Below are positions 1 through 64,000 of a stretch of 64,000 bases of DNA, piece after piece (within the stretch, counting starts at the first letter, position 1; every line of letters begins with the position of its first letter). The notes under the pieces were generated by a model. It was given only the letters and a program-made list of their open reading frames with translations. It was not told the DNA's origin and did no database searches. Source of the DNA: Polynucleobacter sp. AP-Kaivos-20-H2 (GTDB lineage Bacteria; Pseudomonadota; Gammaproteobacteria; Burkholderiales; Burkholderiaceae); the NCBI RefSeq assembly GCF_018882215.1, contig NZ_JACVOX010000001.1:62001-126000 (forward strand), given 5' to 3'. The translations under genes and the position numbers were made by a program.

Positions 1-2
1 CC

Positions 3-617
3 GGTAAATCCACTCTGTTTAACGCCCTAACCAAAGCGGGGACTTACGCCGCTGACCAGTTGTTTGCCACTCTAGATACCAACTCCAGAAAGGTCCATTT
101 GGAAGGCGTTGGTTCCATTGTGGTCTCTGACACGGTTGGATTTATCCGGGATTTGCCTCACCAGTTAGTAGAGGCTTTTAGAGCCACCTTGGATGAAACC
201 ATTGATGCCGACCTGATTTTGCATGTTATTGATGCCTGTAGCCCTGTGGCTAGGGAGCAAAAAGCGGAAGTTGAGGCAGTTTTGGAGGAAATCGGGGCAG
301 ATGATATCCCTCGTATCGAGGTTATGAATAAGATTGACCAGATGCCCCAAACCTTCACCCGTGGGGCTGTTTTAGAACGGGATGGGGAGGGTACTCCGAG
401 CCAGGTTTTCCTGTCGGCCAAGACGGGCTTGGGCCTTGATTTACTCCGTTCAGCCTTGGCCGAATGCTCCCAAATGACTGATAGAATAAGGGTCGAGCAC
501 AACCGTGCCAAGAAGCAATTGGCCCCGGATGAGTTTTTAGAGCCCTTACCCGAACGACCAGAAACTTCTGAATTTAATCCGATTGCCAAACGAAGCTATT
601 TTTCAAATGATGCGTAA
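3..617 (+). CDS. hflX: GTPase HflX, C-terminal part (5' end outside window)
   Basis: This is the C-terminal 204 residues of HflX, a ribosome-associated GTPase that splits 50S particles and rescues stalled ribosomes. The reading frame is open from base 3 and begins inside the P-loop (GKST), so the N-terminal HflX domain and the first part of the G domain lie to the left. Visible G-domain motifs are GKSTLFNAL (G1), a switch threonine in the LDTNSR region, DTVGF (G3), NKID (G4) and LSAKTG (G5). The stop overlaps the start of hflK by about 11 bases, so the two are co-translated. The order hflX-hflK-hflC is usual in proteobacteria. Identity is secure; only the truncation by the window edge is unusual. 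Confidence 0.95.
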   Translation, partial: GKSTLFNALTKAGTYAADQLFATLDTNSRKVHLEGVGSIVVSDTVGFIRDLPHQLVEAFRATLDETIDADLILHVIDACSPVAREQKAEVEAVLEEIGADDIPRIEVMNKIDQMPQTFTRGAVLERDGEGTPSQVFLSAKTGLGLDLLRSALAECSQMTDRIRVEHNRAKKQLAPDEFLEPLPERPETSEFNPIAKRSYFSNDA

Positions 618-2124
618 ATTTCTCGAACTGTTTTCGGTCAATGATCCAGGTTGGGGCAATAGCCACAATTCCGGTGGATCCAAAGATGCCAAAGATGGGC
701 AGGGAAATGAACAAGCTCCCAAAGCGGATCCAGAAACCAATAAACCAGTAGAAACTCAGCCAACGAATCCGCCAACGAATCAGCCAGTTAAGCCAGACGG
801 CCCGCCAGACTTAGACGAGCTATGGCGCGATTTCAACGACAGAATCGCCGGCATCTTTGGCGGCAAGAAAACCCCAGGCGCAACAGGCGGTCCTGCAAGT
901 AAGCCAACGAATAAACCAAACAGCACTGATATTCCTCCGCCTTCACAACGTGGAAATGGCGGTAAGGGTGGTGGCGGGATCAATACACCTAACTTTAATT
1001 TCACCAATCCATTTGGATCGAAAGCAAGCATTCTGGTTGCAGGTGCAATTGTCTTCTTTGTGTGGATTTGCAGTGGCTTCTTCATTATTCAAGAAGGGCA
1101 GGCTGGCGTTATTCTGACTTTTGGTAAATACGATTACACCGCTAAGCCTGGTATCAATTGGCACATGCCTTGGCCGATTCAATCTGAGGAGACTGTCAAT
1201 CTCTCAGGCGTTCGCTCGGTAGAGGTCGGTCGCCCTGTATTGATCAAGGCTACCAATCAAAAAGATTCCTCCATGCTCACAGAAGATGAGAACATCATCG
1301 ATGTGCGTTTTGCTGTGCAATATCGTCTCAAGGATCCTACGGATTATTTATTTAATAATCGTGATCCTGATACTGCAGTTGTGCAAGCGGCAGAAACTGC
1401 AGTGCGTGAGATTGTTGCCCGCAGCAAAATGGATACCGTGTTGTATGAGGGGCGCGAAAAGATTGGTATTGATTTAGCCAACTCAATTCAGAAGATTTTG
1501 GATAGCTACAAAACAGGCATATATGTGACCAGTGTGACTGTGCAAAACGTTCAACCGCCCGAACAAGTTCAAGCTGCGTTTGACGATGCAGTCAAAGCAG
1601 GTCAAGACCAAGAGCGCTTGAAGAGTGAAGGTCAGGCTTATGCCAATGACATTATTCCGCGCGCCAAAGGTACTGCAGCCCGTCTCATTCAGGAGGCGGA
1701 AGGCTATAAGGCTCGTGTAGTTGCTACTGCGGAGGGTGATGCCGCGCGCTTTAAACAAATTTTGGTGGAGTACGCAAAGGCACCACAAGTAACGCGTGAT
1801 CGTATGTATATCGACAGCATGCGTGAGATGTATAACAACGTGACCAAAATCTTGGTTGATACCACCAAGAGCAATAGCCTTTTATATCTCCCACTCGATA
1901 AGATCGTTGCACAGGTGAGTGCTGAAAGTGCTCAAGCGGCAAATACACAGACAAATCAGTCTGGTACCAACACTCCTACTGGTAGCGTGACAGTTGGTGG
2001 TGTCACTGGATTAAATACTCCAGCCCCAACTTCCAGTGCCGGTCCTGCAACCCCAGCGTCAGCTGTGAATAACTCTTCCGATAAACGTGATGGTCTCCGT
2101 AGTCGTGATCGGGAGTCTAGATAA
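607..2124 (+). CDS. hflK: FtsH protease modulator HflK
   Basis: HflK is an SPFH/band-7 membrane protein that forms, with HflC, the periplasm-facing HflKC cage around the FtsH protease and modulates membrane-protein turnover. I chose the ATG at 607 (protein begins MMRKFLELF). A TTG 24 bases upstream is in frame but lies deeper inside hflX. A proline/asparagine/glycine-rich cytoplasmic head of about 140 residues, containing the typical DLDELWRDF segment, precedes one membrane helix at about residues 141-162. The SPFH domain and a long helical region follow. The last 70 or so residues are a Ser/Thr/Ala-rich tail. The stop TAA shares one base with the hflC ATG, a tight translational coupling expected for a fixed-ratio heterocomplex. 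Confidence 0.94.
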   Translation: MMRKFLELFSVNDPGWGNSHNSGGSKDAKDGQGNEQAPKADPETNKPVETQPTNPPTNQPVKPDGPPDLDELWRDFNDRIAGIFGGKKTPGATGGPASKPTNKPNSTDIPPPSQRGNGGKGGGGINTPNFNFTNPFGSKASILVAGAIVFFVWICSGFFIIQEGQAGVILTFGKYDYTAKPGINWHMPWPIQSEETVNLSGVRSVEVGRPVLIKATNQKDSSMLTEDENIIDVRFAVQYRLKDPTDYLFNNRDPDTAVVQAAETAVREIVARSKMDTVLYEGREKIGIDLANSIQKILDSYKTGIYVTSVTVQNVQPPEQVQAAFDDAVKAGQDQERLKSEGQAYANDIIPRAKGTAARLIQEAEGYKARVVATAEGDAARFKQILVEYAKAPQVTRDRMYIDSMREMYNNVTKILVDTTKSNSLLYLPLDKIVAQVSAESAQAANTQTNQSGTNTPTGSVTVGGVTGLNTPAPTSSAGPATPASAVNNSSDKRDGLRSRDRESR

Positions 2125-2993
2125 TGAACGCCAATCGTTTAATCGCTGCAGGTATTGGCTTTATTGCGCTGATTTATGTTCTGTCTTCTAGTATTTTTGT
2201 CGTCGATCAACGTAAGTTCGCTGTAGTGTTCTCATTTGGACAGATTGTTCGCGTGATTGAGAAGCCGGGCATACAAATGAAGTTTCCAGCGCCATTTGAA
2301 AACGTGCGTTTCTTTGATCGCCGTATTTTGACAATCGATAATCCAGAAGCAGAGCGCTTCATTACTGCTGAGAAGAAAAATTTATTAGTAGATTCTTATG
2401 TGAAGTGGCGCATTGTTGATCCACGTAAGTTTTTTATTAGCTTCAAAGGCGATGAGCGCTTAGCTCAGGACCGCTTAACCCAATTAGTTCGTTCCGCCCT
2501 GAATGAAGAGTTTACGAAACGCACTGTGCGTGAGTTAATTTCTGATCAGCGTGAAGAGGTGATGCAGGGTATTCGTAAAAAAGTCGCTGATGATGCTGCT
2601 GATATAGGTGTAGAGATTGTGGATGTGCGCTTAAAGCGTGTTGACCTCTTGGCCGAAATTAGTGATTCTGTTTATCGCCGTATGGAAGCAGAGCGAAAGC
2701 GTGTAGCGAATGAGCTCCGCTCCACGGGTGCTGCAGAGTCCGACAAGATCCGTGCAAATGCAGAGCGTCAACGCGATACGATCTTGGCAGAAGCCTATCG
2801 CGATGCCCAAAAGATTAAAGGTGCTGGCGATGCTAAAGCAACAGCACTCTATGCAGAAGCATTTGGGCGCGATCCCCAGTTTGCTCAGTTCTATCAAAGC
2901 CTAGAAGCCTATAGAAGTTCTTTCAAAGACAAGAAGGACATTATGGTGGTTGAGCCGAATGGCGAGTTCTTCAAGTTCCTGCACAAAAAATAA
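2124..2993 (+). CDS. hflC: FtsH protease modulator HflC
   Basis: HflC is the partner of HflK in the HflKC complex that regulates FtsH. The 289-residue protein has one N-terminal membrane anchor (about residues 6-25) followed by an SPFH domain with the characteristic VDQRKFAVVFSFGQ segment. A charged, alanine-rich coiled region (residues about 190-240) precedes the C-terminus. The ATG overlaps the hflK stop by one base. Only 20 bases separate it from hisZ, so hflX-hflK-hflC-hisZ probably form one transcription unit. Length and motifs are normal for the family. Confidence 0.94.
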   Translation: MNANRLIAAGIGFIALIYVLSSSIFVVDQRKFAVVFSFGQIVRVIEKPGIQMKFPAPFENVRFFDRRILTIDNPEAERFITAEKKNLLVDSYVKWRIVDPRKFFISFKGDERLAQDRLTQLVRSALNEEFTKRTVRELISDQREEVMQGIRKKVADDAADIGVEIVDVRLKRVDLLAEISDSVYRRMEAERKRVANELRSTGAAESDKIRANAERQRDTILAEAYRDAQKIKGAGDAKATALYAEAFGRDPQFAQFYQSLEAYRSSFKDKKDIMVVEPNGEFFKFLHKK

Positions 2994-3013
2994 GAAAGCG
3001 AATAGTCCACATC

Positions 3014-4177
3014 ATGAATCGCTGGTTACTTCCTGAAGATATTGCAGACGTTTTGCCTGCGCAGGCTCGTAAAGTTGAGTCATTGCGTCGTGCCATTTTG
3101 GATTTGTATCAATCCTATGGCTATGAGTTAGTTGTGCCTCCGATTCTGGAGTTTTTAGACTCTCTGTTGACCGGAACTGGTTCTGATCTTAATCTGCAGA
3201 CCTTCAAATTAGTGGATCAACTCTCTGGCCGTACTTTAGGTCTGCGTGCTGATATAACGCCGCAAGTAGCCCGCATTGATGCACACCTCCTCAATCGTGA
3301 TGGCGTTACTCGTCTTTGCTATGCTGGATCTGTTGCGCACGCTCGCACACCAGTTGGGAGCTCAGCGCGCGAAGAGTTGCAGTTGGGCGCCGAGATTTAT
3401 GGTTGTGCGACTTGGGAAGCCGATCTAGAAGCCATTACCTTATTGCTCAAAACGCTTTCAGTTGCGGGTTTAAAGAAAGTCTATCTCGATTTATCACACG
3501 CGGGCATTTTGACAGGCATCTTAGATGGTCAGAACTTAGACAAAGAAACCATTGAGACTTTATATGGATTGTTGCAAAGTAAAGATCGTCCTCGCTTAAG
3601 TCAGTGGGCGGCGTGTTTACCTGCAAATGTTGCTAAAGCACTAATGGCCTTGACCGAGTTAAATGGCCCTTGCGCTGAAGTATTGGCAAAGGCTAAGAAG
3701 GACTTGCCTAAGCACGTAGCGATTGACCAAGCTGTGGCAGACCTGGAGCGTTTGGTTTTGGCTGCAGCGAAATTATCTGTCAACTTAGAGCTCAGTATTG
3801 ATTTGGCTGATCTTCGTGGTTACCAATATCACAGTGGTGTGATGTTTGCGGCTTATGTCGATCAATTGCCTCAGCCCATTGCCAGAGGTGGTCGTTACGA
3901 TCACGTAGGTCAGGCTTTTGGCCGTCCTCGTCCTGCAACTGGGTTCTCATTAGATCTTTTGACTCTAGCAAACTTGTCACCCATGAATGTGCGCAAGACG
4001 GCAATTATTGCACCTTGGATAGGGGATGCTGCCTTGAGTCAAGCCATTGCAACATTGCGCGAGTCTGGTGAGGTGGTTATTCAGGCTCCAGCTGGTATGA
4101 AATTAGAAGCTGCCGAATATGAATGTGACCGAGAGCTGGTGAAGCAAGGTAACTCTTGGGAAGTAAAGAAGAAGTAG
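3014..4177 (+). CDS. hisZ: ATP phosphoribosyltransferase regulatory subunit HisZ
   Basis: HisZ is a catalytically dead paralogue of histidyl-tRNA synthetase. It assembles with the short form of HisG to give the hetero-octameric first enzyme of histidine synthesis and confers histidine feedback control. The 387-residue protein begins with the class II synthetase-like segment (LPEDIADVLP) and carries the motif-2-like region around GLRADITPQVARI and a GGRYDHVG region near residue 295. It lacks the C-terminal anticodon-binding domain of true HisS. In betaproteobacteria this gene lies between hflC and purA, as here, away from the other his genes. Its presence predicts a short-form HisG elsewhere in the genome. 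Confidence 0.93.
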   Translation: MNRWLLPEDIADVLPAQARKVESLRRAILDLYQSYGYELVVPPILEFLDSLLTGTGSDLNLQTFKLVDQLSGRTLGLRADITPQVARIDAHLLNRDGVTRLCYAGSVAHARTPVGSSAREELQLGAEIYGCATWEADLEAITLLLKTLSVAGLKKVYLDLSHAGILTGILDGQNLDKETIETLYGLLQSKDRPRLSQWAACLPANVAKALMALTELNGPCAEVLAKAKKDLPKHVAIDQAVADLERLVLAAAKLSVNLELSIDLADLRGYQYHSGVMFAAYVDQLPQPIARGGRYDHVGQAFGRPRPATGFSLDLLTLANLSPMNVRKTAIIAPWIGDAALSQAIATLRESGEVVIQAPAGMKLEAAEYECDRELVKQGNSWEVKKK

Positions 4178-4234
4178 TAAAAAATTGAATTAATGCAGCG
4201 AATTAATAAAGTATCGAACAAATAAAGCAGTTAA

Positions 4235-5614
<1,380 letters not shown>

Positions 5615-5679
5615 TGGAAAATATTTAATCATTTATTAACCAAACCGATTTATTAACTTTTGCTTAAGAAGACATCAAC

Positions 5680-7896
5680 ATGACTGCGCGCACTACCTGC
5701 AATAGCCTCCAAGTGGCAACCCCCTTATATCGTTTTATCGAAGACAAAGTGCTTCCGGGCACTGGTATTAAGAGTGCCGATTTTTGGAAAGGCTTTGATG
5801 AAATCGTTAAAGACTTAACTCCAAAAAATGAGGCTTTGCTTGCAAAGCGTGATCGTCTGCAATTGGATTTGGACAAATGGCATAAAGCCAATCCAGGTCC
5901 AATCAAAGATATGCCTGCATATCGTCAGTATTTACAGGAAATTGGCTACATCGATGATGTACCCGCCAACATTTTGGCAACTACTCAGAATGTGGATGAT
6001 GAGCTCGCACTTCAAGCTGGCCCTCAGCTTGTTGTTCCGGTGCTCAATGCGCGCTATGCTTTAAATGCTGCTAACGCCCGCTGGGGATCTTTGTATGATG
6101 CTCTATATGGGACGGACGTTATTTCAGAAGAAGATGGCGCTGGTAAAGATGGGGCATACAACCCTATTCGTGGAGCAAAAGTAGTTGCCTATGCTCGACA
6201 GTTTTTAGATCAAGCAGCCCCTTTGGCCAAGGCCTTATACGGTGATGTTGTTGCGTATATCGTTGTCGACAATAAACTTTCAGTGAAGTTAAAAGATGGC
6301 GGCACCACTGGTTTAATTGACGAGAAACAGTTTGTTGGTTACCAAGGCGAAGCTTCTGCGCCATCCTCTATTTTGTTGCGCAATCACGGTATTCATATTG
6401 ATATCCAAATTGATAAGACTAAGACCATTGGCGCTTCTGATCCAGCGGGCGTGAATGATGTAGTTCTTGAGGCAGCGCTCTCAACGATTTTAGATTTAGA
6501 GGATTCGGTAGCAGTCGTTGATGGTGATGACAAAGTAGTGGCCTATGAAAACTGGTTAGGCATTCTCAAGGGTACTTTGGTTGAAGAAGTGAATAAGGGC
6601 GGCAAAACATTTACTCGTAAGCTCAATCCCGATCGTCAATATAAAGCTGGCATTGGTGCGACCAACGCAAAAGATGGCATTGTGACGCTGCATGGTCGTT
6701 CACTCTTGTTTCTGCGTAACGTTGGCCACTTGATGACTAATCCGGCCATCATTACTGGTGAAGGGAAGGAAATCTTTGAGGGTATCTTAGATGCAGTAGT
6801 AACCGTATTGATTGCTTTATACGACATTAATCGCCCAGCGACTCAGACTATTGGCAATACACGTAAAGGCTCTGTGTATATAGTTAAGCCCAAAATGCAC
6901 AGCGCAGAAGAAGTGGCGTTTGCTAGTGAGCTCTTCGGTCGTGTTGAGAAACTGCTTGGTTTGCCTGAGAACACTGTTAAGTTGGGCATCATGGATGAAG
7001 AGCGTCGCATGAGCGTCAACATCAAAGCGGCCATTGCTGCAGCTGGTGCTCGCGTTGCGTTTATTAATACTGGATTCTTGGATCGTACCGGTGATGAAAT
7101 GCATACCGGCATGCATGGTGGCGCAATGGTTCGCAAAGGCAGGATGAAGATTGCTAAATGGTTTGGAGCGTATGAGCGCCGTAACGTATTGGCAGGTTTA
7201 GATTGTGGTCTGCGTGGCCGTGCACAGATTGGTAAGGGCATGTGGCCTGCACCAGATCTCATGAAGGAAATGGTAGAGCAAAAAGGCGCACACCCTTTAG
7301 CTGGGGCGAATACCGCTTGGGTGCCATCGCCTACCGCTGCTACTTTGCATGCAATCCATTATCACCAGGTTGATGTTGCTAAGATCCAAGCGGATATGGA
7401 AATACTAGATACTCCCGCCGAATATGATGCCTTAACCGATGATCTCTTGACTGTTCCAATTGCACTATATCCTGATTGGACTAAAGAGGAGATTCGCGAA
7501 TCTCTTAATAATAATTGCCAAGGTATTTTGGGTTATGTGGTGCGCTGGATTGACCAGGGCGTTGGTTGCTCTAAGGTGCCTGATATCTATAACGTAGGTT
7601 TGATGGAAGATCGCGCAACATTGCGTATTTCTAGTCAGCATATTGCGAACTGGTTGTTGCACAAATACGTAACTAAAGCAGAAGTAGAAGAGGCTCTACA
7701 AAGAATGGCCACAATTGTTGATGCACAAAACTCTGGCGATCCTCTCTACAAGCCGATGATGCCTAACTACCAAGATTCTTATGCTTTTAAAGCAGCTAGC
7801 GATTTGATTTTCAAAGGTCTTGAGCAGCCTAACGGCTACACAGAGCCTTTGTTGCACGCATGGCGCTTAGAGGTAAAGAAGGCACACGCTAAGTAA
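5680..7896 (+). CDS. glcB: Malate synthase G
   Basis: GlcB condenses acetyl-CoA with glyoxylate to give malate in the cytoplasm. The 738-residue length is that of the large monomeric G isoform, not the 530-residue A isoform. Recognisable segments include [29 protein letters not shown] with the catalytic arginine, [13 protein letters not shown], and the C-terminal [18 protein letters not shown] region that carries the active-site Cys/Asp neighbourhood. An intrinsic terminator follows 22 bases after the stop. The gene is not next to glycolate oxidase genes here. With gcl-hyi-glxR about 11 kb downstream it gives the cell two fates for glyoxylate. Confidence 0.96.
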
Positions 7897-7918
7897 TTTA
7901 GCCGACGCTTTAAGTAAG

Positions 7919-7951
7919 AATGGATTTGCCCATAAAGCAAATCCATTTTTT
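7919..7951 (+). terminator. Intrinsic terminator after glcB
   Basis: A perfect 9-bp stem (TGGATTTGC at 7921-7929, GCAAATCCA at 7937-7945), extended by two A-T pairs, encloses a 7-base loop and is followed by a T-rich run. It lies 22 bases after the glcB stop and separates glcB from the next small gene. Confidence 0.85.
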
Positions 7952-7966
7952 ATTGGGCACAGTCAA

Positions 7967-8455
7967 ATGTTTGGATTCCTAAACCCCTTCTCTAAATCGT
8001 CCCAGTTTCCATTTCAATTAAATGATGGCGGCAGGGAGGCGGCTGGCTTTAAAGGCGGCGCAGGAGATTGCGTTGTGAGATCAATTGCAATTGCTGCAAG
8101 CCTACCTTATATGCAGGTCTACGAAGATTTAAGACTGGCAAATGAGAGTTACGCCCAACTCAAAAATGATCGTCTTGCTAAAAGGCTCAATGCAAAAGGC
8201 GCATCACCCAGAAATGGTAATCACCGGAATGTATTTCATGATTACATTTTGGGTTTGGGTTTTGAATGGGTGCCCACCATGAAAGTAGGGGCGGGCTGTC
8301 GGGTTCATTTACGCCCCGAGGAACTTCCCAAGGCGGTACTGATTGCTAAAGTTTCCAAGCATCTCACTGCAATTATTGATGGCGTGATTCACGATACACA
8401 CGACCCATCCAGAGGTGGAAATCGCTGTGTCTATGGTTACTATATTAAGAGCTAG
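7967..8455 (+). CDS. Hypothetical protein with a papain-like (cysteine-peptidase-like) pattern
   Basis: I do not recognise this 162-residue protein as a named family. It has an early GDCVVRSIAIA segment (about residues 33-43) at the start of a predicted helix and a later KHLTAIIDGVIHDTHDPS segment (about residues 131-149). A Cys at a helix start, then His plus Asp/Asn in beta strands, is the Cys-His-Asp arrangement of papain-like folds. The short GDCxxRAI-type signature also occurs in small phage and plasmid proteins. No signal peptide is seen. The gene starts 16 bases after the glcB terminator and its end overlaps the convergent channel gene by 11 bases. Peptidase or amidase activity is inference only. 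Confidence 0.7.
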   Translation: MFGFLNPFSKSSQFPFQLNDGGREAAGFKGGAGDCVVRSIAIAASLPYMQVYEDLRLANESYAQLKNDRLAKRLNAKGASPRNGNHRNVFHDYILGLGFEWVPTMKVGAGCRVHLRPEELPKAVLIAKVSKHLTAIIDGVIHDTHDPSRGGNRCVYGYYIKS

Positions 8456-8960
8456 TGGGATCGCCCTGATGGTGTTTTAGATTCCAGGCAGCCTTATATG
8501 AGTTAGTCATTCCAATCATGCCCGAAGTGGTCCAGGCAATGTAGAACAATCCCGAGAAGGAAATAAAGAAGGCTAGACTTTTCCAGCCCATTGGTAGGAT
8601 GTCTGGAACAAATCCTACTGTGGTGTAGCAACTTCCCGCAAACATGAGAGCCTGTATGCCATCGTCAATTAATCCTATCTGCGTAATGTAAACCGCCCAG
8701 ATAACAATCTCTATCAGATGAATAATGGCAATGAAGAGAAATGATAGGTAGAAATGAAAAAATACCCAGTCATATTGTTTTTTCTTGAGGTTTTGATTGG
8801 TAAATTTCTCAAAACGCATGATGACAAAATTAATGCCACTGCCATGAAAAAATAGAATAATGATCAGGCCCGCTATTCCAAATAAAGTATCCCTAACTAG
8901 AGGGAGAAGAGGAATCCCCACCAGGGTTGATTGAGTTATAGCGTCAGGGGTGATTAGCAT
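8445..8960 (-). CDS. Two-helix potassium-channel-like (Ion_trans_2) membrane protein
   Basis: This 171-residue inner-membrane protein has helices at about residues 13-38 and 65-92, then a pore-loop-like segment AGSCYTTVGFVPD followed by a last helix (about residues 122-148). The TTVGF stretch resembles the potassium selectivity filter TVGYG, with Phe in place of Tyr and no second glycine. Selectivity for potassium is therefore uncertain. No RCK/TrkA nucleotide-binding domain or voltage sensor is present. The gene is convergent with the small hypothetical gene and divergent from the MFS transporter. The ion channel fold is likely; the ion and the gating signal are unknown. Confidence 0.72.
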   Translation of the reverse strand: MLITPDAITQSTLVGIPLLPLVRDTLFGIAGLIIILFFHGSGINFVIMRFEKFTNQNLKKKQYDWVFFHFYLSFLFIAIIHLIEIVIWAVYITQIGLIDDGIQALMFAGSCYTTVGFVPDILPMGWKSLAFFISFSGLFYIAWTTSGMIGMTNSYKAAWNLKHHQGDPTSS

Positions 8961-9078
8961 AAATTTATTGAGATATTAATCAAGTTCAGATCAGCAAATA
9001 TTCTTACCAGGGTTGATAATGGTATATCAAATAACCCAAGTAAAGTATCCCTTGAATAACGCCCTCCACACAGCTGAA

Positions 9079-10284
9079 ATGAAGAAGCAAGAACGCTTCT
9101 TTTTATTTTCATTGGCGGGTATTCAGTTCACCCACATCCTGGATTTCATGATCATGATGCCATTGGGCCCTGATTTCATTCGGGAGCTCAATATCAATAC
9201 GCATCAATTTGGTCTGCTGCTGTCTTCTTACACTTTTGCCGCTGCGATCGCAGGTGTATTTGCCACCTATTACATTGATCGATTTGAGCGGAGGCAGTTG
9301 CTTCTGCGTTTGTATGTTTGCTTCATTATTGCAACGATAGCTTGTGGGTTTGCTCCAAACTATCACATGCTATTTATCGCCCGTGCATGCGCAGGTGCCT
9401 TTGGAGGCATTCTAGGATCTTTGGTACAGACGATTGTGGCTGATAGCATTCCTTTTGAGCGCAGAGGCAAGGCACTGGGTACCGTCATGGCTGCTTTCTC
9501 AGTTTCAACCGTTGCAGGCGTGCCTTTGAGTTTGTTCTTGGCCAACCACATTAGCTTTTTAGGCTGGCGCGCTCCGTTTATGTTTATTGGACTCATCTCC
9601 ATATTGATTCTATTGATTGGATATCGCTATATCCCTAAAATTTCTGGACATTTGCATCACGTCCAGGAGGGTAGTCGCTTCAAGCAAATCTACGAAGTCT
9701 TTGTTGCCCATCGTCATTTACGCGCCTTTCTGTTTGTGGGGCTAATTATGCTGACTGGATTTACTGTCATTCCTTATATTGCCCTCTATCTCACCGCTAA
9801 CGTTGGGATCGAAAATTCCTACATTTCCCTGATCTATCTTTGTGGTGGTTTGGCGACTTTGATGAGCTCTAGATTTATTGGACACATCGCGGATAAATAT
9901 GGCAAGGTCAAAGTATTTCGCATACTAGCGATCATTAGTTTGATACCGATCCTAGTAACAACCAATTTAATACCGGTTCCTTTATGGGTGGTACTTGTTA
10001 ATCAGACCGCCTTCTTTGTCTTGATTTCTGGCCGAATGATTCCGGCCATGGCTATTGTGAGCCAAATGGTAGAGCCCAAAATTCGGGGAACCTTTATGAG
10101 CTTAATTGGCTCAGTTCAGATGTTAGCTTCCGGCATAGCATCAGTAGTAGCAGGCCTGGTGGTCACAATTACAACTAATGGCAGGATGGAGCATTACAAC
10201 CTAGTTGGTTATGGGGCTGCCGTTTGTGGCTTGCTCACTTTTTGGGTTGTGGGATATATTCATTCGGATACGAAAAAAGCGTAA
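9079..10284 (+). CDS. MFS transporter, sugar/drug efflux permease type
   Basis: This is a major facilitator superfamily permease of about 401 residues with some 12 predicted membrane helices. The start is uncertain: I prefer the ATG at 9079 (MKKQERFF), directly before the first helix, but in-frame ATG 9019 and TTG 9013 also exist. The first helix holds HILDFMIMMPLGP, and the loop between helices 2 and 3 has DRFERRQLL, the MFS A-motif region. This helix-1 pattern is common in AraJ/YdhP-like efflux permeases. The substrate cannot be read from sequence. The gene stands alone between the divergent channel gene and the dienelactone hydrolase, 33 bases downstream. Confidence 0.82.
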   Translation: MKKQERFFLFSLAGIQFTHILDFMIMMPLGPDFIRELNINTHQFGLLLSSYTFAAAIAGVFATYYIDRFERRQLLLRLYVCFIIATIACGFAPNYHMLFIARACAGAFGGILGSLVQTIVADSIPFERRGKALGTVMAAFSVSTVAGVPLSLFLANHISFLGWRAPFMFIGLISILILLIGYRYIPKISGHLHHVQEGSRFKQIYEVFVAHRHLRAFLFVGLIMLTGFTVIPYIALYLTANVGIENSYISLIYLCGGLATLMSSRFIGHIADKYGKVKVFRILAIISLIPILVTTNLIPVPLWVVLVNQTAFFVLISGRMIPAMAIVSQMVEPKIRGTFMSLIGSVQMLASGIASVVAGLVVTITTNGRMEHYNLVGYGAAVCGLLTFWVVGYIHSDTKKA

Positions 10285-10317
10285 GAACTAAAGAACTAAA
10301 GAACATAAGGAGACCTC

Positions 10318-11004
10318 ATGATTGAATTTAAAAGACCCGATGGACAGAAGGTAAAGGGTTACTTGGCTGAGCCAGTGGATAAATCAACTGCTCCTGGCGT
10401 GGTCGTTATTCAGGAGTGGTGGGGTCTTGATGATGAGGTGAAGGCGGTTGCTGATCGTCTTGCTAAAGCAGGGTATCGCGCATTAGTTCCGGATTTATAT
10501 CGTGGCAAGTTGGCGATTGAAGCTAATGAAGCTGAGCATTTAATGGGTGACCTGAACTTTGGTGATGCGGCTGGTCAAGATATTCGAGGCGCAGTTCAGT
10601 ACTTAAAAGCTACTGGTAGCGCAAAGGTAGCAGTAACCGGATTTTGTATGGGTGGTGCGCTGACCATTTTGGCTGCTTGCAATGTGCCGGAGCTCGATGC
10701 CTCTATAGTTTGGTACGGCAATCCTCCTTTGGAATATGTTAATGCGGATGCCATTAGCAAGCCGATGTTAGGCCACTGGGCTATGCATGATGAGTTCTTC
10801 CCAATTGCTGGTGTTGACCAGTTAGAGCAAAAGCTAAAACAAGCAGGCGTGGATTATGAATTTCACCGCTACGATACAAAGCATGCCTTTGCAAACCCTA
10901 AATCGGATGCACGCGGTTTGGCTCCGCTAAAGTACAACGCTGAAGCAGCGAAGCTGGCCTGGGAGCGTACGCTCAATTTTCTACAAAAAAATATTAATAG
11001 CTAG
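10318..11004 (+). CDS. Dienelactone hydrolase family protein
   Basis: This 228-residue cytoplasmic alpha/beta hydrolase belongs to the family of carboxymethylenebutenolidase, which opens dienelactones in aromatic degradation. The Cys-Asp-His triad is visible: nucleophile Cys in GFCMGGA (about residue 106), Asp in AMHDEFF, and His in DTKHAFAN. The oxyanion-side segment VVIQEWWGLDDEV near residue 35 is typical. A good ribosome-binding site (AAGGAG) lies 5-10 bases before the ATG. No other aromatic-degradation gene is adjacent, so its physiological substrate is unknown. Many members of this family are general housekeeping esterases. Confidence 0.88.
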   Translation: MIEFKRPDGQKVKGYLAEPVDKSTAPGVVVIQEWWGLDDEVKAVADRLAKAGYRALVPDLYRGKLAIEANEAEHLMGDLNFGDAAGQDIRGAVQYLKATGSAKVAVTGFCMGGALTILAACNVPELDASIVWYGNPPLEYVNADAISKPMLGHWAMHDEFFPIAGVDQLEQKLKQAGVDYEFHRYDTKHAFANPKSDARGLAPLKYNAEAAKLAWERTLNFLQKNINS

Positions 11005-11009
11005 GTCTT

Positions 11010-11819
11010 ATGAATACTCCTTCCAAAGAAAGCCTATTCTTTAATTGGATATACAGAAGAAGTAATATCCAAATTCTGATATTGCTGATTATCTTTTTTG
11101 TTACTTTGCTCGATGTGATGCCGCGTGCTTTGCAACACATCCCGATCTTTGCGCCTACACAAGATAGCACTCGATTAGGTTTGGGTCTTTTTGGATCCAT
11201 CATCACACTTAGTGGTCTCTTGATTGGTTTTTTGCTCAATCAAGCCCAAAGCAATTTTCGTGAAGTGCAAACTCTAGTATCACAAGAGGCTGGACGTATT
11301 AATAACTTAGATCGTTTACTCACGCGATTTGGTGATCCATCTATAGCGCCTATTCGTGTTGAGCTATTTGAATATATGAACTCCATTGTGAATGACGAGT
11401 GGGCTCTATTGAAAAAGGGTGAAGGTAGCACTAAGACGCACATGTTGTGGCGCGGAATTTCTAGAAAACTCATGTCAATCGAACCCCAAACCAATCGTCA
11501 AACGGCAATGTATACCGATATCATCAAAAAATCTGAAGAGGTTGCTGAGAGCAGGGAGGCTCGTATCGAACGTGCCAATATCCGTTTACCGGGCTTATTT
11601 TGGATAGTCATTTTGATCTGTATGTTTGCCTTGATGGGCATTAATACTCTCTTTTTGCCTTCAGATTCATTCTTCTTGGGACTGAAGATTTTGCCTATTA
11701 CCATGGGTGCGCTGATATCTTTGTTGGTGATAACCGATCAGCCGTTTAAGGGTCAGAATTCAGTACAGCCCGACTCTTTCTATAAAATTATCGAATCTAT
11801 TAAAACTCGTAAAGAGTAA
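11010..11819 (+). CDS. Bestrophin-like (DUF4239-type) membrane protein
   Basis: This 269-residue protein has two helices near the N-terminus (about residues 21-40 and 64-84), a soluble middle of about 100 residues, and two helices near the C-terminus (about residues 193-213 and 222-241). The second helix ends in GFLLNQAQSNFREVQTLVSQEAGRI, a layout I associate with the DUF4239/bestrophin-like domain. The middle contains the paired INNLDRLL and ELFEYMNSIV helices common in that family. Function is unknown; a relation to bestrophin anion channels is by fold only. It follows the dienelactone hydrolase by 5 bases and precedes the next hypothetical by 17, so the three may be co-transcribed. Confidence 0.68.
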   Translation: MNTPSKESLFFNWIYRRSNIQILILLIIFFVTLLDVMPRALQHIPIFAPTQDSTRLGLGLFGSIITLSGLLIGFLLNQAQSNFREVQTLVSQEAGRINNLDRLLTRFGDPSIAPIRVELFEYMNSIVNDEWALLKKGEGSTKTHMLWRGISRKLMSIEPQTNRQTAMYTDIIKKSEEVAESREARIERANIRLPGLFWIVILICMFALMGINTLFLPSDSFFLGLKILPITMGALISLLVITDQPFKGQNSVQPDSFYKIIESIKTRKE

Positions 11820-11836
11820 TATTTTCCTGAATCACT

Positions 11837-12337
11837 ATGCACTTATTTTCTGAAAATCTCGCCGTAGAAATTTCTTCTTATTACCGTAATTTAGCATTGG
11901 GGCATGGAGTTGTTCCAAAGGTGTTTACTTTGGTAAATAGCGAGGGAGATCAATACCTATTCTTTATTGATGATCTTCCCATGAAGAGTGACGATGAGCA
12001 GAATCAATTTCTTGCATACATCGTGCAAGCACATGAAGCCGTTTGCTACGCCCGCGGGACCTTGGTCATTGTTGAAAAAAATCAACAGTTTATTGAGTTT
12101 GCAGTCATTGATCGGGATGATGCGGAGGCGATTGTCTGCTCAGCCCAGCTCACTAGGGATATAGACGATAAGCCGATATCCTTGGGTGAGTTTGATAAGA
12201 CCTTGGTGAAGAAGGGTTCCATCATCTTTGGTGGCCTTTTTGAGCCGATTCAGCTATCAGAAGACAAGACCGAAGATTTTGAAAGTCTATGGGTGGAGAT
12301 GAAATCTAAAATTTTGCACCGCTCAATGGGGCTTTAA
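11837..12337 (+). CDS. Hypothetical protein, 166 residues
   Basis: I do not recognise a family. The protein is acidic, soluble and without a signal peptide or membrane helix. It reads as an alpha/beta domain with strands such as KVFTLVNSEG, YLFFIDDL and GTLVIVEKN, and ends in a short helix. It follows the bestrophin-like gene by 17 bases on the same strand, so co-expression is likely. Its last 15 bases overlap the end of the convergent permease gene. Codon use looks like that of its neighbours, which supports a real gene. No function is proposed. Confidence 0.65.
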   Translation: MHLFSENLAVEISSYYRNLALGHGVVPKVFTLVNSEGDQYLFFIDDLPMKSDDEQNQFLAYIVQAHEAVCYARGTLVIVEKNQQFIEFAVIDRDDAEAIVCSAQLTRDIDDKPISLGEFDKTLVKKGSIIFGGLFEPIQLSEDKTEDFESLWVEMKSKILHRSMGL

Positions 12338-13633
12338 TTTCTTCCTCAGAAATTGACGAGAAGTTGCTTCAATTACGAAAGATCCGATTAGGGCGATCAC
12401 TAGAGCAATTGCACTATTGGGCGCAGTCTCGATCACATTGATAAATAGGGTAGTAAACAAACTCAGGTTAATGACGATTGCGGCACAGAGTGGCCATAGT
12501 TTTGCGCCAGTTTGTTTGCGTACTCGAATGTGTCCGTAAGTAATGGCGGCATACACCAACAAAAAGGCAAGACTCGCCATTTTGCCCACAACATCTAGCG
12601 GAAATGCCAAGACCAAAGCAATCACTAAAAATGCGGATACGGTTAGAGCTCTGAACTCTGTTTTTAAGACCGAGTCCCCTAATGCCTTAGAAACAGAATT
12701 TTTGTGTGCCATATCAGCTGCAATATTGGATGCGGCAAAAATAGTGGCGTTAAGTGCAGCAGCGCAGGCCAAAAGGGCAGAGGCACCAATCACAACAAAC
12801 CCTACTTTCCCGGATACGATTTGAGCTGCATCGGCCAATACGTGACCGTTGTAGATTGCCATTTGAGCGGGCGAAAGTAGCACTATTACTGCGGTACTAA
12901 CTAGTACATAAGCAGTCGTTACTAAAATCAGTGCCGAGAACATGGCAAGAGGCAGCTCTTTTTGCGGTTCTCGCATGGCATTGGAAGAGTTAGTCACAAC
13001 CCCAAAGCCTTGGTAGTTGATGTACAAGATACCGGTAGCAATCGCAATGCCATTGAGAGACCAGCCAGAAAAGTGAAACGCACCAATATTGGCCACATGA
13101 ATGCCTTCAACAGAAAATAGAAGTAGGGCAAGTGTGACAAAGCCAATCGCTAGCATTTCTGCCTTACCAACAATGTTGGTGCCCAATAAGTTAATGCCGG
13201 TACAAAGAATGACAATAACGGCGCCAACTATTTTTACTTCTAGTGAAGTTAGATTTCCGCCCAGTAAAGTGTTTGCGTATTCAGAGAACCCAGCAGCGTA
13301 AAGAGCGGCTGCAATCAGATAGGCAATGTATTGGAATATATTCAGGCCGCCAGAAATGACCCCAGGTCCAAAGCTCATTACCGTGAATGTGGCAGCGCCC
13401 CCACTACTAGGAAAAGTAGCACCTAATTTGGCATAAGAGTAGACCGAAAAAGAGGCGGCTAGAGCGCCCAATAAAAAGGCTAGGGGAATATGAGAACCAG
13501 CATGCGCGCTGGCAGTTCCCAAAAGAGAAAAGAGTCCGGCACCCATCATTCCCCCAATACCTAGGGCGGTGGCAGAAAAAAGGCTAATTCCTTTGGTTTT
13601 CTTGCTTGGGTTTTTAAGTAGGGTGGGAGTCAA
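12323..13633 (-). CDS. APC-family amino acid permease
   Basis: This 436-residue inner-membrane transporter of the amino acid-polyamine-organocation superfamily has about 12 helices. The first helix carries the family signature GIGGMMGAGLFSLLG (about residues 26-40), which contacts the substrate amino group in solved homologues. The only start upstream of helix 1 in this frame is a TTG (13633-13631), with no obvious ribosome-binding site, so the N-terminus is provisional. The gene overlaps the convergent hypothetical by 15 bases. The substrate is not readable; amino acid uptake or exchange is the family expectation. Confidence 0.83.
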   Translation of the reverse strand: MTPTLLKNPSKKTKGISLFSATALGIGGMMGAGLFSLLGTASAHAGSHIPLAFLLGALAASFSVYSYAKLGATFPSSGGAATFTVMSFGPGVISGGLNIFQYIAYLIAAALYAAGFSEYANTLLGGNLTSLEVKIVGAVIVILCTGINLLGTNIVGKAEMLAIGFVTLALLLFSVEGIHVANIGAFHFSGWSLNGIAIATGILYINYQGFGVVTNSSNAMREPQKELPLAMFSALILVTTAYVLVSTAVIVLLSPAQMAIYNGHVLADAAQIVSGKVGFVVIGASALLACAAALNATIFAASNIAADMAHKNSVSKALGDSVLKTEFRALTVSAFLVIALVLAFPLDVVGKMASLAFLLVYAAITYGHIRVRKQTGAKLWPLCAAIVINLSLFTTLFINVIETAPNSAIALVIALIGSFVIEATSRQFLRKKLKPH

Positions 13634-13766
13634 TTAGCTGGTCAAGGGATGTTTAGGGCTATTGCTAAGTGTCCTATATTAAAGCTAATTAGGGTTATGG
13701 AGGGTGATTTAAATAGCTAATAAATGGCATAATTTTTCGGAACAATAACTACCTGCTGGGACTCTT

Positions 13767-15572
13767 GTGAAAAAAATCAACCGTACTTTAATTTCTAAAT
13801 CTATTTCCACACTGGTGATGTGCTCAGCACCACTTTTCGCTTCAGCGGAAGTTGTGGTCTTAAAGGCTGCAAACATTATCACTATGGATGAAAAAAATCC
13901 ACGCGCCGAAGCAATTGCTTTTGATACGAATACCAAGAAGATCACCGCAGTTGGGTCACTGAAAGACGTTAGTGCATCCGCTCCTAATGCAGCAGTAAAA
14001 GATTTAGGCACAACAGTATTGATGCCGGGCTTTATTGACCCACACAACCATCCCTTCCTCTCGGGTATTACAACTCAGGCGCCTGCATTTTGGATCGCGC
14101 CGTATGTGGGCTATAAATCTTGGGCAGATGTTCAGGCCAAAATTTTGAAGGAAGACAAAGCAGCCCCTGCTGGAGTGCCATTGATATTTAATGGTGTTGA
14201 TAAATTGCTACAACAAGCTCCAACACCGACAAAAGATGTACTTGATAAGTTAACTCCAAGTGGCCGCCCAGTGCTTGTGATCGACAATTCTGGGCATGCG
14301 GTGTATTTCAACACTGCATCAATTAAAATGTTGGGTTGGAAAGGTGGCAAACCGCCAGCAAATCCTGTAGGCGGAAGTTTTGGTCGTAACAAAGACGGCA
14401 CCTCTAACGGAACTGCCAATGAGACTGCTGCCATCATGGCCGTAGCAGGTCCTATCCTCCCTAAGGCTATTCCGCATCTATTGCTCTCAGGAGCAGAGTG
14501 GTATGCCTACATGGCCTCTCTCGGAATTACGGCTACTTCAGAGCATACATATAGCACAGGCATGTATAAGGGTTACTTGGCGCTTGCTTCTGTACCTAAT
14601 AGCCCGCTGAGGATGAGTGTCTATCACATGGCTGTTGATGCTGACGCTGGCGTTAAAGCTACTTGGCCCGATTCAAGTATGGTTCGCAAAAACGGTATCA
14701 AACTCTGGGCAGATGGAACCCCTTGGCTAGGAAGTGTTGCTCAAAGCTTTGGATATTTGGATAACGAGCGGACTCGTAATGCCGAAATTATTCTCGGGCC
14801 GCTTGGTGAGAAAGGTATGAACTATACCCGCTTGGAGCTTGATGAGTTACTTGATAAATATTCCCCGATGGGTTATCAGATGGCGTTTCACTGTAATGGT
14901 GACGTAGGCTTTGACGTAGTCCTTGATGCCTATGAGTATGCACTGAATAAATATAACCTGATTGGTACTGATCACCGTTGGCGTGTTGAGCATTTGGGTG
15001 CCGCACGTGAAGACCAATTTAAGCGCGCAGAAAGTCTTGGCGTAACAGTTTCACTAGCACCTTTCCAATATATTTATTGGGGTGATTTATTGGATGGCAC
15101 CATGTTTAAGCCTGAGTATGGCGCACAATGGCAGCGTGCTGGAGATTCGTTCAAGTATAATATTCATACTACATTTCATAACGATGGCTCTGTTTCACCG
15201 CCAGATACATTGAGAAATATCCAGCACATGGTGACTCGTACAACTGACGTTGGTACAGTTCACGGCGCCAATCAAGCAGTCACCTTAGATCAGGCACTCA
15301 AAGCTTCTACTATTAATGGTGCATATCAGTTAAAGCGTGACACTGAAATTGGATCAATTGAGGTTGGTAAGTATGCGGATTTGGTAGAACTTTCAGCCGA
15401 TATCACTGCTGTTAATCCGAATGAGATTACGGATAAAGTGAAAGTTCAAGGCACTTGGCTTGGTGGTAAAAAAATCGATACCGCTCAATTCCTGAAAGAA
15501 ATTAAAGCGATTGATCCAAGCGAGCATCAGGCTCTTGGTGAAGCAAGTCTTAAAGGGGTTCATTCTCATTAA
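13767..15572 (+). CDS. Exported metal-dependent amidohydrolase (YtcJ-like, amidohydrolase 3)
   Basis: This 601-residue protein starts at a GTG and has a signal peptide with a probable cleavage after SASA-type residues near position 28 (ASAEVV), so it should act in the periplasm. Metal and catalytic residues of the amidohydrolase superfamily are visible: DPHNH after GFI (about residue 91), AFHCNGD with a His, RVEHLG with a His, and THFHNDG-like TFHNDGS with the final Asp. The closest recognised group is YtcJ/NfdA, which cleaves N-substituted formamides or similar amides. Its true substrate is unknown. A strong terminator follows 20 bases after the stop, so the gene is monocistronic. Confidence 0.86.
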   Translation: MKKINRTLISKSISTLVMCSAPLFASAEVVVLKAANIITMDEKNPRAEAIAFDTNTKKITAVGSLKDVSASAPNAAVKDLGTTVLMPGFIDPHNHPFLSGITTQAPAFWIAPYVGYKSWADVQAKILKEDKAAPAGVPLIFNGVDKLLQQAPTPTKDVLDKLTPSGRPVLVIDNSGHAVYFNTASIKMLGWKGGKPPANPVGGSFGRNKDGTSNGTANETAAIMAVAGPILPKAIPHLLLSGAEWYAYMASLGITATSEHTYSTGMYKGYLALASVPNSPLRMSVYHMAVDADAGVKATWPDSSMVRKNGIKLWADGTPWLGSVAQSFGYLDNERTRNAEIILGPLGEKGMNYTRLELDELLDKYSPMGYQMAFHCNGDVGFDVVLDAYEYALNKYNLIGTDHRWRVEHLGAAREDQFKRAESLGVTVSLAPFQYIYWGDLLDGTMFKPEYGAQWQRAGDSFKYNIHTTFHNDGSVSPPDTLRNIQHMVTRTTDVGTVHGANQAVTLDQALKASTINGAYQLKRDTEIGSIEVGKYADLVELSADITAVNPNEITDKVKVQGTWLGGKKIDTAQFLKEIKAIDPSEHQALGEASLKGVHSH

Positions 15573-15591
15573 TAGATTGGCACTCTCAATG

Positions 15592-15616
15592 AAAACCGCC
15601 TTCGGGCGGTTTTTCT
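15592..15616 (+). terminator. Intrinsic terminator after the amidohydrolase
   Basis: An AAAACCGCC arm and a GGGCGGTTTT arm form a GC-rich stem with a TTC loop, followed by TTTTCTTTT. It lies 20 bases after the amidohydrolase stop and isolates that gene from the next. Confidence 0.9.
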
Positions 15617-15686
15617 TTTATATCTTGTAATGGAATTAAAGGCGTTGAGCTCTATTAGCCTATTCAAAATCGAATAGAATATTTAT

Positions 15687-15872
15687 ATGGTGAAAAATAC
15701 TCCCAAAAGCACCGATTCTATTGAGCCTGATAAGCCTGCTTCTTCTGAGGAAGGCCCTCATAATGCCGCGTCAGTGAAGGCGGATGAGATCAATGGCGCA
15801 AGAAAATCGACACTTTCTAAGCGTGAGATCATGGAGCAGTTATCTCGTGATAGATTTCCTTGGGAAGAGTAA
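15687..15872 (+). CDS. Small hypothetical protein, 61 residues
   Basis: This short protein has a low-complexity, charged N-terminal two thirds (Lys, Ser, Pro, Glu) and an ordered-looking C-terminus, STLSKREIMEQLSRDRFPWEE. The C-terminal part resembles a short helix ending in a Trp. No membrane segment or signal is present. An ATG is available, but no strong ribosome-binding site. It stands between the amidohydrolase terminator and the class II aldolase, 48 bases upstream of the latter. The order-disorder layout looks like a real small protein, but I cannot name it. Confidence 0.5.
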   Translation: MVKNTPKSTDSIEPDKPASSEEGPHNAASVKADEINGARKSTLSKREIMEQLSRDRFPWEE

Positions 15873-15920
15873 ATCTCAGGAAACTTGTAGATACACTATT
15901 AATTGCTTATTGGATAAATT

Positions 15921-16631
15921 GTGACAATTTCTCAGGCTGAAAAGCAGGTGCGCATTGATTTAGCATCTGCCTATCAACTCGCTGCATACAAAGGATGGGA
16001 TGATGGTGTCTATACCCATATCTCAGCTTGTGTGCCAGGTGAAGCAGGTGCATATTTAATAAATCAATTTGGCTTACGCTTTGATGAGGTCACTCCTGAA
16101 AATCTTGTCAAAGTAAATCTTCAAGGCGAGATCCTCTCGGGGGAAGGGCCTGTAAACAAATCGGGTTTTGCGATTCATGGAGCGGTACATATGGCAAGGC
16201 CTGATGCATTTTGTGTCATGCATTTACACATAGACTCCGTTATTGCAGTGTCTGCGCAAAAGCAGGGCTTACTCCCAATCTCACAACACGCTTTGCGCTT
16301 TTATGGCGATATTACAAGCCATCCTTATCAGGGCTTAGCGTTTTCTGCTAAGGAGCAGGGGCAACTGATTGCTACCTTTGGAGATAAAAAGGCTGTGTTA
16401 CTACAAAATCATGGCGGTATTGTCTGCGGATCGAGCATTCAGCAGGCATTTTATCTAACGGACGTATTAGATAAGGCTTGCAAGATACAGTTACTAGCCG
16501 ATTCGATGGAGAATGTCATCATCCCAGCATCTGAAATCTGTCAGTTAACGTATAAGCAGTTATGTTGCGATGGCGATACTGAAGGTCAGTTTGAATGGCC
16601 AGCCTATCTAGGTTTATTGAATATAAAGTAA
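15921..16631 (+). CDS. Class II aldolase/adducin family protein
   Basis: This 236-residue protein starts at a GTG and has the fold of zinc class II aldolases such as fuculose-1-phosphate aldolase. Likely zinc ligands are the HLH pair in VMHLHIDS (about residues 94-96) and the His of LLQNHGGIVCG (about residue 160). The GVYTHISACVPG and NKSGFAIHGAVHMARPD stretches are typical of the adducin-like branch, many of whose members have unknown substrates. It precedes the tautomerase by 35 bases and is likely co-transcribed with it. I infer a role in hydroxy- or keto-acid metabolism from the neighbourhood. Confidence 0.85.
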   Translation: MTISQAEKQVRIDLASAYQLAAYKGWDDGVYTHISACVPGEAGAYLINQFGLRFDEVTPENLVKVNLQGEILSGEGPVNKSGFAIHGAVHMARPDAFCVMHLHIDSVIAVSAQKQGLLPISQHALRFYGDITSHPYQGLAFSAKEQGQLIATFGDKKAVLLQNHGGIVCGSSIQQAFYLTDVLDKACKIQLLADSMENVIIPASEICQLTYKQLCCDGDTEGQFEWPAYLGLLNIK

Positions 16632-16666
16632 AGCACAAAGCTAAATACAAACCAAGGAGATTACTG

Positions 16667-16849
16667 ATGCCATTAATTCAAATTCAGCTATTTGAAGGTC
16701 GTAGTGAAGATGTGAAGCGTGAATACGCTCAAGCAATTACTGAGGCAGCGGTCAAAATTATGGGTTGCTCTGCAGAATCTGTTGACGTTATTTATCAGGA
16801 TGTTAAGAAATCCGATTGGGCTACGGCAGGTAAGTTGTGGAGCGATTAG
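16667..16849 (+). CDS. 4-oxalocrotonate tautomerase family protein
   Basis: This 60-residue protein has the catalytic Pro directly after the initiator Met (MPLIQIQLFEGRS), the hallmark of the tautomerase superfamily, with Arg at position 12. Length matches the hexameric 4-OT subunits. I chose the ATG at 16667 because it exposes Pro as residue 1 after Met removal and because an AAGGAG ribosome-binding site ends 7 bases before it. The longer frame upstream would bury the proline. The enzyme would interconvert keto-enol forms of small acids; the specific substrate is unknown. Confidence 0.85.
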   Translation: MPLIQIQLFEGRSEDVKREYAQAITEAAVKIMGCSAESVDVIYQDVKKSDWATAGKLWSD

Positions 16850-16895
16850 ACCCCTGAAGTAGTCAAAGATTCCCTAAAAACAATCCTAACAGGGT

Positions 16896-16912
16896 TATTC
16901 CTTGCCGGAATA
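16896..16912. promoter_or_regulatory. Palindrome TATTCC-N5-GGAATA, probable LysR-type operator
   Basis: The site is a perfect inverted repeat with TTGCC in the centre and contains the T-N11-A core typical of LysR-family sites. Its centre is 96 bases before the ATG of the ketopantoate-reductase-like gene. The same arms and spacing recur at 19041-19057 between the LysR gene and gcl. I infer that the regulator at 18080-19003 binds both. Confidence 0.6.
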
Positions 16913-16999
16913 TGAGATATTAAATCTATTCACTTCTCAGATTTATTCTCTTTGTGGATGATCCTGATATCAACATTTTTTGTTCTTATGGGGGTCTAT

Positions 17000-18013
17000 A
17001 TGAAAATCTGTGTAATAGGTGGTGGCGGAGCAATAGGTGGTTATCTTGCTACAAAGTTGGCTAGAGCTGGTAATCAGGTCACTATTGTCGCTAGAGGAGA
17101 AACTCTCGAGGCTATACAAAAAAATGGACTAACCCTTTACATGGAGAGGGAGATACAACCCCTCGTTGCTAGGGTTAAAGCGGTTTCAAAAATTACTGAT
17201 GTTGAAACGCCAGATGTGGTGATGCTGGCAGTGAAAGCCCATCAAGTAGAGCCCGTTATCGATGACCTGGCTAAAATCATGGGTCCGAATACCGTTCTAA
17301 TCCCATTACAAAATGGAATTCCATGGTGGTATTTCCAAAAGCTATCTGGTAGATACCAGGATCATCCCGTTGAAACAGTAGATGCGGGTGGCGCGATTAT
17401 GAAAAAAATTAATCCAAACAACATTCTTGGATGCGTTGTCTATCCAGCTACTTACACTGAGTCACCTGGGGTTATTCGTCATGTAGAGGGCAATCGCTTT
17501 CCGCTTGGTGAGATTGATGGCACGGTGTCTGAACGTGTGAAAGTCATCTCGCAAATGATGACTGACGCTGGATTTAAATCACCAATATTGGAAGATATAC
17601 GGGGTGAGATTTGGTTGAAGTTATGGGGCAATATGACATTCAATCCAATTAGCGCTCTTACTCATGAACATTTAGAAGGAATCTGTCAATATCCATTAAC
17701 CAATGATTTAGCACGCAATATGATGGCCGAAGCACAAAGATTGGCTGAAAAATTAGGTATAGTCTTCAGGGTAGACATTGATCGTCGTATAGCCGGAGCT
17801 GAAAAAGTGGGTAAGCATAAAACGTCTATGCTGCAGGACTTAGAGGCTGGCAATAGTTTGGAAATTGACGCTCTTTTGGGTTCGGTGATTGAACTAGGGC
17901 GGATTACTGAAACTCCCACACCTTGCCTCAGTACTGTATTTGCTTTGACTAAATTACTGAATACCAAAGTTCAATCATCTCAAGGGCGTTTGAGTTTACC
18001 TATGGCTGCTTGA
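17000..18013 (+). CDS. 2-dehydropantoate 2-reductase family protein (ApbA/PanE-like)
   Basis: This 337-residue NADP-dependent dehydrogenase has the Rossmann motif GGGGAIGGYLA at its N-terminus and the C-terminal family segment LWLKLWGNMTFNPISALT, with the lysine and asparagine of the PanE active site. The ATG at 17000 puts the dinucleotide motif at residues 7-13; longer frames upstream lack support. True PanE makes pantoate for coenzyme A synthesis, but the family holds many reductases of other 2-keto acids. A LysR-type palindrome upstream, shared with the gcl operon, makes a role in glyoxylate-linked keto-acid reduction plausible. An intrinsic terminator follows. Confidence 0.83.
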   Translation: MKICVIGGGGAIGGYLATKLARAGNQVTIVARGETLEAIQKNGLTLYMEREIQPLVARVKAVSKITDVETPDVVMLAVKAHQVEPVIDDLAKIMGPNTVLIPLQNGIPWWYFQKLSGRYQDHPVETVDAGGAIMKKINPNNILGCVVYPATYTESPGVIRHVEGNRFPLGEIDGTVSERVKVISQMMTDAGFKSPILEDIRGEIWLKLWGNMTFNPISALTHEHLEGICQYPLTNDLARNMMAEAQRLAEKLGIVFRVDIDRRIAGAEKVGKHKTSMLQDLEAGNSLEIDALLGSVIELGRITETPTPCLSTVFALTKLLNTKVQSSQGRLSLPMAA

Positions 18014-18054
18014 GCTTTAAATATCGAAGTCATGAAGTACCTATGTAATGATTT

Positions 18055-18082
18055 ACCCCATCCTTTGCGGTGGGGTTTTTTA
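18055..18082 (+). terminator. Intrinsic terminator after the ketopantoate-reductase-like gene
   Basis: ACCCCA (18055-18060) pairs with TGGGGT (18071-18076) and is followed by a run of six T. The T-run is on the forward strand, so it serves the forward gene. The reverse LysR gene ends inside it. Confidence 0.8.
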
Positions 18083-19003
18083 TTCCGCTTTACCAGCCTC
18101 AATACCTTTCCACCATTCGCCTTTAAATTGACTCTGTAGCCAATCAATACATTGACTCACTTTAGTCGGCACATGTTTTGGCGATGAAAAAACCGCATGA
18201 ATTTCTTGAGCGGGGAGAGACCAATCTTGCATCACGGGCTCAAGAACCTCGTCTTTGACTGATTGGTAAGCTACATACCAGGGAACTGCTGCTAAACCCA
18301 TGCCAACCCTTGCAGCAGCCAAAATGGAAGATAGATTATTCGAGGTGAATGGACCTTTGACTTCAATAATTTCGCTTTGATTGTTTTTGTTGGTAAAGCT
18401 CCAGCGATGATCGCCTTGGGTGGTGGTGTAAATCAGTGCTTGATGGTTGCGAACATCTTCAGGTTTCTTTGGGGCGGGATGATCTTTAAGGTATTTAGGA
18501 TTGGCTACTAAGACCCAGGGATTTAAGCCTAGAAAGCGGGAGCCAAGAGAGGAATCTGGAAGACGCCGCATCCGGATAGCCAGATCCACTCCTTGTTCAA
18601 TTAGGTTGATGTAGCGGTCATCCATATCCAGGTTGACCTCTAGCTCAGGGTGGTGTGACATAAACTCCAAAATAGAATGCATGAGGACACGTCGTCCAAA
18701 GGCCACAGAGGAGCTGATCGTGAGCTTACCTCGCACCTTCGATTGCATCAGCGATGCCAAGTCATCCGCTTCTTCAATTTCTCGGGCAATCCCTTTGCAT
18801 TTCTCGTAATAAATTTTGCCGATTTCGGTGGGGGTGACCCCTCTTGTGCTGCGGTGCAATAAAAGGGCGCCTAAGCGTTTTTCCATGCTGGCAACAAATT
18901 TGGTTGCTGTAGGCTGAGTAATGCCTAAATCCTCTGCGGCCTTGCTAAAAGAGCCTGTTTCAACAACTCGAATAAAGAGCGATATGCCTTGTACGCGATC
19001 CAT
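18080..19003 (-). CDS. LysR-family transcriptional regulator, probable regulator of the gcl operon
   Basis: This 307-residue regulator starts at the ATG at 19003 (MDRVQGISLF). An N-terminal winged helix-turn-helix (GSFSKAAEDLGITQPTATK at about residues 18-36) is followed by the LysR effector-binding domain from about residue 88. It is divergent from gcl-hyi-glxR across a 133-base gap that holds a 17-bp palindrome, the usual layout of an autoregulated LysR activator. A second copy of the palindrome upstream of the ketopantoate-reductase-like gene suggests a small regulon. The effector is probably glyoxylate or a related acid, but this is inference. Confidence 0.87.
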   Translation of the reverse strand: MDRVQGISLFIRVVETGSFSKAAEDLGITQPTATKFVASMEKRLGALLLHRSTRGVTPTEIGKIYYEKCKGIAREIEEADDLASLMQSKVRGKLTISSSVAFGRRVLMHSILEFMSHHPELEVNLDMDDRYINLIEQGVDLAIRMRRLPDSSLGSRFLGLNPWVLVANPKYLKDHPAPKKPEDVRNHQALIYTTTQGDHRWSFTNKNNQSEIIEVKGPFTSNNLSSILAAARVGMGLAAVPWYVAYQSVKDEVLEPVMQDWSLPAQEIHAVFSSPKHVPTKVSQCIDWLQSQFKGEWWKGIEAGKAE

Positions 19004-19040
19004 GTTCAATTTTTTAGTGGCTGATAGGCACTTTTTACAC

Positions 19041-19057
19041 TATTCCACTACGGAATA
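19041..19057. promoter_or_regulatory. Palindrome TATTCC-N5-GGAATA in the lysR-gcl gap
   Basis: This perfect inverted repeat, with ACTAC in the centre and a T-N11-A core, has its centre 88 bases before the gcl ATG and about 46 bases upstream of the lysR ATG. The arms are identical to those at 16896-16912. Position and symmetry fit the recognition site of the LysR regulator. Confidence 0.65.
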
Positions 19058-19136
19058 CTAGATATAGATTTGCTGAGGTTCTCAAGTCGGTCAAATTTGA
19101 AGATCATTCACTCATTGCAAATATAGGAGATAAATC

Positions 19137-20927
19137 ATGGCAAAGATGAAAGCCGCAATGGCAGCAGTTTTGGTAATGGAAAAAGAGGGTGTTACCCAAG
19201 CTTTTGGTGTACCAGGCGCTGCTATTAACCCTTTGTACGCTCAGATGAGAGAGCGTCAGTCTATTGCTCATGTATTAGCAAGACACGTTGAAGGTGCATC
19301 TCACATGGCTGAGGGCTATACCCGCGCTGCACCAGGCAATATTGGTGTTTGTATTGGCACATCAGGCCCTGGCGGTACCGATATGATTACAGGCTTGTAC
19401 TCTGCGCAAGCCGACAGTATTCCTATTTTATGCATTACTGGTCAAGCGCCACGTGCGAAATTGCATAAAGAAGATTTTCAAGCGGTTGATATTGCTTCAA
19501 TTGCTAAGCCATTAACAAAAATGGCAGTCACTGTATTAGAGCCTGCATTGGTTCCACGCGTATTTCAGCAGGCATTTCATTTGATGCGCTCTGGCCGTCC
19601 AGGTCCTGTATTGATTGATTTGCCAATAGACGTACAAATGGCTGAAATCGAGTTTGATATTGATACTTATGAATCTTTGCCAGCCTATAAGCCTGCGGCT
19701 ACTCGTAATCAAATTGAAAAAGCATTAGAAATGCTCAATGCTTCTGAGAAGCCATTGATTGTTGCTGGCGGCGGTGTTATCAATGCAGATGCCTCTGACT
19801 TGTTAGTACAGTTTGCTGAAATTACCGGCATTCCAGTGATTCCCACTCTCATGGGTTGGGGCTCCATTCCAGATAGTCATCCATTGATGGCGGGTATGGT
19901 TGGATTGCAGACTTCACATCGCTATGGCAATGCCACGATGATTGCAAGTGACTTTGTATTGGGTATTGGTAATCGCTGGGCGAATCGCCATACAGGCTCT
20001 ACAGAGGTTTATTGCAAGGGACGTAAGTTCGTTCACGTAGATATTGAGCCTACTCAAATTGGCCGTATCTTCACTCCAGACCTTGGCATTGTTTCTGATG
20101 CAAAACTGGCCTTAGAGATGTTTGTTGAAGTAGCAAGCGCAATGAAAAAGGCAGGCAAACTCAAAGATAGAAGCAACTGGTCTTCTGAGTGCTTGGATAG
20201 AAAAAATTCAATTGACTATCAGCGTAAGACTAACTTTAGCGACTCACCGATGAAGCCGCAGCGTGTTTACCAGGAAATGGTTCAGACATTTGGTGAAGAC
20301 GTGACATACGTAAGTACTATCGGCTTATCTCAAATTGCAGGAGCACAATTCTTAAAGGTATTTAAACCACGTCATTGGATTAATTGTGGTCAAGCAGGCC
20401 CCTTGGGCTGGACAGTTCCTGCTGCTTTGGGTGTGCGTGCTGCTGATCCATCAAGAAAGATTGTTGCCTTATCTGGCGACTATGACTTTCAGTTCATGAT
20501 TGAGGAATTGGCTGTTGGTGCTCAATTTAAGTTGCCGTTTATTCAGATCTTGGTCAATAACAGCTATTTGGGATTAATCCGCCAAGCCCAACGTGGCTTT
20601 GAAATGGACTATTGCGTTCAATTGGCCTTTGACAACGTGAACATCCCAGAAAGTGCTGGAATTTTGAAAGGTTATGGTGTTGATCACGTAAAAGTAGTTG
20701 AGGGCTTGGGTTGTAAGGCGATTCGTGTAGAGCGCGAAGAGCAATTGGCTCCGGCAATCGCACAAGCGGAAGCTTGGATTGCTGAATTCAAAGTACCTGT
20801 CGTGGTTGAGGTGATTCTTGAGCGTGTGACGAATATCGCTATGGGCACTGAAATCGATAATATCAATGAGTTTGAGCCTTTAGCGCAATCTATTGAAGAT
20901 GCGCCTACAGCTGTTCTTCAGGCATAA
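19137..20927 (+). CDS. gcl: Glyoxylate carboligase (tartronate-semialdehyde synthase)
   Basis: Gcl joins two glyoxylate molecules, releasing CO2, to give tartronate semialdehyde; it uses thiamine diphosphate and binds FAD. The 596-residue length is normal. The segment [13 protein letters not shown] has Val where almost all other thiamine enzymes have the catalytic Glu, a feature established for E. coli Gcl, so this is not an acetolactate synthase. The diphosphate-binding motif [11 protein letters not shown]...NNSYLGL is at about residues 446-480. A ribosome-binding site (AGGAGA) precedes the ATG. It heads the operon gcl-hyi-glxR. Confidence 0.95.
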
Positions 20928-20958
20928 GAATCAATCACTTTTATAACAGGAATTATTT

Positions 20959-21762
20959 ATGCCACGTTTTGCCGCAAATTTAACTATGCTATTTACCGAA
21001 GATCCGTTTTTGAATCGATTTGCCCTTGCGCGAATTGGTGGATTTAAGGCTGTAGAGTTTTTGTTTCCATACCCATATTCAAAAGAAGAAATCAAAACGA
21101 ACCTTGATGCCTATGCACTGAAGTTGGTGTTGCATAATCTGCCTGCAGGAGATTGGGATGCGGGTGAGCGTGGTATTGCTTGTCATCCAGATCGTGTTGA
21201 AGAGTTCCGCTCTGGCGTTGCCAAGGCAATAGAATATGCCACCTACCTCAATGTAGGCCAGCTCAATTGTTTGGCTGGTAAAGTGCCAGCGGGAGTCGAT
21301 AGCAAGCTAGTACATGAAACCTTTGTCAGTAATCTGAGATATGCTGCCGAGCAATTAAAAAAAGCCAATATCAAATTGCTCATTGAGCCAATCAATACTT
21401 TTGATATCCCTGGATTTTATTTATCCAAGACCCAGCAAGCAATTGACATCATGGATGAGGTTGGTTCGGATAATTTGTATTTGCAATATGACATCTACCA
21501 TGCGCAGCGCATGGAAGGTGAAATTGCTAACACGATGCAAAAACACTTATCCCGTATAGCGCATATCCAGTTAGCCGATAATCCAGGACGTAATGAGCCG
21601 GGTACTGGCGAGATCAACTATGAGTATTTGTTTGGTTTGTTAGACCAGATTGGTTACAAGGGTTGGATTGGTTGTGAATACAAACCACTAAAAAATACAG
21701 CTGCTGGTCTAGGATGGATGCATCGTTATGAGCATTCGTATCAAGAGAGCGCTTACGCTTAA
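20959..21762 (+). CDS. hyi: Hydroxypyruvate isomerase
   Basis: Hyi interconverts hydroxypyruvate and tartronate semialdehyde. The 267-residue protein is a TIM-barrel of the xylose isomerase-like superfamily with metal-binding segments LLIEPINTFD, YDIYHAQRMEG, HIQLADNPGRNEPGTGEINY and IGCEYKP. The order after gcl and before glxR is the classical one. Gaps of 31 and 34 bases on either side, each with a purine-rich ribosome-binding site, indicate one transcript. Confidence 0.94.
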   Translation: MPRFAANLTMLFTEDPFLNRFALARIGGFKAVEFLFPYPYSKEEIKTNLDAYALKLVLHNLPAGDWDAGERGIACHPDRVEEFRSGVAKAIEYATYLNVGQLNCLAGKVPAGVDSKLVHETFVSNLRYAAEQLKKANIKLLIEPINTFDIPGFYLSKTQQAIDIMDEVGSDNLYLQYDIYHAQRMEGEIANTMQKHLSRIAHIQLADNPGRNEPGTGEINYEYLFGLLDQIGYKGWIGCEYKPLKNTAAGLGWMHRYEHSYQESAYA

Positions 21763-21796
21763 ATAACTATAAATAAAAATTAGCAGGAATCAAAAA

Positions 21797-22693
21797 ATGA
21801 GCAAACTCAAGTTAGGCTTTGTTGGCCTTGGCATCATGGGTGCCCCAATGGCGGGTCATTTGGTTAATGCTGGTCATGAGGTATTTATTAATACCCGCAC
21901 TAAAGTGCCAGATAGCTTAGCTTCTACAGCAGCTATTGCCTGTGCTTCTCCCCAAGAAGTCGCTAGCAAAGCGGACATGATCTTTGTTATGGTGCCTGAT
22001 ACCCCGGATGTGGAAAAAGTCCTGTTTGGGGACAAAGGCATTGCTGCTGGACTATCTAAGGGCAAAGTCGTGATTGATATGAGTTCTATATCTCCGATCG
22101 CCACTAAAGAATTTGCCCAAAAGATCAATGCCCTAGGCTGTGATTACTTAGATGCCCCAGTATCGGGTGGTGAGTTGGGTGCTAAAAATGCCACCTTGTC
22201 CATCATGGTCGGTGGGGATGACAAGGTCTTTGAGAAGGTCAAACCTGTTTTTGAGCTGATGGGTAAAAACATTAATCTAGTCGGTGGCAATGGTGATGGT
22301 CAAACCGCTAAAGTAGCCAACCAAATTATTGTGGCCTTAAATATTGAAGCCGTTGCTGAGGCGCTCCTCTTTGCAGCCAAAGCCGGGGCCGATCCCGCTA
22401 AGGTACGCCAAGCCTTAATGGGTGGCTTTGCCAGCTCGAAGATCCTAGAAGTGCATGGTGAGCGCATGGTCAAAAGAACCTTTGATCCTGGATTTCGGAT
22501 TGAACTGCATCAAAAAGACTTAAACCTAGCTTTAAATAGCGCTAGAGCCTTAGGCGTTTCTTTACCGAATACCGCAACAGCGCAAGAGCTCTTTAACTCC
22601 TGCTCAGCCCATGGCGGTAAAGCGTGGGACCACTCAGCCATGGTCAGGGCATTAGAGAAGTTGGCGAACTTTGAAATTGGGCAAAAGGCTTAA
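21797..22693 (+). CDS. glxR: Tartronate semialdehyde reductase (2-hydroxy-3-oxopropionate reductase)
   Basis: This enzyme reduces tartronate semialdehyde to D-glycerate with NAD(P)H, completing the glycerate route from glyoxylate. The 298-residue protein belongs to the beta-hydroxyacid dehydrogenase family. It shows the Rossmann motif GLGIMGAPMAGHL at the N-terminus, the substrate loop DAPVSGGELGA (about residues 120-130), and the catalytic Lys in GQTAKVANQ (about residue 174). It is the last gene of the operon. I see no clear terminator after it. Confidence 0.93.
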   Translation: MSKLKLGFVGLGIMGAPMAGHLVNAGHEVFINTRTKVPDSLASTAAIACASPQEVASKADMIFVMVPDTPDVEKVLFGDKGIAAGLSKGKVVIDMSSISPIATKEFAQKINALGCDYLDAPVSGGELGAKNATLSIMVGGDDKVFEKVKPVFELMGKNINLVGGNGDGQTAKVANQIIVALNIEAVAEALLFAAKAGADPAKVRQALMGGFASSKILEVHGERMVKRTFDPGFRIELHQKDLNLALNSARALGVSLPNTATAQELFNSCSAHGGKAWDHSAMVRALEKLANFEIGQKA

Positions 22694-22828
22694 GGGCTAT
22701 TGCGTAACAATAAAAAGGCCCAGCAGCTATATTTGTCTGGGGTGGTTTTGTAGACAAAGGCTAGCTAACTCCATAGCAGCCTTATAGTATCGAGCGCAGA
22801 GCGTCATCAATCCCTGTTAAATCTTGTT
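22694..22828. other. Gap between glxR and tRNA-Leu with no recognised feature
   Basis: With the tRNA and the region up to rnr this forms the longest stretch without a protein gene (22694-23070). I see no credible open frame here. A GGCCTTTTT run on the reverse strand could end the tRNA transcript, but it lacks a convincing stem. Confidence 0.4.
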
Positions 22829-22915
22829 TGGTGCCCAGGAAGGGACTCGAACCCCCACAACCTTACGATCGCCAGCACCTGAAGCTGGTGCGTCTACCAA
22901 TTTCGCCACCTGGGC
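22829..22915 (-). tRNA. tRNA-Leu, anticodon CAG
   Basis: On the reverse strand the acceptor arm GCCCAGG (22915-22909) pairs with CCTGGGC (22839-22833), followed by A and an encoded CCA (22831-22829). The anticodon stem CCAGC/GCTGG encloses the loop TTCAGGT with anticodon CAG. The long variable arm (about 14 bases between the anticodon and T arms) is the class II tRNA feature of leucine, and the T loop reads GGTTCGAGTC. The D-loop holds ATTGGTAGACGC. It reads CUG codons. Confidence 0.96.
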
Positions 22916-22923
22916 ATGCCTTT

Positions 22924-22929
22924 ATTATA
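22924..22929 (-). promoter_or_regulatory. -10 element of the tRNA-Leu promoter
   Basis: On the reverse strand a perfect TATAAT lies 8 bases before the mature tRNA 5' end, so the transcript would start one or two bases before the tRNA. A weak -35 (TGACCA-like) lies 18 bases further upstream. The remaining bases to rnr (22930-23070) hold no gene; the rnr promoter must lie there, but I cannot assign it securely. Confidence 0.5.
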
Positions 22930-23070
22930 GAGGGATGGGTATTTCTTGGTCATTTCTGGCCTGATTCGGCTTTTTCCTCTCAGACTTGCTGGTTTGATAC
23001 AGTAGCCTTATTCATAACAAAAATAGATATCAGCAGATATATACAGGGCATGTATTGCCGAAGGAATTAA

Positions 23071-25452
23071 ATGCGTAAAGCAAAAGACTTGATGCCACGT
23101 GAGGCTGACCGTTTAGGAACAGTTCAGGGGCATCGAGATGGATTTGGATTTGTCATTCCCGATGATGGTGGCGAAGATATCTTTCTATCTGAAAGAGAAA
23201 TGTCACGTGTCATGCATGGCGATAGAGTCAATGTCAGAGTACTAGGAACGGATCGACGCGGTCGCCCAGAAGGGCAGATTGTTGAAGTAGTTCTGCACGC
23301 TAATAAAGTAGTGATCGGGCGTCTCTTAAATGAAAACGGTGTCCTAATTGTTGCGCCTGAAGATAAGCGCATTGGCCACGATATTTTGATTCCGCCTAAA
23401 GGGCAGGGCACCGCAAAATTAGGGCAGGTTGTTAGTGTCGAGATTATTGATTACCCAGATAGTTATCGTCAGGCAGTTGGACGTGTAGTTGAAGTATTAG
23501 GCGAAATTGACGATCCCGGTATGGAAATCGAAATCGCTGTACGTAAGTATGGCGTCCCCCATGAATTTTCTGCTGCCGCCATAAAAGAGGCTGCAGCATT
23601 GCCAGATACAGTCCAGCAATCTGATCTAGAAGGCCGCGTTGATTTACGTGATGTACCTTTGGTCACCATTGACGGTGCTGATGCTAGGGACTTCGATGAT
23701 GCTGTTTACTGTGAGCCGGTCATGTATGGCCAGACTAAAGCCTGGCGCTTGATCGTGGCGATTGCTGACGTATCTCATTACGTCAAGCCAGGTCATCCAT
23801 TGGATGACGAGGGCTTATTGCGTGCCACTTCAGTCTACTTTCCAAGACGCGTAATCCCGATGCTTCCTGAGAAGATCTCCAATGGCCTTTGCTCACTCAA
23901 TCCAGATGTCGATCGTCTATGTATGGTGTGTGACTCCGTTGTAGATAACAACGGTATTGTGTTGGCTTACCAGTTTTATCCAGCGGTAATGCACTCAGCG
24001 CAACGTTTTACTTACGATATTGTTTGGGAGATTCTTTCTAATAGTAAGGGTCCAGAGGCAACACGCTTTGCGCAGTTCCGTCCATTGCTGGGTAACCTAT
24101 ATTCGCTTTATAAGATTCTGTTAGTTGCTCGTGAGAAGCGGGGCGCTATCGAGTTTGAAACAACTGAAACACAAATTATTAGTAATGAGCTTGGTAAGAT
24201 TCTCCGTATTGAGCCACGTCTTCGGAATGATGCCCATCGCTTAATTGAGGAGTGCATGTTGACTGCCAACGTTTGCGCTGCCGACTTCATTGATAAAAAT
24301 AAGCACCTTAGTCTTTATCGTGTGCATGGTGAGCCATCAGAAGAGAAGTTGGTTACTTTGCGCCAAGTTCTGAGAACTTCAGGTCTGTCATTGGGTGGTG
24401 GCGATAAACCTAAACCACGCGACTACGCTAAATTGATGCGTGAGATTAAAGAGCGCCCCGATGCCAATATGCTGCAGTCAGTGGTATTGCGCTCCATGCA
24501 GCAAGCGATGTACCAGCCTGACAACGAAGGCCACTTTGGCTTGGCTTACCCAGCTTACTCACATTTCACAAGTCCGATCCGCCGTTATCCTGATTTACTA
24601 ACGCATCGCGTAATCAAGTCGATTCTCCAGAAAAAACCATACGTACCGGTATTGCCGCCAAAGGTTCCACTTAATCTCACCTTGCCACGTAAAGGTAAAG
24701 GTCGCGAGAATGCAGTCAATGCCAAGAAATCCCAAAGTGATGCCAAGGCAGGAGTAGCAAAAGGCACGAAACCACCTAAGGGTGCCAATGCCGCATTGCC
24801 AATCTGGGGCCAATTGGGCGTTCATTGCTCATCCAATGAGCGTCGTGCTGATGAAGCTTCACGTGATGTAGAAGCTTGGCTCAAATGTTACTACATGCGT
24901 GACCATTTAGGTCAAGAATATGCTGGCACTGTCACCGGCGTTGCGAGCTTTGGTTTATTTATTCAACTAGAGAATCTCTTTGTCGAAGGTATGGTGCATG
25001 TCACCGAACTTGGCGGAGATTATTTCCAATATGACGAGGCTCGCCAAGAATTGCGTGGAGAGCGAACTGGTATTCGTTATCGTTTAGGCGATCGTTTGCA
25101 TGTATTGGTCAGTCGCGTTGACTTAGATGCGCGCAAGATTGAATTTAGTCTCGTCAAATCCGTTGGTGCTGAGCCTGGCGGATCTTCCAATCGCCGTCAA
25201 TTACTTTTAGCAACGGATACAGGCAGACCCAATAAAAAAGCAGCCCCTCAAAGAGGTCGTTCTGACAACAGGACTCCACAAAAACCAAGTGGTATTAATG
25301 TGAATGCAGCTAAATCTGCTGGAACTCTGGGAGCCAACCAGTCTAAGAGTAAAGCTGCTCGCAAAAATGGCAAAGCAAAGCCCGGCAGGGCCGTCGGCAA
25401 GCCTGCAGGCAGTAAGCCTCCAGTTCGCAGCACTAAAGCACGCCGCAAATAA
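23071..25452 (+). CDS. rnr: Ribonuclease R
   Basis: RNase R is the 3'-5' exoribonuclease that degrades structured RNA. Domains in order are the cold-shock-type RNA-binding region (DGFGFVIPDDGGEDIFL at about residues 25-42), the RNB catalytic domain from about residue 190 with the metal ligands of DGADARDFDDAVY (about residues 202-214), an S1 domain at about residues 613-700, and a long Lys/Arg-rich tail from about 700. Within the RNB domain, just after FTSPIRRYPDLLTHR, sits a basic low-complexity insert of roughly 50 residues (about 525-580) before HCSSNERRADEA. rlmB follows 15 bases downstream, the classical rnr-rlmB pair. Confidence 0.95.
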   Translation: MRKAKDLMPREADRLGTVQGHRDGFGFVIPDDGGEDIFLSEREMSRVMHGDRVNVRVLGTDRRGRPEGQIVEVVLHANKVVIGRLLNENGVLIVAPEDKRIGHDILIPPKGQGTAKLGQVVSVEIIDYPDSYRQAVGRVVEVLGEIDDPGMEIEIAVRKYGVPHEFSAAAIKEAAALPDTVQQSDLEGRVDLRDVPLVTIDGADARDFDDAVYCEPVMYGQTKAWRLIVAIADVSHYVKPGHPLDDEGLLRATSVYFPRRVIPMLPEKISNGLCSLNPDVDRLCMVCDSVVDNNGIVLAYQFYPAVMHSAQRFTYDIVWEILSNSKGPEATRFAQFRPLLGNLYSLYKILLVAREKRGAIEFETTETQIISNELGKILRIEPRLRNDAHRLIEECMLTANVCAADFIDKNKHLSLYRVHGEPSEEKLVTLRQVLRTSGLSLGGGDKPKPRDYAKLMREIKERPDANMLQSVVLRSMQQAMYQPDNEGHFGLAYPAYSHFTSPIRRYPDLLTHRVIKSILQKKPYVPVLPPKVPLNLTLPRKGKGRENAVNAKKSQSDAKAGVAKGTKPPKGANAALPIWGQLGVHCSSNERRADEASRDVEAWLKCYYMRDHLGQEYAGTVTGVASFGLFIQLENLFVEGMVHVTELGGDYFQYDEARQELRGERTGIRYRLGDRLHVLVSRVDLDARKIEFSLVKSVGAEPGGSSNRRQLLLATDTGRPNKKAAPQRGRSDNRTPQKPSGINVNAAKSAGTLGANQSKSKAARKNGKAKPGRAVGKPAGSKPPVRSTKARRK

Positions 25453-25467
25453 AGAATAGAAAAGAAA

Positions 25468-26235
25468 ATGAAGCAAATATTAGTTGGATTTCATGCGGTA
25501 CAAGCGCGCTTACGAATTGATCCAGATAGTTTGAAGTCTGTGTACTTTGACTCCGGTCGTCGTGATAGACGTATGGGAGATTTTTTAAAACAAGCTGAAG
25601 AGATTTTAGGTGAGCGTTTACACGCAGCTGATGCCGAGCGTTTGCATAAGCTAACAGGACATGATCGCCATCAAGGTGTTGTGGCCTTGGCAGAAAAAAT
25701 GACTGTGGCACGCACTGTTACTGAAGTGGTTGAAGATGCTGAGAGTGCTCAGAAAAAGCCATTGTTCCTGGTTTTAGATGGCATTACTGATCCCCATAAC
25801 TTTGGCGCTTGCCTGCGCGTAGCCGATGGCGCTGGCGTAGATGCTGTTGTAGTCCCTAAAGATCGCTCTGCATCAATTAATGCCACTGTAAGCAAGGTAT
25901 CTAGTGGGGCATCAGAAGTGATACCCGTTATTACGGTTACCAACCTCGTTCGAAGTATGAAAGAGATGCAGGAAGCGGGTGTTTGGCTAATTGGCACCGA
26001 TGATGAGGCTACAAAATCGATCTATGACATCGACCTTACAGGCCCCATTGGGATTGTGATGGGGGCTGAAGGCGAGGGTATGCGCCGCCTGACCAAAGAA
26101 ACTTGCGATGAGCTGGTGCGCATTCCTATGCAAGGTGCAGTCTCAAGTTTGAATGTGTCTGTTGCAAGTGGCGTATGCTTATATGAGGCATTAAGACAGC
26201 GCCTAGCTAAAGTATCTGACAAAGCTGCCAAGTAA
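25468..26235 (+). CDS. rlmB: 23S rRNA (guanosine-2'-O-)-methyltransferase RlmB
   Basis: RlmB methylates the 2'-O of G2251 in 23S rRNA using S-adenosylmethionine. The 255-residue SPOUT protein has an N-terminal substrate-binding domain (GFHAVQARLR) and the trefoil-knot SpoU motifs: 1, LDGITDPHNFGACLR (about residue 98); 2, IVMGAEGEGMR (about 195); 3, IPMQGAVSSLNVSVA (about 220). The catalytic Arg lies in motif 1 and the knot asparagine in motif 3. It is coupled to rnr, as in E. coli. Confidence 0.94.
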   Translation: MKQILVGFHAVQARLRIDPDSLKSVYFDSGRRDRRMGDFLKQAEEILGERLHAADAERLHKLTGHDRHQGVVALAEKMTVARTVTEVVEDAESAQKKPLFLVLDGITDPHNFGACLRVADGAGVDAVVVPKDRSASINATVSKVSSGASEVIPVITVTNLVRSMKEMQEAGVWLIGTDDEATKSIYDIDLTGPIGIVMGAEGEGMRRLTKETCDELVRIPMQGAVSSLNVSVASGVCLYEALRQRLAKVSDKAAK

Positions 26236-26250
26236 AACAAGGAGCTTCAT

Positions 26251-26436
26251 ATGAAATGCAATATCGGACATACTGATCGCGTTCTACGAATGACTGTTGG
26301 CGTCACGCTAATGGGCTTAGCTGGTTTTGGTATCACTGGCCCATGGGCTTGGATTGGCGTCATTCCATTATTAACGGGAATGATTGGCAACTGCCCGGCT
26401 TACTCAATACTAGGCATCAATACCGCCAAGAAGTAA
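26251..26436 (+). CDS. DUF2892 (YgaP-type transmembrane domain) protein
   Basis: This 61-residue inner-membrane protein begins MKCNIGHTDRVLRMTVG, the typical start of DUF2892 domains, and has two short hydrophobic helices (about residues 14-30 and 34-50) before a conserved-looking GNCPAYSILGI segment. The same domain is fused to rhodanese in YgaP. Stand-alone forms are common and of unknown function; thiol or sulfur chemistry has been suggested because of the NCP motif. It lies 15 bases after rlmB with an AAGGAG site. It ends directly against the tal stop. Confidence 0.82.
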   Translation: MKCNIGHTDRVLRMTVGVTLMGLAGFGITGPWAWIGVIPLLTGMIGNCPAYSILGINTAKK

Positions 26437-27414
26437 TTACTTGGCTAGTAGCGCTTCCAACCTCTCAGTATCTACGCAGAAGTTCCGAATCCCTTCAGCC
26501 AATTTCTCGGTAGCCATTGCATCATTGTTGAGCTGCAAGCGGAAACTGGATTCATCTAGTTTTAGCGGTGCAATACCTTCCGCCTCTAATGCTACTTTGG
26601 CATTAGCAGCATCGAGTTTTGCCTCGACGGAGATATGGCTGCTCTGGAGCTCAGCCAATAGTTCTGGGCTAATAGTCAAAAGGTCACAACCCGCTAGCTC
26701 TAGGATCTGGCTGGTATTGCGAAAGCTAGCCCCCATGATTTCAGTAGGGATGCCAAAGTGCTTGTAGTAATGAAAGATTCTCTTTACTGAAGTTACGCCA
26801 GGATCATTTGCGCCACCATTAGCACTCTCACTCCAGTTGCTGGCTAACTTAGCTTTATTCCAATCGGTGATACGTCCCACAAATGGAGAAATGAGTTTTG
26901 CATTGGCTGCACCACATGCAGCCGCTTGCACGAGTGAGAAGAGTAGGGTCATATTGCAATGAATACCTTGCGCCTCTAATTCTTTGGCGGCGGCAATACC
27001 TTCCCATGTTCCTGCTAACTTAATCAAAATCCTTTTACGGTCAATGCCATGAGATTCATATAGGGCAATTAAATGCTTTGCTTTAGTTACAGTCGCCTTG
27101 CTATCAAAAGAAAGTCTGGCGTCAACTTCTGTAGAAACGCGACCAGGAACAATCTTCAGAATTTCCAAACCAAACGCAACCAGGATGTAATCCACCAAAT
27201 CGGTCGGGCTCATACCTGGATGCGCTGCCTTGACCGACTGCACCAAATCTTGGTAATTGCTTTGTTGAGCAGCTTTTAGAATCAGGGAGGGGTTGGTAGT
27301 CGCATCTTGCGGCTGAAAAGCCTGCATACGCTCAAAATCGCCTGTATCAGCCACAACGGTGGTGAGTTTCTTCAGTTGCTCTAGTTGATTTAGTGATGAA
27401 GGGGTGCTGTTCAT
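26437..27414 (-). CDS. tal: Transaldolase
   Basis: Transaldolase exchanges a dihydroxyacetone unit between sugar phosphates in the non-oxidative pentose phosphate pathway. The 325-residue length and TIM-barrel layout fit the TalB type. The Schiff-base Lys is in [12 protein letters not shown] (about residue 137), and the early DATTNPSL segment is the family signature. Other matches are [15 protein letters not shown] and [15 protein letters not shown]. It is convergent with the DUF2892 gene with no base between the stops and is divergent from rpiA, another gene of the same pathway, across a 93-base gap. Confidence 0.95.
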
Positions 27415-27507
27415 GGGCTTGCTCGTTGCTCAAAGGTGATTTTCTGATAGATATCATATGATAGATGGATTAATTACTCAGTTCCAGTAAAGGCATTTGA
27501 TAGCTAT

Positions 27508-28218
27508 ATGAACCAAGATCAACTAAAGCAAATGGTAGGCGAGGCGGCTAGAGATGAAGTCCTTAAGCTGCCTGCCGGACAGATTTTAGGTGTTGGCACA
27601 GGCTCGACTGCCAATTGCTTCATTGATGCGCTAGCTCCGCATAAGGATCATTTTGCGGGCACGGTATCGAGCTCTAACGCTACGACTGAACGCTTACTCA
27701 AACACGGTTTTAAGGTGCTAGACCCAAATGTTGTGCAAGGTCTGCCAGCTTATGTTGATGGGGCAGATGAAATCAATCCTTTGGGTCATATGATTAAGGG
27801 CGGTGGCGGAGCGCTCACCAGAGAAAAAATTATTGCCTCCATGGCAAAGCAATTTATCTGTATTTGCGATTCATCAAAACAAGTACCGGTGCTAGGCAAC
27901 TTTGCATTACCAGTAGAAATCATTCCTCTTGCGAAAGGCGTTGTGAGTCGTGAGTTGGAGAAATTAGGCGGAAAAGTTACCCTCCGTCTGGCAAAGAGCA
28001 CTAGGGCTGATCTTAATCAAACTCCTAGCGAGCCTTTTGTCACCGATAACGGTGGTTGGATCCTGGATATAGCTGGCCTGAAGATTGCCGACCCTATTCA
28101 GATGGAAGCGCAAATCAATCAAATCGCTGGTGTGATTACCGTCGGCCTGTTTGCTAAAGAAAAAGCCAATATTCTGTTGGTCAGCAACGCTGCTGGCGTT
28201 GCAAGAATTGCGCTGTAG
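27508..28218 (+). CDS. rpiA: Ribose-5-phosphate isomerase A
   Basis: RpiA interconverts ribulose-5-phosphate and ribose-5-phosphate. The 236-residue protein has the N-terminal phosphate-binding GTGSTANCFIDAL (about residues 32-44), the active-site motif DGADEINPLGHMIKGGGGALTREK (Asp/Glu pair at about residues 85-88 and Lys further on), and the C-terminal GVITVGLFA segment. It is divergent from tal. A stem-loop follows the stop within 10 bases. That stem-loop has its long T-run on the opposite strand and is treated below as the terminator of an antisense-facing small RNA. Confidence 0.95.
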   Translation: MNQDQLKQMVGEAARDEVLKLPAGQILGVGTGSTANCFIDALAPHKDHFAGTVSSSNATTERLLKHGFKVLDPNVVQGLPAYVDGADEINPLGHMIKGGGGALTREKIIASMAKQFICICDSSKQVPVLGNFALPVEIIPLAKGVVSRELEKLGGKVTLRLAKSTRADLNQTPSEPFVTDNGGWILDIAGLKIADPIQMEAQINQIAGVITVGLFAKEKANILLVSNAAGVARIAL

Positions 28219-28221
28219 AAA

Positions 28222-28382
28222 TTAAAAAACCCGACGGGGTATGCCCATCGGGTTTATCTGCCATGATATGCATGGCGCAGATAATCGGAAGGTAATTAGT
28301 TCCGACATCTATGAGTGCACAGATGCGCTCATCTTAAGTGGCTTTCGCCAATGTGAGTGTGACACTAATTCTGTCTCACCAC
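28222..28382 (-). ncRNA. Probable structured small RNA between yggX and rpiA
   Basis: No gene is expected here, yet the reverse strand shows a promoter, about 160 bases of consecutive hairpins and a terminator. Hairpins in transcript order are 28379-28353 (GTGAG/CTCAC), 28350-28339 (TGGC-GAAA-GCCA, a GNRA tetraloop), 28332-28311 (ATGAG/CTCAT), 28305-28285 (TCGGAA/TTCCGA), 28282-28256 (ATCTG/CAGAT) and the terminator 28255-28227 followed by six T. The GNRA loop and the T-run exist only on this strand. A 28-codon frame begins at 28308 but has no ribosome-binding site. I do not match it to 6S, 4.5S or tmRNA. A 3' leader of the yggX message is the alternative. Confidence 0.55.
28227..28255 (-). 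terminator. Intrinsic terminator, strongest on the reverse strand
   Basis: AAACCCGA pairs with TCGGGTTT, and after one mismatch GGG pairs with CCC around a small loop. Read on the reverse strand it ends in TTTTTTAAT, a good U-run. Read forward it ends only in TTTATC. It may also stop rpiA transcription weakly. Confidence 0.75.
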
Positions 28383-28388
28383 AACTTC

Positions 28389-28416
28389 ATCCTACGCTTA
28401 TCGTTGGCAGTGTCAA
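28389..28416 (-). promoter_or_regulatory. Sigma-70-type promoter for the small RNA
   Basis: On the reverse strand a perfect -35 TTGACA (28416-28411) is separated by 16 bases from TAGGAT (28394-28389). The predicted start is near 28382, just before the first hairpin. Confidence 0.5.
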
Positions 28417-28477
28417 CAGCAATTCAGAATATATTTTTCAATCATTTCTTTGCTGCAACACCGCAACCGATATTTGC

Positions 28478-28750
28478 TTACTCTGCAGGCGGTACGTAAC
28501 CTTGAGCCATATCAGCACCACCCTCAAAGAAGTACTTTTCTACCTGCTTTAAGAGGTACTGACGTGCACGTGGGTCGGCCATATTGAGGCGGTTTTCATT
28601 AATCAGCATTGTTTGGTGCTTTAACCAAGCAGCCCAAGCTTCTTTGGAGACTTGATTCCAAACCTTCTTACCTAGCTCGCCTGGAAGCGGGGCAAAATCC
28701 ATTCCTTCAGCTTCTTTATTGAGTTTGATGCATTGAACCATGCGTGCCAT
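28478..28750 (-). CDS. yggX: Fe(2+)-trafficking/oxidative damage protection protein YggX
   Basis: YggX is a small cytoplasmic protein that protects iron-sulfur clusters and takes part in iron handling. The 90-residue protein begins [16 protein letters not shown], with the conserved Cys at position 7, and shows PGELGKKVW and [16 protein letters not shown] segments that define the family. Length is typical. It lies 42 bases downstream of argA on the same strand, so the two may be co-transcribed. Confidence 0.94.
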
Positions 28751-28791
28751 CTGTAATACCTTTCTAGTATTTCTTCAGTTTCTTAAATTAC

Positions 28792-30156
28792 TTATAGATC
28801 TTTAGTTAAAACCATGGACTTGCGGTCCCAGTTATATATTTGTTTTCTTTCCTCAGGCAAATCATCAACTGATGCCCGTTTAAAGCCACGCTTTAAGAAC
28901 CAGTGCTCAGTTCTAGTGGTGAGAACAAATAATTTTTTAATACCTTCTTGCTTGGCGCGCATTTCAACGCGCTTGAGTAGACGCTCGCCGTCACCCGAAC
29001 CTTGTACGTCAGGATCTACTGCGAGACAAGCTAACTCACCAACACCATTCGGGAATGGGAAGAGGGCGGCACAACCAAAAAGAACTCGGTCATGCTCTAT
29101 AACTGAGAATCGCTGAATGTCACGTTCAATCACGTCTTGTCCACGAGCCGCCAAGATGCCTTCATCTTCCAAAGGCATCGTCAACTGCAAAATACCGCCG
29201 ACATCATCTTGATTGGCTTCACGTAAGTTCTCGATATCAGATGAGGCTAGCATCATGCCAATACCATCATGGGTAAAGAGCTCTTCTAGGAGCGCTCCAT
29301 CCTGATTGCAGGGCAAAAAGTGAACCCGGCTAACGCCTGCTCGTATTGCTCTACCAGAGATATTGAGCAAACCCTTCATACCAAGATCCATGTCTTTATT
29401 CTGGGCAACATACTCTTGCAACTGAGGCATAGACAGTTCGGTAATGAAATCACCTTCATCATCTTTTAGGCCTGGATATGGACTCAAGAAGATTAACTTA
29501 TCTGCTTTCAGTGCAGCAGCAGTCGATGCTGCCACGTCTTCATACGCCAGATTAAATGCTTGGCCTGTTGGCGAGAAACCTAAAGGTGAAAGCAAAACAA
29601 TTTTATTGCTGTCCAAGGACTGCCCAATAGAGCTAGAGTCTACCTTACGAACAAGGCCGGTATGAATGTAATCAGTGCCTTCAACAACACCCACAGGCAT
29701 TGCAGTAATAAAATTTCCTGAGATCACAGAAATACGTGAGCCCGCCATGGGAGTGTTTGGTAAGCCACGGCTAAATGCTGCCTCAATATCGAGGCGCAAT
29801 TCACCGGCAGCTTCTTTCACGCACTCGAGCGCAGCAGCATCAGTAATCCGATAGCTGTGCAGGGCACTCTTACCAAACTTACTTTTAATTTTCCGGAGCA
29901 TCAGTTGCTCTTCAATCTGTGGGCGGATACCGTGAACCAGAACAATCCGCATACCCATAGCATGGAGCATGGCGATATCTTCAATCAGATTCTCAAGGCC
30001 GATTTCTTGGACAAGTTCACCTGCAAAAGCAATAACGAAGGTCTTCTCGCGGAAGCTATGAATGTAGGGCGCAACATCGCGCAACCACCCTACGAAAGGG
30101 AAGTTGGAGGTCGTTTCTTCGGCCATTAAGGCCTGGTTCGGTGCATTTGTTGGCAT
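28792..30156 (-). CDS. argA: N-acetylglutamate synthase (amino-acid N-acetyltransferase)
   Basis: ArgA makes N-acetylglutamate from glutamate and acetyl-CoA, the first step of arginine synthesis. The protein (454 residues from the ATG at 30156; 444 from an inner ATG at 30126) has an N-terminal amino acid kinase-like domain (KTFVIAFAGELVQ and LVHGIRPQI), which carries the arginine site but no kinase activity, then a C-terminal GNAT domain with the acetyl-CoA loop VQGSGDGERLL. This bifunctional-looking fusion is the normal ArgA form in gamma- and betaproteobacteria. It is divergent from hrpA with about 50 bases between. Confidence 0.94.
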   Translation of the reverse strand: MPTNAPNQALMAEETTSNFPFVGWLRDVAPYIHSFREKTFVIAFAGELVQEIGLENLIEDIAMLHAMGMRIVLVHGIRPQIEEQLMLRKIKSKFGKSALHSYRITDAAALECVKEAAGELRLDIEAAFSRGLPNTPMAGSRISVISGNFITAMPVGVVEGTDYIHTGLVRKVDSSSIGQSLDSNKIVLLSPLGFSPTGQAFNLAYEDVAASTAAALKADKLIFLSPYPGLKDDEGDFITELSMPQLQEYVAQNKDMDLGMKGLLNISGRAIRAGVSRVHFLPCNQDGALLEELFTHDGIGMMLASSDIENLREANQDDVGGILQLTMPLEDEGILAARGQDVIERDIQRFSVIEHDRVLFGCAALFPFPNGVGELACLAVDPDVQGSGDGERLLKRVEMRAKQEGIKKLFVLTTRTEHWFLKRGFKRASVDDLPEERKQIYNWDRKSMVLTKDL

Positions 30157-30209
30157 AGTGAGAAAATTATAGGGTGCAAGAGCCCATAAACCAACAAAAA
30201 CCCAATGCA

Positions 30210-33200
30210 ATGCCACAGCCTGTGCCTGCTTCCAACACCTCACGGAGACTAGAAATTCGCTTTCCAGAGGAATTGCCGGTCTCTGGTCAGCGTCAGCTGA
30301 TCAAGGATGCCCTGCAGAGCCACCAGGTGGTGATTGTGTGCGGTGAGACTGGCTCGGGCAAGACCACCCAGCTTCCGAAGATCTGTTTGGACCTGGGGCG
30401 AGGCACGATTAATGGCGGCAAGCTCATTGGCCATACTCAACCTCGCCGGATTGCAGCCACCGCTACGGCCAAGCGCATTGCCCAAGAGCTAGGTTCACCC
30501 GTTGGCCAAGATGTGGGCTATCAAGTTCGCTTTGCTGATAAGACTAGTCATACCGCTTCTATCAAGTTGATGACCGATGGCATCTTGCTGGCAGAGACTC
30601 AGCGCGACCCTCAGTTACGCGCCTATGACACGCTCATTATTGACGAAGCGCATGAACGTAGTCTGAACATTGATTTCTTATTGGGTTATCTGAGACAGCT
30701 ACTCCCAAAGCGACCAGATCTCAAGCTGATCATTACCTCGGCAACCATCGATGCCCAGCGTTTTGCCGAACACTTTGCCATTAATGGCAAGGTAGCACCC
30801 GTTATTGAAGTCAGCGGTAGATTGTTTCCGGTAGAGCAACGTTATGCACCGCTGGAGCCGGATGCCAAGCCAGATGGCAAAAAAGAATCCAAAACTGCCA
30901 AGGAAATTCCGGATGCGGTGACGGAAGAGATCGCCAGCTTATGGCGAGAAGGAGCAGCGGGCGCAGGAGACGTATTGGTCTTCTTACCAGGCGAGCGTGA
31001 GATACGCGATTGCGCAGAAGCCTTACGTAAAGATCATGTCTTGCAGCAACGCTTTCATCCCGAGATTCTGAGTTTGTTTGCTCGTCAATCCGTCGCTGAG
31101 CAAGAGAGGGTCTTTAGCCCAGGCAATGGGCGACGGATTATTCTGACAACCAACGTTGCAGAGACCTCGTTAACAGTACCGAACATTCGGTATGTGATCG
31201 ATAGTGGTCTGGCGAGGGTCAAACGCTACTCCTATCGCAATAAGGTAGAGCAGCTACAAATTGAGCCCATCTCGCAAGCTGCTGCCAATCAAAGAGCAGG
31301 GCGTTGCGGTCGTGTATCCGATGGCATCTGTGTTCGTTTATATAGCGAGCAAGATTATCTGGGGCGGCCTAAATTTACTGATCCAGAGATATTGCGCAGC
31401 TCGTTAGCTGCAGTGCTGTTGCGCATGAGCTCCTTACGCTTACCCAAGATCCAGCATTTCCCTTTTATTGATAAACCCTTGGGCAGAGCGATTGCTGATG
31501 GTGTGCAACTTCTAGATGAATTAGGCGCAATTGAATTTGATGAATCAGAGCCTGCAGATGGCAAGGATATTAATAACAGCTTCAAGCTCACTGCTATTGG
31601 CAAACAATTAGCAGACTTACCCCTTGATCCGCGCATTGGCAGAATGCTCTTAGCTGCTAAAGAGCAGAATGCCCTAAAGGAAGTCACCATCATCGCATCT
31701 GCTTTGGCAACTCAAGATCCGCGTGATCGTCCTATGGATCAGGCTGCAGCAGCAGATCAAGCTCATCTACAGTTTGCTGACGAGCGCTCTGAGTTTCTGA
31801 GTTTCGTCAAACTCTGGAACTGGTATCAAGATGCCTTAAAGCATAAGAGTAGCAATCGACAGCTTGAGAATTTATGTAAAAGCAAATTTCTATCACCACG
31901 TCGCTTACGCGAATGGCGCGATGTTCATGGTCAACTGCACACCATGCTGGGTGAGAAGGGCTGGAAAGAAAATACTTTGGCCGCAACGTATGAGCAGGTA
32001 CACCTTTCTTTATTAACAGGCCTGCTCGGATATGTAGCCAAAAAAGAAGACGATGAGAAATCTCAAGATCGCAATAGCAAAACTGGTGGTTATGTTGGCG
32101 CGCGGGGTATTCGTCCATTCATTTGGCCTGGTTCTACTATTGGCAAAAAGGCAGGCGCCTGGATATTGGCTGGGGAACTTCAAGAAACGAATCGCATGTA
32201 TGCCAGAACGATTGCGAAGATTGAGCCGCAATGGGTGGAGCGTGTTGCTGCGCATCGTCTAATCAAATCCCTTAGTGATCCTTTCTGGGATAACCGTCAG
32301 GGTGAGGTAATGGCTTTTGAGCGGGGCACTTTGTATGGCTTGCCGATTTATCATGGCCGTAGGGTTCGGTATGAGCCACACAATCCTGAGGAGACCAGGG
32401 AGTTATTTATTGGCCAGGCCCTGGTGCAGGAAGAAATGTTTGGGCGCATGGATACACCTGCGCTTCAACGGGAAACAGAAACCGATGCCAAGAAAAAATA
32501 TCCTAATATATTTGGATTCTTTTGGCATAACCGTCGCTTGATTAAAGAAATCGAAGCCTTAGAACACCGCTCGCGTCGACCAGATGTATTAGTAGATGAT
32601 GATTTGCTTTTTGCTTTTTATGAATCTCGAATACCTAAAGAAGTGCGTAGTCGTGAAAGTCTTAAAGCATGGCTAACGAAAGATAGGAATACCGAAAAAA
32701 ATCTTGATACTCAACTTCGCCTAGAAAAAGCGGATTTGATGCGTCATGAGGCGGCTGGTATTACCGTAGATCGCTATCCAAAGACGATGTTGGTCGGTGG
32801 TGCACAGCTGAGTCTCACCTATCACTTCGAGCCCGGCAGCCCAAAGGATGGCGTAACCCTTGTTGTTCCTTTGACTCAACTGAATCAAGTCGATGGCCGT
32901 CGTTGTGAATGGCTAGTACCTGGAATGTGTGAGGAGAAGGTATTGCTCCTTCTTAAATCACTGCCGCAAAAACTCAGGCGACATTGTGTGCCATTGCCCG
33001 ATTATGCAAAGTCTTTTCTTGAACGCAAGTTAGAGGAGAAGCAGTTTGGCGTTGGTGACTTTCTGGATAGCCTGATTGGCGATATACGCAAAGAGCGCGG
33101 CTTAGAAATTAAGCGAACTGACTTTAGGCCAGAGGCATTACCACTACATTCCTCGATGAATTTCCGTCTGATTGACGAACACGGACGCCAACTCGAGGTA

Positions 33201-34244
33201 GAGCGCAACTTGGCTCGCTTACGTTCAGAGTATGGGCAGACTGCCCGTAATGCCTTCCAAGCGATTGCCCAAGAGACTGCTCAGGTCGAGTTGGGAATGG
33301 AGCCACCTCTAGGTGAAAAATCTAAACCCAATGCAAACGGAGGGGCAAACACCGCCGATACCACTCGTAAGGTCGAGCAGGGTGGCTACCGCGCTTGGGA
33401 GTTTGGCGAGTTGCCAGAAACTTTAGAGATTCAAAAGGGGAATAAAACTCTGTTTGGTTACCCTGCCCTAGTAGATCGCGTTGGCTTTTGTGATCTTGAG
33501 GTATTTGATGATTTAGAGGAGGCCCGCAAACAGCATGCTTTAGGACTACGTCGCTTATTTGCACTGAGCAATAAAGACACGCTCAAAGCCCTACAAAAAC
33601 AACTGCCCGGTATTCGTGAATTGGGCTTACTATTTATTAACGTGGGATCAGTAGAGGGCTTGATTGATCAGATTCTGAATATTGCCCTTGAGCGTGCTTT
33701 TATGACCGAGCAACTTCCGGTGAATGCAGAACAATTTACCGAGCGCCTACAAGCCGGAAAACCGAGATTGGCACTCATTGCCCAAGAGATTGCTCGCCAC
33801 GCATTAAATGCATTGCAAGCCCATGCAGATTTGCAGAAAAAGCTTGCTAGTGCAAAAGCAGCTTCGCCAAGCACCTACACCGATATACAGTCGCAGATGC
33901 AGGGGTTAATCTTCCCTAAGTTCGTGGCTGAGATACCGTATTCGCAATTGGTGCATGTGCCGCGCTATTTAAAAGCAATTGCGATGCGGATTGATAAATT
34001 ACGATCAAACCCTAGTCGTGATGCCCAATGCCAAAAAGATTGGGAATCGGTTGCTCGTCCGTGGCAAAAACTGATGCAGGGTAACAAGGGGTCTGCCTCT
34101 TATGCGATGGCTGAGGATCAAGCTTTAACGGATTTTCGTTGGCAGTTGGAAGAGTTGCGGGTGGCTTTGTATGCTCAAGAGCTCAAAACCCCAACCCCCA
34201 TGTCCTTAAAGCGGCTCGAAAAGGTTTTAACAAGCTTGCGCTAG
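30210..34244 (+). CDS. hrpA: ATP-dependent RNA helicase HrpA
   Basis: HrpA is a large DEAH-box RNA helicase. The ATG at 30210 gives 1344 residues; a GTG 36 bases upstream is an alternative. Motif I GETGSGKTTQ is at about residues 46-55, motif II DEAH in LIIDEAHERS at about 144, motif III SATID soon after, and motif VI QRAGRCGRV at about 368. Winged-helix, ratchet and OB-type helicase-associated regions follow, and the large C-terminal DUF3418 domain fills the last 600 residues. It is a stand-alone gene. HrpA acts on stalled translation complexes in E. coli; the same role is expected here. Confidence 0.95.
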   Translation: MPQPVPASNTSRRLEIRFPEELPVSGQRQLIKDALQSHQVVIVCGETGSGKTTQLPKICLDLGRGTINGGKLIGHTQPRRIAATATAKRIAQELGSPVGQDVGYQVRFADKTSHTASIKLMTDGILLAETQRDPQLRAYDTLIIDEAHERSLNIDFLLGYLRQLLPKRPDLKLIITSATIDAQRFAEHFAINGKVAPVIEVSGRLFPVEQRYAPLEPDAKPDGKKESKTAKEIPDAVTEEIASLWREGAAGAGDVLVFLPGEREIRDCAEALRKDHVLQQRFHPEILSLFARQSVAEQERVFSPGNGRRIILTTNVAETSLTVPNIRYVIDSGLARVKRYSYRNKVEQLQIEPISQAAANQRAGRCGRVSDGICVRLYSEQDYLGRPKFTDPEILRSSLAAVLLRMSSLRLPKIQHFPFIDKPLGRAIADGVQLLDELGAIEFDESEPADGKDINNSFKLTAIGKQLADLPLDPRIGRMLLAAKEQNALKEVTIIASALATQDPRDRPMDQAAAADQAHLQFADERSEFLSFVKLWNWYQDALKHKSSNRQLENLCKSKFLSPRRLREWRDVHGQLHTMLGEKGWKENTLAATYEQVHLSLLTGLLGYVAKKEDDEKSQDRNSKTGGYVGARGIRPFIWPGSTIGKKAGAWILAGELQETNRMYARTIAKIEPQWVERVAAHRLIKSLSDPFWDNRQGEVMAFERGTLYGLPIYHGRRVRYEPHNPEETRELFIGQALVQEEMFGRMDTPALQRETETDAKKKYPNIFGFFWHNRRLIKEIEALEHRSRRPDVLVDDDLLFAFYESRIPKEVRSRESLKAWLTKDRNTEKNLDTQLRLEKADLMRHEAAGITVDRYPKTMLVGGAQLSLTYHFEPGSPKDGVTLVVPLTQLNQVDGRRCEWLVPGMCEEKVLLLLKSLPQKLRRHCVPLPDYAKSFLERKLEEKQFGVGDFLDSLIGDIRKERGLEIKRTDFRPEALPLHSSMNFRLIDEHGRQLEVERNLARLRSEYGQTARNAFQAIAQETAQVELGMEPPLGEKSKPNANGGANTADTTRKVEQGGYRAWEFGELPETLEIQKGNKTLFGYPALVDRVGFCDLEVFDDLEEARKQHALGLRRLFALSNKDTLKALQKQLPGIRELGLLFINVGSVEGLIDQILNIALERAFMTEQLPVNAEQFTERLQAGKPRLALIAQEIARHALNALQAHADLQKKLASAKAASPSTYTDIQSQMQGLIFPKFVAEIPYSQLVHVPRYLKAIAMRIDKLRSNPSRDAQCQKDWESVARPWQKLMQGNKGSASYAMAEDQALTDFRWQLEELRVALYAQELKTPTPMSLKRLEKVLTSLR

Positions 34245-34313
34245 GTCAAATCCAAAGCATATCCACTGGATTAGGAGGTCTATTCAGTCTCCCCAATTGC
34301 TTACAATGGAGGG

Positions 34314-35351
34314 ATGTACAAATTTATCAAAATTAGAGGTTTTCGCACAATCGCGACCTCTGCATTATTGGCGCTTTTGTTGGCCAATCAAACTGCTTTT
34401 GGGCAAACCACTAGCCCCGTAGCCTCATCAACTCCTGCAAATCAACCTAAGTTGGCAGTGATTCTGAATTCTGGTTCTGCATCTGTCAGTTTGATCGATA
34501 TGAACACGCGTGAGATTGTTAAAACAATCCCAGTTGGTAAGGAACCTCATCACCTCATGATGACCCCAGATCAAAAATCATTATTGATTGCTAATGCTGC
34601 AGGTAATGATGTTGTATTGATGAATCCAACTACGGGTGAGTTGACTGGCAAGATTCCGAACATTATTGATCCATACCAAATTGGTTACTCCCCAAACCAC
34701 AAATGGTTTATAGCCAATGGCAATCGCTTGGATCGAGTGGATATTTATGCTGCCGACAGTGCAAATCTCAAATTAGCTAAGACCGTAAAGCTGGGTAAGA
34801 CACCTAGTCATATTGCTTTTACATCGGATAGCAAAATTGCATTTATTACTTTGCAAGACTCTAGTGAACTTGCTGCAATAGATCTTGAAACACAAAATGT
34901 ATTGTGGGTAATGCCCACGGGTAAAGTGCCTGCTGGTTTGTGGATGACGCCTGGCGATCAATACCTCTTAGTGGGTATTACTGGTGATGACTATGTTCAA
35001 GTAATCGATTGGAAAAATCGCAAAGAAGTAAAGCGTATCCCTACTGGGAAGGGTGCTCATAACTTCCGTCCTTTAGGGGACAAAAAGCATGTATTTGTCA
35101 GCAACCGCATTGCTTCTACGATCAGCTTGATCAACATGCAAACCTTGGAGAAGGTGGGCGATATCACTGGACTGCCAGCTGGTCCAGACGATATGGAAAT
35201 TACTCCAGATGGTAAAACGATGTGGGTTACTTTCCGCTTTTCTAAAAAGGTTGGGGTAATTGATATCCCAACAATGAAGTTGGTAACGGTGATTCCGGTT
35301 GGCAAGTCACCGCATGGTGTATTTTTCACTCCAAGGGCTGGATGGGAATAA
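34314..35351 (+). CDS. Exported YVTN-type beta-propeller protein
   Basis: This 345-residue protein has an N-terminal signal peptide (hydrophobic stretch ALLALLLANQTAFG, cleavage near residue 30) and repeated beta-propeller blades of the YVTN type, each with an xVxVIDxxTxxVVxxIPVGKxPH-like pattern, for example KTIPVGKEPHHLMMTPDQK, KLGKTPSHIAFTSDSK and VIPVGKSPHGVFF. Seven or so blades are recognisable. Such proteins bind ligands or partners in the periplasm; several accompany PQQ or cytochrome systems, but none is adjacent here. Its 3' end abuts the deacetylase, which suggests co-expression. Function unknown. Confidence 0.8.
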   Translation: MYKFIKIRGFRTIATSALLALLLANQTAFGQTTSPVASSTPANQPKLAVILNSGSASVSLIDMNTREIVKTIPVGKEPHHLMMTPDQKSLLIANAAGNDVVLMNPTTGELTGKIPNIIDPYQIGYSPNHKWFIANGNRLDRVDIYAADSANLKLAKTVKLGKTPSHIAFTSDSKIAFITLQDSSELAAIDLETQNVLWVMPTGKVPAGLWMTPGDQYLLVGITGDDYVQVIDWKNRKEVKRIPTGKGAHNFRPLGDKKHVFVSNRIASTISLINMQTLEKVGDITGLPAGPDDMEITPDGKTMWVTFRFSKKVGVIDIPTMKLVTVIPVGKSPHGVFFTPRAGWE

Positions 35352-35359
35352 TTAATATC

Positions 35360-36148
35360 ATGAAGCGCCTAAGTCCTAACGCATTCATCCTTATTGCAGC
35401 CGTGCTGATGCTCGGCTGTTTTTCATTGGGCGCCAATGCTCAAGCCGCAGAATGTAGCAAGAAGGTTTACCTCACTTTCGATACCGGCAATATGTCAGTG
35501 GCTGAAAAAGTGGCTGAGATTCTCAAGCGGCAAAACGTAAAGGCTACTTTTTTCTTGGCCAATGAAAAAACCTACCGCGGCGACTTTGCTTTAGATGATT
35601 CTTGGAAACCCTTTTGGCAGCAATTAGCAAAGGAAGGTAATCATTTTGGTAGCCATACTTACGACCATGATTACTTTGTGAAGGATGGCCCTAAGGGACA
35701 GGTTTTTGAGAAGCCGCAATTTGGTCCAAAGGCGGGAGAAACTGTTTTGTATAACGAGGCAGTAATGTGTAAGCAGATACGTCGGGTTGACCAGCGCTTT
35801 CATGAAATGACAAATCAGCCGCTGCAGAAAATCTGGCGTGCGCCCGGAGGTAAAACTTCGCCTACCTTGATTCGAATGGGTGATATGTGCGGTTATCAGC
35901 ATATTGGCTGGGCTCCCGCTGGTTTCTTGGGAGATGAGTTGAACTCCGAGAAGCATCCCAATCACCTTCTGTTGGACAAAGCGAGTAGAGATCTAAAGGA
36001 TGGCGATATCACCATGGCTCACTTGGGTATTTGGTCTAGAAAAGATCCATGGGCACCTGCGGTTTTGGAGCAGTTGATTGTTAACCTGAAGGGCCGTGGT
36101 TTCTGTTTTGGGCTACTGCCCAAAGATTCTGCAAATCAGTCAAAATAA
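35360..36148 (+). CDS. Exported polysaccharide deacetylase family protein (CE4-like)
   Basis: This 262-residue protein has a signal peptide with cleavage near NAQA-AE (about residue 30) and a NodB-type deacetylase fold. Motif 1 reads LTFDTGN, with the catalytic Asp41 kept but the second Asp of the usual TFDDG replaced by Thr42. Motif 2, SHTYDHD, keeps both metal-binding His. RAPGG (motif 3) and a late MAHLG His segment are present. The ATG at 35360 avoids an unlikely overlap; an ATG at 35342 inside the previous gene is also in frame. It probably acts on cell-wall or extracellular glycans. Enzyme activity with the altered motif 1 is not certain. Confidence 0.82.
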   Translation: MKRLSPNAFILIAAVLMLGCFSLGANAQAAECSKKVYLTFDTGNMSVAEKVAEILKRQNVKATFFLANEKTYRGDFALDDSWKPFWQQLAKEGNHFGSHTYDHDYFVKDGPKGQVFEKPQFGPKAGETVLYNEAVMCKQIRRVDQRFHEMTNQPLQKIWRAPGGKTSPTLIRMGDMCGYQHIGWAPAGFLGDELNSEKHPNHLLLDKASRDLKDGDITMAHLGIWSRKDPWAPAVLEQLIVNLKGRGFCFGLLPKDSANQSK

Positions 36149-36151
36149 AGC

Positions 36152-37123
36152 ATGGACCTCACTACCGTCACCTCCATGATTGCGAATGCTTATGCCAGCG
36201 TTCAGGAGTTTTTGTTTGCTAATGTAGTGGGTCCGATTCTGTACCAATTCGACTTAATGTCTTGGGCTGAGGATGTATTTGATGGGATCGATTGGTTCTT
36301 ATTTGGTTGTGTTCAGCTCTTCTTAATCATTGTTTTATTAAGAACGTGGGAGCGCCTAGCCCCAGCAGAAAAGCAAGAGCGTTTTTCAAAGTCGAGCAGG
36401 GCAGATGTTTTATATACCTTATTTCATCGTCTGGGAATATTTCATGGCTTGATTTTTATATGCCTATCTGGATTCTTTTTTGAGATTGATTCCATCCTGC
36501 ATGATTTTCGTTTTGATCGCCTGAATGTAGAGTCCTGGTGGCCAGGCGTGACATCAGTTCCTGTTGTTAGCTTCGTAATCTATCTCATCATTCTGGACTT
36601 TGTTGATTTTCTTTATCACCGCGCTTCGCATGCGTTTAACTGGTGGTGGCAATTGCATGCCTTGCATCATAGTCAAACAGTAATGACGGCCTGGTCTGAT
36701 AATCGTAGTCACATTCTGGATGATGTGATGCGAGCAGCAATCATGTCCTTCTTCGCGCTGTTGATTGGTGTATCGCCAGGACAATTCATCATATTGATTG
36801 CGCTGAGCCAATTTATTCAAAGTTGGCAACACGCCAATATTAAGGTTCACTTAGGTTCTGCTAAGTACCTATTGGTATCCCCAATGTTTCACCGTATGCA
36901 TCATGCTGTGGGCTATGGGCATGAGGCTATAGGTAAACCCGGCGTATTGGGCGGTTGTAATTTTGGTGTTTTGTTTCCGTGGTGGGATATGTTATTCGGA
37001 ACGGCCATCTTCACTAAAGAGGTCTATCCTACGGGAGTCAGAAATTTAACTGTTTCAGAAAATATCCTCACTCAACAATGGCAAAGCTTGGTGCGTGCCA
37101 TTAAAGAATTCAAGCCTAAGTAG
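36152..37123 (+). CDS. Fatty acid hydroxylase superfamily (sterol desaturase-type) membrane protein
   Basis: This 323-residue integral membrane protein carries the three histidine clusters that bind the di-iron centre of this superfamily: HRASH (about residue 157), LHALHHSQ (about 170) and HRMHHA (about 249), with a further His-rich segment AVGYGHEA near 255. Several helices surround them. Members hydroxylate or desaturate lipids or sterol-like compounds with O2. It starts 3 bases after the deacetylase and is followed 29 bases later by an EI24-like gene. The substrate is unknown. Confidence 0.86.
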   Translation: MDLTTVTSMIANAYASVQEFLFANVVGPILYQFDLMSWAEDVFDGIDWFLFGCVQLFLIIVLLRTWERLAPAEKQERFSKSSRADVLYTLFHRLGIFHGLIFICLSGFFFEIDSILHDFRFDRLNVESWWPGVTSVPVVSFVIYLIILDFVDFLYHRASHAFNWWWQLHALHHSQTVMTAWSDNRSHILDDVMRAAIMSFFALLIGVSPGQFIILIALSQFIQSWQHANIKVHLGSAKYLLVSPMFHRMHHAVGYGHEAIGKPGVLGGCNFGVLFPWWDMLFGTAIFTKEVYPTGVRNLTVSENILTQQWQSLVRAIKEFKPK

Positions 37124-37152
37124 ACTGCAAGTCTGCAGGCAATAGGAGTTGT

Positions 37153-38022
37153 ATGGTCGGATTACCGCAAGTATTTAAATCGTTTGGCATGGCATTAGTT
37201 GGAACCATGCATCCGCGAATGTTATGGCTGAGCTTCAGGCCATTTTTGATCGTCTCAGTTTTATGGGGTTGCCTTATTTGGCTCACATGGACGCCAGCTT
37301 TAGAAACATTAAGCATCTTTCTAACAACTTCTGTCTTTACCAGTTGGATACAAGAGGGTTTAGTTTGGGCGGGCTTTGAAAATGCTAGGGCATGGATTGC
37401 GCCATTATTTTTTGTCATGCTAATCATCCCCTTGATTACGATTAGCTTGTTAGTCTTCATCGCGTTTTCAACGGTACCCTCGATTGTGAAAATTGCCTCT
37501 AGGCAATCACAATTTCAGGATCTAGAGTGCAAGAAGGGCGGCGGTTTCTTTGGTAATTTGATCTACAGCCTATGGTCAGCCCTCATTTGTCTTGCATTGG
37601 TGATGCTCACCCTACCTGTGTGGTGGGTTCCTCCGCTGGTGGCTGTCTTGCCTCCATTGTTATGGGGATGGTTAACGATGCGCCTCATGTCGTATGACGT
37701 TCTAGCAAAGCATGCCAGTTCAGAAGAGCGCGACCTTCTGCTTCAAAAATATCGCTGGCCTTTGTTCTGTATGGGTATCGTATCAGGGATGTTGGGCGCA
37801 GTGCCAACCTTCTTTTGGGCTACCTCCGCATTGGCTTTGGTGTTATTTCCAATAGTGAGCTTTATAGCCCTTTGGATTTATTCTCTGATTTTTGTGTTTG
37901 CTGCTTTATGGTTTAGCTACTTCTTATTAGATGCGCTGAAAGAATTGAGAGAAGAAGAGTTAGATCAAGCGCTCACAGTGCAATCTCGCGTTGTTGATAT
38001 GGAACTGCCTTACCATGGTTGA
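37153..38022 (+). CDS. EI24/CysZ-like membrane protein
   Basis: This 289-residue inner-membrane protein has several long hydrophobic helices (about residues 24-45, 78-100, 130-170, 195-250) separated by a short soluble loop, the pattern of the EI24 domain family that includes the sulfate transporter CysZ. Conserved-looking segments are LSFRPFLIVSVLWG and WGWLTMRLMSYDVLAKHAS. The latter resembles the YDVL..HAS motif of EI24 proteins in betaproteobacteria. It overlaps the next gene by 8 bases. Sulfate transport is possible but not shown; no cys genes are adjacent. Confidence 0.75.
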   Translation: MVGLPQVFKSFGMALVGTMHPRMLWLSFRPFLIVSVLWGCLIWLTWTPALETLSIFLTTSVFTSWIQEGLVWAGFENARAWIAPLFFVMLIIPLITISLLVFIAFSTVPSIVKIASRQSQFQDLECKKGGGFFGNLIYSLWSALICLALVMLTLPVWWVPPLVAVLPPLLWGWLTMRLMSYDVLAKHASSEERDLLLQKYRWPLFCMGIVSGMLGAVPTFFWATSALALVLFPIVSFIALWIYSLIFVFAALWFSYFLLDALKELREEELDQALTVQSRVVDMELPYHG

Positions 38023-38875
38023 TGCAATTAAAAAAGTAGAAATAGAAGTGCCAAACAAAGCCCAACGTCGCTTTGGTTTAATCGTGATTGGTGATGAAAT
38101 TTTGTCTGGTCGTCGTCAAGATAAGCACATGAGTAAGCTTATCGAGCTGCTCAATGAGCGTGGCCTCAGTCTTGCATGGGCTAAATACGTTGCTGATGAT
38201 TCCGAGCAAATTACTGCAACACTCAAAGATAGTTTTGCAAGTGGTGATGTTGTGTTTAGTACTGGTGGCATTGGCGCGACACCGGATGATCACACTCGTC
38301 AATGTGCGGCACTTGCTCTCGGTACAAAAACTGAGTTACATCCAACTGCGCAAGAATTAATTGCTGGTCGTATTCAGTCGATGGCAGAAGGCGATCCAAT
38401 CAAGTCTGATTTAAGCACTCCAGAAAATCAGCATCGCTTCAAGATGGGGGAGTTTCCGATTGGTAGTGAAATTATTCCAAACCCATACAACCAAATTCCA
38501 GGATTTCGGATACAGGAGCATCACTTTGTACCCGGCTTTCCGGTAATGGCTGCGCCGATGATGGCTTGGTGCTTAGATACTTACTACAAGGATCTTTTCC
38601 ATCAAGAAAATTGGGCAGAGCAAAGCTTCATTGTTCCTAAGGGAGTTGAATCTACCTTGACCCCCCTAATGGAGCGCATAGAGGCTAATTTTCCAGGGGT
38701 GAAGGTCTTTAGTCTCCCCTCTGTCGGTGACGCCTCCAAGGGGGGTGTTTATGCCCAGCGTCATATTGAGCTGGGGATAAAGGGCAATGCCAACCTTTTA
38801 GAAAGCGCTTGGATTGCTCTGAGAACAGGCACCCAAGAGCTGGGTTACGAAATCCACGACATCAGCCAGTCTTAG
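38015..38875 (+). CDS. Competence/damage-inducible protein A-like (MoaB/MogA-fold) protein
   Basis: This 286-residue protein has the molybdopterin-binding fold of the CinA N-terminal domain: RFGLIVIGDEILSGRRQDKH at the start, then VVFSTGGIGATPDDHTRQ (about residues 81-98), the loop that contacts the cofactor or nucleotide in homologues. It lacks the C-terminal pyridine-nucleotide amidase domain of full CinA. The ATG at 38015 overlaps the EI24-like gene by 8 bases, implying coupling. Function in this short form is unknown; nucleotide pyrophosphatase activity is reported for some relatives. Confidence 0.82.
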   Translation: MVDAIKKVEIEVPNKAQRRFGLIVIGDEILSGRRQDKHMSKLIELLNERGLSLAWAKYVADDSEQITATLKDSFASGDVVFSTGGIGATPDDHTRQCAALALGTKTELHPTAQELIAGRIQSMAEGDPIKSDLSTPENQHRFKMGEFPIGSEIIPNPYNQIPGFRIQEHHFVPGFPVMAAPMMAWCLDTYYKDLFHQENWAEQSFIVPKGVESTLTPLMERIEANFPGVKVFSLPSVGDASKGGVYAQRHIELGIKGNANLLESAWIALRTGTQELGYEIHDISQS

Positions 38876-38894
38876 TTGCACTAAAAAGGTGCAA
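38876..38894. promoter_or_regulatory. NtrC-type box 1 upstream of glnA
   Basis: A perfect inverted repeat TTGCAC-N7-GTGCAA begins directly after the stop of the preceding gene. It matches the NtrC consensus (TGCAC-N-GTGCA type). Its centre is about 135 bases before the predicted transcription start, where enhancer sites lie in other glnA promoters. Confidence 0.7.
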
Positions 38895-38928
38895 ATAGGG
38901 GTATTTAGGCTTGTATGAGGGGTATTTC

Positions 38929-38944
38929 AGCACTTAAACAGTGC
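38929..38944. promoter_or_regulatory. NtrC-type box 2 upstream of glnA
   Basis: AGCACT-TAAAC-AGTGCA has GCACT and AGTGC arms around five bases, a weaker relative of box 1. The centres of the two boxes are about 52 bases apart, five helical turns, so they face the same side of the DNA. Confidence 0.6.
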
Positions 38945-38994
38945 AATAATGAGAGTTCCCATTTGTTTGCTTCAGTAAATTACATACATCCAGT

Positions 38995-39009
38995 AGGCAT
39001 GTTTGGTGC
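38995..39009 (+). promoter_or_regulatory. Sigma-54-like -24/-12 promoter of glnA
   Basis: AGGCAT-GTTTG-GTGC keeps the invariant GG and GC ten bases apart and matches the consensus at most other positions. The predicted start is near 39021, 54 bases before the glnA ATG. The degenerate NtrC encoded nearby makes sigma-54 use uncertain. Confidence 0.5.
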
Positions 39010-39074
39010 CTGGAATGAACAAGGGTGTATGCCTTAAGTTTTGATTCCTAATTTAGTTAATAGAGGAGATTTGC

Positions 39075-40490
39075 ATGACGAAGACCGTCGCTGATGTGAT
39101 GAAGTTGGTTAAAGAGAAGGAATGTACTTTCGTTGATTTCCGCTTTGTGGATACAAAGGGTAAAGAACAACACACGACAGTGCCTATCTCTGCTTTTGAC
39201 GAAGATAAATTTGAGAGCGGTCATGCATTTGACGGTTCCTCTATCGCTGGTTGGAAAGGTATTGAAGCTTCAGATATGTTGCTCAAACCAGATCCAACGG
39301 CTGCTTACATTGATCCATTCTATGAAGAGCCAACCTTGGTTCTCACCTGTGACGTTATTGAGCCAGCTGATGGCAAAGGTTACGATCGCGATCCACGTTC
39401 TATCGCTAAGCGCGCTGAAGCGTATTTGAAGAGCACCGGCTTAGGTGACGCTGCTTACTTTGGTCCAGAGCCAGAGTTCTTCATTTTTGACGGCGTTCGT
39501 TGGGGTGCCGACATGCAGGGTTGCTTCGTGAAGATTGATTCCGAAGAGGCTCCATGGTCATCTGGTGCTGAAATCGAAGGCGGTAATACTGGTCACCGTC
39601 CAGGTAAAAAAGGCGGTTACTTCCCAGTTGCTCCTGTAGATACATTCCAAGATATGCGTTCTGAAATGTGCTTGATTCTTGAATCATTGGGCATTCCAGT
39701 TGAAGTTCATCACCATGAAGTTGCTGGCCAAGGCCAAAACGAATTGGGTACTAAGTTCAGCACATTGACTCAACGCGCTGACTGGACTATCTGGCAGAAG
39801 TACGTTGTTCAAAACGTAGCGCATGCTTATGGCAAGACAGCAACTTTCATGCCTAAACCAGTAGTTGGCGATAACGGTTCTGGTATGCACGTACACCAAT
39901 CCGTTTGGAAGAACGGTGAGAACTTGTTTGCTGGTAACGGTTATGCAGGTTTGTCAGAGTTTGCATTGTTCTACATTGGCGGCATCATCAAGCACGCTAA
40001 AGCATTGAATGCAATTACCAACCCAGGTACAAACTCATACAAGCGTTTGGTTCCAGGCTTTGAGGCTCCAGTGAAATTGGCTTACTCAGCACGTAATCGT
40101 TCTGCTTCAATCCGTATTCCACACGTTCCAAATCCTAAGGGTCGTCGTATTGAGACTCGTTTCCCAGATCCATTGGCTAACCCATACCTCTGCTTCTCAG
40201 CATTGCTGATGGCTGGTTTGGATGGCGTGCAGAACAAGATTCATCCAGGCGAAGCTGCGGACAAGAACTTGTATGACTTGCCACCAGAAGAAGATGCAAA
40301 GATCCCAACCGTTTGCGCAAGCTTGGAAGAGGCATTGGACGCATTGAAGAAAGATCATGAGTTCTTGACTCGTGGTGGAGTATTTACTGAATCTATGATT
40401 GATGCATATATCAATTTGAAGATGGAAGATGTCACACGTTTCCGTATGACTACCCATCCAATCGAATTTGATATGTACTACTCCCTGTAA
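39075..40490 (+). CDS. glnA: Glutamine synthetase, type I
   Basis: GlnA makes glutamine from glutamate, ammonia and ATP, the main ammonia-assimilating reaction. The 471-residue length and segments [11 protein letters not shown], the [10 protein letters not shown] metal-binding strand, [10 protein letters not shown], and [17 protein letters not shown] identify the type I beta form. The [13 protein letters not shown] segment ends the protein. The adenylylation region near residue 397 contains NLYDLPPEE, with the Tyr that ATase modifies in this form, so covalent control is expected. An AGGAG site precedes the ATG. The upstream region carries two NtrC-type boxes. ntrB and ntrC follow. Confidence 0.96.
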
Positions 40491-40504
40491 GCGAAGGAGA
40501 GAAC

Positions 40505-41638
40505 TTGAGCGCAGGTCTGTTGCGCAATTCGTTCAAGGGAGCAGCTACGGCTGCTCCTTTTTTTCCGACATTGCTTGATCAGATGCCCAATGCCATCGTG
40601 GTATTTGAGGCTGAGAACCAACAATTGGTGTACGTGAACCCGGCTGCCGAGTCAGCCTTGGACCTATCGCGTAAATCACTTGAGGGTCAATCTCTGCACA
40701 ACTTATTTGGGGACAACGTAGCATTAAGTGACATGATTTCTGAGGTCAAACAGGGTCATGTATTAGCCCAACGCCAAGAAATGGTTTTGCATTCATTGCC
40801 GGGTAGCATTCATCAAGATTCCATTCCAGCGCATGTAGTGGTTGCAGCTTTGGATGATCCCGCACTGATCATGATGGAGTGGTTTCCGATCGATCAACAG
40901 TTGCGTAGTGAGCGCGATGAACGCGTGACACAGCAAGTTGAAGCAAATAAACAGTTAATGCGTAACCTAGCGCATGAGATTAAAAACCCATTGGGTGGCA
41001 TTCGCGGAGCAGCTCAGCTTCTTGAGTTTGAGTTGCCTGACAAAGGCTTGCGCGAGTACACGCAAGTCATTATTAAAGAGTCAGATCGCCTGCAGACTTT
41101 GGTTGATCGTCTTTTAGCGCCGCATCGTAAGGCACATGTGATGGAATCCTTCAATGTGCACGAAGCATTAGAGCGCGTGCGTAGTCTAGTCTTGGCAGAG
41201 TTTCCAAAAGGTTTGCGAATTATTCGTAACTACGACACTAGTCTGCCCGATGTACTTGGTGACCGCGAACAATTGATTCAGGCAACCTTAAATATTGTGC
41301 ATAACGCTGCACAAGCACTTTCCGAAGAGATTAGCAGTGGCATTGCACAAATTGAGTTAAAGACCCGCGTGGCGCGTTCAGTCACGATTGCAAAACATCG
41401 CTACAAATTAGCGATGGATCTGCATGTGATTGACAACGGTCCCGGCATTCCAGAAGAAATTATTGAACGCATCTTCTTCCCATTAGTTTCAGGGAGAGAT
41501 GGTGGCAGTGGGCTTGGTCTTACCTTAGCGCAAACCTTTGTACAGCAGCATCAGGGATCTATTGCTTGTAATAGCCGTCCAGGGCGCACCGATTTTCATA
41601 TTCAAATTCCATACCGTAGGCAGGAGAAATTATCATGA
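40505..41638 (+). CDS. ntrB: Nitrogen regulation sensor histidine kinase NtrB
   Basis: NtrB is the cytoplasmic kinase that phosphorylates NtrC when nitrogen is limiting, under control of PII. The 377-residue protein has a PAS domain (about residues 25-90), a HisKA helix with the phospho-acceptor His157 in NLAHEIKNPLGG, an N-box LNIVHNAAQAL and a G-box DNGPGIPEE with GGSGLGLTLA. No membrane helix is present. The start is a TTG at 40505 with AGGAG five bases before; there is no ATG until residue 27. A perfect intrinsic terminator (40538-40564) lies inside codons 12-20. ntrC overlaps the end by 4 bases. Confidence 0.92.
   Translation: MSAGLLRNSFKGAATAAPFFPTLLDQMPNAIVVFEAENQQLVYVNPAAESALDLSRKSLEGQSLHNLFGDNVALSDMISEVKQGHVLAQRQEMVLHSLPGSIHQDSIPAHVVVAALDDPALIMMEWFPIDQQLRSERDERVTQQVEANKQLMRNLAHEIKNPLGGIRGAAQLLEFELPDKGLREYTQVIIKESDRLQTLVDRLLAPHRKAHVMESFNVHEALERVRSLVLAEFPKGLRIIRNYDTSLPDVLGDREQLIQATLNIVHNAAQALSEEISSGIAQIELKTRVARSVTIAKHRYKLAMDLHVIDNGPGIPEEIIERIFFPLVSGRDGGSGLGLTLAQTFVQQHQGSIACNSRPGRTDFHIQIPYRRQEKLS
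40538..40564 (+). terminator. Intrinsic terminator inside the 5' end of ntrB
   Basis: GGAGCAGC (40538-40545) and GCTGCTCC (40550-40557) form a perfect 8-bp stem around a TACG loop, the extra-stable C(UNCG)G type, followed by seven T. It lies 48 bases after the glnA stop and 33 bases into ntrB, and should stop part of the glnA transcripts before ntrBC. Confidence 0.85.
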
Positions 41639-43086
41639 AACCAATTTGGATCGTTGACGATGATCAATCTATTCGTTGGGTCTTAGAAAAAGCTCTAGCG
41701 CGTGAAAATATTCCGCACAAGAGTTTCTCTAATCCAAACGATGTGCTAAATGCCTTGGAAAAAGAATCTCCTCAGGTGCTGATCTCCGATATTCGTATGC
41801 CCCGTGGCAACGGCTTGGATTTATTGCAACACGTGAAGGCAAGCCATCCGAATTTACCAGTAATCATTATGACGGCGTATTCTGATTTGGACTCCGCTGT
41901 CTCTTCATTTCAAGGTGGTGCCTTTGAATATCTCACCAAACCTTTTGATGTCGAAAAGGCGATTGAATTAATTCGTCGCGCAGTAGAGCAGGGTATCCGT
42001 AATGACTCTGGTGCGAAAGAGTTAACTGCGTGGAGGCAAGATGCTACTGAGATTATTGGTCAAGCACCAGCAATGCAGGAAATTTTTCGTGCCATTGGGC
42101 GCTTAGCTCAATCTAATGCCACAGTACTAATTACTGGTGAGTCCGGTACTGGTAAAGAGTTGGTTGCTCATGCCTTGCATAAGCACAGTCCTTGCGCCAA
42201 AGGGCCATTTGTCTCATTAAGCACTTCCGCTGTGCCAAAGGATTTATTGGAGTCGGAGTTATTTGGTCATGAGCGCGGTGCTTTCCTGGGTGCTCAGACC
42301 TTACGTCGAGGCCGTTTTGAACAAGCTGACGGCGGCACCCTATTCTTGGGTGAGGTTGGTGATTTACCTTTTGATCTGCAAACCCGTTTACTCCGCGTTC
42401 TAACTGACGGACATTTTTATCGCATCGGTGGACAAGACCCGATTAAGGCAAATGTTCGGATCATTGCTTCAAGGCATCAAAATTTGGATGCGAGAGTCGC
42501 CGCTGGTTTCTTCCGTGAAGACTTGTTGCATCGTTTGAATGTAATTCGTTTGCGTATGCCTTCATTACGTGAGCGTAGTGAAGACATTCCAATGTTAGCT
42601 AGACATTTCATGTTGAGCTGCGCCAAGTCTTTGGGTGTTGAACCTAAAAAATTGTCTGATGAAGTTTTAAAAGAAATGAGCGCAATGCCATTTCCGGGAA
42701 ATGTACGTCAATTAGAGAACTTATGCCACTGGTTAACGGTGATGACGTCTGCAAACGTGATTGGCGTAAGCGATCTTCCGGCTGATATTGTTTCCGAAGC
42801 GAATGAACAACCCATCGTTATTCACGGCGAGTCTTCGCCAAGTAATCCCGTTGCTGCCAAGGTTGCTGTAGGTGACTGGGAGAGTGGTTTAGGGCGTTTG
42901 GCTGTCAAGATGTTGCAAGATGGTGATAAAGAGGTTTTTGATGCCTTGACCGCACGTTTTGAAAAGGCCGTATTGCAGGCAGCTCTAGAAGTTACTCGTG
43001 GCAGAAGAGTAGAGGCTGCCCAGCGTCTAGGTATTGGCCGTAATACGATTACTCGTAAGTTACAAGAGCTCGGCATTGATGACTGA
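41635..43086 (+). CDS. ntrC: Nitrogen regulation response regulator NtrC, with altered AAA+ motifs
   Basis: The 483-residue protein has an intact receiver domain (Asp52 in ISDIRMPRG, Thr in IMTAYSD, Lys in LTKPFD), a sigma-54-activator AAA+ domain and a Fis-type C-terminal helix-turn-helix (RRVEAAQRLGIGRNTITRKL). Walker A (GESGTGKE) is intact, but the GAFTGA loop reads GAFLGA (Leu218), Walker B reads LFLGEVGD with Gly239 where Asp normally sits, and sensor I reads ASRHQN instead of ATHQN. GAFTGA-Thr is required for sigma-54 contact and the Walker B Asp for magnesium. DNA binding and phosphorylation should survive, but sigma-54 activation may not. The start overlaps ntrB by ATGA. xthA overlaps its end. 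Confidence 0.92.
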   Translation: MKPIWIVDDDQSIRWVLEKALARENIPHKSFSNPNDVLNALEKESPQVLISDIRMPRGNGLDLLQHVKASHPNLPVIIMTAYSDLDSAVSSFQGGAFEYLTKPFDVEKAIELIRRAVEQGIRNDSGAKELTAWRQDATEIIGQAPAMQEIFRAIGRLAQSNATVLITGESGTGKELVAHALHKHSPCAKGPFVSLSTSAVPKDLLESELFGHERGAFLGAQTLRRGRFEQADGGTLFLGEVGDLPFDLQTRLLRVLTDGHFYRIGGQDPIKANVRIIASRHQNLDARVAAGFFREDLLHRLNVIRLRMPSLRERSEDIPMLARHFMLSCAKSLGVEPKKLSDEVLKEMSAMPFPGNVRQLENLCHWLTVMTSANVIGVSDLPADIVSEANEQPIVIHGESSPSNPVAAKVAVGDWESGLGRLAVKMLQDGDKEVFDALTARFEKAVLQAALEVTRGRRVEAAQRLGIGRNTITRKLQELGIDD

Positions 43087-43927
43087 TTCAGTTCGAATAG
43101 CTGCGTGGAATGTGAACTCCTTAAAGGTTCGCCTTCCACAAGTGCTTCGTTGGTTACAAGATCAAGAAAGCAAGAAACAACCGATTGATGCGCTCTGCTT
43201 GCAAGAGCTTAAGCTCACGGATGATAAGTACCCCCACAAAGAGCTGGAGGATGCGGGTTACCTCAGTTTGGCTGCTGGTCAAAAGACTTATAACGGCGTT
43301 GCGATCATCTTGCGTAAAGCGGCACTCGCACCTATCGCTTCAGATATAGAAACAGCCTTTCTGAAGCCCACTAGAAACATACCCAGCTACGAAGATGAGC
43401 AGCAGCGCATCCTCGCGGCGACAGTGTGCTTTGCTGGTACGAAACCGATGAGACTGGTATCAGCCTATTTTCCAAATGGGCAATCGCCCGATAGCGACAA
43501 GTTTCAATACAAACTAGGCTGGTTGAAGGCATTGCAAAATTGGTTAACAGAAGAGCTCCACCTGAACGAACGCTTGGCACTCTTGGGTGACTTCAATATT
43601 GCTCCGGCAGATGAAGATGTGCATGATCCTAAGGCATGGGAAGGGCAGAACCTCGTTTCGCCACCAGAGCGTGATGCGTTTCAAGACCTGATTAAGCTTG
43701 GCCTCCATGATTCATTCAGAATGTTTGAGCAGGCGCCGAAAACCTTTAGTTGGTGGGATTACCGCATGATGGGTTTCAGAAGAAATGCCGGCATGCGCAT
43801 TGATCACATTTTGTTGAGTGAGTCGCTCAAGGGAAGATGTAGTGCTAGCACGGTAGATAAAGTGCCTAGAGCCTGGGAACAGCCCTCGGACCACGCCCCT
43901 GTAATAGCAGTCATTAGCAAGGTTTAG
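43079..43927 (+). CDS. xthA: Exodeoxyribonuclease III
   Basis: XthA is an AP endonuclease/3'-exonuclease of base excision repair. The 282-residue protein begins MTDSVRIAAWNVNSLKVRL and shows the family motifs LQELKL (catalytic Glu), GDFNIAPADED (Asp/Asn pair), WWDYR, RIDHIL and the C-terminal SDHAPV. The ATG at 43079 overlaps the ntrC stop by 8 bases, so repair and nitrogen genes share a transcript here. In-frame starts further upstream lie inside ntrC and lack support. Confidence 0.93.
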   Translation: MTDSVRIAAWNVNSLKVRLPQVLRWLQDQESKKQPIDALCLQELKLTDDKYPHKELEDAGYLSLAAGQKTYNGVAIILRKAALAPIASDIETAFLKPTRNIPSYEDEQQRILAATVCFAGTKPMRLVSAYFPNGQSPDSDKFQYKLGWLKALQNWLTEELHLNERLALLGDFNIAPADEDVHDPKAWEGQNLVSPPERDAFQDLIKLGLHDSFRMFEQAPKTFSWWDYRMMGFRRNAGMRIDHILLSESLKGRCSASTVDKVPRAWEQPSDHAPVIAVISKV

Positions 43928-44015
43928 TATTCTAAACTGGGGTTTATATTGGCTTATTATTGATACAAATAGCACCATTTGGTGGGCCCCTTAGCTTTAA
44001 AAACTGACCCCTTTA

Positions 44016-45692
44016 ATGCCATTACCTAGAAATACTATTACCCATGCGCTCATAATTTCCGGCACCTTGATGCTTGCCGGTTGCATGATGGTTGGCCCAG
44101 ATTTTGCAAGACCCCCTGTTAAGGCAGTAGATCAATATAAATCAACAGTACAAACTGAATTTACCGAATCTTTGGGTGAAAACTCAAACAAGATTCTGGA
44201 TCCAGTAGATTGGTGGAAAGGCTTTAATGATCCGACGCTCAATGCCTTGCTAAAGCAAGCTACTGCACAAAACCTCACTTTGCAACAAACTGCGCTGAGA
44301 ATATATCAACTGCAGGCGCAACTGGGTGTGAGTGATGCCGCATTATTGCCATCCGCCAATTTAAGTGCTTCGTATTCCAATACCCGCAATAGCGCAATTC
44401 AAGAAGCGATTAATGATCCCAATAATTTGGTCTCTAAAAATGCTTTGGTGCAGGTGAGTTGGGAGCTAGATTTTTGGGGAAAAAATCGCCGTGGAATTCA
44501 GAGCTCATTAAGCTCCTATTTATCTGGGGTTGTGGCCTTCTACTCGGCAGACGTGTCTTTAACTGCGGATGTTGCGAATACTTACATCAATATCCGCAAC
44601 TATGAAGAGCTGATCATGGTTGCTAAAACCAATCTAGCTTTGCAAAAAGAAAGTTTACGTATCGCAGGTGCACGCTTTAAATACGGTGCCACATCGATGT
44701 TAGATCTGAGTCAGGCGCAAGCCCAGTATGAGCAGACGAAGGCCCAGATTCCGGCATTGATCGCAAATTTAAAGAAAAACCAGCATGCCATGAGTATTTT
44801 GCTGGGCGAGCCTCCTGAGTACTATGAAAAGACTTACGGCAACACTAAGGGAAGTCTGAAGCCTCCATCTGAGCTTGGCGTTGGTATGCCAAGGGATTTA
44901 TTACGTCGCCGCCCAGATGTTCTGCAGGCCGAATTTGATGCCGCCTCTAAGTCCGCCTTGATTGGTGTAAGCAAGGCGCAACTGTTCCCGACATTTACCT
45001 TGGGCGGCCTCTTTGGTTATGCCACCTCAAATTACGGAACCTTATCCTCCGCTAATTTATTTAGTTGGGGCAATAACTCTTCTGGGGTAAACGCTGGAAT
45101 TTCCTTGCCGCTGTTTTATAGAGGCGCAATTGTGGATCAAGTCCGCGTGCAGGATGCTATTTTCCAGCAGAGTCTGTTGGCTTATCAAAATCAAGTCTTG
45201 AATGCCCAGAAGGAAGTTGAAGATTCGCTCATTACTATCTCGACCACTAAAAGTTCAAAAGAAGATTTAACTCGCGGTGTGATTGCGGCGCAAAGTGCTG
45301 CAGATTTAGCTCTTGAGCGTTATAAGGCGGGGCAGAATGATTACACCACGGTCATCACTGCACAGCAGAATCTATTAAATATCCAAAACTCCCTAGTCCA
45401 AACTTCATCAAACGAGCTCATCGGATATGTAGGTGCATTTAAAGCGCTTGGTGGCGGTTGGACTGCTGACATGAGTCCACCTAAGTTGCCAGACCAGATG
45501 ATTGCCGATATGACTGATCGCACAGATTGGGGTTCTGTTCTTACTAAGGCGGGCGATCCCTTAACGGTTAAGGTCGGAAAATTTTTGGTAGACGCTCCAG
45601 ACCCATCAAAGCCCACTCAAGCTATGCCGCCAACTAAATTAGATATACCCAATACAACGACTCCGCCGACTCAGGGAAGTGCTGCGCCATGA
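44016..45692 (+). CDS. Outer-membrane lipoprotein of an RND efflux system (OprM/NodT family)
   Basis: This 558-residue protein has a lipoprotein signal with lipobox LAGC (Cys23) and the two long helical-hairpin repeats of outer-membrane efflux proteins; GVSDAALLPSANLSASYS and GVSKAQLFPTFTLGG mark the first and second repeats. DVADTYINI-type segment DVANTYINIRNYEELI and LRRRPDVLQAEF are also family-typical. The C-terminal 60 residues after the second hairpin are a proline/threonine-rich extension. It is the first gene of a three-gene efflux operon; the adaptor overlaps it by 4 bases. Substrates are unknown. Confidence 0.9.
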   Translation: MPLPRNTITHALIISGTLMLAGCMMVGPDFARPPVKAVDQYKSTVQTEFTESLGENSNKILDPVDWWKGFNDPTLNALLKQATAQNLTLQQTALRIYQLQAQLGVSDAALLPSANLSASYSNTRNSAIQEAINDPNNLVSKNALVQVSWELDFWGKNRRGIQSSLSSYLSGVVAFYSADVSLTADVANTYINIRNYEELIMVAKTNLALQKESLRIAGARFKYGATSMLDLSQAQAQYEQTKAQIPALIANLKKNQHAMSILLGEPPEYYEKTYGNTKGSLKPPSELGVGMPRDLLRRRPDVLQAEFDAASKSALIGVSKAQLFPTFTLGGLFGYATSNYGTLSSANLFSWGNNSSGVNAGISLPLFYRGAIVDQVRVQDAIFQQSLLAYQNQVLNAQKEVEDSLITISTTKSSKEDLTRGVIAAQSAADLALERYKAGQNDYTTVITAQQNLLNIQNSLVQTSSNELIGYVGAFKALGGGWTADMSPPKLPDQMIADMTDRTDWGSVLTKAGDPLTVKVGKFLVDAPDPSKPTQAMPPTKLDIPNTTTPPTQGSAAP

Positions 45693-46942
45693 AAGATCTA
45701 TTAATAAAAGCCAAACTTTTGCTGATGCCCTTGTGGGGCAAGCTTGTGACTCTATGGGGCTCGCTCTTAGGAAAATGGAATGCATTCCTAGTAAAGCTAA
45801 GCACAGTTGAAATTCCCATTCTCAAGAAGAAACTTTCACCACGAACAATCGGGATTTCTTTATTAGTTCTCATTGCTTTGATTGCGTTAATCTGTTTGAA
45901 GTCTTGTGGCAAAGAAATTAAGCAGACCCCAATTCCAGTGACAACCGCTCAACCACTGTCTCAAGAGATCCGCAGTTTTGCAACCTTTGACGGTCTGGTT
46001 GATCCATACCTCACAGTGAACTTAGATGCACGCGTTAAGGGCTACCTTACTAAGATTGGTTTTGCTGACGGAGCGATGGTGAAGAAGGGCGATCTTCTGT
46101 TTGTCATTGAGCAGGACCAATACATACAAGAGGTGAAATTAAAGCAAGCAATTTATACCGAAGCTAAGCTTGAGTATGGACGTCAAAAATCTTTGCTCAA
46201 AGAAAATGCAACCTCGCAAGCAGCCGTTGATAAGGCTTTATCGCAATACCAGCAATCGGAGGCTAATTTAACGCTCGCAAAGATTAATTTGGGCTATACC
46301 GAAATCAGAGCACCTTTTGATGGACTCATGGGAAGACACTTATTGGATGTCGGCACCTATTTAGATTCCACTACAAAGGGCGTGCAACTCTCTACTATTC
46401 AGCAGATCTCACCCATTTATGTGTACTTCTCTATTAATGAGAGGGATTACTTAAAGTTTCAAAAGGGTCAAGATGCAAACGCAGAACGTAAGTCTGAAGT
46501 AAATACCTTACCTATCTATGCCGGTCTTCAAGGTGAAGTTGGATATCCTTTTGAGGGCGTCTTGGATTACGCCGCTAATTTGATTTCCACAGAGACTGGG
46601 TCCTTGCAATTGCGGGCAATATTCAAAAATGAGAAGTATGAGTTAATCCCTGGTTTATATGCTCGCGTTATGGCCCAGTATGGCGCACCAAGACAGGCTT
46701 TGCTCCTACCCAAGACTGCTGTAATGATGGATCAAGTGGGTGAGTATGTTTTTGTTTTAGATAATGCCATGCGTGCACAACGTCAAGACATTAGCTTAGG
46801 TCAGCGCTTTGAGAAGTATGTCGAGATCAGCAAAGGCTTGACTCCCGATAGTAAGGTGGTCATTAATGGCTTTATTAATCTGAGCATTAATCAAATTGCT
46901 AACCCAACACAGGTCACGCTTGAGGCAATGCCAGCTCGATAA
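45689..46942 (+). CDS. RND efflux periplasmic adaptor subunit (membrane fusion protein)
   Basis: This 417-residue adaptor joins the inner-membrane pump to the outer-membrane channel. The N-terminus is unusual: about 50 residues precede a membrane helix at about 52-70 (TIGISLLVLIALIALI), longer than the short lipoprotein leader of AcrA-type adaptors. Lipoyl/barrel segments (DARVKGYLTKIGFADGAMVKKGDLLFVIE), the coiled hairpin and the IRAPFDGLMGRHLLDVGTY strand follow in order. The ATGA overlap with the outer-membrane gene and the 2-base gap to the pump gene show one operon. Confidence 0.92.
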   Translation: MKDLLIKAKLLLMPLWGKLVTLWGSLLGKWNAFLVKLSTVEIPILKKKLSPRTIGISLLVLIALIALICLKSCGKEIKQTPIPVTTAQPLSQEIRSFATFDGLVDPYLTVNLDARVKGYLTKIGFADGAMVKKGDLLFVIEQDQYIQEVKLKQAIYTEAKLEYGRQKSLLKENATSQAAVDKALSQYQQSEANLTLAKINLGYTEIRAPFDGLMGRHLLDVGTYLDSTTKGVQLSTIQQISPIYVYFSINERDYLKFQKGQDANAERKSEVNTLPIYAGLQGEVGYPFEGVLDYAANLISTETGSLQLRAIFKNEKYELIPGLYARVMAQYGAPRQALLLPKTAVMMDQVGEYVFVLDNAMRAQRQDISLGQRFEKYVEISKGLTPDSKVVINGFINLSINQIANPTQVTLEAMPAR

Positions 46943-46944
46943 TC

Positions 46945-49900
46945 ATGCTCTCTAAATTTTTTATCGAACGGCCGGTACTGGCTAATGTGATTGCTTTGGT
47001 CATGCTATTGATTGGGGCAGTGTCCATTAATAGCTTGCCGATCGCTCAGTACCCAAATATCGTTCCACCCACGATTCAGGTAACGGCACGATATCCAGGC
47101 GCAAGCGCCACGCTTGTACAGCAATTAGTAGCGAGTAATATTGAAACTCAGGTGAATGGTGTTGATGGCATGCTCTACATGGAGTCTGCATCCACCAATG
47201 ACGGAAACTATACCCTCACCGTCACTTTTAAAGTGGGTACGAACCCTGATTTAGCTCAGGTCAATGTGCAAAACCGAGTGGCCATTGCGCTTCCCTCTTT
47301 ACCTCAGGCAGTTCAAAAGCAGGGCGTCACAACTAAGACGCAATCGACTGCCATTCTGCAGTTCGTAACCCTGACTTCATCTAATCCGGAGCATGACGGC
47401 TTATTTTTAAGTAACTTGGCAAATCTCAAGTTACAGCAACGCTTAGCGCGATTACCAGGTGTAGCTGCCGCCAACGTCTTTGGTGTGGGCAATTACAGTA
47501 TGCGAGTTTGGCTTGACCCTGCCCAGCTCAAGATGCGCAATCTGACGCCAAGTGATGTGATAGCCGTCATTAATCGGCAAAACGTATTGCTCACAGCGGG
47601 TCAAATTGGGGCGCCACCAACACCACTGGGTCAAGATTTTCAGCTGACGCTCAATGTCACCAGTGCTATGACAACCCCTGAGCAGTTCGGCAGAATTGTT
47701 GTCAAGGCTGGCAACAAGGCTGAAATCACGTACTTGCGTGATATCGCCAGAATAGAAATGGGTAGTCAGAACTACAGTCAATTCTTCAAGATTGATGACA
47801 AGCCTGCAGGTGGCATAGCCATTTACCAAATGCCAGGTGCTAATGCGATTGCTACTGCACAAGCAGTTCAGGATGAGATGAAGAGTATTGCCAAGACACT
47901 TCCAAAAGAAGTGACTTGGGCTATTCCGTTTGATACCACGATGTTTGTGAAGGCCTCTATTCATGAGGTCTATAAAACGCTTTATGAGGCGGGCATCTTA
48001 GTGCTTCTCGTAATCATGATTTTCTTGCAGAACTGGCGTGCCACGCTGGTGCCTGCTACAACAGTGCCGGTCACGATTATTGGCGCATTTGCTTGTATGG
48101 CCGCCTTGGGCTTCTCTATCAACTTACTCACCTTGTTCGCAATCGTTCTATGTATCGGTATTGTGGTGGACGATGCGATTGTGGTGGTTGAAGCGGTTTC
48201 CAAGAAGGTGGAAGAGGGTGAAGATCCTAAGCAAGGTGCAATTGATGCCATGACTGCTTTGATGGGTCCTATTATTGGTATTACCTTAGTCTTGATGGCC
48301 GTGTTTATTCCAGCTTCGTTTATTGCTGGTATTACCGGGCAAATGTATCGGCAGTTTGCTTTAGTGATTGCAGCAACTGCTTTGATTAGCGGTATCAATG
48401 CGATTACTCTGAAACCAACCCAGTCAGCGCAGTATCTCAAGCCGATTGACCCTAACAAGGTTAAAAATAAGCTCTATCAAAAATTTGATTTGTATTTCAA
48501 TCGCTTGGCGACTTGGTATGGCCACAAGATTGAAGGCTTGATGAAGAATCGAGCTAAAGCATCGATGGTGGGGATTGCGATTATTGCCGCCTCTCTCATC
48601 GGCTTGATGTTTGTACCTTCTGGCTTTATTCCAAACGAAGACCAGGGCTATTTGGTAGTTTCAACTACCTTGCCTGATGCGGCTTCTTTGCAGCGGACCG
48701 AGAGTGGGATGAAAAAAGCGGTTGACGTTATTAAGAAGGTTCCTGGTGTTGATACTGTGGTGGTAATCGGCGGCATTAATTTGCTGAACAACAGTAGCTC
48801 CCAATCAAATGCAGGCGGCTTATACGTCATCATGAAGAAATGGGAAGAGCGGGGCAAAGGTGAGGGCCTGCGTGATATCTATAACAATATGAATCAAGGC
48901 CTGAAGCAAGTTCAAGAGCTTAAGTCTTTTGTGCTCTTGCCACCAGCCATTCCGGGTTTGGGTCTATCGGGCGGTTTTGAGATGAGACTGATGCTGACGG
49001 ATGGCAGTAATAATTTTGCTAAGTTAGATGCTGCCGCTAAGACCTTTATTTCTGAGGCGCAAAAGCATCCAGAGATCATGATGATCTTTACGCCATTCCA
49101 AAACAATGTTCCGCAACTCCAACTCACCTTCAATGTAGGTAGGGCTGAAACTTTTGGTGTCGATATTGGGGATGCTTATGATGTATTGCAATCCTATCTT
49201 GGATCCTCTTACGTCAATCAATTCTTCAAATACGGCCAAACCTACCAAGTCTATGTGCAGGCTGACGGTAAGTACCGCAACGCTATAGAGCAGGTAAATC
49301 GTCTGTATGTAAAAAACAAGAGCGGCAATATGGTCCCCCTGGGATCCTTCATCGATGTCAAAGACACTACTGGACCAGCGTTTGCTTCACAGTTCCAGCT
49401 TTATCCTTCTGCTGCCGTCCTTGGTGCCGCCAATGATGGCTATAGCTCTGGACAGGCAATGAAGGTGCTGGCGCAGGTAGCTGCTAAAACTTTGCCTGAT
49501 GGTGTTGCTTACCAGTGGGCTGGCATGTCTTATCAAGAGGATCTAGTTGGAAATACCGTGATCTTGATCTTTGCGCTTTCAATTTTGTTGGTGTACTTAG
49601 TGCTCGCTGCTCAATATGAAACTTGGATAGCGCCGCTAGCTGTTCTGACTGCAGTGCCACTTTCCTTATCCGGAACTGTATTGGCCTTATTGCTAACAGG
49701 CCTGTCAAATAATATTTATGTTCAGATTGGTCTAGTGTTAATGATTGCGCTCTCATGCAAAAACTCGATTTTGATTGTTGAGGTTGCCATTGAGTGCAGG
49801 CATAAAGGCATGAGTTTTGTTGATGCTGCCCTTGAAGCCTCAAGAGAGCGCTTTAGACCAATTGTGATGACATCAATTGCCTTTATTTTGGGTGTCATGC

Positions 49901-50079
49901 CTTTGCTTCTATCTACTGGTGCGGGTGCAGCAGCGCGTATCTCCTTAGGCATTACCGTATTTAGCGGCATGATTGCCTCTACCTGCCTTGCAGTGGCATT
50001 GGTACCGGTCTTTTATGTAGAAATCGAAACCTTCTTTGAGCGCCGCGCGAACAAGAAAGCCGCCAAGAATCAGCAATAA
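46945..50079 (+). CDS. RND efflux pump, hydrophobe/amphiphile efflux-1 (HAE1) family
   Basis: This 1044-residue, 12-helix proton-driven pump is of the AcrB/MexB type. It starts MLSKFFIERPVLANV, the typical HAE1 start. The proton-relay Asp pair is in GIVVDDAIVVVEAV (about residues 407-408) and the helix-10 Lys in MIALSCKNSILIVE (about residue 938). Both periplasmic porter and docking halves are full length, and no truncation is seen. The pump would export hydrophobic or amphiphilic compounds, but no regulator (TetR-type) lies next to the operon and the substrate range is unknown. Confidence 0.94.
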   Translation: MLSKFFIERPVLANVIALVMLLIGAVSINSLPIAQYPNIVPPTIQVTARYPGASATLVQQLVASNIETQVNGVDGMLYMESASTNDGNYTLTVTFKVGTNPDLAQVNVQNRVAIALPSLPQAVQKQGVTTKTQSTAILQFVTLTSSNPEHDGLFLSNLANLKLQQRLARLPGVAAANVFGVGNYSMRVWLDPAQLKMRNLTPSDVIAVINRQNVLLTAGQIGAPPTPLGQDFQLTLNVTSAMTTPEQFGRIVVKAGNKAEITYLRDIARIEMGSQNYSQFFKIDDKPAGGIAIYQMPGANAIATAQAVQDEMKSIAKTLPKEVTWAIPFDTTMFVKASIHEVYKTLYEAGILVLLVIMIFLQNWRATLVPATTVPVTIIGAFACMAALGFSINLLTLFAIVLCIGIVVDDAIVVVEAVSKKVEEGEDPKQGAIDAMTALMGPIIGITLVLMAVFIPASFIAGITGQMYRQFALVIAATALISGINAITLKPTQSAQYLKPIDPNKVKNKLYQKFDLYFNRLATWYGHKIEGLMKNRAKASMVGIAIIAASLIGLMFVPSGFIPNEDQGYLVVSTTLPDAASLQRTESGMKKAVDVIKKVPGVDTVVVIGGINLLNNSSSQSNAGGLYVIMKKWEERGKGEGLRDIYNNMNQGLKQVQELKSFVLLPPAIPGLGLSGGFEMRLMLTDGSNNFAKLDAAAKTFISEAQKHPEIMMIFTPFQNNVPQLQLTFNVGRAETFGVDIGDAYDVLQSYLGSSYVNQFFKYGQTYQVYVQADGKYRNAIEQVNRLYVKNKSGNMVPLGSFIDVKDTTGPAFASQFQLYPSAAVLGAANDGYSSGQAMKVLAQVAAKTLPDGVAYQWAGMSYQEDLVGNTVILIFALSILLVYLVLAAQYETWIAPLAVLTAVPLSLSGTVLALLLTGLSNNIYVQIGLVLMIALSCKNSILIVEVAIECRHKGMSFVDAALEASRERFRPIVMTSIAFILGVMPLLLSTGAGAAARISLGITVFSGMIASTCLAVALVPVFYVEIETFFERRANKKAAKNQQ

Positions 50080-50161
50080 ATGAAGCAAATAGGATGTATT
50101 GCTGCCCACTGGATCTTAGTGTTTAATGATATTTTTGGATCCTAACTTACCCATTTAAGCC

Positions 50162-51487
50162 ATGAAAAAAATGACTCGTATTTCTACTTTAGCTTTAGCA
50201 CTCTGCTCTGCTCTGAGTATACTTTCTACTACTGTATATGCTGATCCGCCTGTTCCTCCTTTTTATGAGGAGGTTATCAAAATGAGTCCCGATGGTAAGC
50301 TCGGACAAATTCTGAAAAAAGAAAAAATCAAGACGTCTGTTCAGGGTGCTCAAGCTTGGAAGATTGCATACATCACATCTGATGTTGGTGGGCGCAAGCA
50401 TCTTGCCACTGGCTTGGTAGTAGCCCCGATTGGCACACCACCTAAAGAGGGCAGGCCTATCATGGCTTGGGGGCATGGGACAACTGGCGCTGCACAAAAT
50501 TGTGGCCCTTCACAAGTTCTCAATCCAACAGCCCCCCTCAATGAATACTTTTTAGTTGGCGGAAATTCTTGGATGGATTACGGCATTCCTAGTGTTGAAG
50601 AATTTATCAAAGACGGATATGTAGTGGTTGCAACGGATTACCAAGGCTTAGGTGGCGGAGGTGAGCATCAATACGCTTTGGCAGCAACCAATGCCATGGA
50701 TATGATTGATTCGGCTAGAGCTGCTAGCGCTTTAAAGGAGGCTGGCGCTGGTAAGAAGACGATTATCTATGGTTGGTCGCAGGGTGGTGGCGCTGTAGTT
50801 GCTGCAGCAAGCTTGCCAGAATACATCTCTAAAAAGGGAACAATTGCCGATGGCATTGAGCTCGTTGGCGTGATTGCCCTAGCGCCAGATGATATCGCCA
50901 TCATGATGCCCAATTCAACAGTAGATGAAGTGAGTGCACAAAAATCATTAAGTGGAATCGTTAAGATGTTTACTGGCAATGTTTTTGATTTTTCACATAT
51001 GGCAATGAGTATGTGGGGTGTGAGGGCTGGTAATCCAAACCTAAAGCTCACCGATATCTTTACGAGTGACGGCGCTAAAGTGCTCGACGAGGTTATCCGA
51101 AACAAATGTATGCATGCTGTGGCGGATACACTGAATTTCAACTACAGCAGCCAGTACAAAACATTATTAAAAGATCAATTCACCAATTCTCTTGAGTGGA
51201 CAAAAGCTATGGTCAAGGGCAGCGTGAATCCTGAAAAACCGATTGCACCGGTAGTGATCTATTGGGGTAATAAGGACACCACGAATCCCCCAATTATGGG
51301 CAAGCTCTATCAGGAGCAGATGTGTAAATTAGGGGGCAATGTTAATAGGGTTGAGTTGCCGGGCGATAACACTCATTTCACAACTCCTGGAGCCTCTGCA
51401 CCCCTATATCAGGCCTGGATTAAAGATCGACTAGCAGGTAAGCCGGCACTAAATAATTGTCAGCTAGCAGCCCAGCTCCCAAGTTAG
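50162..51487 (+). CDS. Exported alpha/beta hydrolase, secretory-lipase-like
   Basis: This 441-residue protein has a signal peptide (hydrophobic core about residues 8-24, cleavage after VYA at about residue 28) and an alpha/beta-hydrolase fold. The likely triad is Ser206 in GWSQGGGA, an Asp in YWGNKDTTNPP and a His in GDNTHFTTPG. The oxyanion-side WGHGTTG segment is at about residues 103-109. The layout fits the secretory lipase (LIP) family. It probably cleaves esters outside the cytoplasm; the substrate is unknown. A bidirectional terminator follows 17 bases after the stop. Confidence 0.84.
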   Translation: MKKMTRISTLALALCSALSILSTTVYADPPVPPFYEEVIKMSPDGKLGQILKKEKIKTSVQGAQAWKIAYITSDVGGRKHLATGLVVAPIGTPPKEGRPIMAWGHGTTGAAQNCGPSQVLNPTAPLNEYFLVGGNSWMDYGIPSVEEFIKDGYVVVATDYQGLGGGGEHQYALAATNAMDMIDSARAASALKEAGAGKKTIIYGWSQGGGAVVAAASLPEYISKKGTIADGIELVGVIALAPDDIAIMMPNSTVDEVSAQKSLSGIVKMFTGNVFDFSHMAMSMWGVRAGNPNLKLTDIFTSDGAKVLDEVIRNKCMHAVADTLNFNYSSQYKTLLKDQFTNSLEWTKAMVKGSVNPEKPIAPVVIYWGNKDTTNPPIMGKLYQEQMCKLGGNVNRVELPGDNTHFTTPGASAPLYQAWIKDRLAGKPALNNCQLAAQLPS

Positions 51488-51504
51488 ATCACGAGCTTTC
51501 TAAT

Positions 51505-51535
51505 AAAAAACCCATCTATAGCGATGGGTTTTTTA
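51505..51535. terminator. Bidirectional intrinsic terminator
   Basis: AAAAAACCCATC and GATGGGTTTTTT form a perfect inverted repeat around a TATAGC loop, giving a T-run on both strands. It ends the forward hydrolase gene and the reverse prlC gene that converge here. Confidence 0.9.
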
Positions 51536-51557
51536 TTTAGAGCTATAGGCTTAACTC

Positions 51558-53690
51558 TTATGCTAACCCGCCATGGCGCAATAAGGCATCAATGCTTGGC
51601 TCTCTCCCTCTAAAGGCTTTAAAAGATTCAGCCGCAGGGCGACTGCCACCAACCTCTAAAATCTCTTCACGATAACGAGCACCTGTTTTCTCATCTAAGA
51701 CGCTGCCAGTGAGTTTTGCTGCTTCCTCAAAAGCTGAGTAGACATCAGCAGATAAGACTTCCGCCCACTTATAGCTGTAATACCCAGCCGCATAACCACC
51801 GGCAAAGATATGGCTAAAGGTATTGATCCAACGAGAGATGGCTGGTTGCGGAATAACGTTGAATTCATCCGCAATTGCTCTGGAAAGGTCTAATACTGCG
51901 TGACCTTGAGCATTTTTTGCATCAAAACTTGCATGTAAGCGCCAGTCGGTGAGAGACATCACGATCTGACGCAGAGTCATATAACCATTCTGGAAATTCT
52001 TGGCAGCGAGGATCTTGTCGAATAATTCGCGTGGAAGAGGCTTGCCAGTTTCGGCATGCGCAGTCATCTTTTCTAACACCTCCCACTCCCAGCAGAAGTT
52101 TTCCATAAACTGACTTGGTAACTCTACTGCATCCCATTCAACACCATTGATACCTGAAACCCCTAAAGCGCTAACTTGAGTGAGAAGGTGGTGCAAACCA
52201 TGGCCACTCTCATGGAAGAGGGTGATGACATCATCATGGGTAATGGTAGGTTGACGCAACACACCATCGACCTTGACTGGCGGCGCAAAGTTGCAAACCA
52301 AATAAGCAACGGGCACTTGAATTTCACCATTAGGTAAAACTCTACGACCACGGGCATCATCCATCCAGGCCCCGCCACGCTTGCCAGGACGAGCATAGGG
52401 ATCCAGGTAGAAGTAGGCCGCGATATCACCCTTGGCATTTTTCACGGCAAAGGATTGCACATCGGCATGCCAAGTTGGCAAATCCGTTGCTTCAATCTTA
52501 ACTCCAAACAGAGCCTGAATGACTTGGAAGAGACCATCTAACACCTTAGGTAGAGGGAAGTATTGCTTGAGCTCATTCTCCGAAAAGGAATAGCGTTCCT
52601 GTTTTAATCTTTCTGATGCAAAAGCAACATCCCACGGCTCTAAGCCATCAGCAATAGATAGCTCGGTCTTGGCAAACTCAGATAGCTCTTGCCAATCTTT
52701 TAATGCAAATGGTTTTGCTTTCTGCGCGAAGTTAGTCAGGAAGGAGTCGACTTCATCAACACTGCTTGCCATCTTTGGAGCCAAACTCAGTGCGGCATAG
52801 TTTTTGAAGCCGAGCATATGAGCTTCCTCATCGCGCAGTCTTAACTGATCGAGCATGTTCTGAGTATTGTCCCAATCCAGTTTACCTTTGGCGTATTGAG
52901 GTGCCAGCTCAGAAGCGCGGGTGACATAAGCTTCATACATCAAGCGACGCAGCGCCCGATTCTCTGAGTACTGCATGACAGGGTAGTAGGAAGGGAAGTG
53001 CAACGTGAATGCCCAACCCTGCAAGTTTTTCTGCAGGGCAGTATCCGCGGCAGCAGCAATAGCATCCTCAGGTAGGCCCACTAGGTCAGCTTTATCGCTT
53101 ACAAGATGAACAAAGCCATCAGTAGCATCTAAGACATGGTCTGAAAAGGCTTTACCTAAGGTTGCCTGCTCATCCTGAATTTGTGAAAAGCGGGGCTTGT
53201 CTGCATCACTAAGTTCTGCTCCACCCAGACGAAAGTCTCGTAAGGAGTTTTCAATGACTTTCTTTTGAGCCGCACTTAATTTTGAAAAGTCAGGCCCTTT
53301 GCTGAGTTCTTTAAACTTTTTGTAGAGCTCTAAATTTTGACCAAGGCTTGAGAAGAAAGCGGTGACCTTAGGTAGCATCTCGCCATAGGCAGCGCGTAAC
53401 TCCGGGGTATCGGCAACGCTATTGAGATGAGATATCACGCCCCAAGACCTACCAAAAAATTCAGTAGCATCTTCTAGTGGTTCGGCGAGGGCATCCCAAG
53501 TAGATGGAGTACCTGGATTGACTGCCACATCCACAGCGTCTTGCGCTTGCTTGAGTAAATATTCAATTGCTGGTGCAATATGCTCAGGCTTGACTTCTGA
53601 GTAGGCAGCAATGCCGCGCCCAAAAGTAGTCAGTGGATTGTTTTGCAATTCTGCGGGGAGGGCGCTGGAGAGAGATATGGATGTAGTCAT
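51558..53690 (-). CDS. prlC: Oligopeptidase A (M3 zinc metallopeptidase)
   Basis: PrlC/OpdA is a cytoplasmic peptidase that clears short peptides, including cleaved signal peptides. The 710-residue length is typical. The zinc-binding HESGH is at residues 493-497 in LFHESGHGLHHLL, with the third ligand Glu further on in the SQFMENFCWEWEV helix. The PGKRGGAWMDD segment near 437 is also conserved. The start at 53690 gives MTTSIS. It lies 53 bases downstream of the folD stop on the same strand, so it may share its transcript. Confidence 0.95.
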   Translation of the reverse strand: MTTSISLSSALPAELQNNPLTTFGRGIAAYSEVKPEHIAPAIEYLLKQAQDAVDVAVNPGTPSTWDALAEPLEDATEFFGRSWGVISHLNSVADTPELRAAYGEMLPKVTAFFSSLGQNLELYKKFKELSKGPDFSKLSAAQKKVIENSLRDFRLGGAELSDADKPRFSQIQDEQATLGKAFSDHVLDATDGFVHLVSDKADLVGLPEDAIAAAADTALQKNLQGWAFTLHFPSYYPVMQYSENRALRRLMYEAYVTRASELAPQYAKGKLDWDNTQNMLDQLRLRDEEAHMLGFKNYAALSLAPKMASSVDEVDSFLTNFAQKAKPFALKDWQELSEFAKTELSIADGLEPWDVAFASERLKQERYSFSENELKQYFPLPKVLDGLFQVIQALFGVKIEATDLPTWHADVQSFAVKNAKGDIAAYFYLDPYARPGKRGGAWMDDARGRRVLPNGEIQVPVAYLVCNFAPPVKVDGVLRQPTITHDDVITLFHESGHGLHHLLTQVSALGVSGINGVEWDAVELPSQFMENFCWEWEVLEKMTAHAETGKPLPRELFDKILAAKNFQNGYMTLRQIVMSLTDWRLHASFDAKNAQGHAVLDLSRAIADEFNVIPQPAISRWINTFSHIFAGGYAAGYYSYKWAEVLSADVYSAFEEAAKLTGSVLDEKTGARYREEILEVGGSRPAAESFKAFRGREPSIDALLRHGGLA

Positions 53691-53743
53691 CCCTCTAGCT
53701 TAATGGACTGGGAGCAATTTTGCCAAAAGTCCCAGCTAATTCC

Positions 53744-54598
53744 TCAGAGCTTGGCGGCCTTTTCAGCAGCTTCCAAGGTATTCATGAGAAGCATAGTGAT
53801 GGTCATTGGGCCAACACCACCTGGAACTGGGGTAATCCAACCGGCAATGTATTTGGCTGTATCAAAATCCACGTCGCCACAGAGTTTGCCATCAGGCAGG
53901 CGATTAATGCCCACATCAATGACAACGGCACCGTTCTTCACCATGTCGCCAGTAATCATTTTGGGTTTACCGGTAGCAACCACCAAAATGTCGGCATCCT
54001 TGGTGTGATGTGCCAAGTCACGAGTCTTGCTATTGCAAATAGTGACCGTTGCACCGGCTTGCAATAGCAGCATCGCCATCGGCTTGCCCACAATATTGGA
54101 GGCGCCAACAATCACAGCGCGAGCACCGCGAATTGGGTAATCAATGCTTTCAAGAATCTTCATGCAGCCATATGGGGTGCAAGGCTTGAATTCTGGTTGG
54201 CCAACCATCAAGGCGCCAGCATTTGCAACGTGAAAGCCATCCACATCTTTTTCTGGGGCAATTGCTTCCAGAACGCGCTCAGAGGCAATGTGCTCAGGTA
54301 GCGGGAGTTGCACCAAGATCCCGTGTATTGCAGGATCCGCATTGAGGGTGGCAATACGAGCGAGTAACTCTTCTTCGCCTAGTTCTACAGAATAGCGCTC
54401 TAAAACAGAATGAATGCCAACGTCTTCACAGGCTTTTACCTTATTACGCACATATACCGCGCTAGCAGGGTTGTCACCAACCACGATGACTGCTAAACCA
54501 GGTCTAGTGCCTTTGGCGGTGACGATTGCACCACGTGCAGCAATTTCCGTACGTAGTTTTTTAGAGAGTATGTTTCCGTCTAATAATTGAGCTGGCAT
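53744..54598 (-). CDS. folD: Bifunctional methylenetetrahydrofolate dehydrogenase/methenyltetrahydrofolate cyclohydrolase
   Basis: FolD interconverts 5,10-methylene- and 10-formyl-tetrahydrofolate with NADP. The 284-residue protein has segments [14 protein letters not shown] with the catalytic Lys (about residue 54), [25 protein letters not shown] (about residues 118-133), and the NADP loop [19 protein letters not shown]-terminal [19 protein letters not shown] is a family signature. It is downstream of the response regulator by 15 bases. That link is likely one of transcription only. Confidence 0.96.
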
Positions 54599-54613
54599 AG
54601 AAAACCCCGGGAA

Positions 54614-55261
54614 TTAATTAGGTTGGGGATCAGACAAAGCTAGGCGGAGTAGGTCGGCAACCGTGTTGACGTTGAGCTTTTCCATGATGTTGGCGCGGTG
54701 TGCTTCAACAGTCTTAATAGAAATGCCGAGATCATCAGCAATTTGTTTATTCAAACGGCCTGCAACAATGCGCTCTAGAACCTGACGCTCACGACCAGTT
54801 AACTTGCTGAGTAAGCTCTGGGTAATTTTGCGTTGACTAGCTTGTGAATAATCGATGCGCGCTTTAGCAAGCATGCGATCCACTAAACCACAAAGATCAT
54901 TTTCTTTAAAAGGCTTTTCAATAAAGTCTACTGCGCCACGTTTCATCGTGGAGACAGCCATCGATACATCGCCATGACCAGTGATGAATGCAACTGGCAT
55001 TGGTAGGTTTTCGTTGGTTAACCGCTCTTGCAATTCAAGGCCTGACATACCAGGCATGCGCACATCCAAAATGGCGCAAGAGATGGTGGACTTATCGGTA
55101 CTTTGCAAGGACTGTAAGAAACGTTCTGCGCTAGCATGGCATCGCACAACATAACCATTGCTTTCTAAGAGCCAAGTAAGAGAGTCTCTTACCGCTTCGT
55201 CATCATCAACTACATAGACAACTTCAGCTTGGTTTGGTTTTGCAGTAGCGCTTAAGTTCAT
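54614..55261 (-). CDS. FixJ/NarL-type response regulator, partner of the adjacent kinase
   Basis: This 215-residue regulator has a receiver domain (acid pair in VVDDDEAV, Asp66 in AILDVRMPG, Thr in FITGHGD, Lys in IEKPF) and a LuxR-type helix-turn-helix (LTGRERQVLERIVAGRLNKQIADDLGISIKTVEAH) from about residue 150. The closest recognised class is FixJ/TtrR/DctR. It lies 35 bases after the kinase gene. The pair is divergent from aceE-aceF-lpdA, so pyruvate dehydrogenase control is a plausible role. A palindrome in the shared gap may be its site. Confidence 0.88.
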   Translation of the reverse strand: MNLSATAKPNQAEVVYVVDDDEAVRDSLTWLLESNGYVVRCHASAERFLQSLQSTDKSTISCAILDVRMPGMSGLELQERLTNENLPMPVAFITGHGDVSMAVSTMKRGAVDFIEKPFKENDLCGLVDRMLAKARIDYSQASQRKITQSLLSKLTGRERQVLERIVAGRLNKQIADDLGISIKTVEAHRANIMEKLNVNTVADLLRLALSDPQPN

Positions 55262-55296
55262 ATCAGTTCTCGTGAGGTGAATCTATAAATTCGAAG

Positions 55297-57819
55297 TTAA
55301 ACAGTAGCCTTGGATTCAGGGGATTCCAGTGGTAGAAGTATTGTAAAGGTGCAGCCAGCCAGCTTGGTCTGTTCTAAGTCTTTGACATTGGTGGCCCAAA
55401 GCCTGCCATGATGAGACTCAATAATGGAGCGGCAAATATTGAGTCCCATGCCCATTCCGTCGGACTTTGTGCTGAAAAACGGCTCAAATATGCGTTCCAG
55501 AACGTTTTCCGAGATTCCGCCCCCTGCATCGGTCACCTGGATTCTGAGCATGGCTGGGAAGACGCTGGTGTCCAAATCTGCGCTAATCTGAACTGGCGGC
55601 GCTGACCAACGGGAGGAAAGGGGGTAAGCCTCACGGACGCTATCCAAGGCGTTTTTCAGAAGATTGACCACTACCTGGAGGATCAGGACTGGATCTAGGT
55701 TAACTACGGGCAGATTTTCAGCAATTTCCGAGCTAATGACTAAGCGATGGCGGTGGGCTTCAATTTCAACCAAGCCAACTGCGTCATTAATAATTTCAGT
55801 AATGTTTGCCGCTTTACGTTGAGGCTCACTGCGTTTTACAAAACCTCGTATGCGCTGAATGATGGTGCCAGCACGATGGGCTTGTTCAGAAGCCTTTTCT
55901 AATGCCGGCAAAATATCTTTAGTTAGCGCAGGGTCAAGATGCCCATCCAAGCGCTTAGCAACACCCATGCAGTAGTTTGATATGGCTGAAAGAGGTTGGT
56001 TTAGTTCATGAGCTAAAGAGGATGCCATTTCACCCATTGTGGTGAGACGACTAGTGAACTGCATCCGCTCTTGTTGTTGCAGGGCTAAATCATCTGCTTC
56101 TTTACGAGCAGTAATGTCAGTGGCAATCAATAGCTGTGCAAGATGCCCATCTACCCACGGGATGTAACGACGTCTAACTTCAAACCATTGATTATTCTCA
56201 TCGCCTAGCTGAACTTCTTCTGACTCGGATTCTTGGTATAGGAATGAGGTTGGAATTCCAGGGGGAGAATCCTCAAGATCTTCTGCAATATCTCGCATCG
56301 TCGTGTTGCTGGTATCGCTGCCCGCTAATTGGAAGTGACCTTTAGAGTTATCTCCAAAGCGCTCGCGGTAAAAACGATTAGCAAATAGCAGGGCGTTAGT
56401 TTCTAGTGAGACCACCGACACAGCTGCGTCTAGACTTTCTAGAACAGTGGTGAAGCGATCTTGAGAAGCAGCTAATTCTTCGCGAATCTTTTTAGGTTCT
56501 GAAATATCAATTAATGAGGTAACCCAACCAGTCTGCTTACCTTTTTCATTTATCAGTGGGGCAATAAAGGTACGGGTCTGTATCAAGGAGCCGTCTTTCT
56601 TTAAGATCGCTCCTTCGATGCCGACCCTCATGACAACGCTGATGTCGGACTTCATCGCCCGATTCATTTTCTCAACAAGCTCATCTCTTCTGCTATCTGG
56701 CCAGAATGGAAAGGGCGGAGTAAGGCCTATTAACTCTTCTGATGTCCAGCCTGTCATTTCGCAAAATGCTCGATTCACATAAGTAATGCGCTTTTGCATA
56801 TCATGCGCACGAATGCCCACAGGGGTGGAGTCTTCCATGGCATTACGAAAGCTGGTTTCTTTGCGCAGGCTTGCTTCTGCCTCTTGGCGTACTTGCATTT
56901 GCTTTAGTACAGACCACAAGCTCCAAACCACGAATGCGCTTAATCCGATCACAACACCAATTAACATCCTGAAAGTGAGGTTGGTTGGCGGAGGATAGGT
57001 ATCAATGCGTAAATTAATGTTGGGGCTTAAGACCCCAATGTCTAAACTTGTCTGATTGCTAAATGCTCTTTTAGGGGTATCTCTATCGGAAGAAATGCCC
57101 AATACTCTTTCATTGTCGGTGAGCAAGGTAAAGCGGTAATGGGATTTCAGTTCACTAGGCAGGGCATCCAATATTCCTTGAGGCGTATAGAGTGCTGCCA
57201 AGAAACCAACCACTTCTCCACCAACAATATTAGGTACCACTTGCCATAGAACGATTTTTCTATCGGTGGGGATCGGTGCGTCACCTGGTAAATTTAAGGA
57301 AACAAACTGGCTAAAGGCTGCTCGACTGGTTACTCGGCTAAGCTCAATAGTTGAGGCAAGACTGGAATTAATGAGCTGATCATTTTGAGTTTTGCTAATC
57401 CAATCCGATTTGTTACTTTCAGCGGGAGCTGCCCATAGCCACTGATTTTGATTATTTAACCAAATGATTTTGACGATCTCATGGTTATTTAAAACGAGAT
57501 CTTCTGCTTGCTCGCGCGCAATTTGTCTGAGCTTGAATTGATCCTCGTTTGCAGCCATTTCTCTATTAATCGTTGTTAATGCATCAAGGTTGCTAGCGAA
57601 ACGAGATTGAATACGCTGTTTGGCAAATGACAGCTCTCTAAATAGGGCAGCCTCTTGCTGATTCTTTTCTTGCAAATGCAGCGTACCCAAAATAATGCCC
57701 ATGACTGCTGTAAAGAGAACAATGGCTAAAAGCGGGGTGTAAACAATCCTAAATCCGCGTATTTTGCGGAGCCACCTAAAGGGGCTGAGGACTAGGCTGG
57801 AAAATGCTGTTTTTCTCAT
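55297..57819 (-). CDS. PAS-domain membrane sensor histidine kinase (DctB/FixL class)
   Basis: This 840-residue kinase has a membrane helix at about residues 29-50, a periplasmic sensor region of about 235 residues that looks like a double-CACHE domain, a second helix at about 290-308, two PAS domains (about 325-440 and 455-575), and a HisKA/HATPase core. The phospho-acceptor His604 is in SLAHELNQPLSAI, the HPK4-type sequence of DctB and FixL. G-boxes DAGGGISENVLERIFEPFFSTK and GMGMGLNICRSI are intact. The periplasmic ligand is not predictable; small organic acids are typical for the class. Confidence 0.88.
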   Translation of the reverse strand: MRKTAFSSLVLSPFRWLRKIRGFRIVYTPLLAIVLFTAVMGIILGTLHLQEKNQQEAALFRELSFAKQRIQSRFASNLDALTTINREMAANEDQFKLRQIAREQAEDLVLNNHEIVKIIWLNNQNQWLWAAPAESNKSDWISKTQNDQLINSSLASTIELSRVTSRAAFSQFVSLNLPGDAPIPTDRKIVLWQVVPNIVGGEVVGFLAALYTPQGILDALPSELKSHYRFTLLTDNERVLGISSDRDTPKRAFSNQTSLDIGVLSPNINLRIDTYPPPTNLTFRMLIGVVIGLSAFVVWSLWSVLKQMQVRQEAEASLRKETSFRNAMEDSTPVGIRAHDMQKRITYVNRAFCEMTGWTSEELIGLTPPFPFWPDSRRDELVEKMNRAMKSDISVVMRVGIEGAILKKDGSLIQTRTFIAPLINEKGKQTGWVTSLIDISEPKKIREELAASQDRFTTVLESLDAAVSVVSLETNALLFANRFYRERFGDNSKGHFQLAGSDTSNTTMRDIAEDLEDSPPGIPTSFLYQESESEEVQLGDENNQWFEVRRRYIPWVDGHLAQLLIATDITARKEADDLALQQQERMQFTSRLTTMGEMASSLAHELNQPLSAISNYCMGVAKRLDGHLDPALTKDILPALEKASEQAHRAGTIIQRIRGFVKRSEPQRKAANITEIINDAVGLVEIEAHRHRLVISSEIAENLPVVNLDPVLILQVVVNLLKNALDSVREAYPLSSRWSAPPVQISADLDTSVFPAMLRIQVTDAGGGISENVLERIFEPFFSTKSDGMGMGLNICRSIIESHHGRLWATNVKDLEQTKLAGCTFTILLPLESPESKATV

Positions 57820-57905
57820 AAATACTAAGCATTTTGCCTGATTTGCCCATCCAAAATGCCATTTCTTCCCGTTTCATAGCTTCTTATTTGCACCGCAATA
57901 AAATA

Positions 57906-57936
57906 CCACATTATGAGAAATACTATCATTATGTGG
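57906..57936. promoter_or_regulatory. Palindrome between the kinase gene and aceE
   Basis: CCACATTATGA (57906-57916) and TCATTATGTGG (57926-57936) are inverted copies with one mismatch around nine bases. The site is just upstream of the aceE -35 element, where an activator could bind. Candidates are the linked FixJ-type regulator or a pyruvate-sensing regulator. Confidence 0.5.
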
Positions 57937-57944
57937 AAAATTGC

Positions 57945-57973
57945 TTGTTTACACCCATATACCTTCCTAGAAT
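57945..57973 (+). promoter_or_regulatory. Sigma-70-type promoter of aceE
   Basis: A -35 TTGTTT (57945-57950) and a -10 TAGAAT (57968-57973) are separated by 17 bases. The predicted start is near 57980, about 45 bases before the aceE ATG. The weak -35 fits a promoter that needs an activator. Confidence 0.5.
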
Positions 57974-58024
57974 GTTGCCTATAGAGTTGATTACAAATTA
58001 AGCATTATTCAATGGAGACAAAAA

Positions 58025-60721
58025 ATGGCAGCAGTTCCAGACCAAGTATTAGGTAAACAGAACACTCAGGATGCGGATCCTGGTGAGACTCAGGAATGGT
58101 TACAAGCGCTCGATGGCGTGATTCGTAACGAAGGTCCCGAGAGAGCTGCCTATCTCATTGATCAACAAATTTCTCACGCTCGTGTAAACGGAGTAGTGCA
58201 GCCATTCCATGCTGAGACTCCTTATATCAATACTATTCCTGTTGAAAATCAAGCACGTTTACCTGGCGATCAAAATATAGAACATCGCATTCGTTCATAT
58301 ACGCGGTGGAATGCTATGGCGATGGTGCTGCGTGCGAACAAAGATACAAACGTTGGTGGACACATTTCATCGTTCCAGTCAGCAGCTACTTTGTATGACG
58401 TTGGCTTCAACCATTTCTGGCACGCACCGTCCCCAGAGAATGGTGGCGATTTAATATTTGTTCAGGGCCACTCAGCGCCAGGTGTTTATGCACGTGCATA
58501 TATGTTGGGCCGTCTCGAAGAAGGTCAGCTCAATAACTTCCGTCAAGAAGTTGGTGGCAAAGGTATCTCTAGCTATCCACATCCTTGGTTGATGCCAGAC
58601 TTCTGGCAGTTCCCAACCGTATCGATGGGCTTGGGTCCGATCATGGCAATTTACCAAGCGCGCTTTATGAAGTACCTAACAGACCGCGGCTTCATTCAAG
58701 AGCAAGGCCGTAAAGTTTGGGCATTCCTGGGTGATGGCGAAACCGACGAACCAGAATCCTTGGGCGCGATTGGTATGGCCGGTCGTGAAAAACTCGATAA
58801 CCTGATTTTCGTAATTAACTGTAATTTGCAGCGTCTAGATGGACCAGTGCGCGGCAACGGCAGCATCATTCAAGAGCTTGAGAGCGAGTTCCGCGGTGCC
58901 GGCTGGAATGTGATCAAAGTAGTGTGGGGCGGTCAGTGGGACGCTCTCTTTGCACGCGATAAAAAAGGCATCCTGATGCAGCGCTTAGGCGAGATCGTTG
59001 ACGGCCAGTATCAGACTATGAAGTCTAAGAACGGTAGCTACGTTCGCGAGATCGTTTTTAATACACCAGAATTAAAGGCCTTAGTAAGTGACTGGAGTGA
59101 TGATGAAATTTGGCAACTGAATCGCGGTGGTCATGATCCACATAAAGTGTATGCAGCATTCCATGCGGCGGTAAATCACAAGAATCAACCTACAGTGATC
59201 CTAGCCCACACCATTAAAGGTTATGGCATGGGTGGCTCAGGTGAGGCGATGAACATTGCCCACCAAGCGAAGAAGATGAACGATGACGACGTGCGTCGCT
59301 TCCGTGATCGATTTGAGATTCCTGTTAAAGATGAAGAGTTGGACGAAATGCCTTTGGTCAAGTTTGCCGAAGGTAGTCCTGAATTAGAGTACATGAAGGC
59401 GCGTCGTCAAGAGTTGGGTGGTTACTTGCCGCAACGTCGCACTAAAGCGGAGAGCTTGCCAGTTCCTGCTTTAGAAGTATTTGCTCCATTGCTTGAAGCC
59501 ACTAGTGAAGGTCGTGAGATTTCTACAACCATGGCATTTGTGCGCATACTCAATACAGTTGTGCGCGATAAGGTGTTGGGTAAACGGGTGGTACCGATTG
59601 TTCCAGATGAGTCCCGTACTTTTGGTATGGAAGGCATGTTCCGTCAATTAGGAATCTGGAATCAATTGGGTCAGTTATATACACCAGAAGATCATGATCA
59701 ATTGATGTTCTACAAAGAGGACAAGACAGGTCAAATTCTGCAAGAAGGTATTAATGAAGCCGGCGGTATGTGCGACTGGATCGCCGCCGCAACTTCTTAC
59801 TCTACCCATGGCGTACCGATGTTGCCTTTCTATATCTTCTACTCCATGTTTGGTTTCCAGCGTATCGGTGATTTAGCTTGGGCTGCAGGGGATATGCGTA
59901 GCCGCGGTTTCTTGCTAGGTGGTACAGCTGGAAGAACTACCTTGAACGGCGAAGGCTTACAGCACGAAGATGGCCATAGTCATTTGTGGAGTGGTGCGGT
60001 TCCTAACTGCATCAGCTATGACCCAACCTTCTCATTTGAATTAGCTGTAGTGATTCAGGATGGTATGCGTCGTATGTTGGAAGTTCAGGAAGACGTTTAC
60101 TACTACGTTACTTTGATGAATGAAAACTATTCACACCCAGCAATGCCTAAGGGTGCGGAGAAAGACATCATCAAGGGTATGTATAAGCTCAAGTCTGTTG
60201 GTGATGACAAGGCAAAATTGCGTGTACAACTCTTAGGTTCGGGAACGATCTTCCGTGAAGTGATTGAAGCAGCGGAGATTCTGCATAAAGACTGGGGTGT
60301 TGCCTCTGACTTGTGGGGTTGCCCAAGCTTTACTGAGTTAGGCCGTGATTGGACTGCAGTTCACCGTAGCAATCTGTTGAACCCAACTGCTGCACCCGCC
60401 TTATCTCATGTAGAGAAATGCTTGAAAGATACTACTGGTCCAATCGTTGCAGCTACTGACTATGTTCGTTTATTTGCTGAACAGATTCGTCCAGCAATTC
60501 AGCACATGGGTCGCCGTTATGAAGTATTGGGTACTGATGGCTTTGGACGTTCTGATACTCGTGAAAAACTCCGTGACTTCTTTGAGGTAGATCGTCGCTG
60601 GGTCGTTCTCACTGCCTTGAGGTCGTTGGTTGACTCTGGTCAGCTTGATCGCTCTAAGTTGACTGAGGCGATTCAGAAGTACAACATTGACACTACTAAA
60701 CCAAACCCAATGACGGTTTGA
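58025..60721 (+). CDS. aceE: Pyruvate dehydrogenase E1 component, homodimeric type
   Basis: AceE decarboxylates pyruvate and transfers the acetyl group to the lipoyl arm of E2, using thiamine diphosphate. The 898-residue length is that of the homodimeric proteobacterial E1. The thiamine motif GDGETDEPESLG is at about residues 238-249, followed by the NCN-type INCNLQRLDGPV. The HSHLWSG and DGMRRML segments further on are also family-typical. A GGAGA site precedes the ATG. It heads the aceE-aceF-lpdA operon, 16 bases before aceF. Confidence 0.96.
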   Translation: MAAVPDQVLGKQNTQDADPGETQEWLQALDGVIRNEGPERAAYLIDQQISHARVNGVVQPFHAETPYINTIPVENQARLPGDQNIEHRIRSYTRWNAMAMVLRANKDTNVGGHISSFQSAATLYDVGFNHFWHAPSPENGGDLIFVQGHSAPGVYARAYMLGRLEEGQLNNFRQEVGGKGISSYPHPWLMPDFWQFPTVSMGLGPIMAIYQARFMKYLTDRGFIQEQGRKVWAFLGDGETDEPESLGAIGMAGREKLDNLIFVINCNLQRLDGPVRGNGSIIQELESEFRGAGWNVIKVVWGGQWDALFARDKKGILMQRLGEIVDGQYQTMKSKNGSYVREIVFNTPELKALVSDWSDDEIWQLNRGGHDPHKVYAAFHAAVNHKNQPTVILAHTIKGYGMGGSGEAMNIAHQAKKMNDDDVRRFRDRFEIPVKDEELDEMPLVKFAEGSPELEYMKARRQELGGYLPQRRTKAESLPVPALEVFAPLLEATSEGREISTTMAFVRILNTVVRDKVLGKRVVPIVPDESRTFGMEGMFRQLGIWNQLGQLYTPEDHDQLMFYKEDKTGQILQEGINEAGGMCDWIAAATSYSTHGVPMLPFYIFYSMFGFQRIGDLAWAAGDMRSRGFLLGGTAGRTTLNGEGLQHEDGHSHLWSGAVPNCISYDPTFSFELAVVIQDGMRRMLEVQEDVYYYVTLMNENYSHPAMPKGAEKDIIKGMYKLKSVGDDKAKLRVQLLGSGTIFREVIEAAEILHKDWGVASDLWGCPSFTELGRDWTAVHRSNLLNPTAAPALSHVEKCLKDTTGPIVAATDYVRLFAEQIRPAIQHMGRRYEVLGTDGFGRSDTREKLRDFFEVDRRWVVLTALRSLVDSGQLDRSKLTEAIQKYNIDTTKPNPMTV

Positions 60722-60736
60722 TAAGAGACAAATACT

Positions 60737-62341
60737 ATGAGTCAAATAATTGAAATCAAAGTCCCGGATATCGGCGACTATAAAGATGTGCCAGTGATCG
60801 AAGTCTTGGTTAAAGCCGGTGACAAGATTGAGAAAGAACAATCTATCGTTGTGCTGGAGTCTGATAAAGCCACCATGGATGTTCCATCATCACACGCTGG
60901 CATTGTAAAAGAAGTCAAAGTCAAAGTAGGCGACAACCTGTCTGAGGGATCCCTTGTAATTACCTTGGAAGAGGGCGTGGCAGGAACAACTCCTGCACCA
61001 GCGACAGCAGCAGCAAGCGCTCCTGCGCCAGTAGCAGCTGCCAGCGGCGGATCCCCCATCGAAATCAAAGTCCCAGATATCGGCGACTATAAAGATGTAC
61101 CAGTGATCGAAGTCTTGATTAAAGCCGGTGACAAGATTGAGAAAGAACAATCTATCGTTGTGCTGGAGTCTGATAAAGCCACCATGGATGTTCCTTCTTC
61201 ACACTCAGGCATCGTCAAAGAAGTTAAGGTAAAGGTGGGCGATAACTTATCGGAAGGATCGGTAGTTGTCATCTTGGAAGGTGGGGCATCTGGCGTATCG
61301 ACTCCTGTGTCTACTCCTGCAGCTGCACCTGCCGCACCAGCAATTAAAGCGGTAGAGCCTCCGATTGCGCGCGCACCCGCACCACCTCCTATCAGCAATA
61401 CCCCCCCGCCAGTCGACGACGCAGTAAGTCATGCAAGTCCATCAGTGCGTAAGTTTGCGCGTGAGCTTGGTGTCACTATTACGCAAGTTAAAGGATCTGG
61501 CCCTAAAGGCCGCATTACTCAGGAAGACGTCCAAGCATTTGTGAAGGCGGCTATGAGTGGTGGTGCAGGTAGTCCTGCGGCTGCTTCAAGCGGCGGTAGT
61601 TTAGGTGGTTTGAATCTGATTCCTTGGCCGAAGGTTGATTTCACGAAGTTTGGTGAAATCGAGCGCCAACCACTCAATCGTATTAAGAAACTCACTGCAG
61701 CCAATTTAGGCCGTAACTGGGTGATGATCCCTGCCGTGACTTATCACGAAGATGCTGACATCACTGATTTAGAAGCATTCCGCGTTCTCACCAATAAAGA
61801 GAATGAGAAGAAGGGTGTCAAGATCACAATGCTGGCTTTCTTAATGAAAGCTGCAGTCGCTGCATTGAAAAAGTATCCAGAGTTTAATAGCTCTCTGGAT
61901 GGCGATGATCTGATTTTGAAGAAATACTTCAATATTGGATTTGCCGCAGATACTCCAACTGGATTGGTTGTCCCGGTCATTAAAGATGCTGATAAGAAAG
62001 GTATCTCTGAATTAGCTAAAGAGACTTCAGATTTAGCAGCTCTTGCCCGTGATGGCAAGTTAAAGCCAGATCAAATGCAAGGCGCTAGCTTTACGATCTC
62101 ATCACTAGGCGGTATCGGTGGAACGTATTTCTCCCCAATCGTGAATGCTCCTGAAGTAGCGATTATGGGCGTGAGCAAAGCGGCTATGAAGCCAGTCTGG
62201 GATGGTAAGCAGTTTGTGCCACACCTCATTTGCCCATTGTCTCTCTCTGCAGATCACCGTGTAATTGATGGCGCCTTAGCTACTCGCTTCAATGTATACA
62301 TTGCTCAGCTCTTAGCCGACTTCCGTCGCGCTAGTCTGTAA
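60737..62341 (+). CDS. aceF: Dihydrolipoamide acetyltransferase (E2 of pyruvate dehydrogenase) with two lipoyl domains
   Basis: AceF forms the core of the complex and passes acetyl groups to coenzyme A. The 534-residue protein has two lipoyl domains (about residues 3-78 and 106-180; lipoylated Lys in each ESDKATM), an Ala/Pro-rich linker, the peripheral-subunit-binding domain (about residues 231-270, SPSVRKFARELGV) and the catalytic domain with DHRVIDG at about residue 505. The first 134 bases of the two lipoyl coding units (60752-60885, 61061-61194) differ at only three positions. After that point the units diverge at many third codon positions. Confidence 0.95.
   Translation: MSQIIEIKVPDIGDYKDVPVIEVLVKAGDKIEKEQSIVVLESDKATMDVPSSHAGIVKEVKVKVGDNLSEGSLVITLEEGVAGTTPAPATAAASAPAPVAAASGGSPIEIKVPDIGDYKDVPVIEVLIKAGDKIEKEQSIVVLESDKATMDVPSSHSGIVKEVKVKVGDNLSEGSVVVILEGGASGVSTPVSTPAAAPAAPAIKAVEPPIARAPAPPPISNTPPPVDDAVSHASPSVRKFARELGVTITQVKGSGPKGRITQEDVQAFVKAAMSGGAGSPAAASSGGSLGGLNLIPWPKVDFTKFGEIERQPLNRIKKLTAANLGRNWVMIPAVTYHEDADITDLEAFRVLTNKENEKKGVKITMLAFLMKAAVAALKKYPEFNSSLDGDDLILKKYFNIGFAADTPTGLVVPVIKDADKKGISELAKETSDLAALARDGKLKPDQMQGASFTISSLGGIGGTYFSPIVNAPEVAIMGVSKAAMKPVWDGKQFVPHLICPLSLSADHRVIDGALATRFNVYIAQLLADFRRASL
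60752..61194 (+). repeat. Near-identical direct repeat within aceF
   Basis: Copy 1 (60752-60885) and copy 2 (61061-61194) are 134 bases long, in frame and 309 bases apart. They differ only at three positions, each G in copy 1 and A in copy 2. Beyond position 60885/61194 identity drops sharply while the protein stays similar. Confidence 0.9.
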
Positions 62342-62350
62342 GGGGGATCT

Positions 62351-64000
62351 ATGGCTAAGAAAACGATCCTCGTTCCGGATATTGGTGACTATGCAGATGT
62401 ACCGGTCATTGAAGTACTGGTTAAAGTAGGCGACGTGATTGAAAAAGAGCAGCCGCTATTAGTTCTTGAATCCGATAAAGCAACCATGGAAGTTCCAGCC
62501 GATGCTGCAGGTACTGTTACTAGTATTGCAGTCAAGCTTGGAGATAAAGTGAGTAAAGGTTCTGTGATTGCGGAGATTGAGGCTAGTGGTGCAGCGCCTG
62601 CGCCTCAACCAGCTCCAGCAGCAAAACCTGTAGAACCAACCACACCTGCTGCTGCTATTGCTCCTGCCCCAGTAGCAGGGCAGTACAGCGGTCAGGTTGA
62701 TCATGAGTGTGAAGTGTTGGTACTCGGCGCTGGCCCTGGCGGTTATAGCGCAGCGTTTCGTAGTGCCGATTTGGGTATGAATACCGTTTTAGTTGAGCGT
62801 TACCCCACTTTAGGCGGAGTCTGCTTGAACGTAGGTTGCATTCCATCTAAAGCATTGCTGCACACCACCTCAGTCATGGATGAAGTCAAAACGATGGCGA
62901 AGCACGGCATCACTTTTGGAGCGCCGAAGATTGAGATTGATCAGCTCCGTGGTTACAAAGAATCCGTCATTGCTAAATTGACCGGTGGGCTTGCTGGTAT
63001 GGCAAAGGCTCGTAAAGTAAAAGTAGTACGTGGTCTAGGTAAGTTCTTGGATGTAAACCACGTCGAGGTTGAATTAACTGATGGTACCGGTCAGGATCTC
63101 ACTGGTAAAAAAGAAGTGGTGCGCTTTCAGAAGGCCATCATTGCCGCTGGTAGTCAGCCAGTGAAGCTGCCATTCTTACCAGAAGACCCGCGCATTGTAG
63201 ATAGTACCGGTGCTTTATTGCTCAAGAGCATTCCAAAGCGGATGCTTGTTATTGGTGGCGGCATTATTGGCCTAGAGATGGCTACGGTTTACAGCACATT
63301 AGGCTCACGCATTGATATCGCCGAGATGATGGATGGCTTGATGGCGGGTGCTGATCGTGATTTAGAAAAGGTCTGGGAGAAGTTCAATGCCGGACGTTTT
63401 GAAAAGATCATGCTTAAGACTCGTGCTGCTAAGGCAGAAGTAAAGCCTGACGGAATTCAAGTTTCTTTTGAGGGCGAGAACGCGCCAGCTGAACCACAAA
63501 CGTATGACTTGGTATTGGTTGCAGTAGGCCGTACTCCGAATGGCAAAAAGATTGATGCCGGTAAAGCGGGTGTGCAGGTGGATGAGCGCGGCTTTATTCC
63601 AGTTGATAAACAAATGCGGACCAATGTCTCTAATATTTTTGCAATTGGCGACTTGGTTGGCCAGCCGATGTTGGCTCACAAGGCAGTACATGAAGGTCAC
63701 GTTGCTGCGGAAGCTGCTGCTGGAGAAAAATCCTACTTCGATGCCAAGCAGATTCCATCGGTTGCCTACACTGATCCTGAAGTGGCATGGGCTGGCTTGA
63801 CAGAGGAGCAATGTAAAGCTCAAGGTATTACTTATGAGAAGGGTTTATTCCCATGGGCAGCTAGTGGACGCGCGATCGCTAATGGACGTGATGAAGGTTT
63901 CACAAAACTCATTTTTGATGCTACTACCCATCGCATTATTGGTGGCGGTATTGTTGGCACGCACGCTGGCGATTTAATCGGCGAAGTGTGTTTGGCAATT
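62351..64000 (+). CDS. lpdA: Dihydrolipoyl dehydrogenase (E3) with an N-terminal lipoyl domain, 3' end outside window
   Basis: E3 reoxidises the dihydrolipoyl arm and reduces NAD. The visible 550 residues start at ATG 62351 with a lipoyl domain (about residues 2-78, Lys in ESDKATM), an Ala/Pro linker, the FAD-binding LGAGPGGYSAAF (about residue 121), the redox disulfide CLNVGC (about residues 157-162), and the NAD-binding VIGGGIIGLEMA (about residue 301). The frame runs off the window just before the C-terminal His-Glu active pair would appear. The lipoyl-E3 fusion is known in several betaproteobacteria and Neisseria. It gives the complex a third lipoyl module. The start follows aceF by 9 bases. 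Confidence 0.94.
   Translation, partial: MAKKTILVPDIGDYADVPVIEVLVKVGDVIEKEQPLLVLESDKATMEVPADAAGTVTSIAVKLGDKVSKGSVIAEIEASGAAPAPQPAPAAKPVEPTTPAAAIAPAPVAGQYSGQVDHECEVLVLGAGPGGYSAAFRSADLGMNTVLVERYPTLGGVCLNVGCIPSKALLHTTSVMDEVKTMAKHGITFGAPKIEIDQLRGYKESVIAKLTGGLAGMAKARKVKVVRGLGKFLDVNHVEVELTDGTGQDLTGKKEVVRFQKAIIAAGSQPVKLPFLPEDPRIVDSTGALLLKSIPKRMLVIGGGIIGLEMATVYSTLGSRIDIAEMMDGLMAGADRDLEKVWEKFNAGRFEKIMLKTRAAKAEVKPDGIQVSFEGENAPAEPQTYDLVLVAVGRTPNGKKIDAGKAGVQVDERGFIPVDKQMRTNVSNIFAIGDLVGQPMLAHKAVHEGHVAAEAAAGEKSYFDAKQIPSVAYTDPEVAWAGLTEEQCKAQGITYEKGLFPWAASGRAIANGRDEGFTKLIFDATTHRIIGGGIVGTHAGDLIGEVCLAI

Follow-up and report, generated by a model that had tools for sequence, protein, structure and literature searches.

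A conserved promoter-RNA-terminator cassette of Polynucleobacter, found beside yggX and at other genomic sites

Polynucleobacter are widespread, free-living freshwater bacteria. The closest described counterpart of the RNA considered here is HRC-28-1, a motif that Brewer et al. (2021; PMC8632094) presented with 33 examples, mostly from this genus. It has six stems with a terminator as the last, PRK05408 upstream and rpiA downstream in the opposite orientation. Its authors suggested that it might belong to the 3'-UTR of the gene upstream (PMC8632094). Another structured RNA named after the same genus, the Polynucleobacter-1 motif (RF01718), figures in a list in PMC2864571. That motif has no match, permissive threshold included, in the window, by which we mean the whole 64,000-nucleotide stretch of DNA that was analysed.

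More familiar RNA classes also bear comparison. 6S RNA (RF00013), whose shape is one long bulged stem, is similar in length, is structured and is encoded by an independent gene, but the window RNA is a row of hairpins; the single RF00013 match of this genome (60 bits) lies at C5:829446-829664, outside the window, and the preliminary description of the locus was right not to recognise the RNA as 6S. Hfq-associated trans-acting sRNAs share with it a sigma-70-type promoter, a length of 160 nt and a U tail, and the genome has an Hfq gene, whereas the window RNA, a candidate Hfq binder, is more highly structured than most of them and has no recognised seed. At the gathering score, Rfam 15 yields nothing in the window but a tRNA, and none of its families matches the RNA. 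In a permissive scan anti-hemB, trpB, SNORD126 and STnc310 scored far below the cut-off and were rejected; the likeness to anti-hemB (Burkholderia RNA 7; RF02837) is a weak covariance match over hairpins 5 and 6 (22.8 bits against a gathering score of 49.5), to an 81-position model that has no counterpart of hairpins 1-3.

At the locus examined here, the RNA lies on the reverse strand between yggX and a convergent gene:

27508..28218, forward strand: open reading frame, downstream convergent neighbour, which we take to be rpiA (recognised from its sequence and so named in the preliminary description)
28224..28383, reverse strand: body of the sRNA, about 160 nt, its predicted 5' end set by distance from the -10 element
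28389..28394, reverse strand: -10 element TAGGAT, by pattern, with a 16-nt spacer here
28411..28416, reverse strand: -35 element TTGACA, by pattern; TTGAC is present in 89/89 gaps and in 11/11 fetched copies elsewhere
28478..28750, reverse strand: open reading frame of yggX, upstream neighbour, whose product is an oxidative damage protection protein

The RNA ends at a distance of 5 nt from the stop codon of rpiA. Among the matches listed, nine of the ten best plasmid homologues of yggX are annotated as oxidative damage protection protein. A BLAST search with the region found it in 92/151 genus genomes, from which 90 loci were fetched (G083 and G096 were left out there, and G096 was fetched later); yggX, the gap and a convergent rpiA follow one another in 89 of these, and in the remaining locus (L063) the contig runs out before yggX. 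Genus, yggX (PRK05408) upstream, convergent rpiA and six stems with the terminator last all agree with HRC-28-1 as its authors describe it, the six hairpins here being seven helices, two of them in hairpin 4. We take the window RNA to be HRC-28-1 on this basis of genus, neighbours, orientation and stems, rather than by letter-by-letter comparison with the published consensus. The preliminary description had put it forward as possibly new, a claim that falls, since HRC-28-1, which shares its genus, neighbours, orientation and arrangement of six stems, appeared in print in 2021 (PMC8632094). A second paper using the name was not found in the literature searched, nor were other studies of this RNA among the matches listed in the literature on Polynucleobacter and RNA. 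Where the published description gives 33 examples and a possible 3'-UTR, we find a conserved promoter belonging to the RNA itself, copies elsewhere and presence in 126/186 genus genomes. The RNA has been known since 2021, and our reading of it as a stand-alone gene differs from the published 3'-UTR suggestion.

The promoter is the first point at which the two readings part. On the reverse strand, TTGACA-16-TAGGAT, noted in the preliminary description, is indeed present at 28416-28411 and 28394-28389. It is the sole match in the window with at most one mismatch, at least one match appears in 25/100 shuffles, and a consensus scan of the window finds 2 promoter-like sites against 1.6 expected; since a one-mismatch promoter is not rare in the window alone, the case rests on comparison. 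TAGGAT itself departs from the sigma-70 consensus -10. Across the 89 yggX-rpiA gaps, the -10 reads TAGGAT in 84 and TAGCAT in 5, and the spacer is 17 nt in 72 and 16 nt in 17. Mean pairwise identity over the same gaps is 0.25 upstream of the -35, 0.90 in the -35, 0.52 in the spacer, 0.98 in the -10 and 0.75 in the RNA. Thus, both elements are kept at a fixed spacing while the DNA before them is not conserved, which is the pattern of a promoter followed by an RNA gene.

The RNA itself folds with a minimum free energy of -63.2 kcal/mol, compared with -38.8 +/- 4.4 for shuffles (z -5.6; 0/200 shuffles as low). An alignment of 87 distinct RNAs, from which one identical RNA had been removed (88 to 87) and L057 omitted for its altered terminator, gives an RNAalifold consensus of 47 pairs, 23 of them with pair-keeping changes on both sides:

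28353..28382, reverse strand: hairpin 1, 10 pairs, 7 with two-sided changes; CAG...GUG around the loop is kept (84/87)
28339..28350, reverse strand: hairpin 2, with a GNRA tetraloop (UGGC-GAAA-GCCA)
28311..28332, reverse strand: hairpin 3, 9 pairs, 6 with two-sided changes; the loop AUCU-N-U is kept
28279..28310, reverse strand: hairpin 4, two helices with an internal loop, 8 pairs, 5 with two-sided changes
28260..28276, reverse strand: hairpin 5, GCCAUG...CAUGGC, 6 pairs, 4 with two-sided changes; 100% of cells paired
28224..28254, reverse strand: hairpin 6, the intrinsic terminator with its U run; stem 28254-28228, then T

Fold and consensus thus agree with the six successive hairpins followed by a terminator that had been proposed from the single sequence, the GNRA loop being that of hairpin 2, and the comparison of this gap in relatives that was proposed with them bears out the prediction, with compensatory changes in 23/47 pairs and the promoter in 89/89 gaps. 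In the 87 RNAs 98.4% of base-pair cells are paired and none of 500 shuffles reaches any of five measures, a test that is inflated by relatedness; slid structures have just 36-39% of cells paired, although a consensus-derived structure tends to beat its own slid versions. The two-sided changes are stronger support than either of these tests. In a second alignment of 54 more diverse RNAs (42 of the 87 loci, L164 and the 11 copies at other sites), 35/47 pairs have two-sided changes and 0/500 shuffles do as well, in an alignment that was fitted to the model and leans towards it. Compensatory changes in the aligned sequences therefore support the predicted six-hairpin structure. Against covariance model R1, which includes the window sequence, the window RNA scores 162.9 bits.

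Individual hairpins vary in different ways. The loop of hairpin 2 is GNRA in 84/87 RNAs (GAAA in 77, GCAA in 4, GTAA in 3), and the other three differ. At L087, L089 and L164 a longer hairpin stands in place of the GNRA hairpin, and this subgroup branches first within the group that has the RNA at yggX. Hairpin 6 is the least varying part, with 7/10 stem pairs invariant in the main set and a U-G pair kept in 86/87. Its stem (28228-28254) is more invariant than a terminator seems to need, and it may act on both strands, for rpiA as well as for yggX.

Mechanical open reading frames overlap 28224-28416, but none is gene-like, in keeping with the earlier view that no protein gene lies there. A complete frame of at least 20 aa occurs in 31/87 RNAs, and the longest frames (at least 15 aa) begin at differing positions among the 87 homologues, the commonest start being one TTG shared by 23. 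We read the RNA as non-coding on the strength of these differing starts rather than of a formal coding test. A second copy in its own genome, or long complementarity to it there, was rejected, the best other BLAST match being only 24 nt (E 0.17).

Comparison within the genus thus shows a self-contained cassette: a predicted promoter of the sigma-70 type, an RNA of about 160 nt with six hairpins, and an intrinsic terminator, all of them conserved. We consider it probable that this is an independently transcribed sRNA gene of Polynucleobacter with its own promoter and terminator, probably trans-acting and most likely Hfq-associated; the promoter, the fold and the occurrence at other sites strongly support the proposal, already made in the preliminary description, of a structured small RNA that has a promoter and a terminator to itself. 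RNA polymerase would start near 28383 and stop in the T run near 28224. The RNA would act in trans, and most likely it would associate with Hfq and regulate mRNAs by base pairing through a conserved loop, for which the pyrimidine loop of hairpin 3 or the loops of hairpins 1 and 4 are candidates. Hfq is encoded in the genome (103.5 bits); ProQ was rejected as a partner, there being no match to the ProQ/FinO domain (PF04352) in the same genome.

The manner of action is less certain than the gene. The RNA has no long conserved unpaired seed, and so a protein-binding RNA fits as well as a base-pairing one: it might act by 6S-like or CsrB-like titration of a protein rather than by pairing with mRNAs. 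Six consecutive hairpins with few conserved single-stranded stretches suit such a role, as do the conserved loop letters (GNRA in 84/87, AUCU-N-U and CAG..GUG). CsrA sites, however, have GGA in a loop, and the conserved GGA of the consensus is, by inspection, in a stem, and 6S is a separate locus. We regard this alternative as possible but doubtful.

The occurrence of the RNA at other sites bears on whether it is a gene in its own right. Eleven fetched copies in ten genomes lie away from yggX, with the same promoter at the same distance to the RNA: in all eleven, TTGAC is followed after a 17-nt spacer by a -10-like hexamer (TAGGAT in 5, TAAGAT in 3, and TAGCAT, TAGAAT and TAGAGT in 1 each) that stands exactly 5 nt ahead of the RNA. 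These copies carry the whole cassette. In seven of the genomes (G068, G127, G062, G109, G096, G010 and G176) yggX is located elsewhere, and at L159, L161 and L162 (G124, G103 and G053) the fetched flanks contain neither yggX nor rpiA. Neighbours and orientation vary between sites. Seven copies are near a PIN-domain gene, six within about 0.2 kb and L161 at about 0.9 kb, and six of the seven are also convergent to a polyketide-cyclase-like gene; the others adjoin azlCD (L156, in G010) or lie between a radical-SAM/HemN_C gene and a solute-binding-protein gene (L157), between HD-domain and TctC genes (L158), or between a cupin gene and an open frame without a Pfam match (L155).

Absences have the same unit. 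The yggX-rpiA gap measures 217-291 nt where the RNA is present (89 loci) and at most 98 nt in 28/28 genomes where it is absent, 25 of them at 11-98 nt and 3 with overlapping genes; of the 30 genomes inspected for this, the other two were G160, which has the RNA at yggX, and G031, which has no rpiA in the flank. In a midpoint-rooted tree of RpiA and YggX from 118 genomes, two short proteins that leave several supports weak, a first group of 11 has no RNA; in a group of 12, six genomes carry it at other sites and six not at all; and in a group of 95 it sits at yggX, the exceptions being four losses and one copy at another site. Copies at other sites together with absences as a unit indicate a cassette that relocates and can be lost whole; the direction of the moves depends on this tree. 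These comparisons show a predicted cassette that occupies different genomic sites, is absent as a unit from some relatives and is untied to yggX. Its conserved promoter, varied sites and unit-wise absence make it a testable stand-alone sRNA gene, one with a defined predicted transcript, a predicted 5' end and natural absences among close relatives, with G064, G087, G137 and G169 among the genomes that lack it.

Beyond these loci, model R1 matches 127/186 genus genomes, or 126/186 without G169, whose 26-bit match is a terminator remnant. Nine genus genomes score 43.7-58.5 bits, and eight of them were fetched, G120 being left out. When 32 genus genomes (31 of the 59 without a match, and G169) were searched again permissively, the best other match was a terminator remnant in G137 (25.3 bits); model R2 gave nothing above 23.3 bits in the genomes searched again, and the promoter was not found at the weak matches L168, L169, L170, L176 and L177. 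A family search of 398 genomes, run without R2, returned 49 genomes of the genus itself and, besides them, only G382 (28 bits); an order search of 399 genomes returned six of the genus and seven others at 25-36.5 bits, with G196, which belongs to the same family, scoring highest (36.5 bits, E 2.6e-6). We rejected G382 and the seven as members, there being no promoter (by eye in G382, by pattern in the seven) and the alignments shown resting chiefly on an ordinary terminator. Searches of this size can fail to return members of about 50 bits, as happened in the family search with G068, G120 and G124, all three of which the genus search had matched. The RNA is thus likely restricted to the genus Polynucleobacter as far as these sequence searches reach, although diverged copies outside it could be missed. 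All 27 stretches with the exact pattern are assigned by name to Polynucleobacter or to uncultured beta-proteobacterial or Burkholderiaceae MAGs, and phage carriage was rejected, as none of 20 viral stretches with an exact 16-mer matches the covariance model in the DNA searched.

A bolder formulation would see here a new class of autonomous, relocating promoter-RNA-terminator gene that arose within Polynucleobacter, is nearly always single-copy and serves as a global trans regulator, possibly by binding protein. We hold this only tentatively and think it rather unlikely.

The published suggestion of a 3'-UTR can be set against the same comparison. Under it (PMC8632094), the RNA would be a structured 3'-UTR of the yggX mRNA; it would then protect or regulate that mRNA, and there would be no separate gene. 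The RNA does lie on the same strand directly after yggX in 89/90 loci, and a scan of the window found no other reverse-strand terminator-like site between the two. The yggX stop codon is only 13-74 nt before the -35 in the 89 gaps, so that transcripts reading through from yggX could also include the RNA as their 3'-UTR. A mere 3'-UTR would always follow yggX and be promoterless, whereas 89/89 gaps and the 11 other-site copies have promoter sequence. The -35 and -10 keep their fixed spacing although the preceding DNA varies, the copies elsewhere keep promoter and RNA without yggX, and some relatives keep yggX without the RNA. The comparison leaves an independent transcription unit better supported than the 3'-UTR, which appears improbable to us.

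That the RNA regulates an adjacent gene in cis, for instance yggX or rpiA, as an antisense RNA or an attenuator, is more improbable still. Such a role would accord with the short distance between the RNA end and the rpiA stop codon in the window and with the same-strand open frame that follows the RNA at two other sites (L155 and L157). Yet neighbours and orientation differ between sites, and duplexes of the RNA with the yggX and rpiA starts are matched by 160/200 and 58/200 shuffles, respectively, in a crude mononucleotide control confined to the window. Pairing of the hairpin 3 loop to the yggX start (ACAGAUG in the window) was rejected: the loop changes in relatives and yggX does not follow, its start context being the same in the RNA-less L122.

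That yggX and rpiA merely share a bidirectional terminator here, everything else in the element being neutral, is scarcely credible: the terminator hairpin is the least variable and in two genomes (G137 and G169) only its region is kept, but the promoter and hairpins 1-5 are conserved, with compensatory changes, and the copies elsewhere hold the whole cassette. As part of the independent sRNA gene, the terminator probably also ends the yggX and rpiA transcripts at the yggX-rpiA site, its use by rpiA being suggested by the convergent arrangement.

A few genomes merit separate mention. In G169 (L124) and G137 (L122), nothing but the terminator region of the lost sRNA is left in the yggX-rpiA gap, apparently through recent deletions that spared the shared terminator. 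G176 is a draft of about 140 contigs with 2% contamination; its two diverged copies (L157 and L158), on different contigs with unrelated neighbours, could be a true duplication or contamination. In G010 (L151), yggX contains an in-frame TGA and the RNA adjoins azlCD (L156) instead of yggX, possibly reflecting decay of the yggX-rpiA site after the RNA had relocated.
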